A stretch of 64,000 nucleotides of DNA from Blattamonas nauphoetae. Its lineage: Eukaryota > Preaxostyla > Oxymonadida. The first letter of the stretch is position 1. Each line of letters opens with the position of its first letter. Both the position numbers and the translations under genes were made by a program. Where the stretch lies: contig JARBJD010000189.1 of assembly GCA_033064195.1 (NCBI GenBank), positions 1-64,000 on the forward strand, given 5' to 3'. Below the pieces are notes generated by a model. The model was given only the letters and a program-made list of their open reading frames with translations. It searched no databases and was not told where the DNA came from. This document shows, piece after piece, positions 1-64,000 of the stretch.

Positions 1-1972
1 TATCCTTCTCATCGCTCAGAAGATCTCTCTTTCTCAAATTCCGCCTTTTCACTTCTTCCTCGTTCGATCTCTCCTCATTCTCCTTTTCTTCATCTTCCTT
101 ATTCCCTCTCCTCTGCGTCTTTCTCTTCCTCTTTCTCTTCATTTTTCTCTTCCCCATTCTCCAATCCTCGTTCCTTCACTTCCTGTCCATCCATGTTCTC
201 TTCCTCTTCTTGTTGATCTTTCTCTTCCACTTCCTCATCTTCCTTCCCTTTCTCTTTCTCTGTCTCCCCATTCTCAACTTCTTCCTCTTCAATCTCTTCC
301 ACAATCTCTTCCTCTCCTCCCAACTCTTCTTCCCCATCTCCACTCACCTCTTCAAACATATTCAATCGACTCCAATTCTTCCTTTTCTCCTTCCGACCAC
401 TCTTCATCTCCTTTTTCTTCACCTTCCTCTTTTCCTTCGTCTTCCTTTTCTTCCCAATTTCCTTCTCTTTCTCCTTTCGCCTCGTCCTCTTCGTCCCCGT
501 AATAAAATTCCGCGTCCCCATCATTCACTTCAGCGTCTTCCTTCATTTCTTCCTCTTTTTCCTCGTTCTCATCTTCCGCCTCTTCGTGATCGGGTTGTGA
601 ATCGTCTTTCAGGAGTTGTTCTTCGTTTTCTTCATTATCCTCCAAATCGGCAGTATCAGCCTTTCGATCATCGTTATTCTCGTTTTCGTTCCCATTTGGG
701 TCGGTCTGGTCGTTCTGGGTGGAGGGAGCGAACGAACGAGTTTTGATCTCACCCTCCTCATCATTTCAACTTCAGCTGCTCCCTCCCCTCCAACTCATCC
801 TTTCCGCCGTCATTGTCAGATTCTTCGCTTTTCCCTTTGCCCGCATCGTCCTTCCCAACATCTTGATCAGCGGGATCGGGTGATTGGATATCGTCTGGTT
901 GGTCGTCTTCGTCCTTCATGTCCACTTCAATGTCTGACACTTCCTCGTTTTCATCGTTTTCTGCAGCTCCATCGGCCTTGTCCTTTTCTGGTTCTTCATC
1001 TTTTCCATCCCCAAACTCATCTGGCACCGTCCGTGCAAGTGTGCGCGTGCGAACCATCCCGTCCGCTTCAGCGTCCTTCTCTTCATGGATGCTTCCCTCT
1101 TCTTCAATTTCATCTTCTTTTGTTTCTTCTTCGTCGCATTCAGATCCGTCGTCTCGTACATCTGGTTCTTCATCGTTGTATTCTTCATCCCCTTCAGTAT
1201 TCTCCTGTTTCTCCACGTCGCCCTTCACTTCAGCATCTGCATCTTCATTTTCGTCATTTCCATCCTCATCTGCTACTTTTTCCGCGTCTTCGATTTCCTC
1301 CTCCATTTCTTTCCTTTCCTCCTCATCTTCTTGTTCATCAGCTTCGATCGTTCCGTCAGCATCATCCTCATGTTCTTCTGGGTGAGTCTTGTTGTCATCT
1401 TCGTTGCCCACATCGATCGGTTTCGACGATTCATCTTGCGCCTGTTCCCCTTCCGAGCCTTCGTCGAATTGTTCGTCATATCCGCCTTCCGGCTCCTCAT
1501 CTTCACCATTTGCGTGTTCTCCGTCGGATCCTTCCATGTTTTCGTCATCATTGCCTTCTGCTTCCATCGATTGATCAGCATCGACATCTCCTTCATCTTC
1601 AGCTTCTTCCTTGTCTCCATTTTAATCCTCCTCCAACTCTCCCTGTTCAGACTCTCTCTTTTCGCTTTCCATTTGTTCGTCTCCCAATTCTTCGTTTTCA
1701 CATTCAGCGTCCAAACCATCTTTCTCCTCGTCTCGTTCATCGCCTTCTTCTTCACCACCATCCTGTTCCTCCACTTCTCCAGCATCTTCTTGTGCTTCTG
1801 CATCGTCTTCAGACATCCCTTCCTCAAACTCATCATCGTACGCGTTGTCTTCTTTCTCTTCGGTCCTTTCTTCCGCTTGTTCCTCATTGTTGCCTTCTGC
1901 GAAATTACTGCCAGCATAATCGTCTTCAACTTGACCAGAAGTGTTGTCTAAATCCTCCGAGTCATCTGTCAT
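1..1972 (-). pseudogene. Decayed acidic Glu/Asp-rich coiled-coil-type gene, partial
   Basis: Minus-strand reading frames at 1972-1622, 1567-761, 645-352 and 524-99 are almost pure Glu/Asp/Lys low-complexity sequence. An in-frame TAA at about 1622 and frame changes near 760 and 355 separate them. The part at about 1080-770 (residues such as EEVSDIEVDMKDEDDQPDD, then a DIQSPDPADQDVG block) is nearly identical to the acidic stretch of gene F at 40720-40440, so this looks like a broken relative of that gene. The left end runs off the window and no SPRY-like or ARM-like part is visible. Low-complexity DNA makes frame calls unreliable; assembly error is an alternative to decay. No function can be assigned beyond a charged linker. 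Confidence 0.5.
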
Positions 1973-2299
1973 TCTGAGAAGACTTGATCAACCCAAGATC
2001 ACCAACATCAAACCGATATTCTTATCCAAACAAAGAGACGTCATAGATGACAATATATTGGTCAACAGTTGTATTTTCGTGAACTGTATCCACTCAATTA
2101 GTTCCCATTTCTTCTTTATTTCTTCTAGATTGACTTTTTTTCATGTCCACACTTTTCACCCCACCCACTCTCCTCCTCCATTCTCCACTCCCCCACTTCA
2201 CTGCCAAGTCGAAGCCAAACCGCTCCCCGATTTTGTTGCCGTAATGTCATCAACGAAGTGTTTCAACAAAATGAAGTCTCCACGATTATATGAATTCCA
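1973..2299. other. Intergenic, no gene seen
   Basis: This spacer separates the decayed acidic gene from the end of gene A. It contains pyrimidine-rich patches and no convincing reading frame or repeat. Confidence 0.5.
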
Positions 2300-4958
2300 T
2301 CAAGATTCAGGAAGTTGAAGCTGCCTCAACTCACCCTGGATAACACCCTGAGCCTCTCTGATCTTCTGAGCCAGGGCAGCGTCATCCTGGAGAAGGGCGA
2401 ATCCTTCCTGCAGACCAAGCTCGAGAAGCATCCCTGTGATCTGTCCCGCTCTTTCCGCGTCCACTTCCTCAACCTTTGTGTAAATGAATTCTCCCACGTA
2501 CTGCTGCTTGTCCTCATCAGCCATCTCTCTGAACTCATCCATGTTGAATCCTGGCGGAAGATTTATCAGTGTACCACCAATTGGAATCTGCGAACTTCCG
2601 GAGGAACCGCCGATAACATCCTGAGCCTCCCTGATTTTCTCGGCAAGGCCAGCGTCATCCTGGAGAAGGGCGAATCCTTCCTGCAGACCAAGCTCGAGAA
2701 GCATCCCTGTGATCTGTCCCGCTCTTTCCGCGTCCACTTCCTCAACCTTTGTGTAAATGAATTCTCCCACGTACTGCTGCTTGTCCTCATCAGCCATCTC
2801 TCTGAACTCATCCATGTTGAATCCTGTTGGAAGATTGGATGGTCGGAATTGCGGCGCACCGATTGGCATGCCCATGCCCATCTGACCCATTCCCATCGGA
2901 GGCATGTAGTTCATCGGCATCTGCAGCAATCCAGGCATCCCCATCTGACCCACACTGGGCACACCTGAAGACATGCCCCACATCATCATTCCCTGTGGAT
3001 ACAGACTTGGTATCTGCATTCCCTGGCCATAGACTCGAGCTCCCATTGGAGGTTGGGTTCGGGGAGCTCGTTTGCGATCGCTCTGAACAAAGTTAATCTG
3101 AAGACGTCGACCCTGAATTTCTGTTTCACTGAGCTTGAGAATGCATTGACGTGCATCTTCGTCTTTTTCAAAGAGGCAGAAACCGAACCCGCGAGATGTG
3201 CCGTCTTCGCTGCGGACAATCTGGGAACTTGTCACTGGTCCGAACGACTCAAACAAGGTGCGGAATTCCTCGTCGGTCATTTCCAGGGGCAAGTTGCTCA
3301 CAAGCAAGTTCCTCCATTTTGTCTCCTCCTTCAGCTGCCTCTGTTTCTTCAGCTCCGTCTTTGAGAGAGCAATGGAAACGTTGAGTGGTCTCCCTTTCAA
3401 CTCCTTGCCGTTCATCTCATCCACTGCCTTTTGTGCTAATTCTTCGCTCACAAATTTGGCAAAGCCAAAGCCACGAGAGTTTCCTCTTGAATCGAAAATG
3501 ACGGTACACTCTGCATCCGCTGAGATCGGTTCAAAGAAAACCTGCAAATCCTTTTTCGTCACAGTGCCAGCGAGATTATCAACATACACAGTATCATGGA
3601 CTCTTTGCTGTGCGATTGTGGTTGCTTGTTGCTCAATGATTTGTTGCATCTGCGCTTTCTCTCTTTCGAGTTGCGCAATCGTGTTGTCTCGCTCGCTGAG
3701 CCGTTCGAGAAGCTGTTCTACTGTCCGTTCAGTGCTGTCCAGTTCTTCGCGGATGAATCGCGAGAGTGGTGTTTCCTCTCCCAAAATCGAACGGAGTCGA
3801 CCTGACCGAATCAGCTCAGCAGACGACAGTCGTTCCAAAGGATTCTGAATGTGGAAGGGAAAACAGAAAACGAATAAAGAGAGAGAAGAGAAGGAGAAAA
3901 TCACACTTTGCTCAGAAGGAAACACAGCAGAGGTTCCGCAGTGTTCGCGATCGTCGCTGGTCGGCACACTGCCTGAACATCAAATCCTTTCACACTTTCT
4001 GCAATCTCCACAGCATTCTGTCCCGAAATCCACGCCTTCCCTGTCAGCAATTCCAGCACAATCAGCCCAAACGCCCACATGTCTCCTGCCTGCGACACAC
4101 TTCCAACATTCCCTCCCAAAACAAACATTTCGGGCCCCCAGAACTGCATCGTCCCACACTCCGCCGCATTCCACGTCTTTTGAGTCCCGACTCCAGCCAC
4201 TCCTCCAAAGTCCCCTGAAACACGAAGAAAAACAGAAAGCGTGAGATTGGACGAAGAACGAGCAAGAAGATGATCAACACAAATCATTGCACATACCCAG
4301 CTTCGCTGTTCCATCAGCCCCAATCAGAATATTCGATGGCTTCACATCGCCATACACCTCATTTCGAGAGTGCAGAAACCCCAGCCCAGCCAACACATCT
4401 TGCACAATTCGGAACACTTTCTGACCATCATCAACAGCCACAAAAAGCAGCCAGTGACCCAAAAAGGGAGAAGACAACATGAAGAGGGAGAAGAAAACAA
4501 TACCACTCGATCCATCAGCGTCCCCAGCTTTTGTCCTTCCGACATCCGATCAGCCAAAGAACACGAGCACAGCTCCAGAACCACAAAGTGTGCGGTGTCG
4601 CCCTCGATCGCTTCCACAAATCCAACAACATTTTTGTGTTGATTCTTTTGCAGTTTCGAGATTTCATGCTCGTTCTTGTTGAAATCTGCTTCCGATGTGA
4701 ACGGCAGCACTTTCATCGCAAAATGTTCATCCGATCCCGTTTTCAACACTTCATGCACTGACCCAAATCGACCCTGGCCCAATGTTCGGATAAACTTGTC
4801 TGACAAGACAAAAAAGGAGAGTCAATGAACGATGAGAATTGAGATGGTGAAAATAAGGATGCATATTGAATATAAATCTGAGAGAGGGAAGGAAGATGCA
4901 CACATGGTTCGGGAACTTTCACTTGGAATTGTTTTTTCGCTTTCGGTTGAGCTGTCAT
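2300..4958 (-). CDS. Gene A: protein kinase fused to two RRMs and two PABC/MLLE domains
   Basis: Five exons fit in one frame with GT-AG introns: 4958-4904, 4799-4504, 4420-4297, 4214-3907 and 3844-2300, giving about 775 residues. Residues about 20-275 are a Ser/Thr-type kinase: glycine loop GQGRFGSV, Lys48 in FAMK, catalytic-loop YGDVKPSN (Asp142 kept, the usual His-Arg replaced), and DFG near 160. A short coiled coil (about 280-340) follows. Next come RRM1 (about 345-419, RNP1-like SRGFGFAKF) and RRM2 (about 439-514, SRGFGFCLF), a Met/Gly/Pro linker, and two near-identical MLLE domains (about 603-672 and 694-763, each with GQITGMLLELGL). RRMs bind RNA and MLLE domains bind PAM2 peptides in poly(A)-binding proteins, so a kinase acting on mRNPs or translation factors is the likely role (inference). 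The ATG at 4958 is the first in frame; the kinase is nearly duplicated in gene B. Confidence 0.85.
2348..2826 (-). repeat. Tandem duplication encoding two MLLE domains
   Basis: About 205 bp are repeated almost exactly (about 2348-2552 and 2621-2826), covering FNMDEFREMADEDKQQYVGE through the MLLE motif and LLQDDA. The copies differ at only a few positions, mainly near the AGLAEK/AALAQK end. The spacing suggests a recent tandem duplication of one PABC domain in gene A. Confidence 0.85.
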
Positions 4959-4999
4959 TCTTCCCAACTTTGCGAACAATGGTCAGATCAGGCGTAGAC

Positions 5000-7182
5000 A
5001 ATTACACCAACTTTTGGAAACCTTGAAAAGAGGGGACAATGATTTCAAGTCGTAATGCATGCAGTACACCGCTTTTCACGTCTCACAGTTTCCAGACCCA
5101 TTCTTCGTTTCTCCATTTTCTTCCATCGTTTCGTTTGAGTAAATGTCCACTCTGGTACCTCCCTTATTTTTGTTGCCCCATTTACCCATCGTTCTCCAGT
5201 CCCTTGGCTGTTCATCTTCAACGATCTGCTCAGAAATGGACGCACAATGTACCCAAGTTATTCAGTCAGCTATTGTCGGAATGAGATAATTCATGGATAT
5301 CAAGTTCGTAACGCATCTTGCTATCTTCATCTTGAAGGAAACACCACCCCATTCATGCATACTCGCTGTCTGGAAGCGAGAATTCAATCGATTCTGAAAC
5401 ACAAACAGCAACCCTCATCAAATTCACTCGCGGAATACACCTTAGTTGCGTGCCGTTTCAATACATCTCTTTGCGTGGAGAAGTGTGTTTTCCATGTTAT
5501 TGGGCGGACGCATGGGATGATTGAAGTCCACTCGTCTTCGCTCTGGGTGTCAGAATGGACGGTGCTGTCAGAAGGGTCGCTGTCGCCATTTGGGATTTCG
5601 GGAGGAGGATGCAGCGGATCGTCGATTTCGATTCTGTCGTCGAAGTACTCAGGCACGAATGAAAGAGTGATGTCGCTGCCTCCTTTGACAAGCCTCACTC
5701 TGCCATCCAAACATGATCCGACACATCAAGACATCTCGACGGACACTTTTGACACTTCGATGAATGCTGTGGTTGGGTCAGGAGTGTGTCTGTCATCGAT
5801 TGATCTTGGTTTCGGAACGGGCCCGCTGTTTGACTTTGGGTGCTCAATTCGCTTTCAACTGCTGTCCCCTCAACGACGATCTCGCTGACTCACTCTTCCC
5901 GCCGAAACGTGTCCAGTGTCGCTCCCGAAACAACACGCCATCTGTTCGCTCAGACTCGTCAGACTTTGGTGTCGTATGTTGTGGAAGTGAGCATCAACCA
6001 CTTCTCAGGGACAGCCACTGCGGATCTGAATATGTGCAGATCGTTCCTTGCCTCGAATTTGTCATTCTCAAAATGTTCTTCAAATCTCGCTCCATCCGAC
6101 CAGCATCCAACCTCCACCCTCAACCATCGAACTGGAACTGATCTCATCGACATTGCAAACGGCATGGATGGGCAGGATGTCGACATCACTCGCTGCCCCT
6201 TCACTCACACGACGAGCTCAACGAATCCTTCCGCAGTCCATTTTGCTGCACAGCCGAGAACACCAAAATCGACGCGTGTGCTTCTTCGATTGCAGTGGAA
6301 CCTCAGGCTGGGCAGGTGCTGTTTCCTCATCCACAGATCACAGACAACTCTCCATCTCGTTCTCGTCGTGTCTCGTTGCTTGGTTCTGCGACACTCCAAA
6401 CTCTGGTGGATTTGGAACTGTTGTCCTGATCGATTCATCGTCATGCACTGTCTCAGGTTGTATTCTCCCAAACGGACAGTGCTGAATGCGGGTCTCCTCT
6501 CACTGTCGTCGATGTCCAAAGCCCAACACAGAATGGATTATCGAACTCGATCTTCAAAAGTGCGTATTCTGACTCATCCGAAAACGGATCGGCGCTGTTC
6601 GTCGGAGCACGCACGGATGTCCTCCTCTCGTCGCTCCGATTTGTCGACACTGACAATAATGATGCGGACGATGTGTAGTGCAGCATGAATCGGATCATTT
6701 GCAACGACGACACTGCTGAACAGCCAGTCTCTTGCTCGATGTGCATCTGTGTTACACAATTTCCGGATGATCCAGTGGCTTCACACGACTATTTGTTCCT
6801 GAAGATCACTCAGGAGACATTTGTGAAGTCTTTCACGATCATCGACAACGAGGATCAGACCGCAACATTCGAAATCGAAGTTGGGGATGCAGTGACAGGA
6901 GAGATGGTTGTTGTGGTGGACAATTTGGAGGGCACACGCTCCTCTCCTCCACCCATCACTCGCTCACTCACCTTCTCCTTCCCAACAGCAGAGACGACAG
7001 CGTCATGCATAGTTGCTGTGGGAGACGATGAACTGTTCCAGTCCCCAGCGCCTGAATACAAACTGAGAAGAGCTGCGGTCGCTGACTGGCTTGTGCACAC
7101 ACTCCGAGTGACTCCGAAGTCTCAACCGGACATTCCCGCCGCTGAAACAGTCAAAAAGTCTTGGATACAGCAATTCAAGTGA
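5000..7182 (+). pseudogene. Broken beta-helix-like surface protein gene, copy 1
   Basis: Plus-strand coding-like sequence shifts frame several times. Frame one gives 5247-5888 (SGVCLSSIDLGFGTGPLFDFG), another 5840-6300 (SFSKCSSNLAP, GTDLIDIANGMDGQDVDITR), a third about 6280-6485 (GTSGWAGAVSSS), another about 6480-6680 (SPLTVVDVQSP, SLRFVDTDNNDADDV), then 6685-7182. Short repeated strand-turn units rich in Ser, Gly and Cys resemble the parallel-beta-helix surface proteins common in oxymonads (family assignment inferred). It is divergent from gene A and convergent with gene B. The repeated frame changes argue for a pseudogene, and a similarly broken copy lies at 11.0-12.6 kb. Confidence 0.55.
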
Positions 7183-7589
7183 CAGGATCGACCAATGTTG
7201 CGGTTTATGGTGAATCACGACGAGTGCGATGAACAGCCCTCCTCGCTCAACCAACCCAACCCAACACGCTCGCCTCCATTCGCTGTTCTCACGTCAGACG
7301 AGGCGAGCATGAAAGAGGAGAAGGAGGCGGAGAAGCAGACGGGAGATGGAGGGTCGTGAGTCGTGTCTTCGGATGGGATGGGGGTGAGGCACACAAGGAG
7401 TACATATGCTGGGAAGCGTACGAACTGTCGAGTGAGCCTTCGATGCACTCCAACCCATCGTCGTCGTTCTTTTCGTAACCTTCGTTCGCAGGGTCTCCTC
7501 TTCGGCAGACGGAACAGACACAGCGACCGCTTCACGAACGGGAGATTGGAGAGAGTGATGAAGTTGTGTGGTTGGATTGTCACAAAGAA

Positions 7590-7713
7590 TGAAAGAAAGC
7601 GTGAATGATGGTGAAGTGAAACAGAATCGGATGACAAGAGAGACCAATTTCATTGTTTCGTCAAACATCGCACAAACAAAGTGGTCAGTCTGGTTCTGGC
7701 AGAATCAACATTA
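7590..7713 (-). promoter_or_regulatory. Conserved 3' flank of the kinase-SPRY family (gene B copy)
   Basis: About 110 bp just downstream of gene B is shared, with few changes, with the 3' flanks of genes C (15490-15601), D (27903-28028), E (32155-32281) and, more diverged, F (39535-39649). A shared 3' UTR or processing signal, or simply recent common origin, would explain it. Confidence 0.5.
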
Positions 7714-10700
7714 TCAAAGTCGTTTGAGCCACTTCACTTCGACTGACTGATTCTCAACACGGAATCCAGTTGTGATTCCGAGGCAGAGAGGAGAAGGGAT
7801 GTCGGTGAAGATCCCAGACTGTTCCTCATCGTCCACAAACAGTCGAGCTTCTCGAGTCCTCATGTTCACACGAATCGCTGCAATATCTCCAATTCGATCG
7901 CAAATCTTGTTTGTTCCTTCTGGCTTGAATTCTTCATCATTTGTCCACATTCGACCATCCCAAAGGGTGAATTCACCACCAAACCCATTCGTCCAACTCC
8001 CACAAGTCTCTTGCGTGGCATCTTCGGGAAGTGGATGTTGGAGGAAGCCAAGCACTGAAAAGATGAGAAGAGAGAAGAACACACTCACAAGATGGAAAGT
8101 GTGTTCACTTGCTCTGATTTTGAGTTCCCATTCTCCCTCGTCGATCCGACGAGTGAAAGCTGTTCTCCAAGTAACGCCCTGTTCGAGATTTATGATTTGT
8201 GTGAGAGTGGTTGGAGTGAGTGTGTGAGCAGTTCGGTCGAGTGTTTGGAGTGCTTCAGTGCCAAACCAAATCGAATGATCAGCGAAATGCTGTTTCATCT
8301 CGTTGATTTGTGATTTCTGAATTCTCCTTTCCTCAAGAGCTGCTCTTTCGAGTTCATCACTTTCGCGCCGTCGTTTGAGCCACAACACTTCAACAGATTT
8401 TATGCGTCCACCAGTTGTGATTGCGAGGCAGAGAGGAGAAGGGATGTCGGTGAAGATCCCAGGCTGTTCCTCATCGTCCACAAACAGTCGAGCTTCTCGA
8501 GTCCTCATGTTCACTCGAATCGCTGCTGTCTGCCCAATTCGATCACACTTCCTGTTCGTTCCTTCGGGTTTGAATTCTCGATGCGATCTCCACATTGTTC
8601 CATTCCACACGACGAAATCGCCGCCAATCCCATTTCGATTGAATCCACAATCGTGTTGTGTGGCATTTTCAGGAAGTGGATGTCTGAGGAAGCCAAGCAC
8701 TGAAAAGATGAAGAGAGAGAAGAACACACTCACATGGACTAAAGGGTTGTCAGTTGCTCTGATTTTCAGTTCCCACTCTCCCTCGTCAATCGGAAATGTG
8801 AATGCTGTTCTCCAGGGATTGTCTGTTGGAGTGACGATGATTTGTGTGAGAGTGGTTGGAGTGAGTGTGTGAACAGTTCTGTCGAGTGTTTGGAGAGATT
8901 CTGTTCCAATCCAGATCGGAAGAGCGGCCAGTTGCTGTTTCATTATTTCGTTTTCTGATTTCAGAGTTCTCCTTTCTTCGAGAGCTGCTATTTCGAGTTC
9001 ATCGTTTCCTCGAAGTCGTTTGAGCCACTTCACTTCAACTGAATCATTGTCTTCATCGAATCCAGTTGTGATTGCGAGGCAGAGAGGAGAAGGGATGTCG
9101 GGGAAGATCCCAGGCTGTTCCTCATCGTCCACAAACAGTCGAGCTTCTCTTGTCCACATGTTCACTCGAATCGCTGCTGTCTGTCCGCCTCTCTCCCACT
9201 TCTTGTTTGTTCCTGGAGGCTTGAATTTTCCTGATTTCAACATAGCTCCATTCCAAAGAATGAAATCTCCACCAATCCCATCTACCCAACCTCCACAACT
9301 CCTCTGTGTGGCATTTTCAGGAAGTGGGTATCTGACAAAGCCAAGACCTGCAAAGATCAAAAGAGAGAAGAACACACTCATATTCACGAAAGTGTTTTTA
9401 CTTGCTTTGATTTTCAGTTCCCACTCTCCCATGTCGATCGGACGAGTGAAAGCTGTTCTGCATTGTCTCTCGAATCTGAAGAGTTGAGTGAGAGTGGTTG
9501 GAGTGAGCGAGTGAACAGTTCTGTCGAGTGTTTGGAGAGATTTGGTGCCAACCCAAATCGGAACATCGGCAAGCAGCTCTTTCTGCAGAGCGATCGTCTT
9601 TGATTGGTCCTCAACGATGTGTTGTATCTGATCTTTCTCTTTTTTCGAGTGTCACAATCGTGCTGTCCAGTTCTTCGCGGATGAAGTGCGAGAGTGGTGT
9701 TTCCTCTCCCAAAATCGAACGGAGTCGACCTGACCGAATCAGCTCAGCAGACGAGAGTCGTTCCAGAGGATTCTGAAGAAGGAAGGGAAAAGGTGAAAAC
9801 GAACAAAGAGAGAGAATTGAGAGAAGAGAAGGAGGAAATCACACTTTGCTCAGAAGGAAACACAGCAGAGGTTCCACAGTATTCGGGATCGTCGCTTGTC
9901 GGCACACTGCCTGAACATCAAATCGTTTCACACTTTCTGCAATCTCCACAGCATTCTGTCCCGAAATCCACGCCTTCCCTGTCAGCAATTCCAGCACAAT
10001 CAGCCCAAACGCCCACATGTCTCCTGCCTGCGACACACTTCCAACATTCCCTCCCAAAACAAACATTTCGGGCCCCCAGAACTGCATCGTCCCACACTCC
10101 GCCGCATTCCACGTCTTTTGAGTCCCGACTCCAGCCACTCCTCCAAAGTCCCCTGAAACAGGAAGAAAAACAGAAAGCGTGAGATTGGACGATGAACGAG
10201 CAAAACGATGATCAACACAAATCATTGCACATACCCAGCTTCGCTGTTCCATCAACCCCAATCAGAATATTCGATGGCTTCACATCGCCATACACCTCAT
10301 TTCGAGAGTGCAGAAACCCCAGCCCAGCCAACACATCTTGCACAATTCGGAACACTTTCTGAACATCATCAACAACAAACCACACAAGCAGCCAGTGACC
10401 CAAAAAGGGAGAGGACAACGTGAAGAGGGAGAAGAAAACAATACCACTCGATCCATCAGCGTCCCCAGCTTTCGCACTTCCGACATCCGATCAGCCAAAG
10501 AACACGAGCTCAGCTCCAGAACCACAAAGTGTGCGGTGTCGCCCTCGATCGCTTCCACAAATCCAACAACATTTTTGTGTTGATTCTTTTGCAGTTTCGA
10601 GATTTCATGCTCGTTCTTGTTGAAATCTGCTTCCGATGTGAACGGCAGCACTTTCATCGCAAAATGTTCATCCGATCCCGTTTTCAATACTTCATGCACT

Positions 10701-10900
10701 GATCCGAATCGACCCTGGCCCAGTGTTCGGATAAACTTGTCTGACAAGACAAAAAGAGAGGGAGAAAGAAGCGATGAGAATTGTGATAATTAAGACAAGC
10801 ATGCAAATCGAATATAAAACTGAGAGAGGGAAGGAAGATGCACACATGGTTCGGGAACTTTCACTTGGAATTGTTTTTTCGCTTTCGGTTGAGCTGTAAT
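7714..10900 (-). pseudogene. Gene B: kinase plus three SPRY/B30.2-like domains, start and frame damaged
   Basis: The exon structure matches gene A: 10900-10846, 10740-10445, 10358-10235, 10152-9845 and 9772-7714. The kinase is nearly identical to gene A's (GQGRFGSV, FAMK, YGDVKPSN, DFGGVAGV, WGPE). After LDST in the linker the protein switches to three SPRY-like repeats, each running from (P/S)IW.GT..LQTLDRT to DIPSPLCLAITTG and ending KWLKRL or LWLKRR. Two defects are visible. The ATG used in gene A reads ATT here with an upstream in-frame stop, and one extra A in an A-run near 9643 shifts the frame in the linker. The SPRY frame itself is clean from about 9635 to the TGA at 7714. It could be a recent pseudogene, or an assembly error plus another start. 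Without the extra base the product would be about 945 residues. Confidence 0.7.
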
Positions 10901-10999
10901 TCTTCACAGCTTTGCAAACAATGGTCAGATCGCAGCTTGACAATTAAAACAACTTTCGGAAACACTTTCAAGAGGAGACGACGATTCCAAATCGGTTTG

Positions 11000-12600
11000 C
11001 GTACAGTAAACCGCTTTTCACCTCTTCTGTGTTTCCAGACCCATTCTTCGTTTCATCTCAAAATTCGTCGTTTCATTTGGGTGACCTTCCTCTTTTGTGT
11101 CACCCAGCACCATATAGCCTCATTTACCCATCGTTGTCCCGTCTCTCCGTCATCCATCTTCAGGAATCAGCTCATAAATGGAGGCACAACCAAAGAGAAA
11201 CATTTTGTCGGCTTTTCTCAGAATGAGATCAATCGTGGAGATCATGTTCGTGTCGCATCCAACAATCTTCAATTTGAAGGACTCGCCACACCATTCATCC
11301 ATTCACACAATCTGGAAGTGGAAGACAGATCGATTCAAAAACACAAACGGGATCCCTCTTCGACTTTTATCGAAAAGTCCACCTTTGTTGCATGTCTTTT
11401 CAATACGACACTTTGCGTGGAGAAGTTTGTTTTCCATGTTATTGGGCGGAAGGATGGAAGATTGAAGTTGACCCGTCTTCACTTTGGGTGTCAGAATGCA
11501 CGGTGTTGTCAGAAGGGTCGCTGTCGCCATTTGGGATTTCGGGAGGAGGAGGATGCAGCGGTTCGTCGATTTCGATTCTGTCGTCGAAGTGCTCAGGCTG
11601 GAATGAAAGAGTGATGTCGCTGCCTCCTTTGACAAGCCTCACTCTGCCATCCAAACAGGATCCGACTCATCAGGACAACTCGACGGACACTTTTGACACT
11701 TCGATGAATGCTGTGCATGGGTCAGGAGTGTGTCTGTCCTCGATTGATCTTGGCATCGGAACCAGCCCGCTGTTTGACTTTGGGTGCTCAATTCGCTTTC
11801 AACTGCTGTCCCCTCAACGACGATCTCGCTGACTCACTCTTCCCGCCGAAACGTGTCCAGTGTCGCTTCCGAAACAACACGCCAACTGTTCGCTCAGACT
11901 CGACAGATTTTGGTGTCGTGTGTTATGGAAGACAGGACAAACCACTTTTCAGGGACAGTCACTGCGGATGTGAACATGTACGGGTCATTGATCGCCTCGA
12001 ATTCGCCATTCTTGAAATGTTCATCAAATCTCGCTCCATCCGACGACCATCCAACCTCCACCCTCAACCATCGAACAGGAACTGATCTCATCGACATTGC
12101 AAACGGCATGGATGGGCAGGATGTCGACATCACTCGCTGCGCCTTCACTCACACGACGAGCTCAACGAACCCTTCCGCAGTTCATTTCACTGCACAGCCG
12201 AGAACACCAAAATCGACGCGTGTCCTTCTTCGATTGCAGTGGAACCTCAGGCTGGGCAGGTGCTGTTTGCTCATCCACAGATCACAGACAACACTACATC
12301 TCGTTCGCGTCGTGTGTCGCTGTCCACTGAATGACCTCCGCTGACAATTGGGGATTCCCGTCAGCGGATCTCCGCTTGATTTCTGGCGAGTGATGCCGGT
12401 CACAGTGTCGTCATCTCACTCGATTGTGATGTGGCTGTGCAAAATGGATTCTCGATTCTGGTGAAGACAGGAAGCACCGAACGAAAACTCTCATTCGCCG
12501 AGGATCGCTCAACCAACCAACACGCTCGCCTCCTTTCGCTGTTCTCCCGTCAGACGAGGCGAGCGTGAAAGAGGAGAAAGAGGAGGAGAAGCGAACAGCA
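11000..12600 (+). pseudogene. Broken beta-helix-like surface protein gene, copy 2
   Basis: This is a duplicate of the sequence at 5.2-7.3 kb, with the same frame switches: 11392-11832 (SGVCLSSIDLGIGTSPLFDFG), then 11784-12330 (GTDLIDIANGMDGQDVDITR). Part of the later coding sequence is deleted relative to copy 1, and similarity resumes at about 12490 (matching about 7235). It sits divergently from gene B, as copy 1 does from gene A, so the pair was copied as a block. Confidence 0.5.
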
Positions 12601-13249
12601 GATGGAGCAGACGCAGCAACCGCTCGACGAGAACCGCACCGCAACGTCGGCACCTCTCCACTTTCTCCTCTTTCTACCCTCGCCCCACACATCCTCTGAT
12701 GCTCGACGTGGAGTCGTGTTCTCCTGTCGACTCGACGAGCCTGGTTTTGGGTATTGTGGCAGTTCATTGGCCAGCTCGCTGGTGTCGCTTGGATAGATTG
12801 GACACAGCCAGAGCCAGATGTTCCAAGTGGGAGGGATGACGTGCGTGGACTCCCTCTCCGATGGAGTGGTCGGGAAAGGGAGATCAGAGCCTAACAGTCT
12901 CACCATCGACGTTGGATTTGACAGAAGTGTCGCTGGACTCGGATTGGAGTGAATCAGAACCGTTTGGGAAGTTGATGACGCCGATGGTGGATGGTGAGGG
13001 CGATGGGATGGTCATTGTGTGAGGAGAGCGGGGAGAAATGCCAAGAACACCGATTGATGAAGTGATGCGGAACATTTCGCCGCTTCCAGAACGGAAGATG
13101 TGAGGGAGTGATGAAGTGGGTGGGTGTGGGTGGATGGGAGGGTGTTGAGGTGAGAGGAAGGGAGAGAGGGCGTGGCAAGAGGAAGAGGGGGCGAGGGACG
13201 TGTGGATGGAGAGCCGTTCTGAGGATACTCAGAAGTGACATTGCCGAAA

Positions 13250-14445
13250 TGACTTTCAACAAAGAAAACTTGGGACTTGGGTGGAGTTTACACGGTCACA
13301 CAGATCACGAAAGAGTCTGCCCCAATCATCATCAATCCAAAAGCGAAGCAAATCACTGTCCCGTTTTCGCCACTTCCCAAGTCCATCTCATTTGTGTTCA
13401 CAAACTCACCTTGCACATCCTTCAAACTGGTTCTGACAGCTGAACACGTCAACATCGACCGCACTTACACTCTGAGATTGGCATCTGCGGAGGCATTCGC
13501 TGTGACATTCTCGACATCGGAGAAAGGAGAAACAGAATCGCATCGGATCGGAGCGAATGGCACTCTCGACTCTGGAACAGAATACACAATTGATGAACTG
13601 ATTGCAGAATCAAGTGTCCATCCAATGAGGAAGCAAGTCGACACGTTCACCACATTTAAGAAGCCTCACTCCATCACACTGTTTGTTGATCAGTCATCAA
13701 CTTCTGATGATCTAACTTGTGGTGACGAAACCGATCCTTGTGTGTCGATTTGGAAGGCATGGAGCATTGCAGATGCACTCAATCACAACTTCGTCATCAT
13801 CAAAATTCTGAAAGAGACGACGGAGACCCAACCGATTTCCATCCCGAAAGATGTCTCAGTGATGATTGAGAATGGGAAGGTTGCGAATGGAGTCATCCGA
13901 ATCCCTGCCTCGGCGACACATCCAGATGGTTCTGGTCTGATCACAGTGAACGAAGGCACTTTGGAGCTGAAGAAAGTTGAGGTTGCTGTTGAAACGGCTT
14001 CGGAGTCGTTTGTGTTCCTGTGTGGAGTGAACTCGACGATTGTTTTGGAGAATTGTGTGATTGATGGAGTGAACATTCCTGTTCCGAACTCAGACACACT
14101 CTCAATCTGCGAGTGGACGAGTGGAGTGATTGAACTTGACAACTATTCGACGACGATCGACTGGTCGAAGTTCCATGAACTGCCTCAAGGCGCACTGAAC
14201 ATGAAGGGAGGAACAGTTACGATCGATTCGTCAGTCTTCCGCGACAACACACCAAACGATGCACTGTTCCCATCCGCTCGACGAAACATTGGTTGTTCGG
14301 CTGAGGGAGGAGTGTGGATGAGACGAAAGTGTTGTTCATCCCAACATTAGACGAGATTGCATCGCTTCTGGAAGCGGATGTGGAGTTTGGGAAGCCAGCG
14401 ATTGACAAGCAGCACGTGGAGGAGAGTTCGAAAGAGAGGAACTGA
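13250..14445 (+). pseudogene. Beta-helix-like protein fragment joined to a kinase C-terminal tail
   Basis: An open frame at 13277-14350 encodes about 357 residues: an ITLFVDQSSTSDDLTCGDE and DPCVSIWKAW region followed by strand-rich repeats (GLITVNEGTLELKKVEV, FVFLCGVNSTIVLENCVI, ALNMKGGTVTIDSSVFRDN). At about 14330 it is abutted, out of frame, by sequence matching the kinase tail at 20535-20630 (DEIASLLEADVEFGKPAI). A deletion therefore seems to have removed the transmembrane and most of the kinase part of a beta-helix receptor-kinase-like gene. The N-terminal side also lacks a start in frame. It is convergent with gene C. Confidence 0.55.
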
Positions 14446-14601
14446 CATGTCATGATTTGGGATTGGTGGACACTGGAACATGTCACAGTCTGGTGCCACT
14501 AGTATCGTTCTTTTGGAATCACACGAGCTGCTGGAGGCTCGGCTCATCATCTTCATTTATCCATACCATTCACATCACTTTGAACTATTAATAAACCAAA
14601 G

Positions 14602-15060
14602 TCAGAAGTACCAGCTGCGAACACGCACTCCCTGACGTTCTCTCACGTCAGCATCACCACAATCACAACAATCCTTCATACAGAAGCAACCGTCTACATC
14701 ACAAAACGACACGTCAGACTCGTTCCACAGACCTGCTTCTCTCACGTCACGACCACTTTCGGATGTCTGTTGGATTCGAACTGAATTCATCCACTCTCCG
14801 CGATTTGGAATTGTTCGAACAGTTGGAAGGACAATGAATGAACTCCACTCTGACGTTCTCTCGTTCATCCAACACATTTCACACCCTTCCAACGCCAACA
14901 CAAAACACCCATCTTGCCATCTCCACGTCCCCTCGTGATTGCCTGCTCCTCCTTTTGGTCCCTCTCCTTCCGAGCGGTCGTTTCCAGTTTGGATGCTTCG
15001 AAACGGACAAGGACATGACCGCTTGGTCGGACAGGGAACAGACACTTCAATGAACAGCAC
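14602..15060 (-). other. Unidentified open frame between the beta-helix remnant and gene C
   Basis: A 152-codon minus-strand frame ends WNESDVSFCDVDGCFCMKD and DCGDADVRERQ, with a Cys/Asp-rich end. I recognise no family, and a start cannot be chosen. The plus strand over 14.9-15.4 kb is rich in short Ser/Phe frames without a signature. It may be a host-gene remnant or chance. Confidence 0.2.
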
Positions 15061-15601
15061 TTCGCTCCGATATTCCTTCTGTCCACTTCTTCATTCTGTC
15101 CGCCTCTTCATTCTGTCCACCTCTTCATTCTTTCATCTTGTTTTGGACACTCTTTCTTCCACCATATCGTCACTCGATGTCAAACCCATCAGGATTTTTT
15201 GACTATCTTCGTCTTCTTTCATCCCCATTTCTCAAATATGTGTCGTCTTTCGATCACAAATCACACGCAAACCACTTTTTGTTGTTGTCGACACTTTGTG
15301 CTGCACAAATCGGAATCTTTTTCCTTTCTCATCGACCGAACGCTTCATGGCATATCACACATTTCGCATCTCATCACGCATTCACATATCAGTCCCTGCT
15401 TTACGACACGCTCCACCAATCCGCTCTTCCCAACAAAAGAATCTCATTTGATTCTGTTGTGTGGTTGCATCGTCATGAAGAACGAGAAGAAAGAGTGAAT
15501 GATGGTGAAATGAAACAGAATCGGATGACAAGAGTGACCAATTTCATTGTTTCGCCAAGCATCACAGAAACAAAGTGGTCAGTCCGAATCAGGCAGAATC
15601 G

Positions 15602-18600
15602 TTAGGATCGGAGTCTCTTGAGCCATAACACTTCGAATGAGAGATTCACAGTCTGGAATCCAGTTGAGATTCCGAGGCAGAGAGGAGAAGGGATGTCGGG
15701 GAAGATCCCAGGCTGTTCCTCATCGTCCACAAACAGTCGAGCTTCTCGAGTCCTCATGTTCACTCGAATCGCTGCTGTCTGCCCAACATGAGTGCATCTC
15801 GTGTTGGTTCCTGCTGGTTTGAATTCTCCTGCTTTCCACATTTTCCCATTCCAAAGAGTGAAATGACCACCAATCCCAAGGTTCCAAGATCCACAACTCT
15901 TTTGTGTGGCATATAGTAGTAAAATAACCCGGCGAGGGTAAAATAACCCGGGGTGAAAACCCCCTTTTTTGGACCCCTCTTTCCGTCCATCCCATATTTC
16001 TCGGAACCAAAATTTTTTTGGGTCCCACTTTTTTTTCCATAATGTTTGTCTCAACTCCTACTATCGATCGAGGTAGAAATCGAACCTCCAAAATAGGATC
16101 CTGGGCCGGGGGTGCCTATTTCGGAACCATATTTTGGCCTATTTTTGACTTATTTTTGGCTCCTAAATAGGAGGTCCTTAACATTTAAGCTGAGGGGATC
16201 CAAACTTCACGACCACTTTTCTCCACGCCTGTTCCAAATTTTTCTTTCTCGTTTCATTTCTGGTTGTTTGGGATGTTTTTCTCTCGAAATCACAATTTTT
16301 TGAAAAATGAAAAATCCTGGGGGGACCTGGGTTGAAATTTAGGGTCAAAAACTGACTTCCCTGTAGAATAAGCTTAGGGATCTGAAAACTTGTTTTGATC
16401 ATATCTCCACAACCAGACATAGTTCCGACATGAGGTTTTCACCAATATGGATGTTTTGTTGGATTATAGTTTTTTCTGAAAATTTTGAAAAAAAATCCCC
16501 TTGCGGCAGTTGAGATATTTTTGTGGGTTTTTGGCATTGGTTCGAAAGGAGAGCTGTCACTTGACATGGGATGATGCACCCGTCTCCACATTTAGTCAAA
16601 ATGATGCAGACACAATCAGAATCGAATCCAAATGTTAAAATTGGTTAGAATCGTGCTTGGGAGGAGAGGAGTTGGGATTTATTCTCAGATAAACACGAAA
16701 ACTATCAAAAACGACAAAATAGGAGGTCTTCGAAATTTTTCAAAATTTTCAGAAAAAACTATAATCCAACAAAACATCCATATTGGTGAAAACCTCATGT
16801 CGGAACTATGTCTGGTTGTGGAGATATGATCAAAACAAGTTTTCAGATCCCTAAGCTTATTCTACAGGGAAGTCAGTTTTTGACCCTAAATTTCAACCCA
16901 GGTCCCCCCAGGATTTTTCATTTTTCAAAAAATTGTGATTTCGAGAGAAAAACATCCCAAACAACCAGAAATGAAACGAGAAAGAAAAATTTGGAACAGG
17001 CGTGGAGAAAAGTGGTCGTGAAGTTTGGATCCCCTCAGCTTAAATGTTAAGGACCTCCTATTTAGGAGCCAAAAATAAGTCAAAAATAGGCCAAAATATG
17101 GTTCCGAAATAGGCACCCCCGGCCCAGGATCCTATTTTGGAGGTTCGATTTCTACCTCGATCGATAGTAGGAGTTGAGACAAACATTATGGAAAAAAAAG
17201 TGGGACCCAAAAAAATTTTGGTTCCGAGAAATATGGGATGGACGGAAAGAGGGGTCCAAAAAAGGGGGTTTTCACCCCGGGTTATTTTACCCTCGCCGGG
17301 TTATTTTACTACTATATTTAGGAAGTGGATGTCTGAGGAAGCCAAGCTCTGAAAAGATGAGAAGAGAGAAGAACACACGCACAGCCGTATCACTTTGTTC
17401 GGTGAGTCGTATTTTGAGTTCCCATTCTCCCTCGTCGATCGGACGTGTGAAGGCTGTTCGCCACGGATGGTCTTTTGGAGTGACGATGATTTGTGTGAGA
17501 GTGGTTTGAGTGAGAGTGTGTACAGTTGGATCGAATGTTTGGAGAGATTCTGTTCCAACCCAAATCTGATCATCGGCCAAGTGCTGTTTCAATTCGTCGA
17601 TCAGCAGTTTCAGAGTGATATTGTCTTTGACGTCTGAGTGCTCAAGATCCCCATTTCCTCGGAGTCTCTTGAGCCATAACACTTCGAATGAGAGATTCAC
17701 AGTCTGGAATCCAGTTGAGATTCCGAGGCAGAGAGGAGAAGGGATGTCGGGGAAGATCCCAGGCTGTTCCTCATCGTCCACAAACAGTCGAGCTTCTCGA
17801 GTCCTCATGTTCACTCGAATCGCTGCTGTCTGCCCAACTCGATCACACTTCTTGTTTGTTCCTGCAGGTTTGAATTCGTCTCCTGATTTCCACATGCTGC
17901 CATTCCCAAGAATGAAATCGCCGCCAATCCCATTCTCCCAGGCTCCACAATTCAGTTGTGTGGCATCTTCAGGAAGAGGATGTATGAGGAAGCCAAGAGC
18001 TGAAAAGATGAGAAGAGAGAAGAACACACTCACATTCACAAAATTATTATCACTTGCTCTGACTTTGAGTTCCCACTCTCCCTCGTCGATTGGAATTGTG
18101 AATGCTGTTCTCCAACGGTTGTTTTCTGGAGTGACGATGATTTGTATGAGAGTGGTGGGAGTGAGTGCGTGAACAGTTCGGTCGAGGGTTTGGAGAGATT
18201 CTGTTCCAACCCAAATCGGAAGATCGGCCAGCTGGAGTTTCAGCTCTTTCAAGTCCGGGTCATTTGGATCGGATTTCAGTCGAGTACCTTCGATCTTTTC
18301 TCTTTCTGCTTCTGCTTTCTTCTTCGCTTCTTCAGCTTCCACTCGCCTCTTCTGTACATCCTCGTTCAGTTTCCACATTCCGTCAATTGTGTTCACAATG
18401 CATCGGAACGACTTCGACAGACGCAGTTGGCGACACGTCACTCGAGATTCCGCACTCTGATCCAACATTAAAGGTGAAGAGAGAAGGAGGGATGAAGAAT
18501 TGGGAGAGGAAGGCAAACGGGGTCCATCATTCGCATCAGCAGCGCTCGCTCTTTTTCTCCACACGAATTCGGAATATTGGTCGGTTGGAACGATGCGATG

Positions 18601-19467
18601 TCTTTCATCATTTTGATTGGATTCTCCGATTTGAAAGGCGGCTCTCCGAACAGCAGCCAAAACAGAACCACTCCCAGCGACCACACATCTGCCTCGCACG
18701 TCGCTCGTCCTGTCTCCGACTCCATCCGCTCCGGCGACACGTACATCAGCGTCATCACCGAACGAGAGATGCTCACGTTTTCCGATTCCGCAGCTCCGAA
18801 ATCACCTGTTCGAGATAGCGAAAATATGGGAGAGAAGAGGGAACAAATGGCAAACAGAGTTTCGCATGGCCATTTGCGTCGATCAGAATGTTCTCCATTT
18901 TCACGTCACCATGCGCCGTCTTCCCGCCTTCATCAGAATGCATCAATTCCAGCGCGGACGCAATATCCTCCATCACTCGATACACATCCTGAAACAATCA
19001 ACACAATCACAAATGGATGACAACAAAAAGAAAAACAAGACAGTTTGGGAAAGGGAAGACGAAGAAAACACAATTCACGAACACACTTCTCGAGCCATCA
19101 GAACTTTCCTTTCTGTCAAATCTTTCACAATCTCTGCAAGGGACTTTCCTCCCAGTTCCATCACCATCACTTTCGTGTCGTCCATCGTCACCACTTCCTT
19201 CAGTTTGATGATTCGAGCATGATTGAATCTTCGCAGCCTTCCGACTTCTCGGTCGAACCGTTCAATGTCTTTTTCTGTCAGGCACTGCACCATCTTGCCT
19301 GCATAGTGTGTGTTAGTCGCATTTTCAATCAGTTCCACAACCGTCCCAAAGCTTCCGGAGTTGATGATTCGAACACAGGAATCTGAGCAACAACCACAAT
19401 CGAAATGCTTTCATGAAGAACAGAAACATGACACACATCCTTCGGGGACTTTGATTTTGTCAGCCAT
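15602..19467 (-). CDS. Gene C: kinase plus two SPRY-like domains, split by a palindromic insertion
   Basis: Exons: 19467-19437, 19382-19087, 18988-18856, 18805-18519, and 18456-15602 less the insertion. The start is MADKIKVPEG. The kinase has NSGSFGTV, Lys in YAGKMVQC, HGDVKMENILID (Arg of HRD absent), CDFGAAE and VSPERMES. A coiled coil (VEAEEAKKKAEAEREK) and two SPRY-like repeats follow; the product without the insertion is about 732 residues. The second repeat is cut between HPLPK and YATQKSCGSW by the 1401-bp element at 15914-17314. Removing the element and one TA restores the frame exactly (final exon 1452 nt). The interruption is therefore recent, or the element is dispensable at DNA or RNA level. 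As it stands, translation would stop inside the element, leaving the kinase and the first repeat. Confidence 0.75.
15914..17314. mobile_element. 1401-bp palindromic (long-TIR foldback) DNA element in gene C
   Basis: Two arms of about 579 bp (15914-16492 and 16736-17314) are near-perfect inverted copies around a 243-bp unique centre. The ends read TAGTAGTAAAATAACCCGG and its reverse complement, with a TA target duplication at 15912-15913 and 17315-17316. The interrupted SPRY frame shows the empty site. Reading frames of 60-80 codons in the arms are mirrored and match no known protein, so the element looks non-autonomous. TA target use fits Tc1/mariner or related superfamilies; the family is otherwise unassigned. 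Confidence 0.9.
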
Positions 19468-19529
19468 CTTTGATTATCAATCTTGATGAAAACGTCCAAC
19501 GGCCGATGAACCCACATCAAAATTGTTCC

Positions 19530-20170
19530 AACTGTTTTTCAAAAGTGTACGTGCCAACTTAGTGATTTCGGGAAGTCGTTCTGTTTATCTTCTCTCTTCT
19601 CACGATGTTCATTGCGAACAGACATCCACAAGGAGGTACTTCATGAGCAGAGATTGATTTAGATCAGGCAATGTTCCATTGCCCGATGACAGATCTGACA
19701 GGTGAAAACCCAACTGTAAAGTCACCCCAGATGGGTGATCTCAAACAGAATGATCTCAACGTGGTGATTTCTGATAGTGTTCAAGACGATGTGAGAGTCT
19801 CACACAGAAGAGAAGCAAAGAGTGTGTAAAGGGTGTGGAAGAGGCGAAATGGGCAATAATCAAAGAGACGATGAAAAAGGGTCGTCGGTGGACGAGATGA
19901 ACGAGGACTGGAAACTTACAGAAAGGGAGACGAAAGCAGTCAAAAAAGACAGTCCTGAATCACTTTCTCCAACTTTCCTCAACTCCTTTCACATTCCGAT
20001 TCGCTTGTCTTCCAACCCGTGCTTCGAACAATAATCTGCTTTATACTTAATTTTCTTGTATTACAATCGAATCTGTTGTTGCTTTCTGCACATCTCCTTC
20101 AACAGTCACCCCAGAACCGTTCTCACATGAGTCAAACATAAGCCAGGATTGACGAATAATAATACAATTG
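19530..20170. other. Spacer upstream of gene C with weak plus-strand coding
   Basis: No recognisable gene. A 70-codon plus-strand frame at 19822-20034 (SSVDEMNEDWKLTERETKAV) may belong to the kinase remnant that follows, but no domain is visible. Confidence 0.3.
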
Positions 20171-20179
20171 CTCGCATTG

Positions 20180-20625
20180 GGGGACGAATGAAGCATAGCG
20201 CAAAGATCGTTTGTTGGAGGACCAAGAGCTGGATCAACTAGATCCAATCGATGAATGGCCAATCATCGAAAGGGTACAGCGAGGGACAGCGCTGGATGGC
20301 ACCCGAAGTGGCCAACAAGAAAGTGGAGATCGACACAAACAAAGCGGCAGTTTTTAGTCTTGGCCTGATCTTGTGGGAAATCGAGACTGGTCTTGTGCCC
20401 TTCGGGGAAGTCGATGCGGTGAACGCTCAGCGACAGCTGGGGACAGGATCGCTGCCGCTGATGAACTCGTGGACGAACGAGTCGAAGATTGAGCTTGTTC
20501 GCCGATGTCTCTCATTGGATGTTCATGAGAGGCCAACACTGGACGAGATTTCGTCGCTTCTGGAATCGGATGTGGAGTTGGGGAAGCCAGCGATGGACAA
20601 GCACCACGTGGAGGAGAGTTAGAAA
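20180..20625 (+). pseudogene. C-lobe remnant of a beta-helix-associated kinase gene
   Basis: A frame from about 20251 to the TAG at 20620 encodes QRWMAPEVANKKVEIDTN, then VFSLGLILWEIETGLVPFGE and LVRRCLSLDVHERPTLDEIS. These are the APE-motif, helix-F (lacking its usual Asp) and final-helix regions of a kinase. The ATP-binding lobe, HRD and DFG are absent. Upstream codons fit a different frame (DQLDPIDEWPIIE). The end matches the tail at 14330-14445, so both descend from one family. It is convergent with gene D across the 7.1-kb insertion. Confidence 0.6.
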
Positions 20626-21907
20626 GAGAGAGGAACAGACATGTCTTGATTTGGGATTGGTGGACACTGGAACACATCACACTCAACTATTACCTATAAT
20701 CACTCATATTTCTCACATTCTTCATCAGTTCTTCACTCCTCATTCTCAAAAAAAAGGATTTCAGATGATTGTGTTGTGTGGTTGGATTGTCACAGAGAAC
20801 CGACCTTCCAGCTGCTCCTCTCATGTTGAGACGTGACTTGATCAATAATGAGTTAATTATGGGGTTAGGCCTGGTCAATTCATGATGCAAATTTAAGTAA
20901 AAGATTCGAGCCACAGTACCTCTTCACAGCAATCAAGTGACTTTCCGCGTCTTAGGTCTTATCCTATTCTAGATGCTCAAAAACTGGCATCCCTCTCTCC
21001 AGATAAAGATGACGAATTCCTTTCAGAGTAAGTGTATCAGACACTTCGCGAAGCAGAATAGGATGAAGGGGGACAAACGTAGACAAAACGTTCTCTCATG
21101 GATCCATGATTCACACCCCCACGCAGTTACCGACCTTGTCAATCAACTTGGAAAGTCAGACAAAACAGAAGGTGAAGGCGAAACAGAGCGACTTAACTTC
21201 AAAAATAAGCTTAAAAGACAAGACTCTTGCAACCTTTCATGAAGAGGAACAAAATCACCCTGATACGGCTCGAATCAACCACTTCAAATCGGGAAGAAAG
21301 ACAAACGATATCGAGTGTCTTCCAAAACAAATGGTCCAAATTTACCATTCAACATCGATCAAATAGTGTCTCTATTGGATTCAGAGAGACTGTTCGTGAA
21401 TTATGAACGAAATCGAAACCTGACTGCCTTCACCAAATTATCTCACACCACGATCGCACCACGAGTTGATATCCATCGCAAAATCGAATATATTTGACTA
21501 AAGAATACTCACTTGGACTCTATTGCAGAATACATCTCCCTGGCATGCAATCATTCAAGTCGGTCGAATCTAGCCACTTCCTTCGTCATTTTGAGTAGCT
21601 TCGGTTGAAACGAGGCAATGATTGTCGACTCCCAACACCTATCTTCAACTATCAGGACACTCCTGTCTCTCGTCCTATTCGCAGATTCGAATGCCTCCGA
21701 ATGGGATGGCCAAGTAGAATTGCTGCGGAAGGAAGTGACGGCAGACGTTGTTGCTGAATGAGAAGATTTTGGAAATGGTAGAACTCGACTTCAAGACGAA
21801 GGAGTAGGAGAGGGAAAACAACAAGTCCATCATGCGTGCGAATGTTGTGATGTCCACTTCATTCCACATCAACAGGGTTTATAGTTGTCTGACACTTTAC
21901 ACGAGAA

Positions 21908-22435
21908 CGTGAGGTTAAAAGACCTCACCTCCCCATTTTGGAGGTGAGGTCTCCTGGTGTCCAAATTAGGACACTCAAATGTGAAAAAAGTGAGATCATC
22001 GACCACATCACGACTCTCCGACACCATTTCGCACCTTAAATTTCCTTCAATTTCACCGGACACAGTTGAATTTCTCTTTTTTTCGCAAAAAACACAGAAA
22101 TTGTCACTTGATCCAGATGACATAAAAGTTGGTGGGTTGGATCAATTCTCAGTTTTTCCATCGAGTGATCCAACGAGACTTTCAATTTGATTTTAGATGT
22201 GAAATGAGCTTCTCGAATCCATTTAATGAAAAAAAAGAGGAAATTTCTCCTTGATAGAGCTTATTGAGATAATCGAAGCGAAAAACAGCACCTCATTTTT
22301 TTCCACTATCAATCTCATATTTAGAAATTTTGTTCAATCTATAATCAATTTTTCATGAAATGAGAATCCTCGTGAAAATTAAACCAAAAACATAAATTAG
22401 AATAGAGGTGAGGTCTTTTGAGGGTGAGTCAGGTG
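21908..22435. mobile_element. Candidate MITE with AAAAGACCTCACCTC inverted ends
   Basis: A 15-bp sequence near 21915 recurs inverted near 22408, bounding about 0.5 kb of AT-rich non-coding DNA. A target duplication could not be fixed, so the ends are approximate. Confidence 0.35.
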
Positions 22436-22665
22436 AGGACCTGATCCAAACCCTGCACATCAATCTCGTCTGTCCCCACTAAATCACATAACAAGGCTAG
22501 TTCTCGCTCCAACACACGTTGTGTAGCTTCTTCCTCATTGCCAGGACTCATGAGATTGTCGTTGGAATCTCGCATCGACATATAGGGATGCGTCTCTTGC
22601 CCACCTGAGGGAATGTTCGATACCGATCCTGTTCGATCAAGTGAATCGACAAATACAATCCTCAT
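22429..22665 (-). other. Unidentified coding-like patch
   Basis: A 78-codon minus frame (VDSLDRTGSVSNIPSGGQ, ATQRVLERELALLCDLVG) has protein-like composition but no known domain and no clear splice context. It is possibly a host exon carried in the 7.1-kb insertion. Confidence 0.2.
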
Positions 22666-23233
22666 TGAGGATTGGGGAAGGGGAAAGGAAAGGAGGCGAA
22701 TCCTGATGATTCACACAGAAATTCCAGCACGAGAGAGATATAGATTGAAATAATCCTCTCTTATTCTCGACACCCATTCACAACCCGCCTCTCAGTTAGA
22801 TTACAGAACGAAAACCACCTCCGCAATGAAATCAAATCTCCTTCATCACCGTGTCAACCTTTGTGAAGCTCATCACACAGGCGACTGTCGTCTCCATATT
22901 CGCCAGAGAACGACTCAAACTCAGTCCTCCTCATCTGCACAAGCATAGATGCAGTTTTCCTCATCATTGGCAAGAGCCGCTATCAGACAACTTCTTCTGC
23001 AAGTCAGAACATTATGACACGTATTCCCCTCGCCCAACTCGATGAATCAAGGAATTGAAGCCTCACTCACTTCTGAATCCATGAAACCAACGCACAGTCA
23101 GAGTTGCATCGAAACATATGTTCACCATAAGTTGCACATCGACCCAAACAATGCGATTTTGCGCGTCAAGAATCCATTGAAGGACAATATCTCCGAGTTT
23201 TCTGAGAGACCGAGATGGAGAACAGTTCTGATA

Positions 23234-23577
23234 GTCCCTCCACAAAACCGGCTAAAATATACAAAACCGGTTTTATTCATTATAAGATCAATTTTGAAAA
23301 TATAATGCAAGAATTGTAATTTCAGAACTCTTAGAAACATGGTTACGGTAGTTTGATGAGAGAGAAGATCATCAATATCACAAAAAACAACGAGAAAGTT
23401 TCCAGATAATGGGGAAAATGCCTTCTTTTCGTCACTATTTGGTTTTTGAAAAAACACTAGGTCGACTTGAAATGGTGTATTATGTGACGTGGTACTAGAT
23501 AATCGAGAAATTTTGGATGAAACGTCTTATTTTGATTTTAGCCGGTTAAATAAATTAAACCGGTTTTGTGGAGGGTC
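23234..23577. mobile_element. 344-bp MITE, TA target
   Basis: Inverted ends with core CCCTCCACAAAACCGG (left) and its complement (right) are flanked by TA at 23232-23233 and 23578-23579. A second CCGGTTT motif follows each end. No coding sequence. Confidence 0.7.
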
Positions 23578-23777
23578 TATGAGCTCTAACTGGAAATGAT
23601 TTTTTGTTTTCCGTCCTTCAACACCTTTGAATTCTTCTTGACGCAACTACCCTCCACTTAATCTCTCAATACATCTGAACAAGCCGCTCGGTCCAAAACA
23701 TAGCACAATCTTCTACACTCGTCCGTCTTTGTGAGACACACATCTTGGAGGAGGTGAGGTATGAGGTGGAGAATGTG

Positions 23778-24966
23778 CAGGGACCTGAGAAGGATCTGAT
23801 CGATCAGACCTTCATTGATCAGACCTAATTTTTGTTCTTAACAGACTGTTTCATTAAAAGAGAGTTTACTTTCGAAAAAAACTGTGAAATGAGTCTAATC
23901 GACCATTCGAGAGGCTATCTGGTCATAATTGATTGTTTATTGGTTGAATTGAACTGGGTGATTCTCTTTGAAAAATCGCAAAACACTAATGTGCGTCACC
24001 AAAAATTATTTTTTGCGGAATTACCATTCGTCTGTTCAGTCGACTGAAAATGAGTGAATTACCGGATTTTAAGGAAGATCGCGTTCGATATCTCCTTTTT
24101 TTGTTCAGGACTCTTCTGCACATTTTTTGTAACAAAACAGGTCCAAAGACAAACTACCGATAATTGACAACAGAAAAAACCAATTCTGTGTGAGAGCACT
24201 GGCACAAACTCCTCCATTGAAGAAAAAGACGCGAAAAGAGCGGATTGACATATTCACTATTTTTGATATATTAGATCCGTAACATTTGTTGAACGTGTCT
24301 AACAGAGATTCTCTGATGGAAATACTGAAGGACCATGGTGTTTGAGGCGAGGTAGTACAGATTGATGACGATTGAAAAATGAGCATTCATTTTTGGGTCT
24401 ACAAGACCAGAAATGAATGAATAAAGACATACCAGCGAGCGAAAACTTTCGATAACATCCGATTGAACGATTTATGTGAGAGTTATCTCGTTGTGTTCAA
24501 TGTTCCGGCGCACCTCAAAAAAAGCCCGAGTATCTGAACGTGAGAAAGAAAGAAACGGTACAAACCATGTTGCGAGTGTGTAATCCACAGTTTGATGTCG
24601 GTTTCATCATTGATATCATATAGAACAGAAGTCTGAAGGGTGATTAGTCGCCTAAGCATCGGATCCGCGATAAAGTTCGCCAACATGAAGAAAAGACGAA
24701 ATTCACACCTCGAACATGGAGAGAGCACCTGTGACGGTGAGTAGAGGCTATTTGTCGATGAATATCAACGTACAGGAGCTGGAGTGACGGATGCGATTTT
24801 TGAAAAAGAATCACCCAACTGGTACGATGAAGAAAATGAAGTGAGTAATTGGAAAAAGAGGAAAATCGATACTCCTAATTAGGAAACGGATCAGACCCCC
24901 ACTTCTATGAGGTGTGATCCATGATCACACCTCATACAGTAAACTACAGACCTGATCAGGTCCCTG
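23778..24966. mobile_element. 1189-bp non-autonomous hAT-like element
   Basis: Ends read CAGGGACCTGA and its complement TCAGGTCCCTG. The exact 8-bp duplication AGAATGTG lies at 23770-23777 and 24967-24974. Short CAGGG-type ends with 8-bp duplications are the hAT hallmark. Subterminal palindromes (GAGGTGTGATC/GATCACACCTC) sit near the right end. Minus-strand frames at 24386-24105 and 24728-24483 look weakly protein-like, but no hAT transposase is seen. Confidence 0.75.
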
Positions 24967-25622
24967 AGAATGTGAGACCAGCCACATTCATCTATGACCT
25001 CTTCGACCATTCCTAGATCCTTCTCGCCGCACCTCGCTCAACCGCACCTCTCGACAGGCATCTTTCAACAGACTCCTTCTCCCTCTTCAATTTGGAAGAA
25101 CAGCGACATCGTAAACATTTTCAACCTCGCAGAGGATCGAGTATCGCCGAATCGTCTTGAGAATCAGTCGACAATTCATCGTTCATGACAACCCTCCAAT
25201 ACTGTCTAGCTTTTCCCAAAAAATCCTGTCAAAAACTCCAAAACGTGCGGATAACTATCTTCAGAACTCCGTCAAACGTCTGAGCACAATTACCTGAGCC
25301 TGGGAGAAGGAATGATTCACATCTCAAAAGTGGCTCAATTTGGTCTACATCGCTTTGGAAAGAGAGACCACCATCCAACCATCTGAAGTTTGATGACAAA
25401 TGGCGAGGGAAGACATCAGACGCACAGTTTAAGGCAGAAGCGGGGGCTGGAATGATATCGGATGAGGCAACTCGGAGAATAGGGGAGATACCGATTCCAC
25501 AAAAGGACTGACATCTTCAGTTGAATGACAAGGAAACATCTCGTGAGGTTATGCATCAAGGAGGAGGATTCGAGCGGGTTCGCTTGTGGGTGTCACAGTC
25601 ATAGAAAACTGGAATTCAACTG

Positions 25623-26937
25623 AGGGGACTGACTATAGTTCATCAGCATCCCACAATTGGAAAACTTGAAGATAGGTATTTGTTTTTTCGTTTAACATTG
25701 GAGATATTGCAATTCATAGTAGAAGAACTAAGAGGGAGGTATTTATCTGTTTGATTGATGGAGAATGGTGAAGAGTGGAAAAACTGTTTCTGATTCAGAA
25801 ATTCACCGGGAAGTCCACTACAATGAGCTCTACACAGCAAAGACAACTTTATTGAAGAGGGGAGAAGGAGATTGTGCTCCGAGAACGGATATATAGTGCA
25901 GAACGTCTAAAGGAGGATGAGATCAAACATAACAATTTGATCAGAGTCGGGAAAAGAGGAGTTAAGGAATATATCCAGTCAAATGATCATTCTTGGAGGA
26001 AGAGTGCTTGAAGAAAGTTGTAGATAAAGCAAGGAAGGTCTGACATGCGGTGAGAATGAATTGGTAAGAAAGGCGTGATTCAGAAGAAATCAGTTGATAT
26101 CATTCTAATATCGAGTCGCAAGATCCATAAATGTGTATGAGATAGACTTCACTGAGAGGAATGTTTGATCCTGTTCGTCGAGGATCGCGTTCATAAAAAG
26201 AGAGGATTTGAGGGAATGAATCCTGCAATGTTGAGGTTTGAAACGGAGAATAATGGATTTGAAATGTGAGAATGATCACAAGAGAGATGTGATACTGTTC
26301 AAATATAGGATGATTGTTGAATGGGAGATGACCGCTTCGTCCGAGGATTTTGGATTCAAGACGTATGTAAACCCGCATGCAAACATCATATATGGTGCAA
26401 GTGGGCATTTTACAGATGATGTGTATCGTTTTTTGGAAGAGATCGAGAAGAATAGAAACTTGAGTGGGATCCTCGGATTCCATCGTCAAATCAGAGATGA
26501 TACGGTCGAAAAAAAGCACTACATTCATCACGAAGAGATTTGACGAGCAGACGGGGATAAATATCAGAGATGCTGGAGAGATTTGTGATTTACAGAGCCT
26601 GTCGGAATCTCAGCTAAGAAAGCTTGCTGAGGACGCCGAGGCGTGCAGAACGGGAGTTGCAATTAGACTTCTGTCTTCATTTCATGCTCAATTCACGTCT
26701 GGACTTGATGAGAGTCGTAATGATGAGTGCCCAATCATGTGTGAACAGTTCTTCCTCGTTGTGCTTTCAAATTGACCTTCTTGATGTGAGAAATGGTTTC
26801 CGCGTCTTTGTCTCCCAGGCTCGATGACTTGAAACGGATTGGATGTCAAAAGTTGAAACTTGACATTTTGATCAAAACAGTGCTATGGGTCTCTGATGAA
26901 CTATAGTTGGTATTGCTGATGAACTATAGACAGTCCC
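25623..26937. mobile_element. 1315-bp element with 8-bp target duplication
   Basis: Inverted ends GGGACTG(A/T)CTATAGTTC...ATCAGCA extend about 24 bp. The duplication CAACTGAG lies at 25615-25622 and 26938-26945. The right subterminal region repeats CTGATGAACTATAG. Eight-base duplications fit hAT or Merlin; the ends are not typical hAT. Inside, frames at 26531-26100 (minus) and 26464-26775 (plus, ICDLQSLSESQLRKLAEDAE) may be remnants of carried coding DNA. Confidence 0.75.
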
Positions 26938-28028
26938 CAACTGAGAACAGTGCTCGTGCTGGATTCAGAACGGAACGAACACGCTTATCGGTCTCGTCGA
27001 TTGAGAGGAGCGTTTGGAGTCAGTCAAGCCCCGTCTGACTCAACTGTCTTGATCGACACTGAACAGGGAGAGAAACAACATCGAGATCTCTGATAAGACT
27101 ACACGTCCCTCACCGTGTCAAGCTGTTGAGAGCGATGTTCATCGCCACTCTCACAAATGTGATGGGATCGGAAGTCCCTCACAGATGAAACTTCAGATAT
27201 TCCCCTTTCAAGATTCTGAGAGTGGGCAGGTCTCCTCCAAATGACGACTCGCGATTTCTTGGATCGAGGCTCTGTTTTCCCCGCGCTAAAGAGGGCATGA
27301 GTGAGAGAAGAAGACAAGAGCAAGAGAGCACTTTGACTGGTCCTCGAACGGCTCGGAATTCAGTCTTGCTCTCTGAATTTAATCCTGTTTGATGGCAGCA
27401 GCCTTTCAGCTGGTCACGGCCTGCCTTCGTTCTTGCATCAAGTTCATACCTCAGGCTTGTTTTCTTCTTTGTTCACTCCCCCTTTTGTCCCTTTCAAGTC
27501 TCAACATGAGAGGAGCAGCTGGTTTCGTACTGAACCTACTGGAAGGTCGGTTCTGTTACAGAAACCACGGCTCCTCTCATCAACCTCTCTGCCACACCCA
27601 CAGGTTTTCTTCTCCAATGGGAATTGGAGTTTCTTTTACCTTTTTGCTCCTTCTCTCGGCTTCTTAGCCAGAACCAAGTGCGTACTGGGAAGTAGCACTT
27701 GGGAATATTAATGGTAGCCTGCAGAACTCAAAGTCCGAACTCGTCCATTGTTGTACACTTCGGCTTTCCTCTTGATTTGTTTCTCGGTTCACAACCGAGA
27801 AAGCTTTTCATTTGCATGTTCTCCTTTTACAGGCCTAACCCCATAATTAACTCATTATTGATCAAGTCACGTCTCAACATGAGAGGAGCAGTGGTTTCTG
27901 TAACAGAATGAAAAGAAAGAGTGAATGATGGTGAAGTGAAACAGAATCGGATGACACGAGAGATCAAGTTCATTGATTCGTCAGACATCACAGAAACAAT
28001 GTGGACAGTCTGGATCTGACAGGAATCG

Positions 28029-31000
28029 TTAGGATCGCCGTTGTTTGAGCCACAGCACTTCAACTGAGAGATTCGCAGTTCGAAATTCTGTATTGATTCC
28101 GAGGCAGAGAGGAGAAGGGATGTCGGTGAAGATCACAGGCTGTTCCTCATCGTCCACAACCAGTCGAGCTTCTCTCCGCCACATGTTCACTCGAATCGCT
28201 GCTGTCTGCCCAACTTGAACACACTTCTTGTTCGTGTTAGAGTCCTCGATTGGCTTTTTGGATTGATACATGCTTCCATCATACAGTTGGAAACCACCTC
28301 CACTCTTCCAGTTTTCAACGGAGGATTGTGTGGCATCTTTTGGAAGTGGATGTTTGAGGAAACCGAGATCTGAAAAGATGAGGAGAGAGAAGAACACACT
28401 CACACCACCTAACGTGTTTTCACTGGATCTGATTTTGAGTTCCCACTCACCCTCTCCAATCGGAAATGTGAAGGCTGACCTCCCACTCTCTCCGTAAGAA
28501 CGTTTGACGGTTTGGATGAGAGTGGTTGGTTTGAGTCTGTGTACAGTTCGGTCGAATGTTTGAAGTGATTCTGTTCCAGCCCAGATCGGAAGATCAGCCA
28601 GGTGGACTTTCTGTTCATCGTATTTCAATTTCTCAGTTCTCCTCCTTTCAAGCGCTGCTCTTTCAAGTTCATCATTTCCTCGGAGTCGTTTGAGCCACAT
28701 CACTTCAACTGGGTCGTTCTGATCGTGTGTCGAGAGTGCGAGGCAGAGAGGAGAGGGGATGTCGGTGAAGATCCCAGGCTGTTCCTCTTCGTCCACAACC
28801 AGTCGAGCTTCTCTCGTCCTCATGTTCACTCGAATCGCCGCTGTCTGTCCAATTCGATCACACGTCTTGTTTGTTCCTTCTGGCTTATATGCTCCATTTT
28901 TCAACATTTTTCCAGTCCTAAGACTGAAACAGCCACCACTCTCATTTTGACCGAAGCCACACAGCTCTTGAGTGGCATTGTCAGGAAGTGGATATTTAAC
29001 GAAGCCAGGTCCTGAAGAGATGAGAAGAGAGAAGAACACACTCACATTCACGATATCGTCGTTGACAATTCTGATTTTGATTTCCCACTCTCCCTCGTCG
29101 ATCGGACGAGTGAACGCTGTTCTCCAATCTGACTTGTTTTCAAGGTTAATGATTTGGGTGAGAGTGGTTGGAGTGAGTGTGTGAGCAGTTCTGTCGAGTG
29201 TTTGGAGTGATGCTGTTCCAACCCAAATCGGAAGATCGGTCAGCTGCAGCTTCAATTCGTCATTCGGAGATTTCTGGGTTCTCCTCTCTTCAAGCGCTAC
29301 CCTCTCAAGTTCATCATTTCGTCGCCGTTTCAGCCACATGACTTCAACCGATTGATGTGCAATAGGGAATCCAGTTGAGATTCCGAGGCAGAGAGGAGAA
29401 GGGATGTCGGTGAAGATCCCAGGCTGTTCCTCATCGTCCACAAACAGTCGAGCTTCTCTTGTCCACATGTTCACTCGAATCGCTGCTGTCTGCCCAATTC
29501 GCTTCCACATCTTGTTCGTTCCCTCTGGCTTGAATTCTCCTCCTTTCCACATTTCTCCATTCCAAAGAAAGAAATCACCACCAATCCCATTCTTCCAAGC
29601 TCCACAATTCCGTTGTGAGGCATCTTCTGGAAGTGGATGTTGGAGGAAGCCGAGCGCTGAAAAGATGAGAAGAGAGAAGAACACACTCACACTAAAGAAT
29701 TTAATGTTACTTGCTCTGATTTTGAGTTCCCACTCTCCCTCGTCGATCGGACGAGTGAACGCTGGTCTCAATGGATAGTTTGTTGGAGTGACGAAGACTT
29801 GTGTGAGAGTGGTTGGTTTGAGTCTGTGTACAGTTCGGTCGAATGTTTGAAGTGATTCTGTTCCTATCCAGATCGGAAGATCGGCTAGTTGTTGCGGTAA
29901 TTCCACATTTGGCGATTTCTGAGAGTTTTGATCATCAACGAGAACTCTGCGAGCTTTCTCTGATCTTTCGAGTTCATCGTTTCCTCGGAGTCGTTTGAGC
30001 CACAAGAGATCGATGGATTGATTGCGTCGGTGTGTTGTAATTCCGAGGCAGAGAGGAGAAGGGATGTCGGTGAAGATCCCAGGCTGTTCCTCATCGTCAA
30101 TGATCAGTCGAGCTTCTCGAGTCCTCATGTTCACTCGAATCGCTGCTGTCTGTACAATTTCATCACACGTCTTGTTTGTTCCTGCTGGCTTGAATTCTTC
30201 ATTCGATCTCCACATCCTTCCATTCCAGAGATTGAAATGTCCTCCAATCCCAGTCGTCCAACTTCCACACTGCTTTTGTGTGGCATATTCAGGAAGTGGG
30301 TGTCTGACGAAGCCAAGCACTGAAAAGATGAGAAGAGAGAAGAACACACTCACATTCAAGAAATTGTTTTCACTTGCTCTGATTCTGAGTTCCCACTCTC
30401 CCTCGTCGATCGGACGAGTGAATGCGGTTCTGAACGGTTTGTCTTTGGGAGGAACGATAATTTGTGTGAGAGTGGTTGGAGTGAGTGTGTGAGCAGTTTT
30501 GTCAAGTGTTTGGAGTGATTCTGTTCCAACCCAAATCGGAAGACTTGCCAGCTGCAGTCGAAGTTCCTCCAGATTCCGAATCAGCTGGATGTTCTCTCTC
30601 TCCGTCCTCACCTTCTCTTTTCTCACTTCGTTCAATTCTGTCAGATCGTTCCCTGCATTCTGTTTCTGGACCAGCAGTTGGTCATTTCGCACATCTGCAA
30701 TCTTTGCTTCTTCCGCCTTCTTCTTCGCTTCTTCCGCTTCCACCCGCCTGTTCTGTTCTTCCTCGTTTAGCTTCCATATGCCTTCAACTGTGTTGACGAT
30801 GCATCGGAACGACTTCGACAGACGCAGCTGGCGACAAGTCACTCGAGATTCTGCACACTGATCCAACATTCAAAGAGGAAGAGAGAAAGAGGGATGACGA
30901 ATTGGGAGAAGAAGGCACACGGTGTCCATCATTCGCATCAGCAACGCTCGTTCAAGTTCTCCACACGAAATTGGAATATCGGTCACTTTGAATGACGCGA

Positions 31001-31863
31001 TTTGGCGAATCATCTGTGAGGTAGTCTTTCCTTTGAAAGGTGGCTCTCCGAACAGCAGCCAAAACAGAACCACTCCCAGCGACCACACATCTGCCTCACA
31101 TGTCGCTCGTCCTGTCTCCGAGTCCATCCGCTCCGGCGACACGTACATCTGCGTCATCGATGAGCGAGTGCTGCTCACATCTTCCGATTCGGCCGCACCA
31201 AAATCACCTGTTCGAGAAAATCATAAAAATGAGAGAGAACAAGCGGCAAACAGAGTTTTGCGTGGCCATCCGCGTCAATCAGAATGTTTTCCATCTTCAC
31301 GTCACCATGAGCCGTCTTCCCATCGGCGTGATTGTGCATCAATTCCAGAGCGGGCGCAATATCCTCCATCACTCGATACACATCCTGAAACAATCAACAC
31401 AATCACAAATGGATGACAGTGAAAAGAAAAACAAGACAATTCGGAAAAGAGAAGACGAAGAAAACACAATTCACGAACACACTTCTCGAGCCATCAACAC
31501 TTTCCTTTCGGTCAAGTCTTTCATAATTTCTGCAAGGGACTTTCCTCCCAGTTCCATCACCATCACTTTCGTGTTGTCCATCGTCACCACTTCCTTCAGT
31601 TTGATGATTCGAGCATGATTGAATCTTCGCATCCGACCAACTTCTCGGTCGAACCGCTCAATGTCTTTGTCCGTCAGGCACTGCACCATCTTGCCTGCAT
31701 AGTGTGTGGTTGTTGCATTTTCAATCAGTTCCACGACTGTCCCAAAGCCACCTGAGCTGATGATCCGAACACATGAATCTGAGTAACAGCCACAATCGAA
31801 ATGTTTTCATGAAGTACAGGAACATGACATACATCCATCGGGGACTTTGATCCGATCTGCCAT
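28029..31863 (-). CDS. Gene D: kinase plus coiled coil plus four SPRY-like domains
   Basis: This is the best intact member of the family. Exons are 31863-31833, 31778-31483, 31384-31252, 31207-30921 and 30857-28029, all in phase, giving about 1191 residues. The kinase (1-250) has SSGGFGTV, Lys40 in YAGK, HGDVKMEN (Asp137, no Arg), DFG at 155 and VSPERMDS. Residues about 285-350 form an Ala/Glu/Lys coiled coil. Four SPRY/B30.2-like repeats of about 200 residues follow, each starting near PIW(V/I/A)GT.SLQT and including EGEWE(L/I)KIR, VSVFFSLLI, GQTAAIRVNM and DIPSPLCLG. SPRY domains bind protein ligands, so a multivalent recognition tail steering a kinase is the likely design (inference). Loss of HRD Arg suggests a non-RD kinase not needing activation-loop phosphorylation. 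It ends with TAA at 28029, beside the 7.1-kb insertion. Confidence 0.85.
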
Positions 31864-32281
31864 ATTCGGTATTCAATTGCAAAAAAACACTTCAGCAACG
31901 ATCAACCCGTACTAAATAGAAATGAAAAATAAGTTTGAACCAGTTCAAGAAGGATCATGTAATTAAGGATTTCATAGACTTTATCGGGAGAATGACTCGA
32001 CAATATGCTTGGTTCTTGTTGTCTAAAATTCCTCACCTCAGCCCAACGCGGACGGAATGTCGATCAACCCAGCTCTACACTTTCCATTTTTAATGGCCAC
32101 ATTTCATCCTTCTTTGTCAACCACATTCTCCTCACGATCTCTTCCCAAAACAGAATGAAAAGAAAGAGTGAATGATGGTGAAGTGAAACAGAATCGGATG
32201 ACAGGAGAAACCAACATCATTGTTTCGTCAAACAGCGCAGAAACAAAGTGGTCAGTTTGGATCTTGCAGGAATTGTTAGGA
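31864..32281 (-). other. Spacer between genes D and E including gene E 3' flank
   Basis: About 290 bp upstream of gene D hold no gene; its promoter is presumably here. From about 32155 the conserved family 3' flank of gene E begins. No other feature is seen. Confidence 0.5.
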
Positions 32282-33878
32282 TCAGAGTCGTTTGAGCCAC
32301 AGAACTTCAACAAATTGATCCTGATCGTGTGTTGAGATTGCAAGACAGAGAGGAGAAGGGATGTCGGCGAAGAACCCAGGCTGTTTCTCATCGTCCACAA
32401 TCAGTATAGCTACTCTCGTCATCATGTTCACTCGAATCGCTGCCGTCTGCCCAATTCGATCACATCTCTTGTTTGTTCCATCTGGCTTGAATTCTTTCCC
32501 CTCCTTCCACATTCCTCCCGTCTCAAGATTGAAATCGCCGCCGATCCCACCGAAATAGCTTCCACAATTCCGTTGTCTGGCATCATCAGGAAGCGGATAT
32601 CTGAGGAAGCCAAGCACTGAAAAGATGAGAAAAGAGAAGAACACACTTGCATTCGAGAAAGTGGTTTGACTTATTTTGATTCTGAATTCCCACACGAAGT
32701 TTTCGATCAGATGTGTGAAGGCTGTCCTCCAGGGATTGTCTTCAGGAGTGATGATGATTTGTGTGAGAGTGGTTGGAGTGAGAGAGTGAGCAGTTCTGTC
32801 GAAAGGTCGCAGCGCTTTTGTTCCAACCCAAATTGGAAGATCAGCCAGTTGCAATTTCATCTCGTTTATTTGTGAATTCAGAGCGGATTTCTCCTGCTCA
32901 TGAATTCTGATGTCATTCTCTGTTTGTTGCAGTTCTTGATTTACTCGGAGTCGTTTCAGCCACAGGATGTCGATTGATTGATTTGCTGCACGGAATCCAG
33001 TTGAGATTCCAAGGCAGAGAGGAGAAGGGATGTCGGTGAAGATCCCAGGCTGTTCCTCATCGTCCACAAACAGTCGAGCTTCTCGAGTCCTCATGTTCAC
33101 TCGAATCGCTGCTGTCTGCCCAACTTGAGTGCATCTCGTGTTTGTTCCAGCTGGCTTGAATTCTGTGCCTTTCCACAAACTCCCATTCCAAAGAGTGAAA
33201 TCACCACCAATTCCATCGTCGTGGAACCCACACTGGCGAACAGTGGCTTTTTCAGGGAGTGGATGTCTGAGGAAGCCAAGCTCTGAAAAGATGAGAAGAG
33301 AGAAGATCACACTCACATAATATAGGGGGTGAACTAATTATGTCCCCTCCAACTTTCTCAATATGTAGGGAAGGGATGCAACAAACAATACAAGTATAAA
33401 GCTTACACATAGTCGGTACATCGATTATTGTTTTCATTTTACATCATTACGACTTAATTCGATACTTTCAGGAAAAATGAGATCTCAGACAGACAATTCT
33501 CTTTCAATTCTCACTTTTCCAGGAAAGAATGTTGATCAAACGGATTCATCGAGATTCAAAAAACTCGAATTTGTGAATAACGAACGAAGATCAATCCTAT
33601 TAAAGTCAAATGGAGGATCCATGCAATGGATGACAGGACAGATTCCTAGATGTCTATCCTCATCATTATTCAAATAATTGCTCTCAAAATGCATAGAATT
33701 TGACAATTTTTTTGTAGACAATCGATTTCAATGAAATCATATGTCCTCTCGTTCACTATCTCTTTCGATCCTCAGGAAAAGGTATTGCGATTTTCTTTTA
33801 TCAAAATCAGTTTTCATTTCTGGATAATAGTGAAGAAATACACGTTTCAATGGAAGATTGAAATTTCTACCGTGGTTA

Positions 33879-36800
33879 TAGTGGTGTCACCAATCGGTGT
33901 CTTGTCACCAATTGGTGCTTTTCTCATATTTGATAGAAAAGATAATGAATATGAACTGTGTGAAGTGATAGAGTTAATTGATACCCCCTTCACGAGAAAA
34001 ACACGAAATACTAGTTGTGTGTCCAGATCATGGGTTAGATCATCTTTCGACATGAAAAAGAGGACAGATTAGACTTTATTCACATCATATTTTGCTTCTT
34101 TCACTTTATTTAGCAATCATGAGACTAAAATACTGCCTATTCTCGTGATTTTCCTGTCTAATTTCTCTCTATGTCATATAATGGGATCGTCATATCACCA
34201 TTTCCAGAAAGGTGACATTTAGTCAAACCTCCATTTCACCTCATCATTCGAACCGTTCTCATCATCATCACAATTGCGGCAACCCGCGTTGTGTTTGTTC
34301 AACTCAATGATCATCTCCCTCTCTCTCCACGGAACCCCAGAGCTAAAAATTCCCGTCGACTTTCCTGTCGATGAGTTCCAATCACGTATCTCACAACTCT
34401 CCGACACTCACATCAACTCAAACAGCGACAGACTCCTGTTTTGAAGGAATGATCTTGATCTTCTGGTTGAAGCAATCCGCCCTCTCAATCACATCCATTG
34501 CTGGTCTCACTCTTCACCATCCATCCAAAACACCCTAAACTCGCTTTTGTTTCGTTCTTCCATGTTCCCTCCTTATCTGCCAGCTTTCATTACTGTCACA
34601 TCCACCGCTGTTCTGGAAATCTACATCCTCACACCTTCTCTCATCTTATCATGACAGGTGAGTATCCTGTCCCCCAACACTCTCTACCCATGTTGTTGTG
34701 ACGTCACAAAACAACGTGTTCATTCGAATGTGGCTGGGTCCTGTTTCCATCCTCACCTTCACCTCAACTGCACACTCATCACCAATCACGTCCTTCTCTG
34801 TTCCTTCACTCGACGATTTTCAAGTCGAAACGTTGTTAGTGAAGAACGATGAAACTCGGAGACAGTTTGATCTTCATCGGAAGTTTTTGTTCCCTTTGTG
34901 CTCATCACGCGGGCGAGAAGAAATTGCACGACAAACAGCACAGCAACAACCACGTCGTGCGAAGCAAAGCGAATGACGATTGAATATTGTCACTTGTCGA
35001 CGTGATCTCGTCAGCCAAAGCCTGCCCGAAGAAGCCGCTCAAATAGATTCCCCTGCAGATCATGAATGACCTTGCTTCGACGACAGATGAGATCATCGAT
35101 GTGAGAGACGAGAGAAAAGCGCAGAAATCAGTGTTCATCCACACCTCTCTCACAACATCTTCTCAACGATTCCACTTCGCTCCAGTTTGAGAACATGCTC
35201 CTTTCTTCGCCCCCAGCACCCAAACACCAGACAGTGTTTGTCGACACGCATGGACATCTGTTTTACGACAGCATCTTCTTCAACACATATTTCTCGTCTT
35301 GCTTCCTCTCTCGACATCATCCCTTCACTTTCGCCCCTGATCTTCTCCCTCTCACTCTTCTCGTGCCGAACACGTCCTCCTCGCTCAGTCCACTCTCCTC
35401 TCCTCAATCCACTGGAGCCTTCATTCGCCAATCATTCATCTCCTCAGTTGATACACCTTTCTTACACCTCTAGCGACTGCAGACACTTTCGAGAAATTTC
35501 AGTTCAATCACAGCGACGACATCAGGATCCTCGCTGCAAATCCAAACCTCGTTTGACTGTTCGTGTGTTCTTAACTTCCTGCACTCGACAACAATATGCG
35601 ACAGACGTTGTTCAACGAATATATCGCGAATTGCGCGACAGTTATCGACAGGTCCGGTCCGTCACCTCTCCCTTCTCTCATCCACCCACACCAAATGTTC
35701 CCGCTGACATCGGGTTGCCCAACGCCGCGCTGAACAGGGATGTGATCTCGTCGGTTCTTCCACCACTCATGAACATCGAGATGTTGTGAACGAGAGAGAA
35801 GATTGGGTACAGTCTGGAGACGGTCTTGTGGCAGACGATGGAAAGAAGACACAGTACAACCACAACTGACAGCCAAAGATGCCATGTTCGGAGTTATTTC
35901 ATGTTTTCCACACAAACCCGACATCACACTCACTCCATTTCATCCTTCCCGCATACAACTTCACTGAGCAGTTGAGTCTCCCCACAGTGGTCATCACAGT
36001 CGACATGATATTGGAAATGCTCGCTGACTTCCTCTCACTCTCCCATCGCAGCCACCGCGTGACCGCTGCTCTAGGACTTCGAGACGCAGTTCAGGTTGGC
36101 TGTGAATTCTTCGCTTGAGGACAACGAGACACTTGGAACGACGCTTCTCTCGCTCGTCTCACTCTCCCAATCGCTTCTGCTGGAATGAGGGCGTTCACAC
36201 ACACAAGGGCTCTCTCGTCCATTCTCAGCTTCTTCTGCCTCTCCCTCTTCAACATTCTGGGCGAATCCAGATTCTTCGAAGACGCAGACACGAAGAGTAC
36301 ATGGAGCATGTTCATCCAATCGCAATCCAACCAGCTTCTGAGCAGAGTGGAGAAATCTTTGGCGAATAACACCTCCAACCTGAGCACTCCCAACTCCCAG
36401 TTCGTCCCTCCCTCGCTCTCCTACATCAGCACCCTCATCCCCTCCGTCCACCTCACAAGCTACCCGTCTTCCAGCAGCCCCATATCAGACAAGCCGTTTG
36501 CTGTCCAATCCTAGTTCTCCGAGGCAGTGCACTCGCTCCTCTCCATCCTCATCCGAACGATGAGCAAACCAACGACACATCGCCTCGCAGACATCTGTGG
36601 ACAGTTGCTCCTCCAACGACTCGTCCACGTCATCCTTCAACTTGTCTCAGCCATCTCCAAACCGGTCTCGAAGGCTCTCGAAGATGAAGTGAAATCAGAG
36701 CTGGATGAGGGCGAAGAGGCAGCTGGGATCCTCTCCCTCAATCTCCTCCTCGGCAACATCGTCGCCTTTCGTCCTTACATTTCTGACATCCTTCGCCTGA

Positions 36801-37191
36801 TGAGACAGCTGTTCGTGCTCAGTCTTGACACATACCCAGTCTTCACGTTCAAAGCTGACAACAGCACATCCGACGAGGAACAGAAATCGATCTGCCCATC
36901 TTTTCATTTCATCATTTCAATCAAAAAGAATCATGTCAATATACGTCTAAAGATTGCTAAATAGAGTGAAAGAAGCAAAATATGATGTGAATAAAGTCTA
37001 ATCTGTCCTCTTTTTCATGTCGAAAGATGATCTAACCCATGATCTGGACACACAACTAGTATTTCGTGTTTTTCTCGTGAAGGGGGTATCAATTAACTCT
37101 ATCACTTCACACAGTTCATATTCACTATCTCTTCTATCAAATATGAGAAAAGCACCAATTGGTGACAAGACACCGATTGGTGACACCACTA
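33879..37191. mobile_element. 3313-bp nested element with 240-bp TIRs and TTA target duplication
   Basis: Arms 33879-34118 and 36952-37191 are near-perfect inverted copies. Ends are TAGTGGTGTCACCAATCG, with GTCACCAAT..GGTG repeated inside. T-T-A lies at 33876-33878 and 37192-37194. A three-base TWA duplication is typical of PIF/Harbinger, but no such transposase is visible. The cargo (34.2-36.95 kb) looks like decayed host coding sequence, so this resembles a gene-capturing (Pack-type) element. Confidence 0.8.
34308..36950 (+). pseudogene. Decayed coding cargo inside the nested transposon
   Basis: Plus-strand frames have natural protein composition but are interrupted: 34308-34660 (ISLSLHGTPELKIPVDFPVD then, after a TGA, LLVEAIRPLNHIHC), 34698-34976 (TSFSVPSLDDFQVETLLVKN), about 35580-35790, 36185-36514 and 36527-36900 (HRLADICGQLLLQRLVHVIL, GILSLNLLLGNIVAFRPYIS). 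The helix-rich, Leu-rich character suggests an ARM/HEAT or large scaffold protein, but I recognise no family. A splice-like GTGAGT follows the piece ending at 34656. Capture of a host gene is inferred. Confidence 0.4.
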
Positions 37192-39649
37192 TTAGAGTTT
37201 TCATCCCCATTGTCGTGGATCTTGACAGTGGCTTCGATTCAAGTCTCATTTTCTTATTTCAGGACTTTTTCAGATTATAAGAAGGCCTCCTACGTGATAT
37301 TTATGATCGACCACGCTATACCAACCTTCGAACGAAAAGAGATCGACTTTTCTTTTTTCCACGACCACCGTGAATGGAGCTCTTTATGTGCATTTTTTAG
37401 AGCACATCACGAGAAAAGAGTTGAAAAGAACTCCTATAGTTAATGTATTTCTGTCGAAGTTTCACACAGAAGAAAATATTCGTAAATCACAATCAGAAAT
37501 GTCTGAATTGAGAGATCTATAGCACAAAAAATAGAAAATTCTGACATAAACATGAATTGGCTATGTGTAAGACATTGATGAAAAAATCAGTGCTGGTCAC
37601 ACCTTCGATACAGAGAAAACCTGCGGGGACAGAATTAGTTCACCCCCTATACAAAGAGGTTTTGCTTGCTCTGATTTTGAGCTCCCACTCTCCCTTGTCG
37701 ATCGGACGAGTGAAGGCTGTTCTCCACGGTTTGTCATTTGAAGTAACGATGATCTGGGTGAGAGTGGTTGGAGTGAGTTTGTGGGCAGTTGTGTCGAGTG
37801 TACGGAGAGATTCTGTTCCAAACCAAATCGGAAGATCGGCCAGTTGAAGTGTCCATTCTTCCAGATTCCGAATCAACTTGATTTTTTTCCCTCTCTAACT
37901 GCACTTCTCCTTTTCTCTTCTCCGTCGATTCCAACAGACTTGACTCGGAATTCTGAGTCTCAACTTGCTTCTGGTCTCTTTCTGCTTCGGCTTTCTTCTT
38001 CGCTTCTTCCGCTTCCACCCGTTTCGCTTGTTCCTCCTCGTTCAGTTTCCACATCCCTTCAATTGTGTTCACAATGCATCTGAACGATTTCGACAGACGC
38101 AGCTGGCGACAGGTCACTCGAGATTCTGCGCTCTGATCCAACATCAACGAGATGAGAAAGAAGAATAGAGAAAAATGAAAAGAAGAATGCACACAGGATC
38201 CATCATTCGTATCAGCAGCGCTCGTTCAAGTTCCCCACACGAAGTCGGAATATTGGTCGCTTGGAACGATGTGATGTCTTTCATCATTTTGATTGGATTC
38301 TCCGATTTGAACGGAGACTGTCCGAACAGCAGCCAAAACAGAACCACTCCCAGCGACCACACATCCGCCTCGCACGTCGCTCTTCCGGTCTCCGATTCCA
38401 TCCGCTCCGGTGACACGTACAACATCGTCATCGATGAGCGAGAGCTGGATACATCCCCCGATTCGGCTGCTCCGAAATCACCTGTTCGAGACAAGGATGA
38501 GTGGGAGAGAGAAGGAGAGAAAATAATATAGCTAAGAGAGGAAAGAAACAGACAGAGTTTTGCGTGACCATCTGCATCGATCAGAATGTTCTCCATTTTC
38601 ACATCACCATGAGCCGTCTTCCCATCGGCGTGATTGTGCATCAATTCCAGCGCGGACGCAATATCCTCCATCACTCGATACACATCCTGAAACAATCAAC
38701 ACAATCACAAATGGATGACAATGAAAAGAAAAACAAGACAGATTGGGAAAAAGAAGACGAAGAAAACACAACTCACGAACACACTTCTCGAGCCATCAGA
38801 ACTTTCCTTTCTGTCAAGTCTTTCACAATCTCTGCAAGGGACTTTCCTCCCAGTTCCATCACCATCACTTTCGTGTTGTCCATCGTCACCACTTCCTTCA
38901 GTTTGATGATTCGAGCATGCTGGAATTTACGCAGCCTTCCAACTTCTCGGTCGAACCGCTCAATGTCTTTATCCGTCAGGCACTGCACCATCTTGCCTGC
39001 ATAGTGCGTGTTTGTTGATTTTTCAATCAGTTCCACAACCGTCCCAAACCCACCGGAGTTGATGATCCGAACACATGAATCTGAATGACAACCACAATCA
39101 AAAAGCACGTATACGAGATAGAACTGGAGAGGAGATACCAACGTGAAAGAAGGATCGCGAATGCAAGAGTGAGACACGTTGACCAACACTAACTTTGCCT
39201 TGTCAATTTACACTTCATAGGCTGACGATATTTCAGAAAAAAGTTGAAAAATGGACAATAAAGAGAAATTTGTATCAGACTTTTCCTAAAAACCAGAATG
39301 ATATATGATACCGAGCGAGATCCGACTCGCGATCACCTCAGTCCCGACTCCTCAGACACACTTTGTTTTATCTGTTAACAAAATTTGAAGGTTTAAGAAT
39401 GGAAAAAGTGAAGTGGAGGAGATTTGAAGATACATCGCGATCCACACGGCATGGTACCTCCGGAAAGGATTTCTGCCACCCCCGATATTTCTCGTTGCAT
39501 TCCACCTCGGTGAGATGGCAAAAGAATTAAAAGTAAGAGTGGATGATGGCGAACTGAAACAGAATCGGATGACAGGAGAGATCATTTTCATTGTTTCTTC
39601 AAACATCGCAGAAACAAAGTGGTTAGTTTGGATCTTGTAGGAATCGTCA

Positions 39650-42600
39650 CTATTTGAGTCGTTTGAGCCACAGCACTTCAACTGATTGATCCTGATCGTG
39701 TGTTGAGATTGCAAGGTAGAGAGGAGAAGGGATGTCGGTGAAGATCTCAGGCTGTTCCTCCTCGTCCACAAACAGTCGAGCTTTTCTCGTCGAGATGTCC
39801 ACTCGAATCGCTGCTGTCTGCCCAACATGATCACATCTCTTGTTCGTTCCTTTTGACAGAATTTGTTTCCCCGATCTCCACATTTTTCCCGCCCCAAGAT
39901 TGAAATCTCCACCATTTCCACCCCAATAGCTTCCACAAGTCCTCTCTTTGGCATCTTTTGGAAGTGGGAATCTGTGAAAGCCAAGTCCTGAACAAGTGAA
40001 AAAGAAAAAGAACACACTCACATTTGCATTCTCCTGAATTATTTTGATCTTTAGTTCCCACACTCCCTTTTCGAACTGCAATGTGAACGCTGTTCTCCAC
40101 GGTTTGTCTTTAGGAGGGACGATGATTTGCTTGAGAGTGGTTTGAGTGAGTTCGTGAGCCGCTATGTCAAACGTTTGGAGAGATTCTGTTCCTTCCCACT
40201 TTGCGGTCGTTTCTTGAACACTCTTTGGTGCTGTCATTTTGGCTTGTTCAAGTTTTCTTTTCGCTTTGGCCAAGTTTTCCGCTTCTTCCTTGAGTCTCCT
40301 TTCTTCCGCCTCTTTCTGCCTTCTCTCTTCTTCTTTCTTCAGTCTCTCTTCTTCCTCTTTTCTCACTCTATCCTCCTCTGTCATCTTCTTCGCCTCTACT
40401 TGTTCTTCCTCTTCCTCATTTTCTTCTTCTTCTTCTTCCTCTTCCTCTCCCTCACCGTCATTGTCAGATACTTCGCTTTTTCCTTCCATCGCATCGTCCT
40501 TCTCACCAACATCTTGATCGGCGGGATCGGGTGATTGGATATCGTCTGGTTGGTCGTCTTCATCCTTCATGTCCACTTCAATGTCTGACACTTCCTCCTT
40601 TTCATCGTTTTCCGTTTCTCCATCGGCCTTGTCCTTTTCTGACTCTTCATCGTTTCCATCCTCAAACTCATTCGGCGCTTCCCGTGCAACAGTGCGTGTT
40701 TCCAGCTCAGCGTACGATTTCTTTAGCTTTTCAAGTTCACTTTCTGTCTCACTTCGTTTTCTTCTCTCCTGATCCAAATCTGCGTTCGCCTGTTCAAGAG
40801 CAGCATTCAATGCCTGTCCTGCATCGTTTCCGTCAGTTGCCGATTTAAGTGACGTAGCGAGACGAGTATTCTCATTTTTGACTGTCCCCAATTCGTTATC
40901 CAAGTTTCTGATCTCTTCGGAGTATTTTGCGATCGATTCGTCGTACGATTCTTTCGCTGCTTTTAATTCCCCCGAAAGGTTGATTTTCTCTTGTTCTTTG
41001 TCTTGAAGCAGGGCATTCAGTTTGTTCACTTCTTTCTTCAGCACTTCATGTTCCGCACTTCTCCCTGTTTCTCCTGCTTCAATCTGCTCTGATAATTGGT
41101 TGACCTTCTTTTCTGACTCTGCCAGCTTTGATTGCAATTCATCCAAATTCGTCACTTTCTGTTCCAGTTCATCGTTCCGCTTCTTCTCCTCTTCCAACAT
41201 TCCCTGCAGTCCCGCCAACTCCTCTCGAAGGGCATTCTCTGCCTCTTCCTTCTCAGCACTGTATCTTTGAAGACGAGCCATATCCTTCTCCGCACTTTCC
41301 TTCGCGTTCTTCAGTTCTTCCACTTCTCCCAGCAAGTTGGTGACATTTGCTTCATGTTCGGCACGTTTTGCTTCTTCTTTTTCCAGTTTCTCCTTCAACG
41401 ACGCAGTTTGAGTAAGTAATCCAGTGTTGGATTGTGTCAATTCAAATATTTCTCTTTCCTGATTTTCCAGGCGTCCCCGAAGCTCTTCCAATTCCACTCC
41501 ATTCACACCCACTTCATTGGTTGCGACTTCTTGGCCTGAGCTTGATTGATGCGATGTTGGTTGATCTGCCTGTTTTATCTCCTCCAATTCGTCGAGAGGG
41601 TGTGTTTGATCATACTCCGCTCCCACGCCTGCTTTTCTCATTTCTGCAATCCACATTTTCTTCTTTTCACGGGCTTTCCTGCTAGCTTCTCGTTCGGCTT
41701 CGTCAGCCCGTTCTTCCTCCAGCATTTGGGTCTCCATTGTTCGTATATCCTCCCAAGCAAGATCCAGAGAGTATTGAACGTGGACATCATGATTTGCGGT
41801 TGAAAGAATGAGCAGATCGGTAATTTGTTTGATCTTCCATCCCAAATGAAATTGTGGCGAGAGGCAGCTGAGAGCATATCCCAATGTCTCATTCGTGAGG
41901 AAATATGACGGAAAAGCCCGATCGTTCTCGATCTGAATTTGGAACCAGGCTTTCAAGTATTCCGAAGTTTGTGTCTTTGATGTCTGAAAAGAATGCAAAA
42001 AAATGAGAAAATCAGACACAGAATATCATGAAGAGCGTTTGGACAGGATTTTCTGGGTCTTCGGGAATTATATTGTCTTCAATTCCTCCAACAACATTTT
42101 GGATGATTTGAAGGCCGTGATCCTGAAATAGGGGACGAAAAATGGGGAAATGATACAGAGAGATATATGAATAAGACAAAGACGTTAAGTAGTGTTTGAG
42201 AAGAGACAAACCTGAACACTGGAATCTGAGGCCATCGTGATCACGTTGCACACAATGAAGAATCCATTCAAATTAATAAAGTGTTGAGCATTAGTTGGAG
42301 CTGTACGTAATGTTCAATGAATAGTGGCGAAATAGCAGACAGTCCATAACGAGAGACGACAGGCTGAAGAGTGAACCTGATTGTTCGGATTCATCCATCT
42401 GGTCCAATTGAAGTAATTGCGAAATGTCCTGTGAAACCAGCAGATAAAATTCAAAAAAAAGAAAATGAATAGTGCATGAATAACGACGAGAACGAGGCGG
42501 TTGAGGTTGAATGAAAAGGAAATTGAGGCAGACAGTGTAGGCATCTGGTGCGTTGGAGTATTGGGGAGTTGAAGCCATGGAGACACGATGGTGTTGACGA

Positions 42601-42794
42601 GGCGCGAGAGTTTCTTCTTTAAGAAACGGGGCAAGCGTTGGAGTGATCAAGTTATGGGATCTTAACTGAACATTGATTTCGGAGATGAACCGCACAAAAG
42701 TCTGTGGAGCTGAGGAGGAGAAAAGATTGTTCCGTCTGTATGGCGTGGTTTGTCTCGCTGTCAAGTCTCTGGAATCGCAAACAATGGGCTCGAT
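39650..42794 (-). CDS. Gene F: ARM-like region, long coiled coil, acidic stretch, SPRY-like domain
   Basis: Exons: 42794(open)-42534, 42428-42377, 42300-42212, 42122-42018 and 41983-39650, in phase. The first in-frame ATG is at 42578 (about 874 residues), but coding character continues upstream to 42794, so the 5' end is unsettled; a transposase remnant lies just beyond. The N-terminus (HFINLNGFFIVCNVITMAS, LQIIQNVVGG, QITDLLILSTANHD) looks like helical ARM/HEAT repeats. About 300 residues of coiled coil follow (LEELRGRLENQEREIFELTQ onward), then an acidic EEVSDIEVDMKDEDDQPDD block, a second Glu/Lys/Arg coil, and one SPRY-like domain (GTESLQTFD to LWLKRLK, TAG). No kinase is present. A scaffold or tether sharing its tail with kinases B to E is likely. 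Confidence 0.75.
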
Positions 42795-43247
42795 CTTAGC
42801 TTGCTCTTAGAAAGGACTTGAATCCCACCCGAGATGTGTGGAAATAGTAAATTATCTCATTTCACTCCGTATTGAGAAGTATAACTGGCAGAAACAGATG
42901 ATTGGAATGAAGAATGACATTGGATGGGATCCGTCCCACTGAACTTCTTTCAATTCTGGGGCAATAGGTGTTGGTTTTGTTTTATCCTTGATTCTGTCAT
43001 TTTCGAGAAGACGACCAAAGTTAAAGTGGTGTTTCATCGCTATGAGGCAATGCTCGCATCTGAAACGAAGGTGAGATGAGAGGAAGAGAAAATTAGTGTA
43101 ATAGTGACGATGAGAACGAATATTGACTTTGTGGCGGTGGGGAGGTTGTTTTGGGAGTGCTTCGATTCTTGGCATTCATCGCTTTTCGGAAAAGTGTCGA
43201 CCGCGTGGCCAAGAGAGCCTCCACATGTCGGGGCATGATGCGAGTTG

Positions 43248-44358
43248 CTAAGGCACTTCTGTACTCTCTGATTCCGCCCTTGGATGGTTGTGCAAATGAA
43301 TGATGCACTTTTTGTGGATACTTCGTCTTTGTTGATTAATTTGAGGAACAAAGTAATCTTTCATGATGTCGTTGGTTGTTGGTTGATTTATCCAGCCCGT
43401 TTTTCTGTAAAGAACGTGGATATGATGATTTGACAGATCTGCAAATTCCTTGGGGATACTCGTGCTTGGCCATAAAATCACAGGATCGACTCGTGATCCG
43501 TGTGAGGAGATGCAGGCACATAATGTCGCATTGTCGATTCGAGGTGGTGACGGGAGAACAGCTACGGCGCGAAATGGTGTCGATACAACGAGACTTCGAT
43601 CATCGATATCCATTCCCGAAGAGTTCCTTCGGTTGTATTGTCTATTCGTTCGATTGCGATATACAGAGGTTTGTATTGGACAAATAGATTCTGGCGACCC
43701 AGCCAGGCGTTCAGTCACTGTTTGCTCATGATAGCTTCATTTTCATCATCTCTTTCCTTTTGTTTCCAGATCAAATTGGCCTTGAACAGAAAAATCAATG
43801 AAAAGACTCACTTGTTTGAGTATATCCTTCTTTTTCACATGTCCATTGAGTTCAATTTTTTCAAGACAAGAGGCGAAAAGTTCTAATTCATCACCATGGG
43901 TGAGTTTAGAAGGGCGATGGGCAACTCCAATTTCTCTGTGATCGTTTGTTGCCCGAATTCCTCTCTTGAGCTGACCTGGGTCAGAATTTTTGACATCATT
44001 CAAAAGTCCGAAGACCAACATTCAAAACAAGCAATTAGCCACTCTAGTCGCAGCTTGATCAAAGATCTCGAAAAGATTATTCAATCATGTCATCCACCAA
44101 TTCTAGAGAAAGGTTGATTCATTTCTCAACCAAGAGAGGAGAATAGTTTTGAATGTTGGTCTTCGGACTTTTGAATGATGTCAAAAATTCTGACCCACCT
44201 TCTGTGCAGACTCCCGACTTCACAATGTATTCGTAACGAACAGGTTCCTCCAAATAGTGTTTGGTGCCTTTGGCAGCTGGAGTGGTGAGATATCTGTTTT
44301 CTACAGTGGTGATGACCCGTGAAAGTTGCTTCGGACTGAGATATTGACTCATAATCAA
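43248..44358 (-). pseudogene. Pogo/Tigger-type transposase remnant, minus strand
   Basis: Reading leftwards: a DNA-binding N-terminus (RPSKLTHGDELELFASCLEK and GHVKKKDIL, CENP-B/pogo-like helix-turn-helix) at 44358-43746, interrupted by the 219-bp foldback at 43978-44196. After a frame change comes DDE-domain sequence at 43718-43248 (NATLCACISSHGSRVDPVIL, RKTGWINQPTTNDIMKDYFV). The catalytic core is incomplete. Similar sequence (KTKPTPIAPELKEVQWDGS) continues to about 42.9 kb. It is clearly non-functional. Confidence 0.65.
43978..44196. mobile_element. 219-bp foldback element inside the transposase remnant
   Basis: Ends GGGTCAGAATTTTTGACATC and complement, with inverted similarity over about 50 bp per side, are flanked by ACCT at 43974-43977 and 44197-44200. 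Removing it rejoins the transposase sequence (VCTEG / QLKRGIRATN). Confidence 0.8.
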
Positions 44359-44387
44359 AAGGTGATGGGAAGGGAATCATAAAGGTC

Positions 44388-44951
44388 GTGAAGAAAAAAT
44401 TCCATCCCACAGTCACTCAAGGAAGGGTCCACCGCTTCTTAGGAAGACACAAATCAACTCTTAAACAAACTGTAGCAAAGCCGTTGGAAAGGTCGAGGTC
44501 GGGACAAAAAAAGAGGATCATAAAGATATCCAAGAGACGACTTCAATACTCCAAAGTGGGAGTCCATCCCTACCTGATGTTTACATTCGATGGGAGTCTC
44601 CTCAAGAATGCTGGAGCCGTGACGGGTGTGAGTCAAAGCGGATTGATCCAGGCGGATCAATATCAGAACTGGATGAACGATATTTTCTTTCCACACGTGC
44701 AGAAGGTGCGGGTCCAGCAAACCCTTCTTGACAATACTGCAGTCCTCGTGGCAGACAATCTTGAAATGCATAAGGCGGAGAAGATCAAACAATACCTTGC
44801 TGTTAACAACATAATATTGTTCACATTTATGGCACTGAAACAAATGGAAAGAAAAGACTGCAACGAGGATGATCACAACCCGTCATTCAGTTTTGTCAAA
44901 CTTTTTCAGCTCAAATCTCCAAAACCAGATATCCGTTTAACACCAAAATAA
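44388..44951 (+). pseudogene. Pogo/Tigger-type transposase fragment, plus strand
   Basis: The frame encodes VTQGRVHRFLGRHKSTLKQT (second DNA-binding helix region), then YLMFTFDGSLLKNAGAVTG, QNWMNDIFFPHV and TAVLVADNLEMHKAEKIKQY, which match first- and second-Asp regions of DDE_1 transposases. It stops before the LLQP.D motif. Its expected N-terminal half is the sequence lying inverted just to its left (44358-43746). Confidence 0.65.
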
Positions 44952-44966
44952 AAATGTTTTTCCTAA

Positions 44967-45560
44967 TAGTGGCGTCACCAATCGTTGTCCTGTCACCAAT
45001 CGGTGCTTTTTTCTTGACTTTTCACTTTTGGTCAAACTAAGAAAAAAAATAAAATTGTAGATTTTTCCTTCCACTGGATCCCAAAAAACCTCACAATAAC
45101 GCTTTTCAACCACTTTTTTCTTGTGTTCTCGTCATAACTTCACAACATGTGAACCGATTTTGATGAAATTTTTGACAGAAACGTTTGTTTGGTGAAATGA
45201 ACAGTTTGAAAGAATTTCGGAAAAAAAAGTATGGGTATCTGGGAAGATATACAAAAAGGTTGTTTTTCGCCCACAAAAATGTCATGGGACAAAAATTTGA
45301 ATTTGTTTGAGTGTCTTTTATCGATATTTTTACGAAAATAATGCTTTTTCTTCGGTCTCAAACGAATGTCTTGTTATGGAAAAATGACCCGAAAAAGTTT
45401 CAAAAAATGTGTGTGTTTTCCTATAGGGCGATTTGAGGCACTCTCAAATTTTTGTCGTCAAATAGATCTAAAATTTTATTTTTTTCTTCGTTGGACCAAG
45501 TGTGATTTATCCTTAACAGATCGTGGATTATTGACATGGCGTGGATTATTGACACTACTA
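44967..45560. mobile_element. 594-bp element, TAA target duplication
   Basis: The left end TAGTGGCGTCACCAATCG resembles the 33879 element's end and has the same tandem GTCACCAAT motif. The right end, inverted, is TAGTAGTGTCAATAATCC with its own tandem TGTCAATAATCC repeat. T-A-A lies at 44964-44966 and 45561-45563. A minus-strand frame entering from the right (HTWSNEEKNKILDLFDDKNL) may be the start of a transposase. Confidence 0.6.
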
Positions 45561-46673
45561 TAAATTCTGAGAAAAAAGACAGCCTCCGTGACACAGGTCT
45601 GATTTTTATTGCCATGGATCAATCAAAAGAAAAAAGCATAAGATCTGAATTGTGGTGTCTAAAATGCCGGATCTTAAGAAGGTTTTAGAACGATTGTTTA
45701 TCCTAATATCGTTTCTCCTGGTGATCCGTTTCAGATCGGCTGTCCCGTTCTCTACAGACACATTCGTCACTCGTTCTTGCAAGAAAAAGTGAAAAAGAGA
45801 GAGATAGCTTTCACTGAAAGTCATTTTTCTCTCTTTTCATTCATTATTCTCCGTACCACTGAACGAAAAAAACCGAGCGAACTTTAGCAATGAATACAAT
45901 TGTTTGAATTGATCAGATACCAAATTCGTCAGGTCTGTTCAGCTGATCACAATTTTAGCCGTGTGATCAGACTGTTTCTAGGGTCTGCTCTATCCTTTCA
46001 CGTTGAATTCGAATCGAATTGAGTCAATTTTGGACCCCTTTTTTGGGTTCCACCATACTCTTTTTTCTCAAGTCGATCCTCATGGAAATTAATCGGGAGG
46101 CTCCTCAATCTTTCAATCTTCACATTTTTCTCAATTCTGAACCGGCTTGTGAATGGTTTCTTTCTCGAGACGTCACAAACACTCACATTTGTGGTAAATG
46201 CCGAACCCCAACTCGATGAAAACTCAGAAATGGCAGAAATCCGTTATGGGAATGCTCGGGATGCGAAAGAACACGTTCCGTCCTAACTAGGACGACATTT
46301 CACGACAAAACCTTGAAATCGGTACAATTCTCGCATTCTTTTTCATATTGGGGAGGACACTATTAGGTATTGGCGGAGTTTGATTCGGTGCGTCTATTTC
46401 AAGTCTGGAACGAAAGGGCAGGAGTTTTGTTACCATAGTCCGGCATCGGAACAAAGGAACACTCATATTCAGGGTTGTGGGAGATGAGGTCAATCCGACT
46501 TTTCTTGGGATAAACAGACGTCAACTTTTTCAAATGGGGTTGAGGTCAACTTCTTAAAGAACCCTGCTCATCTTAATCGACGAATGAAAGGCATACAGCT
46601 GCCTTTCTCAACTTGGATTTCATGGACCCAGAAACCGGGGCATGTACGAATCACGTCGAAAGTATGTGGGTCA
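45561..46673. other. AT-rich intergenic, nothing identified
   Basis: Only short frames occur. GATCAG-rich motifs near 45915-45975 recall hAT-like ends but no pair or duplication could be fixed. Confidence 0.4.
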
Positions 46674-46880
46674 GCTTTTTTAATATCATTCAAAAGTTCG
46701 AAGACCAACATACAAAACCAGTCTCCTCTCATGGTTGAGAAATGAATCCATTTTTTTCTCTCGAAATGGTGGATGACATGATTGAATAATCTTTTCGAAA
46801 TCTTTGATCAAGCTGCGACGAGAGCGGTGAATTGCTTTTTTTGAATGTTGGTCTTCGGACATTTTGATAAGTGGCCAAAA
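46674..46880. mobile_element. Foldback element copy 2, one end degraded
   Basis: On the minus strand this matches the 43978 element along most of its length (a SEDQHSKKAIHRSRRSLIKD frame versus SEDQHSKQAISHSSRSLIKD). One end is GGGTCAGCTTTTTTAATATC; the other has diverged. Confidence 0.6.
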
Positions 46881-46965
46881 CGAGGTATTTGAAGGATTTC
46901 TCGACTTCCCCAAGTAGGAAATTGCTCCAATATCATCGTCGTCTCGCTCAGGTAAAGGGATTAGG

Positions 46966-47392
46966 TCATGCATAGCATATCGACATAGGATCTACAGACG
47001 ATTCTCGAAGAAATCTCCAAATCCCCATCGAATTCCATTTGCTCCTTAGCGGGACAATCTGCGCTCTGCTAAAGTTATAAATGTGAACTTTAATGTGGCT
47101 CAACACCATACTCTTCTTGCACTGAAACCAAATACTGTCGATGTTTCCTCGTCGAATAGTGATGATGCTGTTCGTGGCAGGGAGATATTCTGCCTTTATC
47201 GGCATTTATTAGCAAATGAAGGTCGGCATGTCTTCTGATACTGCAGGATTCTGTCCAATTCAGTAGTATCGTTGATGTCACCATCGCTTTAGAATCAGAG
47301 ACAAGACGTCCGACACGTCGACCATGAAGAAAAATGAGTGAAAAATCAAACAGCCCGGACCAATGGACTTCCCAATTGGGTTGACTCTTCAA
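46966..47392 (-). other. Possible transposon-derived coding remnant
   Basis: Two overlapping minus frames (VHWSGLFDFSLIFLHGRRVG; NIDSIWFQCKKSMVLSHIKV) have plausible composition but no assignable motif. They lie between two foldback copies and may be part of another decayed transposase. Confidence 0.2.
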
Positions 47393-47420
47393 AACATCCC
47401 AAAACTGTGTGTACGAATTG

Positions 47421-47637
47421 GGTGAGAATTTTTGATATCATAAAAAAGTTCGAATACCCTTCTTCGAATCTCGTCTCATCACACAGCTGAGACTTACATT
47501 GTCCATTCTCAAAGACTCGTTGGAGACACCATTCGATGTCATTCTCGTGAAATTAGACGAAACAGTGACAAGACGGATTTGTCTTGTTTTCTGATTCGGA
47601 TTCTCGAAATTGTTTATGATCTCATAAATTCTCACCC
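47421..47637. mobile_element. Foldback element copy 3, AATT target
   Basis: Ends GGGTGAGAATTTTTGATATC and an inverted relative, flanked by AATT at 47417-47420 and 47638-47641. Length (217 bp), termini and 4-bp duplication match copy 1. Confidence 0.75.
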
Positions 47638-48029
47638 AATTGAGAAGAACTCAGAAAAAATACACCATCAAATTGTCCAGTTATTTCCTATTCAGATTTT
47701 CACAGTTCGCCCTTTCTCTATACAGTGCACACGAAATGCGCAAAGTGTGCTTAAATCCACAAAGTTGGAGAATCGTCTGGCTTCATCAAATATTGAACAG
47801 GTCGTTTTGTGAATTCTATGGTTCCATTTCCTTTCAGAATGCACTTGAAGTTTAAGTTTTCATGAAAGATTTGTTTCCTAAAATTAAAATGGATCTTGAA
47901 ATGGTGGTCTTGAAGAAAACGCGAGAAACCCATTTTAAAAAAAGTGATTCTTGACTGGGAACTAATTGTCAGATTCGTCATCGTCCCTCACCATACGCAG
48001 CTTAATCCTCCTTTGGTCCGGTGGAGACC

Positions 48030-48115
48030 CAAACTGTAGTGGGAGAGTGGTTTGCTTGAGTCTAGGTGCATTTCTTTGAAGATGAGATCCTGAGTTCGAC
48101 TCCGGGCGGGTTGAT
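48030..48115 (+). ncRNA. tRNA-like sequence with A and B boxes
   Basis: TAGTGGGAGAGTGG at 48037 fits a pol III A box, and GAGTTCGACTCCGG near 48092 fits a B box and T-arm (4 of 5 stem pairs). The acceptor ends pair only in part (ACCC with GGGT) and I cannot place an anticodon safely. It may be a decayed tRNA, a Leu/Ser-type tRNA with a long variable arm, or the head of a SINE. Confidence 0.35.
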
Positions 48116-48123
48116 TGGTGTCT

Positions 48124-49153
48124 TTATTGAGGGCGGATCATGTGGTCTTGTGCTGGGACTGGAGGTTGTTCGGGAGGAGGTTGAAAAGATATTTGTTCAG
48201 CTCGATACGTTGCGGCGGGGTCGTTTTCGTTCACGTTTTCGTCTCCTGGGTATGTTGGACATTCCGATCCCTCCTCCCCGAATTTACAATGCCACTGCTG
48301 TAACAACGTAGAATCTGAATTTGTAAAGAATCCACAATCCCGAAACGACGAGGTGATCGTTTCGGGATCCTCGGACGTGTGGAGGGCTTTTTTGAGGGCC
48401 TGGCACAAAGTTGATCGATAAGATGAGGCTGTTGTTGCATCGCCTCTTGAGAAGCTGTCATTAAGGGTTTTCTTAAAGGTTGAGAAGATATACCGATCAC
48501 ATGGTTGCAACAACGATGTTGTGTGGGACGGAAGCCGGATCAAGACAATACCGTTTTTTTCAGCAGCAACTTTAACTTCGTTGTCGGTTCGTGAGCTGTG
48601 TCCATCTATTAATAGCATCAAATTTTCTTGTTGTTTTGTCGATCTGCGTCTAGAGTTCATTTCTGGAAAAATGTGATCGACCAGAATTTTTCGAAAGATA
48701 TCCGTCGACATCCAGCCATTTGTACGAAGTGTACACAATGCATGGAGAGAGAATCTGATAGGCGTTGGGAGGTTTCGTCCAAATTGAATAATTTGTCTGG
48801 AGAGATTTTGTACTGCTCCATTCTGGTTTTAATGAATTTGATCCACACGATAATGTTGATTGGTATCAAGGCCTCAATCCTGGACGGTTCCATCTGGATT
48901 GGACGAGAGGTGGATAGACGGGGGGATCGGATCGCTGAATAGGTCTACCTTGCCGATGTGCCCTGATAGCTCGCCACAATACGTCGTACTGGATCGACGT
49001 CACCCGTGATATGATTGCGACAGAGGCCCCTGTATTCTCGTGCAATTTGATGGCCTTATCCATCATCGTCTTTTCTGCTCGATACTCCGCGGTTGCCAGG
49101 AGTTTGTGAAGCTCGGGCTCGCTCCACTCCGCCGGACGGTGAGGGAATAACAT
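48124..49153 (-). pseudogene. Tigger/pogo-like transposase, three frames
   Basis: From right to left: helix-turn-helix region (MDKAIKLHENTGASVAIISR) at 49153-48866; IYNLDET-type motif (KLFNLDETSQRL) at 48893-48657; catalytic C-terminal part at 48738-48124 with LLIDGHSSRTDNEV, RLPSHTTSLLQPCD and FSTFKK. The three acidic positions expected of a DDD enzyme are present but lie in different frames, so at least two frameshifts separate them. Terminal repeats were not found. Confidence 0.75.
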
Positions 49154-49349
49154 TTATGATGGGAGGATCTAAACGAGAATATGACAACCTGCCCAACTGA
49201 ATCAGTTTTGTGGTCTTTTGAACGGATCACATGTTCAAACACCAATCAACATATTTTATCTCTCAGTTTTCTTAGAAAAGAACTTCTAGAACATCCGTGC
49301 ACATTGAAATGGATTCCTCGTATGTAATTCCCTTCTCTTTTAGCTTTGA

Positions 49350-49643
49350 TCACCCAGCATGGTTGAGAGTATACGGTCCATACTTGTCAGTATTCACCTC
49401 CGCTCTCGCCATCAATTCCTTCATATCCCTCGCGATCTCCCCTGCATCCTGAACTCTGCCCTCCAATCTAAACAGTTGTCCCGTCCGATCCTGTCCTCTT
49501 CCTCGATCTTGTTCCAATACCCAGTCCACAGCCCGGATCATCTCAATGATTCGAACTCCACAACATCTGTCAACAGAGTTTACCCATCGAGCCATTTTTC
49601 TCTTTTTCTCCAGATAGCAATTGTATTCCCTGTAACCAATCAA
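49350..49643 (-). other. Possible small host gene or exon
   Basis: A minus frame (MARWVNSVDRCCGVRIIEMI, DAGEIARDMKELMARAEVNT) has protein-like composition and ends at a stop near 49350. Its family is unknown. The plus strand also reads open here, so coding sense is uncertain. A 26-bp sequence containing TACAATTTTGGGTTCAACTG is repeated directly at about 49698 and 49773. Confidence 0.25.
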
Positions 49644-50069
49644 GACAGCATTCCCTGTTCAACACGCACAAGTGATGAGTATTCAATTTACCTCTACGAT
49701 TACAATTTTGGGTTCAACTGGGACATGAGTCGTGTCATTCGGAGACGAATTTTCCCATTCTTCGCCTTCGTCAACGACTACAATTTTGGGTTCAACTGGG
49801 AGTAGAGGGGTGGAGATGATCATCCTGCATTTTGATTGGATAGTTTCGAAGGAAGCGCAAACAAAAGGAATGGCTGAGATCGGGATAGCGTGTAAATCTC
49901 TTAGTCGCTTGACGTTGAGTGAATCCCTGCCCTCTTATGTAAGTGAAAAGGCAGCCAAAAGAAGAGAAGTCATTTCCATCCGTCGGAAAAGGTGAATGAA
50001 ATTTGTTCCGAGACAAAACGCACACTGTTTCCAATGTCTTCGGAGAGTTGTGATTCCTGAACAGAACGG

Positions 50070-50950
50070 TCAAAATAGAAGCTTGAGTTGACGACGGATG
50101 TTAAAGGTTTCGTTGCTATTTGGACCGACCTTGACTGATTGTCCAGATTGATCAATGAAATCGAGGATAGTGTCGACCCAGGACCACCGATGCTCCAAAC
50201 AGTCTGGAATTTTTGTCGAGAAAGCTGCAGCATGGCTCCGCCATTCAACAGTCGCGGCTTTGAGGGTGATGTCATCTGTTTCTAAATCGGTCAGAATAAA
50301 ACAAACTGTCGTCGAATACTCCTCAGCAATTGATATTTTTGGATAGAGCTGATAGAAGACAACAGAATTGTCCGATCTGATGTTGACAAGAAGGACAAAC
50401 AGACAATGTCTCCCTTGAATTGTTCCCGCGTCCATTGCAACAGAAACTTGTCCGTTTCTCATTTTTTATAGAGATGAGTTTAGAATTTTGAGTGAGAGTG
50501 AGTAACGTTCGGCTGTCAGGATTTTCCTGTCCATAGCGCATAATCTCATAAGTGAAAGAGAAGAATGTGTCGTCGCACATTCGAGAATCTGAGGCATCCA
50601 GATGAATCTGCACAGTAGAAAATGTTTGAAAGAGAGAATTTAGAGGAAGAGGTGTCGTCTCCCTCATTTAATGGAGAGTTTGGGTCTTGTTTCTTCGAAT
50701 AGTGTAGTTGCATTTGTGTGATGTTGCGTCCTGAACAGAGGCTTGGGAGAAAAAATTACACTGAAGTCCATTTTGTTTTTCAAAGTATTCTCGATAAAAA
50801 TGGCGACTTCGGCGAACACCGGTTTTGTCACATGCTGGCCAAATTGTGAATTGTCGGTTTTCAAGAAGGACAACCTGGACATTTGTTCGAAACGTGTCAT
50901 TTTTCCGACGAGGGTCAATCTCGAAATTCTGAGCAGGTTCCGAGAAACAA
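50070..50950 (-). pseudogene. Degraded transposase-like reading frames
   Basis: Frames at 50918-50664, 50667-50323 and 50462-50070 follow one another on the minus strand, each shifted. The last contains GQVSVAMDAGTIQGRHCLF, which resembles the first-Asp strand (D.GTI) of hAT-like transposases known from parabasalids; this recall is not checked. No zinc finger or C-terminal dimerisation region is seen. Confidence 0.3.
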
Positions 50951-51660
50951 AATGAAAAGAAGAAGGCCTAAATATTCTATTGACGAGGTTAGTCTATTTT
51001 CCTTTCGATTGTATTCATTGTCAGTTTGATCCTTTTCCTGATCGATTGGATCTGACATTCTGTCGGAGAGAGTTCTTCTCTGATATTCCAAATCATCTTG
51101 TTGGCTTGGGTCGGCATGTCCTCCCCTGAAAACCCATGTCCTATAGCATTGTCCTATCGAAATTGGCGCTTAATTAGGCTCCATGAGAGTTCTGTTGAAA
51201 ATCCCTAAAGATGATGTGATATGAAGGAATTTACTTTTTGTGAAACGCAGAGTGTGTTTTTACGTTCTTTTTGGGTGAATCAGATGTGAAAAGAGGGAAT
51301 CAGGTTTGACCAAGATAAATAAAACTTTGATGGTCAGATCAAGTTGATGATCAATTAGAACACTCGAAACAGACCACCTCCCTCACACAATTGGAAAACC
51401 ACAAGACAGTAGCGTCGTTTGAAAGGATGAACAATCAGATTAACACCGGATCAAGGGATGGGAACAACCGACTCAGATTGCCCATCCCTACTTCCGTTGA
51501 ACTCATCCATTCGTCGAGTGGGCACTCATTCTTTGTTAATCAGTCAGACATTGAAGGCGAACGTGTTTTCTTTGTCGATAGCGTTAAGCATGGGGAAGCG
51601 GCCTCCACATGAGAGATCCTGGATTGTCTCGTCAATATGGTGCCTCCAATCGCAATATAT
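50951..51660. other. Intergenic with a short GTCCTAT repeat remnant
   Basis: No gene is supported. Near 51119-51160 there are TGTCCTAT motifs like those of the 53.8-kb MITE. A 73-codon plus frame at 51391 is not backed by any motif. Confidence 0.4.
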
Positions 51661-53375
51661 TTACTGGTTGCTCATGGAGATCCCTGTGATGAGCATGTAC
51701 ACATCCATGTTGAGAGAGTAGAGGTAGGGGAGTGAGTCGTCAGTCTGACGTCAGATCTGATGGTAGATGGAAAGAATGAGAGAGAATACAGTAAAATACG
51801 AAAGAAGAGACGACAGAAAAAAAGCGAAAAATAAGAGAAGGATATCGTTGTGAGTGATGAAAGACGAAAGAAGTTCTGGCAAACTGATTCACCTCCCAAC
51901 ACACATGTCCCCACTGTATTCATGTTTCTGGCATCTCCCTTCCAACTACTATTGAACCAGGGCAGTGAGATCGAAAACAACTCGTTGTACAAAAGGTTAG
52001 TGATGATCAGCAACGGTCCCATCAAAACGAGCAGGATGAAACCAAAACGGATGGATCGAAGGAGCTGCGAGAGAAGAGGAAGTGATGAGTGTGAATGGAC
52101 AGAAGAAGAGATAAAAACTACAAGAATCATGGAAGTTAGAATGTTGTTCAGAATGATCCAAGAAAAAAAGAAAAGGATCTCTCGAAAAGAAACGAACAAA
52201 GAGCATACAACGTTCTCTCACATACACCCTTCACCTGTCCTCCCCAACACACAGCACAGAACTCCAATAAACAGCACGATCGCTCCGCGCACAACGTCTC
52301 CGAACAGAATCGCAGACAAAACGAGAAAAGTCACTATAACGGAAATATCAAGGCTTGTTGCTTGAAAAGCGCATTCCAAACGATTTGAAGAGTGTATGAG
52401 GCGTATTCTTGAAGGGAATTGTCTGGATCAAAGGCGGTGGCGTCAATAGCTCGACAGGAAGGGAATGTATCCTTGTTTTCCAAAATGCATGGTTGTTTTG
52501 ATGGCTTGTCCATCCGAAGTGGCGTTTTGAAGGGAGCAGCGGCGTCTGAAGCGTTCGTCACTGTCTGTGTTAGATTATCCTCAATGACCAAAAGTATTCG
52601 TTCGCTCCTTCGTTCATTTTCTCTAAGATACGTTGGAAGAAGGATTGATGATAAAATTGTCGAGGGTGGAGTTTAAGTGGAAGGAGGATGTGAGGATCTT
52701 TGCGAATGCTGGATGGAGTGGGGAGAGAGATGTAAGAATGGGTTCGATGTGATGGTGGGAGTGGAAGAACACCCTACTGAGAGAGTGAGAAGAATCCACA
52801 ATGAAGATGAGACAAGGAAGGAGAAATGATTTGATGATGAGAATTTGGAAAAGATATGGCTTGTCATAATAAACAGTATCAAACTGAGTTCTTCCTTTGC
52901 GGAGCTAATCGATGCGACAATAAGACACTTCCACAGAGAATGATCGTCAGAAGATGAGAGAAAATGTCCATCATTCCAATCGACACCATGAGAGTGACAA
53001 TCTAAAAGAAAGAGACATTGATGCAGATGAAGAGAGGATGAGGATATTCTGAACAGAAGAACATCTTGAATTAGGAAGGAAGACAAACTACAGACCTGTA
53101 TTGTGGCGATCTCCTCCAAAATGAGAGACGAGCAAATGCAAAAGAATATGTCGAAGACCTTCAAATCCGAAGTCCTTATCCCTCTTTTTTACGGACTTGA
53201 TGGTGAATACGACATGTCCTTGAGAGATGACAGGACTGATTGGCTCATTTGTTGATGGTTTCACATCAATACAAGATAGAACACGATTCACATCCACAAT
53301 CCTGTTCAGATCCTCTTGAGGAAGGTTTTGAAGGAATGCGGGTCTTCTTTTCAATTCATTTTCCCATTCATTTTG
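51661..53375 (-). CDS. Candidate multi-exon polytopic membrane protein
   Basis: Minus-strand pieces join by GT-AG introns at the 3' end: about 52376-52235 (hydrophobic FLVLSAILFGDVVRGAIVLF), 52117-51885 (FGFILLVLMGPLLIITNLLY, then NSSWKGDARNMNTVGTCVLG) and 51744-51661 (TDDSLPYLYSLNMDVYMLIT, TAA). Upstream pieces include 52591-52380 (soluble, Cys-containing), a hydrophobic pair around 53155-52890 (VFDIFFCICSSLILEEIATI; IVTLMVSIGMMDIFSHLLTI), and a soluble frame at 53354-53160 (AFLQNLPQEDLNRIVDVNRV, GHVVFTIKSVKKR). Linking the soluble frame to the first hydrophobic one needs a shift at an A6 run near 53190. At least four membrane segments seem real. The family is unknown; the soluble part faintly recalls the Sec63 Brl fold. 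Confidence 0.45.
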
Positions 53376-53823
53376 AAGAGTTCATATTTCAGGACGAACA
53401 TGAGTGCTATCCGAAGACAAAGAAGTTAATTGGGTTAATATGAGTACTGCAATAAGAAGAATGCATACTGGTAGACAGTTGTGTGGATAAATCACACGAT
53501 CCTCAGTCGTTCAAACAAGCTGGGGGAAGATGATGTCTATTCTTTTTGAATTGACATAAGAATGGAAAAAAAGAGAATAAAAAATACAATGTGAGAGTCA
53601 ACATAATTCATTATCTGCTAACATGTCATTGTTATTCGATAATCCAGAGGACAACTCGATCACAAGATCAACTGTCAAAAACAGAAGAGAGAGTTAAAAA
53701 TGAAGTTAATTTCGAGAAAAGAACATACAAGGTTCATCTCCGATTCAGTCTCCGTTGACAAAGGTTCCATTTAGCAGAATTGAAGGGAAAAAAAGAAAAA
53801 TGATGGTTTGAGAGGACAGATCG
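53376..53823. other. Spacer, possible upstream exons
   Basis: Short minus frames around 53780-53620 (MEPLSTETESEMNL; DLVIELSSGLSNNNDMLADN) could be 5' exons of the membrane-protein gene, but their phases could not be reconciled. Confidence 0.25.
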
Positions 53824-53981
53824 GGCCACCATAGGACACGATAGGACAGGACAGGACAATTGTCCTCCCTCGATTTTATTGTGAAATTGAGACGCAAGTA
53901 TTGTGAAGACCTCAAATACCTTCCATGTCCTATGGTTTGAGCCCGATTTCAGATTGTCCTATGATTGTCCTATGGTGGGCT
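53824..53981. mobile_element. 158-bp MITE with GTCCTAT inverted ends
   Basis: Ends GGCCACCATAGGACA and, inverted, AGCCCACCATAGGACA are flanked by GATCG at 53819-53823 and 53982-53986. GGACAGGACA repeats follow the left end. Related GTCCTACAGGACAGGACA lies at about 54188-54210. Confidence 0.55.
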
Positions 53982-54542
53982 GATCGACCCCTTTTGGACA
54001 ACTTTCGCGATTTTCATCAAAAGAGTGTGAAAAAACACTATTGAACTGATTCGAAATCAGAAAAAGTTCATAATTCTCTCCACTTTATCCTCATTTTTCA
54101 TTTCATGTTTTCACTCTCAGACGAAGCAAGAGTCTGGTTCAATTCTTGCCATCGTCACTTTTATCCAAATTGTCCTCCTCTTTTTGGTTGTCCTACAGGA
54201 CAGGACAGGCAGGACATGCGGACCCAAGCCAATCATCTTGTGGAGAGAGAATAAGTATCAAACCTTCCTGGTTACTTTTGGTGATTCTGGTTTTTGTGGT
54301 GCTGTTGTGCATGTTGTTCGATCTAGTGCACTTTGGGTCCATCATTTCAAAAATTCAGCACAGATTCTGGTGGATGATCCATTCAGAAGAGAGCACACAA
54401 AAACAATATCCAACCATTTGAGTCTTTTCTCCATTCTTTTATACCTGATGGAACGGTGAGGAGATGAAGTAAACCTTCACAATTACGGTACGGACACGAT
54501 TATTCATCAGAAAGGACTGCAACTGCACAGCTAGAGTCAAAT

Positions 54543-54797
54543 TTAAGAATAATCATACTCCAAGATTGTGTCTCTTAAACAGGAAATGAGAGGTTCTGGA
54601 ATTCGATCACTTCTCTTTGTTTTTTTCTCAACTGTGATTACGTGAAAGTGGTTTCCAATAATTTCAGTAAGTGTGCAAGTTGTGCTGACAAACTTTTTGA
54701 CCCAGCATACATTGTTCAGGGTGTGCTTGCACATTGCCTCAGGGTAAGCTCTGTCCGATGTCCGAGGAGAACGAAGTGTTGTCCGTCCGTTGCACAT
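54543..54797 (-). pseudogene. ISXO2/Merlin-like transposase C-terminal fragment
   Basis: The minus frame reads SDRAYPEAMCKHTLNNVCWV KK-FVS then TCTLTEIIGNHFHVI. This lines up loosely with the Tdg..aY.e....h..vnH...Fv......TN.IE..W pattern of ISXO2-like/Merlin transposases, with the key residues partly changed. It is fragmentary and not active. Confidence 0.3.
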
Positions 54798-56718
54798 CCC
54801 TTGACTCGTAATTCATTATAGAAAGGTTTCAATGAAATGAATTAAGATCGTCACTTTGATGAAAACAGTGAGACCTGGAACCAATCATCAAACAGACAGA
54901 TGAATGAGGGGGGATCATTTGAGAGGCAGAACAATCAACGTAATTTCTTTTAAAACTAGTTATTGATAATTAAAACAATCGAGTCGACAATTGTCGCAAA
55001 AAATGGACACAAGCTTGACTATTTTTCATTTATAAAATATGGGTCTGATCTTTCTCCAGAATTCCCTCGTTGGAGATGGACTCTCAATTCAATCTCGCTC
55101 CCCACTCGACCACTCGAATTTCTCTTCTCTTGAAACACCCAAGTGACCTCACTCTTCTATCTGGACCGACATGATTCCGCTCTCAAAAACCGTTTCCCCA
55201 TTTCATTCAGCGAGAGTTGCTCTGCTCCTGATCCTTCTCCAGCTCGTCTTCGTGGATTATCTCTTCAGATTCCATTGCATTGCATTCATCAACTAGTTTT
55301 CTCTGACACAACACACCATCCTCCAAACACCAACCTCGAAATCTGGACTACCATCGAACCGTAAAGCATGAAACTTGTGTGTGGATGGAGGTGTACATGA
55401 AATCAAATCCTCGAACAATCCAATTCTTTTTGAATGGAGAAAGTGGCCGCTGTTTCGTCACTGGTCTTCCACCATCTGTCAGAATCGGAGTATGATCCTC
55501 ATTCTATTCTTATCTCTTCAGTTCACCGTTTGTGGTCTTGAAACATCTATCAGAATTGACATAATCACACGACAAACGCAGCCAACCCCAATCGCCCCCG
55601 AAATGGAAGAAATCAAGTGGTAACCACTCCCGAACGTAGATGTTCATCTGACTGCTCTTCCTGTTCTTCAACAGAACCGCGATCCGTTGTCGATGGCTGT
55701 CCCAGCACTCCAACATTCTCCAACTTCATCGTCCACGCTGTACAATCCTGACGCTCTCCATCGTTCCCCACACTCTCTCTGCTCTCCCTTTTCAGGGTGA
55801 TGTACAAATGATCTCTTCACTTGAAACCGCATTTGTAAATGGGATGACAAGAATGACGAAATTGGACTTCGAACCGAACAGGGACATCGCTCTGATCAGC
55901 TCATCCATCAGCACAGCATCATTTCGGGTTATCGGTGACAGACACTGCGTTTTCATGAAGCACATTATTCAGCTCTCGCGACAAAATGAGCGATCGACAT
56001 CACATCGCTCCAAGTCCCTCCGCATCGCCGATCGGAGATGATTGTGTGCTGGCCCATCACCAAGACAGTATTCACTGCACTTTATTCGTTGAAATTGTTC
56101 CACATTTCCGCGATGAAGCCAAGACAGACGGCGGTAAGGTCGTCGATGCTTGAAGTCGGTGAAATTATGCATGCCTCATCCAGACGAAGTGGAGCATGCA
56201 GAAATGGATGACAAAGTTGGGAAGGACAAAATCAGCCCTCGCAAATGCGGGAAAGCAAACATGGACGATCGGCACAAACAGATCCTGGACAATCCAGACA
56301 ACAACATTTACCGAGCCATCTCGACCATTTTTGTGTTTGCAGGACAGCTGAGGTTCCGAAGCGTGAATCAATCCCGTCCGTGTCACAACCTCCGAGCGAC
56401 TCTGCATCACTTCCGAACCTCACTCCCTTCCTCTCCCTCTGCTTTCCAACCAACGAACAGAGATTCCCAGACTTTCATTTCGATTATTTATTTGTTTTAG
56501 CGACTCTTTCAGTCCTCTCATTTCTTGTTCATCACGTCTCATTCTGAGTTGCTCAAGTTCGATCCAAAAGAGATCACTATTTCGATTGAGTCAGGTTGGT
56601 GGTTGAAAGAGATTCCAGATAAATTGTAACAAGACAGTCTCTTTGATGAATGATTGTTTATTCGGAACGGCCCCATCCATTTCGATCGAACCCTTGAGCA
56701 AACTTTGAATAGCTCAGG
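54798..56718. other. Upstream region of the NEK gene with broken plus-strand coding
   Basis: Plus-strand patches at about 55075-55365 (LDRHDSALKNRFPISFSESC, ARLRGLSLQIPLHCIHQLVF), 55375-55623 and 55808-56040 (SSLETAFVNGMTRMTKLDFE) look protein-like but change frame and lack a known domain. The words QTQPTPIAPEMEEIKW recur in related form at 42.95 kb (KTKPTPIAPELKEVQW). It is probably one or two decayed genes. The NEK promoter must lie at the right end. Confidence 0.3.
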
Positions 56719-59700
56719 ATGAGTTCCGAGCCCCCAATATTCTCGAACTCATCCAAGAACGACTGTCTGTCTTTCATTTTCACCCATCATCTTCTTCTGA
56801 TCCCCTTCTCACTTGTGATAGATACGTTCCTTCGCAAAATCGGACAAGGGGCATATGGACGAGTTTATCTGGCAATCCAAAAACGAACGAACCGGACGTT
56901 TGTGGTGAAGACGATGGAATGCATGTGCGATGAAGAAGCGGAAGATGCGTCGAAAGAGATCGGACTACTGTCCAGCTTGCACAGTCCGTTGATTGTGGGA
57001 TTTGAGGAGAGTTTCGTGCACAAGGAGAGCGTGTTTATTGTGATGGAGTATTGCGACTCAGGAGATGCAGGCCAGCTGATTCGGAGATACCGAAAGGAAA
57101 ACAAACTCATCCCAGAATCTGTATATTCCAGTTCTCATCACTCTTTTCAGAAAATTCTGGACATATTCACACATATAACGTTTGCATTAAGAGAACTACA
57201 CAAACAGAAAGTTCTTCATCGTGATATCAAATCGGAAAATGTCTACCTCACAACTCCCGGTGTGGCGAAACTCGGTGTGAATCGCTCTTTCTTTGACTAT
57301 GCGTTGTATCGATAGGTGACTTTGGGGTGTCGCGGAATCTCAGACATACTTTCGAAATGGCAAGCACGATGACAGGAACACCGTTTTACATGAGTCCCGA
57401 ACTTCTGACTGGACAATTGTATCTACCCTTCCTTCTTCCTTCATATTGTATGTTTCTGCAGATATAATTCGAAAAGTGACATCTGGTCGTTGGGAGTTCT
57501 CTTCTATGAGCTGGCCACACTTCATGTCCCTTTCAACGCGACAAACATCCCACAATTGCTGCAGAGGATAGAAGACGGTGAGGTGGATGCTCTACCTGCA
57601 CAATACAGTGCTGATATGAGCGAATTAGTGATTAATATCCTCGATACAGTTTGATCTCATTCACTCATCATCCGATTAGGATTCTAATGCCAGACCAAGT
57701 GCGAATGACCTTCTCCATTATCCGATTATTGTGAAACGGATGAAGGATTTCGTTAAGTTTTGGCGTGGACCTGGATTATCAGAGGAGGAACAACAGTTTT
57801 TCTTTTCATCTTTTTTCTCACTTTAATCTCAGACAATCGAATACTCCGTCCTTCCGTGCTGTTCTATCGGAGTATGATACCTTTTTACAATCGCTGCAAC
57901 CTGTTCAGCCTCTCCCTCCCCCTTCAAAATCCCGTGTGTTTCTCAACTCCATCTCACATCTCCTTCCTGCTCTTTAGGTCTCTCCACTCGCTTCCAAAAG
58001 GTGACGATCGATCCCACCCTCCCTATCTCATCGCTTCTCTCTCAACTTCGTTCACCGTCATTATTATCTTCATTCACCGACACCAACCCATCTCTCTCGA
58101 CTTCTTCCGTCACAAAACAATTCCAACCATCTGCAGCGTCGCTCTCCATTTACCAAGAGTGTCTTTCTCGGATCTTCGAACATTTTGCTGATCAAGCAGA
58201 CCTGAGTCAGTATTTCTTGGATCAACATTTCTTGACATCACTAAACGGGATCCTTGACCTCTGTATCTCAATTCTGCACAATACATTGGGTCTTGCAGTT
58301 AATGGAACAGTCACTGATGGCAGACAACTGACACAGGTCTTCGGGGTGATCAAAATGATCTCGACTATTTTGGCGTCGATGAACCAGGTCGATCCCCATC
58401 ACCACATTGTGATTCCCGACCATGAAGTGTTCAGTACGTTTATTGCGATGCTTGGCACGCTCTGTCACGCGTTTGTTTCTCTTGTGGAAGGAAGATTCAA
58501 CGATTCTGTGACAAAACCACAGTGCTTTCTCCCAAACTCGGAAACAGACGAAAACCCAACGTTGTTCTCCGCCACATTCTCGATATTGTCAACACTGCTG
58601 GTTCTGCTCAAATCGTCATCAGAACTCATTTCACAGGAGCAGTTCGCGCACATCTTGTCATCGATTCTGGTTCTTCTGCCGTGCCCACTTCTTCTGACGA
58701 CATATCAAGCAGATGCTCTTGTTGTGATCATGTGCATTCAAGAAATCGCACGACGAGGCACAAAAGTCGTTGGAACGCAAACCCGCAATCAGTTCGATTT
58801 GGAGTTCGAATCAGCCAAGGCAATCGAGAATATCGCAGCATTCATCACCCTCAACCGCTCACAGCTGCTGAACGAGCATTGTTCACTCGCCATAGCGATG
58901 ATCTCGAAGTATAAACCGCTGAGCCCGTCGCTCGGATCCGTCGTCCGCGTTTTGGGCGAAATGCTGGTGTCGGGTGATCCCGAGCCGACATTGGACGCGT
59001 GCTATGCCCTTCTTGCGTTAAGTGAGCATCCTGGCAATCATTCGATGCTTTTCTCGTCGAACGTGGTTCCGGTTCTGATCGTCCTGCTGAAATGCGATTT
59101 TGCGGAAATTGCGTCGACAGCAGCGTTCATCCTGCTTGATGTTGCCCGTTCAAGCGAGAAAGGGGTTAAACGTGGGGGATTGGGCGCTACAGCCACACCG
59201 TCCAATCGCACGCGTCTGTTGGAGTGTGGGGTGCTGGAAACGGTTGTCCCGCTGATTGTGGGCCTGCGGGAATTATTTGAAGATGAGTATGAACTATTTG
59301 GAGATTATTTCTCATTTATTCGTTTTGTTCACTTTGTCATCAACATTATTTACTTTTTTCGCGTCGATTCTCTCATTTTCCTTCCCTCCATCCAGCTCTC
59401 CCAGCAAGCCCCCCTCCCCACACTCTGTCACCTCACCCCGCCTCTCCACCCCCTCCCGCCCATCCTCTTTCGTGTTTGTGTCGCATGAACACGCACAAAT
59501 CAAAGAACACGAAAGATGGGATCGCGAAAATGCAGAATGGAACGTAGTTCCATCTTCACACAACACAACATTCTCATCTCCCAACGTCCCTCCATCTTCC
59601 CACTCAACAGACTCCCAAATAGGAGACACGAATCCCAGCTCAAATACGACACCGACAGCTCGCTCACCGAAACATGAACACAACTCGTTCACGACCCCTC

Positions 59701-62548
59701 TCTCCCCAACCAACACACGCTCCCCTCACTCCAACCTCGCCTCGTCACTCCCAAACCCTTCTCTCCTCCAGAGCTCGCTCTCTGCCTCTCCACTCCAATC
59801 GTCCATCTCATCATCTCCACTCCAATCTTCTTTCTCGTCATCTCCATCGACATGCTCGTCGGAAGTGTCGTTGGCTGTTCGAAGCGAGATCGCGGAACCA
59901 CTGTTCTGGATTTTGAACCATCTTGTGAGCGATGGGGATGAGGGAGTGATTGAGAGGGTGTTGGAGTTGGGAGTGCTCTCGTCGTTATTGTTCTTCCCCA
60001 CTCACTCGCTGAACTCAAAGTTGATGAAGAAGGCTGCGTTTGTTACGTCGGCGTCGTCACTTGAGAAGGTTTGTGTCACTCCCTTCATCGTCTTCTTCCC
60101 TTTCACACCATTCTTCACTCCTCCTTCATCCTCTCTCTCCTCTCTTCCTCGCATCTCATCCTACCTCCCCTCTCTTTCTTCCTTCACATCCTCTCTCTCC
60201 CTTCTTCCCCCTCCCCTCCCCTCATCCACCCTCCCTCATCTCCCTCTCCTCCTCTCCTCTTCAGGTCCCCTTCCTGTCGCTGATGGTGCTGAGTGAGATT
60301 GTCCAAGGCTCCCACTCGCAAGTGCGTCGAGTGGTGGACGGAGGCCTCCTGCGCTGTGTCGCCAAAGTGCTCGAGATTGTCGGAGGTAGGAAAAGCCTGC
60401 ACGGTCTGTCTCTCTCTCCCTTCGAGTCCACATGGCTCACTTCTCTTCTGTTGTTGTGTTTACTCTCATCGTCACTTCTTTGTTTTCCACAACCTCAATC
60501 ACATCCATCCTCTTTTTCTTCTTCTGTTCTCTCTTCATCTCTCTTCATCATTCATCCTTCTCTCCTCCCTCCCTCCATCCCTTCCCTCCCCCTCTCAGTC
60601 TACTCCTGCCGCATCCTCCTCCGAATCGCCCAAAGCGGCTCCCGCGTCTCTTCCCCCTCTCCCCTCTTCCTCCTCCCCTCCTCCTTCATCTCCCGCGAGC
60701 CTGTCCGCTTCTCCGCACACTCTGACCCTCCCAAAACTGACATCTCCCCTCGACCATCTCACCCAAACTCTTTCTTCTCTGCTTTCACTCCCGAACTGCT
60801 TCTCTCTGCGCTGGCAATGTTCTCGTCTTCATCGTCATCGCATCTGGCGCAGACGATCGCACTGTTTTTCATCTTCTTGTTCGCTGGAAGGGTGTTCCCA
60901 TCGTCTCTGCTGGGATTGGTGCAGACAGTTCTCGGAGGCGAGAAAGAGGGAAGAGAGCGAAAGAGAGACAAGAGGAAGGGAGACAAGAAGGACACCGAAG
61001 AAAAAAACAAGAAAACCGGAGAAGAAACAACAAAACGTGAAAAAGACGTTCTCTCCGCGCTTCAGACACTCTGGCTGCATCCATCCGACGTCAATCGCCT
61101 CAACGACGACGCTTTCGACCAAATCAAACGCGATCCGATCAGTTTAAGCGCCGTTCTGAGCGAACTAGCAGACGAAGAGCGTGGAAGGAGACTCGAACCA
61201 GCACTGTCTCAATTCCCGTCCATCCCGTCCGCTGCCCAATACCTAAGTTCGCCGAGAGATGTCATGGAAATGTCGACACAGCGTCCGTTTTGGTCTCATC
61301 CTTCGTCGAATGGCGTGCTTCTGTTGGGAGAGTCGGCAGTGTCGCTCTCGTCCACTCCAACCACGCTCGTCCTCATACCGACGTTCATGACGGGTCTGTG
61401 GCGGTTTGTGTGTGTTGTGGGGAGTGAGGAGAAGAGGGAGGATGAGAGAGTTGGTGTGTGTGATGTGGAGGGAGGGAAGGGGAGGACTGGAAGTGTTGTT
61501 CAGCCTTCTTCACTTTCTCCTCTTTCGCCAACCAATCAACTCCACTCACCTCTCACCTCAAACGCTCCCACATCCTCTCCTTTCTCTTCCCCTCCACACA
61601 CACCAACATTCGCCTCCTCCCCTCCCAACCCCCTCTCCATCCACCAACAACTCCACTCAGCTGTGACAAGCTCAGCTCTCCCTCCATCCCAACCAGGTGC
61701 AGACAGGAAGAACGAGAATCCGCTCGTGAAGAGACGGGCAGAGGGACAGAAGAGCCGAACACAGTCGCTACATTCGGTTTCGAGTGTGAGGCATTCGTCA
61801 AGGTTCAAGGTGGGAAAGAAGGAGGAAGGCGGAAGGTGTGGAAAGAGGCTGATTTTTGAGATTCTTCACTCCAATCTCGATCTCCATTTTCGTTTTATTT
61901 CGTCTTTTCTCATCTTTCCATCTGACTTTCCTCTCATCTTCTCTTATCTCATCTCCCCTCTCCCTCACCTTCTCTCCTCTAATCTTCATTCATCCTCTCT
62001 CATCTCCCTCCCCTCCCCAGCCCTCCCTCGCTCGGTCTGCTCTCCACCACCTCTCTCTTCCCATCCCACTTCGTGTCAGTCGTCGGATGTGTCGCTGCCT
62101 CTGTCGGCATGCAGTCGTCTGGCGAGGTTCTCGTCGGCGGGAGTGTCGGAGGAAGAGTGAGCGGATGGAAGGAAGGACAGGAGCTGGGAATCCAGCTCGA
62201 CATGACACGGTTTGTGGAGGATTGTGTTCTCCTCTCTCTGCTCACTCCTCTCTTCCTTCCTCTCTTCTTACCTCTTCTCCTTCCATTTTTTTTGCGAATC
62301 TCTCTCTTCTCTCTCATCACCTTTCACACCTCTCAACTTCCTGATTCTCTTTCAGCCGAACTGCCGTCTTCTTCGTCGACAACACACCCCTCCCCTTCGT
62401 CTTCACGCGCCTCCCACCCAACCTCGCCATTGCGGTCACTCTGACTCAGCCAGGCTCGTCTGTTCGCTTCGTCTCGCTGAACGAGATCACGAAAGATCAA
62501 CTAATTCCCCAACCTCCCCAATCTCTGACGATCAATTCCCGACTCTAA
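56719..62548 (+). CDS. NEK-family kinase with ARM-like repeats and C-terminal SPRY-like domain
   Basis: Thirteen exons join in frame: 56719-56764, 56822-57120, 57151-57274, 57316-57418, 57462-57648, 57680-57795, 57833-57933, 57978-59286, 59396-60068, 60265-60385, 60599-61802, 62021-62209 and 62356-62548. The kinase is canonical NEK: YTFLRKIGQGAYGRVYLA, VVK lysine, HRDIKSENVYL, DFGVSRNL, GTPFYMSPEL and YNSKSDIWSLGVLLYE. A Gln/Ser/Pro linker leads to about 800 residues of helical ARM/HEAT-like sequence (VVRVLGEMLVSGDPEPTLDA) with long Ser/Pro low-complexity stretches. The last two exons form an SPRY-like unit (FVSVVGCVAASVGMQSSGEV ... GQELGIQLDMTRRTAVFFVD). NEKs act at basal bodies, cilia and mitotic structures; ARM and SPRY parts probably choose partners. 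The smallest introns are 30 and 31 nt. The 30-nt one (57121-57150) is also in frame, so it may be retained. Confidence 0.85.
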
Positions 62549-62836
62549 TGTTTTTTTGACTTGGTGAATACCTTTCGATGGTTTCACCGCTTTTGGTGTT
62601 CGGAATATGACCAGTTTTGATTTTTCCCATTTTTTGTGATGATCATCATGTTTACCCGTTTCTTCATTTCAAACATACTTCTGTAAAGAATATGATTAAG
62701 ATTGTACTCTATTAAATCCATATTTCGAGATGAAAATGTTGAAAAAGGAAGAATTAAAGAATAATCGACAAAAACAATGGGTGAAAAGAATTGACGAAAA
62801 TTGATATATTGTGAACAGAAACGAACGAAAATGGAA
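62549..62836. other. Convergent 3' spacer
   Basis: The NEK gene and the MINDY-like gene end tail to tail here. AT-rich, with no gene or repeat seen; both 3' processing signals presumably lie in it. Confidence 0.5.
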
Positions 62837-64000
62837 CTACAATATCGGCTCTGTGCCGTTCCAATCAAATCCACACTTCGGGAAGGCTGTAGAGAGGACT
62901 TGTTCGAGCGGCGGAGTCAGATCGCGAGCGTGGTGAGAATTCTTCGTTGTCGAAGATGAAAGGAGAGAGGGGGCTGGAGAGACGAGAGAGGATCGAGAAA
63001 AAGAAGAGAAGGACGAGAATTGTACGATATGGAAGAAATAAGAACATGTTGATGGTGGTGGAACGAAGATGTGAAAGACAACAACAATTTGGAGAATAAT
63101 CAAGCCAAAAACGCATACACATCGTCAATTTGATCTCTTCATCCTGTTTTCCGAACTGATCGTAGAAGAACACGTTCAGTTCCCAGCTTTCGTCCAGGTC
63201 GATTTGGATTTGACTGTTGCCAGCATTTTTCTGACTATATCCCTGCTCAAACAAAGCATCTATCAATGTCTGAGATGTGGCATCAATCCAGATGGTTGAA
63301 TAATGGCTTTCGTAAAGAACCACCCATATTCCAGCAGTAGGGTATTTTAGGTTGATCCCCACTTCCATTTGCGAATAATAGTCAAAAATCGACAAAAACC
63401 CAATATCCGAGCGAGAGCTGATTCCTTGAAGAGTGAGACTGTCTGAAGTCTTGTCAGAGGCTTCAAATTGACGCTCGCCATCGAAGCAGTGGGCATGGGC
63501 CTTCCCAGTGATCAGAAGATTCACAAGTTCGTGAGTCGCATAGTCACGTTCGTCAATCATTCCCATTTCGCTTTCAAGGCCCATTTCAGATTTTGTGGTG
63601 TCGGTTCCGTGGGTGAGGAGGAGAGAGAGGAGAAAGGAGACGATTCCAAGGGTGGAGGAGAATATAGAGACCATGGAAGAGATGGTATCGACAACAAGAG
63701 ATTTTGAGTCAAGATCCACTCTCTGGAAAGAGGAGGAAGGGTAAGAGAATTGTGATCTTGTTGTTGCGTTCTTCACTGCTTCTGAAGACGGTTTGGCAAG
63801 ACAAACACTCTCGTTGGGTGATGCTATCCACAAAATATCCGCAAGGGCGTGTACAAGCAAATACTGCTGTTGCTGCGAGTAGATGTTGTGGTCGATTTCA
63901 TCCACCGAACCACTTCTTGCTTGGTGCGCCTTCATCTGCTTAATAATCATTGCCTGCACTGACGCCAAGACTCCGCAAGGGCCTCCTTCCAATTGGACGA
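62837..64000 (-). CDS. MINDY-3/4-type deubiquitinase, 3' part
   Basis: Partial at the right edge, since the start lies beyond the window. The first visible residues are VQLEGGPCGVLASVQAMIIK, the catalytic-Cys region of MINDY-3/4 (DUF4205) enzymes, with oxyanion Gln in VQ and nucleophile Cys in GGPCG. Further on are IGFLSIFDYYSQMEVGINLK and GIWVVLYESHYSTIW, the conserved His motif. The C-terminal exon ends FPKCGFDWNGTEPIL then TAG, matching the family's WNG.EP.L end. One intron lies between about 63106 (after KLTM) and 62975, and a hydrophobic stretch near MVSIFSSTLGIVSFLLSLLL may instead mark another intron. MINDY enzymes cleave Lys48-linked ubiquitin chains. All visible catalytic residues are kept, so it is likely active. 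Confidence 0.85.

Follow-up and report, generated by a model that had tools for sequence, protein, structure and literature searches.

Docking between MLLE domains and PAM2 motifs is central both to translation and to the decay of mRNA. In the canonical poly(A)-binding protein (PABP), RRM1 and RRM2 are the main poly(A) binders. UBR5/HYD is a HECT ubiquitin ligase that is not known to contain a kinase, and the RRM-like module of UHMK1/KIS is a U2AF homology motif (UHM), a protein-binding variant of the RRM; UHMK1/KIS is not known to carry an MLLE. According to PMC9249222, which also names the HECT domain of UBR5, Rrm4 of Ustilago has three RRMs and three MLLEs. Its third MLLE binds PAM2-like motifs; MLLE1 and MLLE2 are without a glycine tied to PAM2 binding, and neither binds PAM2 motifs. 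PAN3 is described in PMC4158885 as a pseudokinase with a coiled coil that reaches PABP through a PAM2 of its own. Chimeras of ataxin-2 with kinase domains have been predicted in a mayfly and in fishes, and PMC12898128 considers that they probably arise from transcriptional readthrough.

The published assembly of the gut-dwelling oxymonad Blattamonas nauphoetae (PMC10703272) comprises 879 contigs and 88,537,989 bases with 44.96% G+C, was produced from Nanopore and Illumina reads, and was accompanied by RNA-seq that served gene prediction. The assembly analysed here has 837 contigs and 88,311,006 bases; the window is bases 1-64000 of one contig (C100, 145544 bases). A first-pass annotation of this window had proposed that a single gene carries a protein kinase, a coiled coil, two RRMs and two MLLE domains, and that no kinase-PABP fusion had been described. 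No kinase-PABP or kinase-MLLE fusion was among the matches listed in open-licence papers.

Structure of the fusion gene

The gene occupies 4958-2300 on the minus strand, to which all of its features below belong, and consists of five exons that splice in frame into 2328 nt, encoding 775 aa with a sole, terminal stop codon. Its introns are of the GT...AG type and measure 104, 83, 82 and 62 bases; splice sites were predicted from consensus and paralogy, and the model leans on paralogues. Exon 1 (4904-4958) contains the start codon and MTAQPKAKKQFQVKVPEP, and is matched in 23 of the 30 kinase loci compared, a set that includes the gene itself and its duplicate at C810:8930. Exon 2 (4504-4799) encodes the kinase N-lobe, with the GQGRFGSV loop and the AMKV lysine; exon 3 (4297-4420) the catalytic loop, YGDVKPSN; exon 4 (3907-4214; present at 30/30 loci) the DFG motif, activation segment, GPE and C-lobe; and exon 5 (2300-3844) the kinase end, NPLERLSS, followed by the coiled coil, both RRMs, a linker, both MLLEs and the stop. 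These kinase exons are collinear across paralogous loci, and it is the paralogues that fix the frame in which the last exon runs open, with no stop, into the RRMs. Genome-wide, 74 matches were obtained to the beginning of that exon, which consists of NPLERLSSAELIRSGRL and the coiled coil, and three of these lie on the duplicate contig C810. The exon joining had been called phase-consistent, and this holds for the whole open frame, with both outer ends and the last intron (3906-3845) as the first-pass annotation gave them. Downstream, at 99-1987 of the same strand, the window contains very acidic, Glu/Asp-rich low-complexity frames with strong strand bias.

A profile search for the three expected families, as the first-pass annotation had proposed, recovered them all: Pkinase (PF00069; E 1.8e-41) at residues 19-274, covering profile positions 1-259 of 263, RRM_1 in two stretches (2.1e-36) and MLLE in two stretches (8.1e-36). 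Given these E-values and the same order of kinase exons in paralogous loci, the match exceeds chance. With domains, open frame and collinear exons in agreement, the proposed single-gene architecture is near certain as judged from sequence.

An active kinase is expected to possess a glycine loop, a lysine, a catalytic Asp, the DFG Asp, the PE of APE and a late Arg, and motif positions and alignment to PKG show that all of these are retained. The catalytic loop reads YGD rather than HRD in 30/30 aligned kinase rows, this gene's included. In the PDB the kinase matches 2478 distinct sequences, with PKG and PLK2 at the top, and we therefore claim no kinase subfamily. The coiled coil (3608-3760), common to the kinase paralogues, was recognized from a heptad contrast equalled by 292 of 20000 shuffles, and from a structure model of exon 5 in which it is predicted as a long helix, the model being of modest confidence (mean pLDDT 53.1).

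The remainder of the protein corresponds to RRM3-RRM4-linker-MLLE of a separate PABP gene in the same genome, C826 (546 aa; four RRM_1 stretches, one MLLE), with DNA identity of 80% over 3598-2857 and 82-84% in the MLLE stretches. The first RRM (3383-3589) is RRM3-like, with RNP2 VYVDNL and RNP1 RGFGFAKF, and the second (3101-3307) is RRM4-like, with RNP2 LLVSNL and RNP1 RGFGFCLF. RNP2 usually has an aromatic residue, which is missing from the second RRM; RNP1 motifs are present in both. MLLE 1 (2612-2803; YVGEFIY, ITGMLLE) matches PABP MLLE domains in the PDB, and MLLE 2 (2339-2530) arose from it by a recent tandem duplication, the two sharing 95% identity over 75 codons (dS 0.11). The MLLE motifs are kept, and both domains retain the glycine that PMC9249222 ties to PAM2 binding. 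The best PDB match of the RRMs is the polyadenylate-binding protein 6r5k (1.4e-50), which aligns in three stretches, of which the strongest covers chain residues 133-303, so that this match alone names no particular RRMs; the Foldseek matches of the modelled exon 5 were proteins with tandem RRMs, headed by HuR, with PABP RRM1-2 after it.

Between this gene and C826, pairwise dN/dS (NG86) is 0.26 for the RRMs (dS 0.68) and 0.25 and 0.31 for the MLLEs, and three-taxon subtraction gives about 0.35 on the RRM branch leading to the fusion. By these ratios the tail is constrained, and part of the low dN/dS may predate the fusion. For the kinase, dN/dS (NG86) is 0.39 against its homologue on C656, 0.21 against that on C117 and 0.42 against the neighbouring paralogue (14 changes in all).

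Junction and origin of the kinase half

Kinase-side DNA similarity stops at 3732 and similarity to C826 begins at 3598, which places the fusion junction between these positions, close to the end of the coiled coil. A single methionine, residue 327, occurs from residue 262 to residue 360, and it falls inside the coiled coil; from 5200 to 1500 the DNA has one AATAAA, past the stop, at 2120. A reading as two separate genes was rejected, there being no stop or plausible start from the kinase end to the RRM. An assembly join had been named as one circumstance that would overturn the gene; it is unlikely, given an identical junction on contig C810. The two contigs are 98.6% identical over 2901 columns, with 39 deleted and 0 inserted positions on C810 in 26 events, many of them in base runs by eye, and with 3 (BLAST) or 18 (MAFFT) mismatches. 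Such identity, with deletions only, rules out C810 as an independent copy; it duplicates the first part of C100 with many errors and probably went unpolished.

The segment 3732-6378 appears to be a duplicate of 9660-12322, or to have been converted by it, with a patchy identity of 89.3% over 2673 columns; 9660-12322 comprises the kinase half of a neighbouring gene in the same orientation and the region upstream of it. This neighbour (7714-10738, minus strand) has kinase exons from 10738 down and three repeats of a domain (7717-9651) that matched no Pfam family above cut-off. As assembled in C100, the frame of its kinase end closes after 53 aa, and a different frame encodes the repeats, the register breaking at about 9640; the copy on C810 reads on, and the out-of-register frames may reflect decay or an assembly error. 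The same repeated domain (PIWVGTESLQTLDRT...WELKIRA...FVDDEEQPGIF...), with no Pfam family above cut-off, is carried at C90 and C345, whose kinases are near-identical to that of the fusion gene. Single-sequence structure prediction for the neighbour's tail domain gave a mean pLDDT of 31.6.

Exon 2 of the fusion gene is 97-98% identical to those of C90, C345 and the neighbour (10448-10738), and the kinase tree places these four together (100/100). That tree was built from 27 of the 30 loci, after dropping C83:128586 (too short), C618 (no exon 2 match) and C810:8930. They belong to a family of some 60 close paralogues (63 rows at >=72% identity, C810 included, head the best 150 candidates scored), in which the head is kept and tails differ at the 30 loci compared. 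For the kinases of the fusion loci on C100, C117 and C656, described below, a single clade received a p-AU of 0.0377, and the pairs C100+C656 (0.212) and C100+C117 (0.28) were not rejected; the MLLE and RRM trees are too weak to bear on a common origin of these three fusions.

These alignments are compatible with duplication followed by tail replacement and equally with an older fusion whose head underwent gene conversion. Exons resemble one another more than introns do between the two neighbours, and the 300 bases before the start are only 71% alike, so the duplication receives no clean date. The present kinase half is recent (dS 0.035-0.047); that the MLLE duplication (dS 0.11) might be older than the kinase half (dS 0.035) is only a hint, as it involves 5 and 6 synonymous changes.

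Kinase-MLLE loci and PAM2 motifs in the genome

A profile search of the genome's contigs for MLLE (PF00658) produced 23 matches at 20 loci, C810 counted, and kinases are joined to MLLE or PABP pieces at four distinct loci, on C100, C490, C656 and C117. At the other 15 MLLE loci there was no kinase-tail exon beside the MLLE among the best 150 candidates, about 1.5 kb being examined round most of them. The recurrence of kinase-PABP joining in this genome is well supported by these alignments, and in our judgement stray joining is a poor account of four such loci drawn from two kinase families.

The locus at C490:266278-267956 (minus strand) encodes a kinase (Pkinase 2.3e-37), a coiled coil and one MLLE (3.6e-9), which aligns no further than profile position 61 of 66. 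The gene model starts at exon 2, no exon 1 having been recognized, and from there to exon 5 the frame is continuous, closing with one stop. Its kinase is 27% identical to that of C100 and belongs to a second expanded family. Bases 1-301 of its last exon resemble other kinase tails (C179, 89.5% over 181 columns; C164, 76% over 319 columns), and bases 323-558 are 81% identical to the PABP-like gene C347. Judged by these similarities it is a fusion independent of the one on C100, with another kinase family and another MLLE source. C656 combines a kinase of the C100 family with three MLLEs, without coiled coil or RRM, and its 308-aa tail frame is open. As assembled, exons 3 and 4 do not join in frame at DFG, which speaks against an intact gene; the context of the exon 4 acceptor is normal in 27 of the 29 loci besides C656, the exceptions, C618 and C810:8930, matching only later in exon 4. 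C117 has a kinase of the C100 family, a coiled coil and four RRM_1 stretches, the last one cut, and is broken as assembled: a deletion in RRM4 puts the MLLE that follows out of frame, and the exon for the kinase N-lobe is incomplete. The frame breaks at both loci may represent decay or assembly errors. Constraint on the tails of C656 and C490 is less clear than in C100, dN/dS (NG86) being 0.86 between MLLEs 2 and 3 of C656 and 0.57 between the MLLEs of C490 and C347.

PABP-like genes with several RRMs and an MLLE include C826 and C279 (four RRM_1 stretches each) and C63 (three in the part examined); together with divergent PABP-like genes these make a large set for a protist. At C256:8667-8843 and C526:27856-28032 an adaptin-like ORF (Adaptin_N at 36.0 bits, slightly below the cut-off of 37) continues without a frame break into what is the 3' end of a C30-type PABP-like gene. 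The part common to both contigs is identical, indicating a recent chimera. C57:507290 and C275:61896 encode PABP-like RRM and MLLE proteins with some 350 extra C-terminal residues that carry no Pfam family.

A genome search for PAM2 (PF07145) yielded 17 matches at E up to 10 (best E 0.0079), with 6/17 above the curated cut-off. The four of these six that were examined read LNPNAEPFYP, LNPNATPFVP, LNPMATAFVP and FNPHADPFVP, all conforming to [L/F]NPxAxxFxP, so that likely ligands for MLLE docking are encoded for the same cell. Proteins bearing them are candidate substrates of the C100 kinase; ORFs with PAM2 peptides lie on C58, C423 and C115.

Possible function of the chimera and known systems

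Our preferred reading, held tentatively and somewhat short of probable, is that this is a real chimeric gene in which a kinase and coiled-coil head was set on the C-terminal half of a PABP, tethering signalling to the translation and decay machinery. Repeated swapping of tails would have placed kinases on docking modules for poly(A) and PAM2; here a head from a large kinase family would have joined RRM3-RRM4-linker-MLLE of a PABP, the MLLE being duplicated afterwards. The coiled coil would pair kinases, RRM3-RRM4 would position them on mRNA and the MLLEs would bind proteins with a PAM2; these partners, or PABP itself, would be phosphorylated by the kinase, so that the tail would serve as an address and the common head as an activity. 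That phosphorylation might be coupled to poly(A)-bound mRNPs or to factors with a PAM2, as the first-pass annotation had suggested, is plausible, with the motifs retained and PAM2 ligands encoded. In support are the in-frame gene with its Pfam domains and intact catalytic, RNP1 and MLLE motifs, a kinase near-identical to neighbours with other tails, the constrained tail, the independent fusion on C490, the further fusions on C656 and C117, and the PAM2 ligands. Against it, two of four fusion loci (C117 and C656) are frame-broken as assembled, the tails of C656 and C490 are less constrained and the MLLE of C490 ends early, and LLVSNL of RRM4 lacks the usual aromatic; the wide variation of tails in the kinase family also means that a functional choice is not proven.

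The main competing explanation, a serious one though we find it less convincing, accepts the chimera and denies it a dedicated role in mRNA metabolism: the gene would be a by-product of tail exchange, weakly or never expressed and prone to decay, like C117 and perhaps C656. Some 60 close paralogues with differing tails, the frame breaks at C117 and C656, and the recency of the present kinase half are what such a process would leave, and MLLE pieces occur also on an adaptin-like ORF and beside a long extra C-terminal region; the failure of exons 3 and 4 of C656 to join raises its probability and lowers that of a maintained function. Yet C100 keeps its signature residues and an unbroken 775-aa frame, its tail is constrained, and, in our judgement, four kinase-MLLE loci from two families tell against it. 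It is improbable that the protein acts as a competitor, its MLLEs and RRMs titrating PAM2 proteins or RNA and its kinase used for self-regulation only. The absence of RRM1-RRM2, the main poly(A) binders of canonical PABP, and the MLLEs without RRMs of C656 would suit that role, but the kinase motifs are retained and pairwise dN/dS of the kinase is below 1 (0.21-0.42).

There is very little likelihood that distinct kinase and PABP-like genes were misjoined by assembly or gene prediction. The gene model was predicted from DNA alone on an assembly of Nanopore and Illumina reads, and C810 and the region near 9640 demonstrate that frame errors or breaks exist in it; however, a single open exon contains both the kinase end and the RRM, with one methionine between them, the junction recurs on C810 (though perhaps from the same reads), and at C490, C656 and C117, which are distinct loci, the junctions differ. 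A broader proposition, which extends the preferred reading of a tethered kinase, is that oxymonads repeatedly evolved MLLE-tethered kinases from at least two distant kinase families and from MLLEs of different PABP-like genes, as a layer phosphorylating PAM2 proteins on poly(A) mRNPs; this we regard as rather unlikely. Two kinase families and two MLLE sources in one genome hint that tethering a kinase to the MLLE-PAM2 hub is of use, and a constant kinase head with differing tails is a natural experiment in modular signalling.

Among the literature matches listed, a kinase with retained catalytic motifs that bears the MLLE side did not appear. The nearest relatives in architecture share one part or another of the C100 protein. 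UHMK1/KIS likewise joins a kinase to an RRM-like module; both RRMs here have RGFGF RNP1 motifs, unlike a UHM. UBR5/HYD is also an enzyme with an MLLE (PDB matches 3ntw and 1i2t), and HECT is not among the six families in the Pfam result for the C100 protein. The ataxin-2 chimeras of PMC12898128 join a kinase to a member of the PABP/PAM2 network, but on the PAM2 side. PAN3 (PMC4158885) likewise combines a kinase fold with a coiled coil and is physically connected to PABP, but is a pseudokinase using the PAM2 side, whereas the C100 protein carries the MLLE side and keeps its kinase motifs. A relationship to PAN3 is unsupported: catalytic residues are present, and the Pan3 profile PF18101 had no match in the C100 protein up to E 0.01 and none genome-wide, the control genomes giving none either. 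Rrm4 shares the arrangement of RRMs followed by several MLLEs as a binding platform but has no kinase (PMC9249222), whereas C100 has two RRMs, two MLLEs, both with the glycine, and a kinase. In its tail the protein resembles PABPC/Pab1, represented here by C826 and also by C279 and C63: RRM3-RRM4, the Met/Gly/Pro-rich linker and MLLE follow in the order of C826, and the C100 protein differs in having two RRMs rather than four, with no RRM1-RRM2, in ending in two MLLEs, and in bearing a kinase and coiled coil in front.
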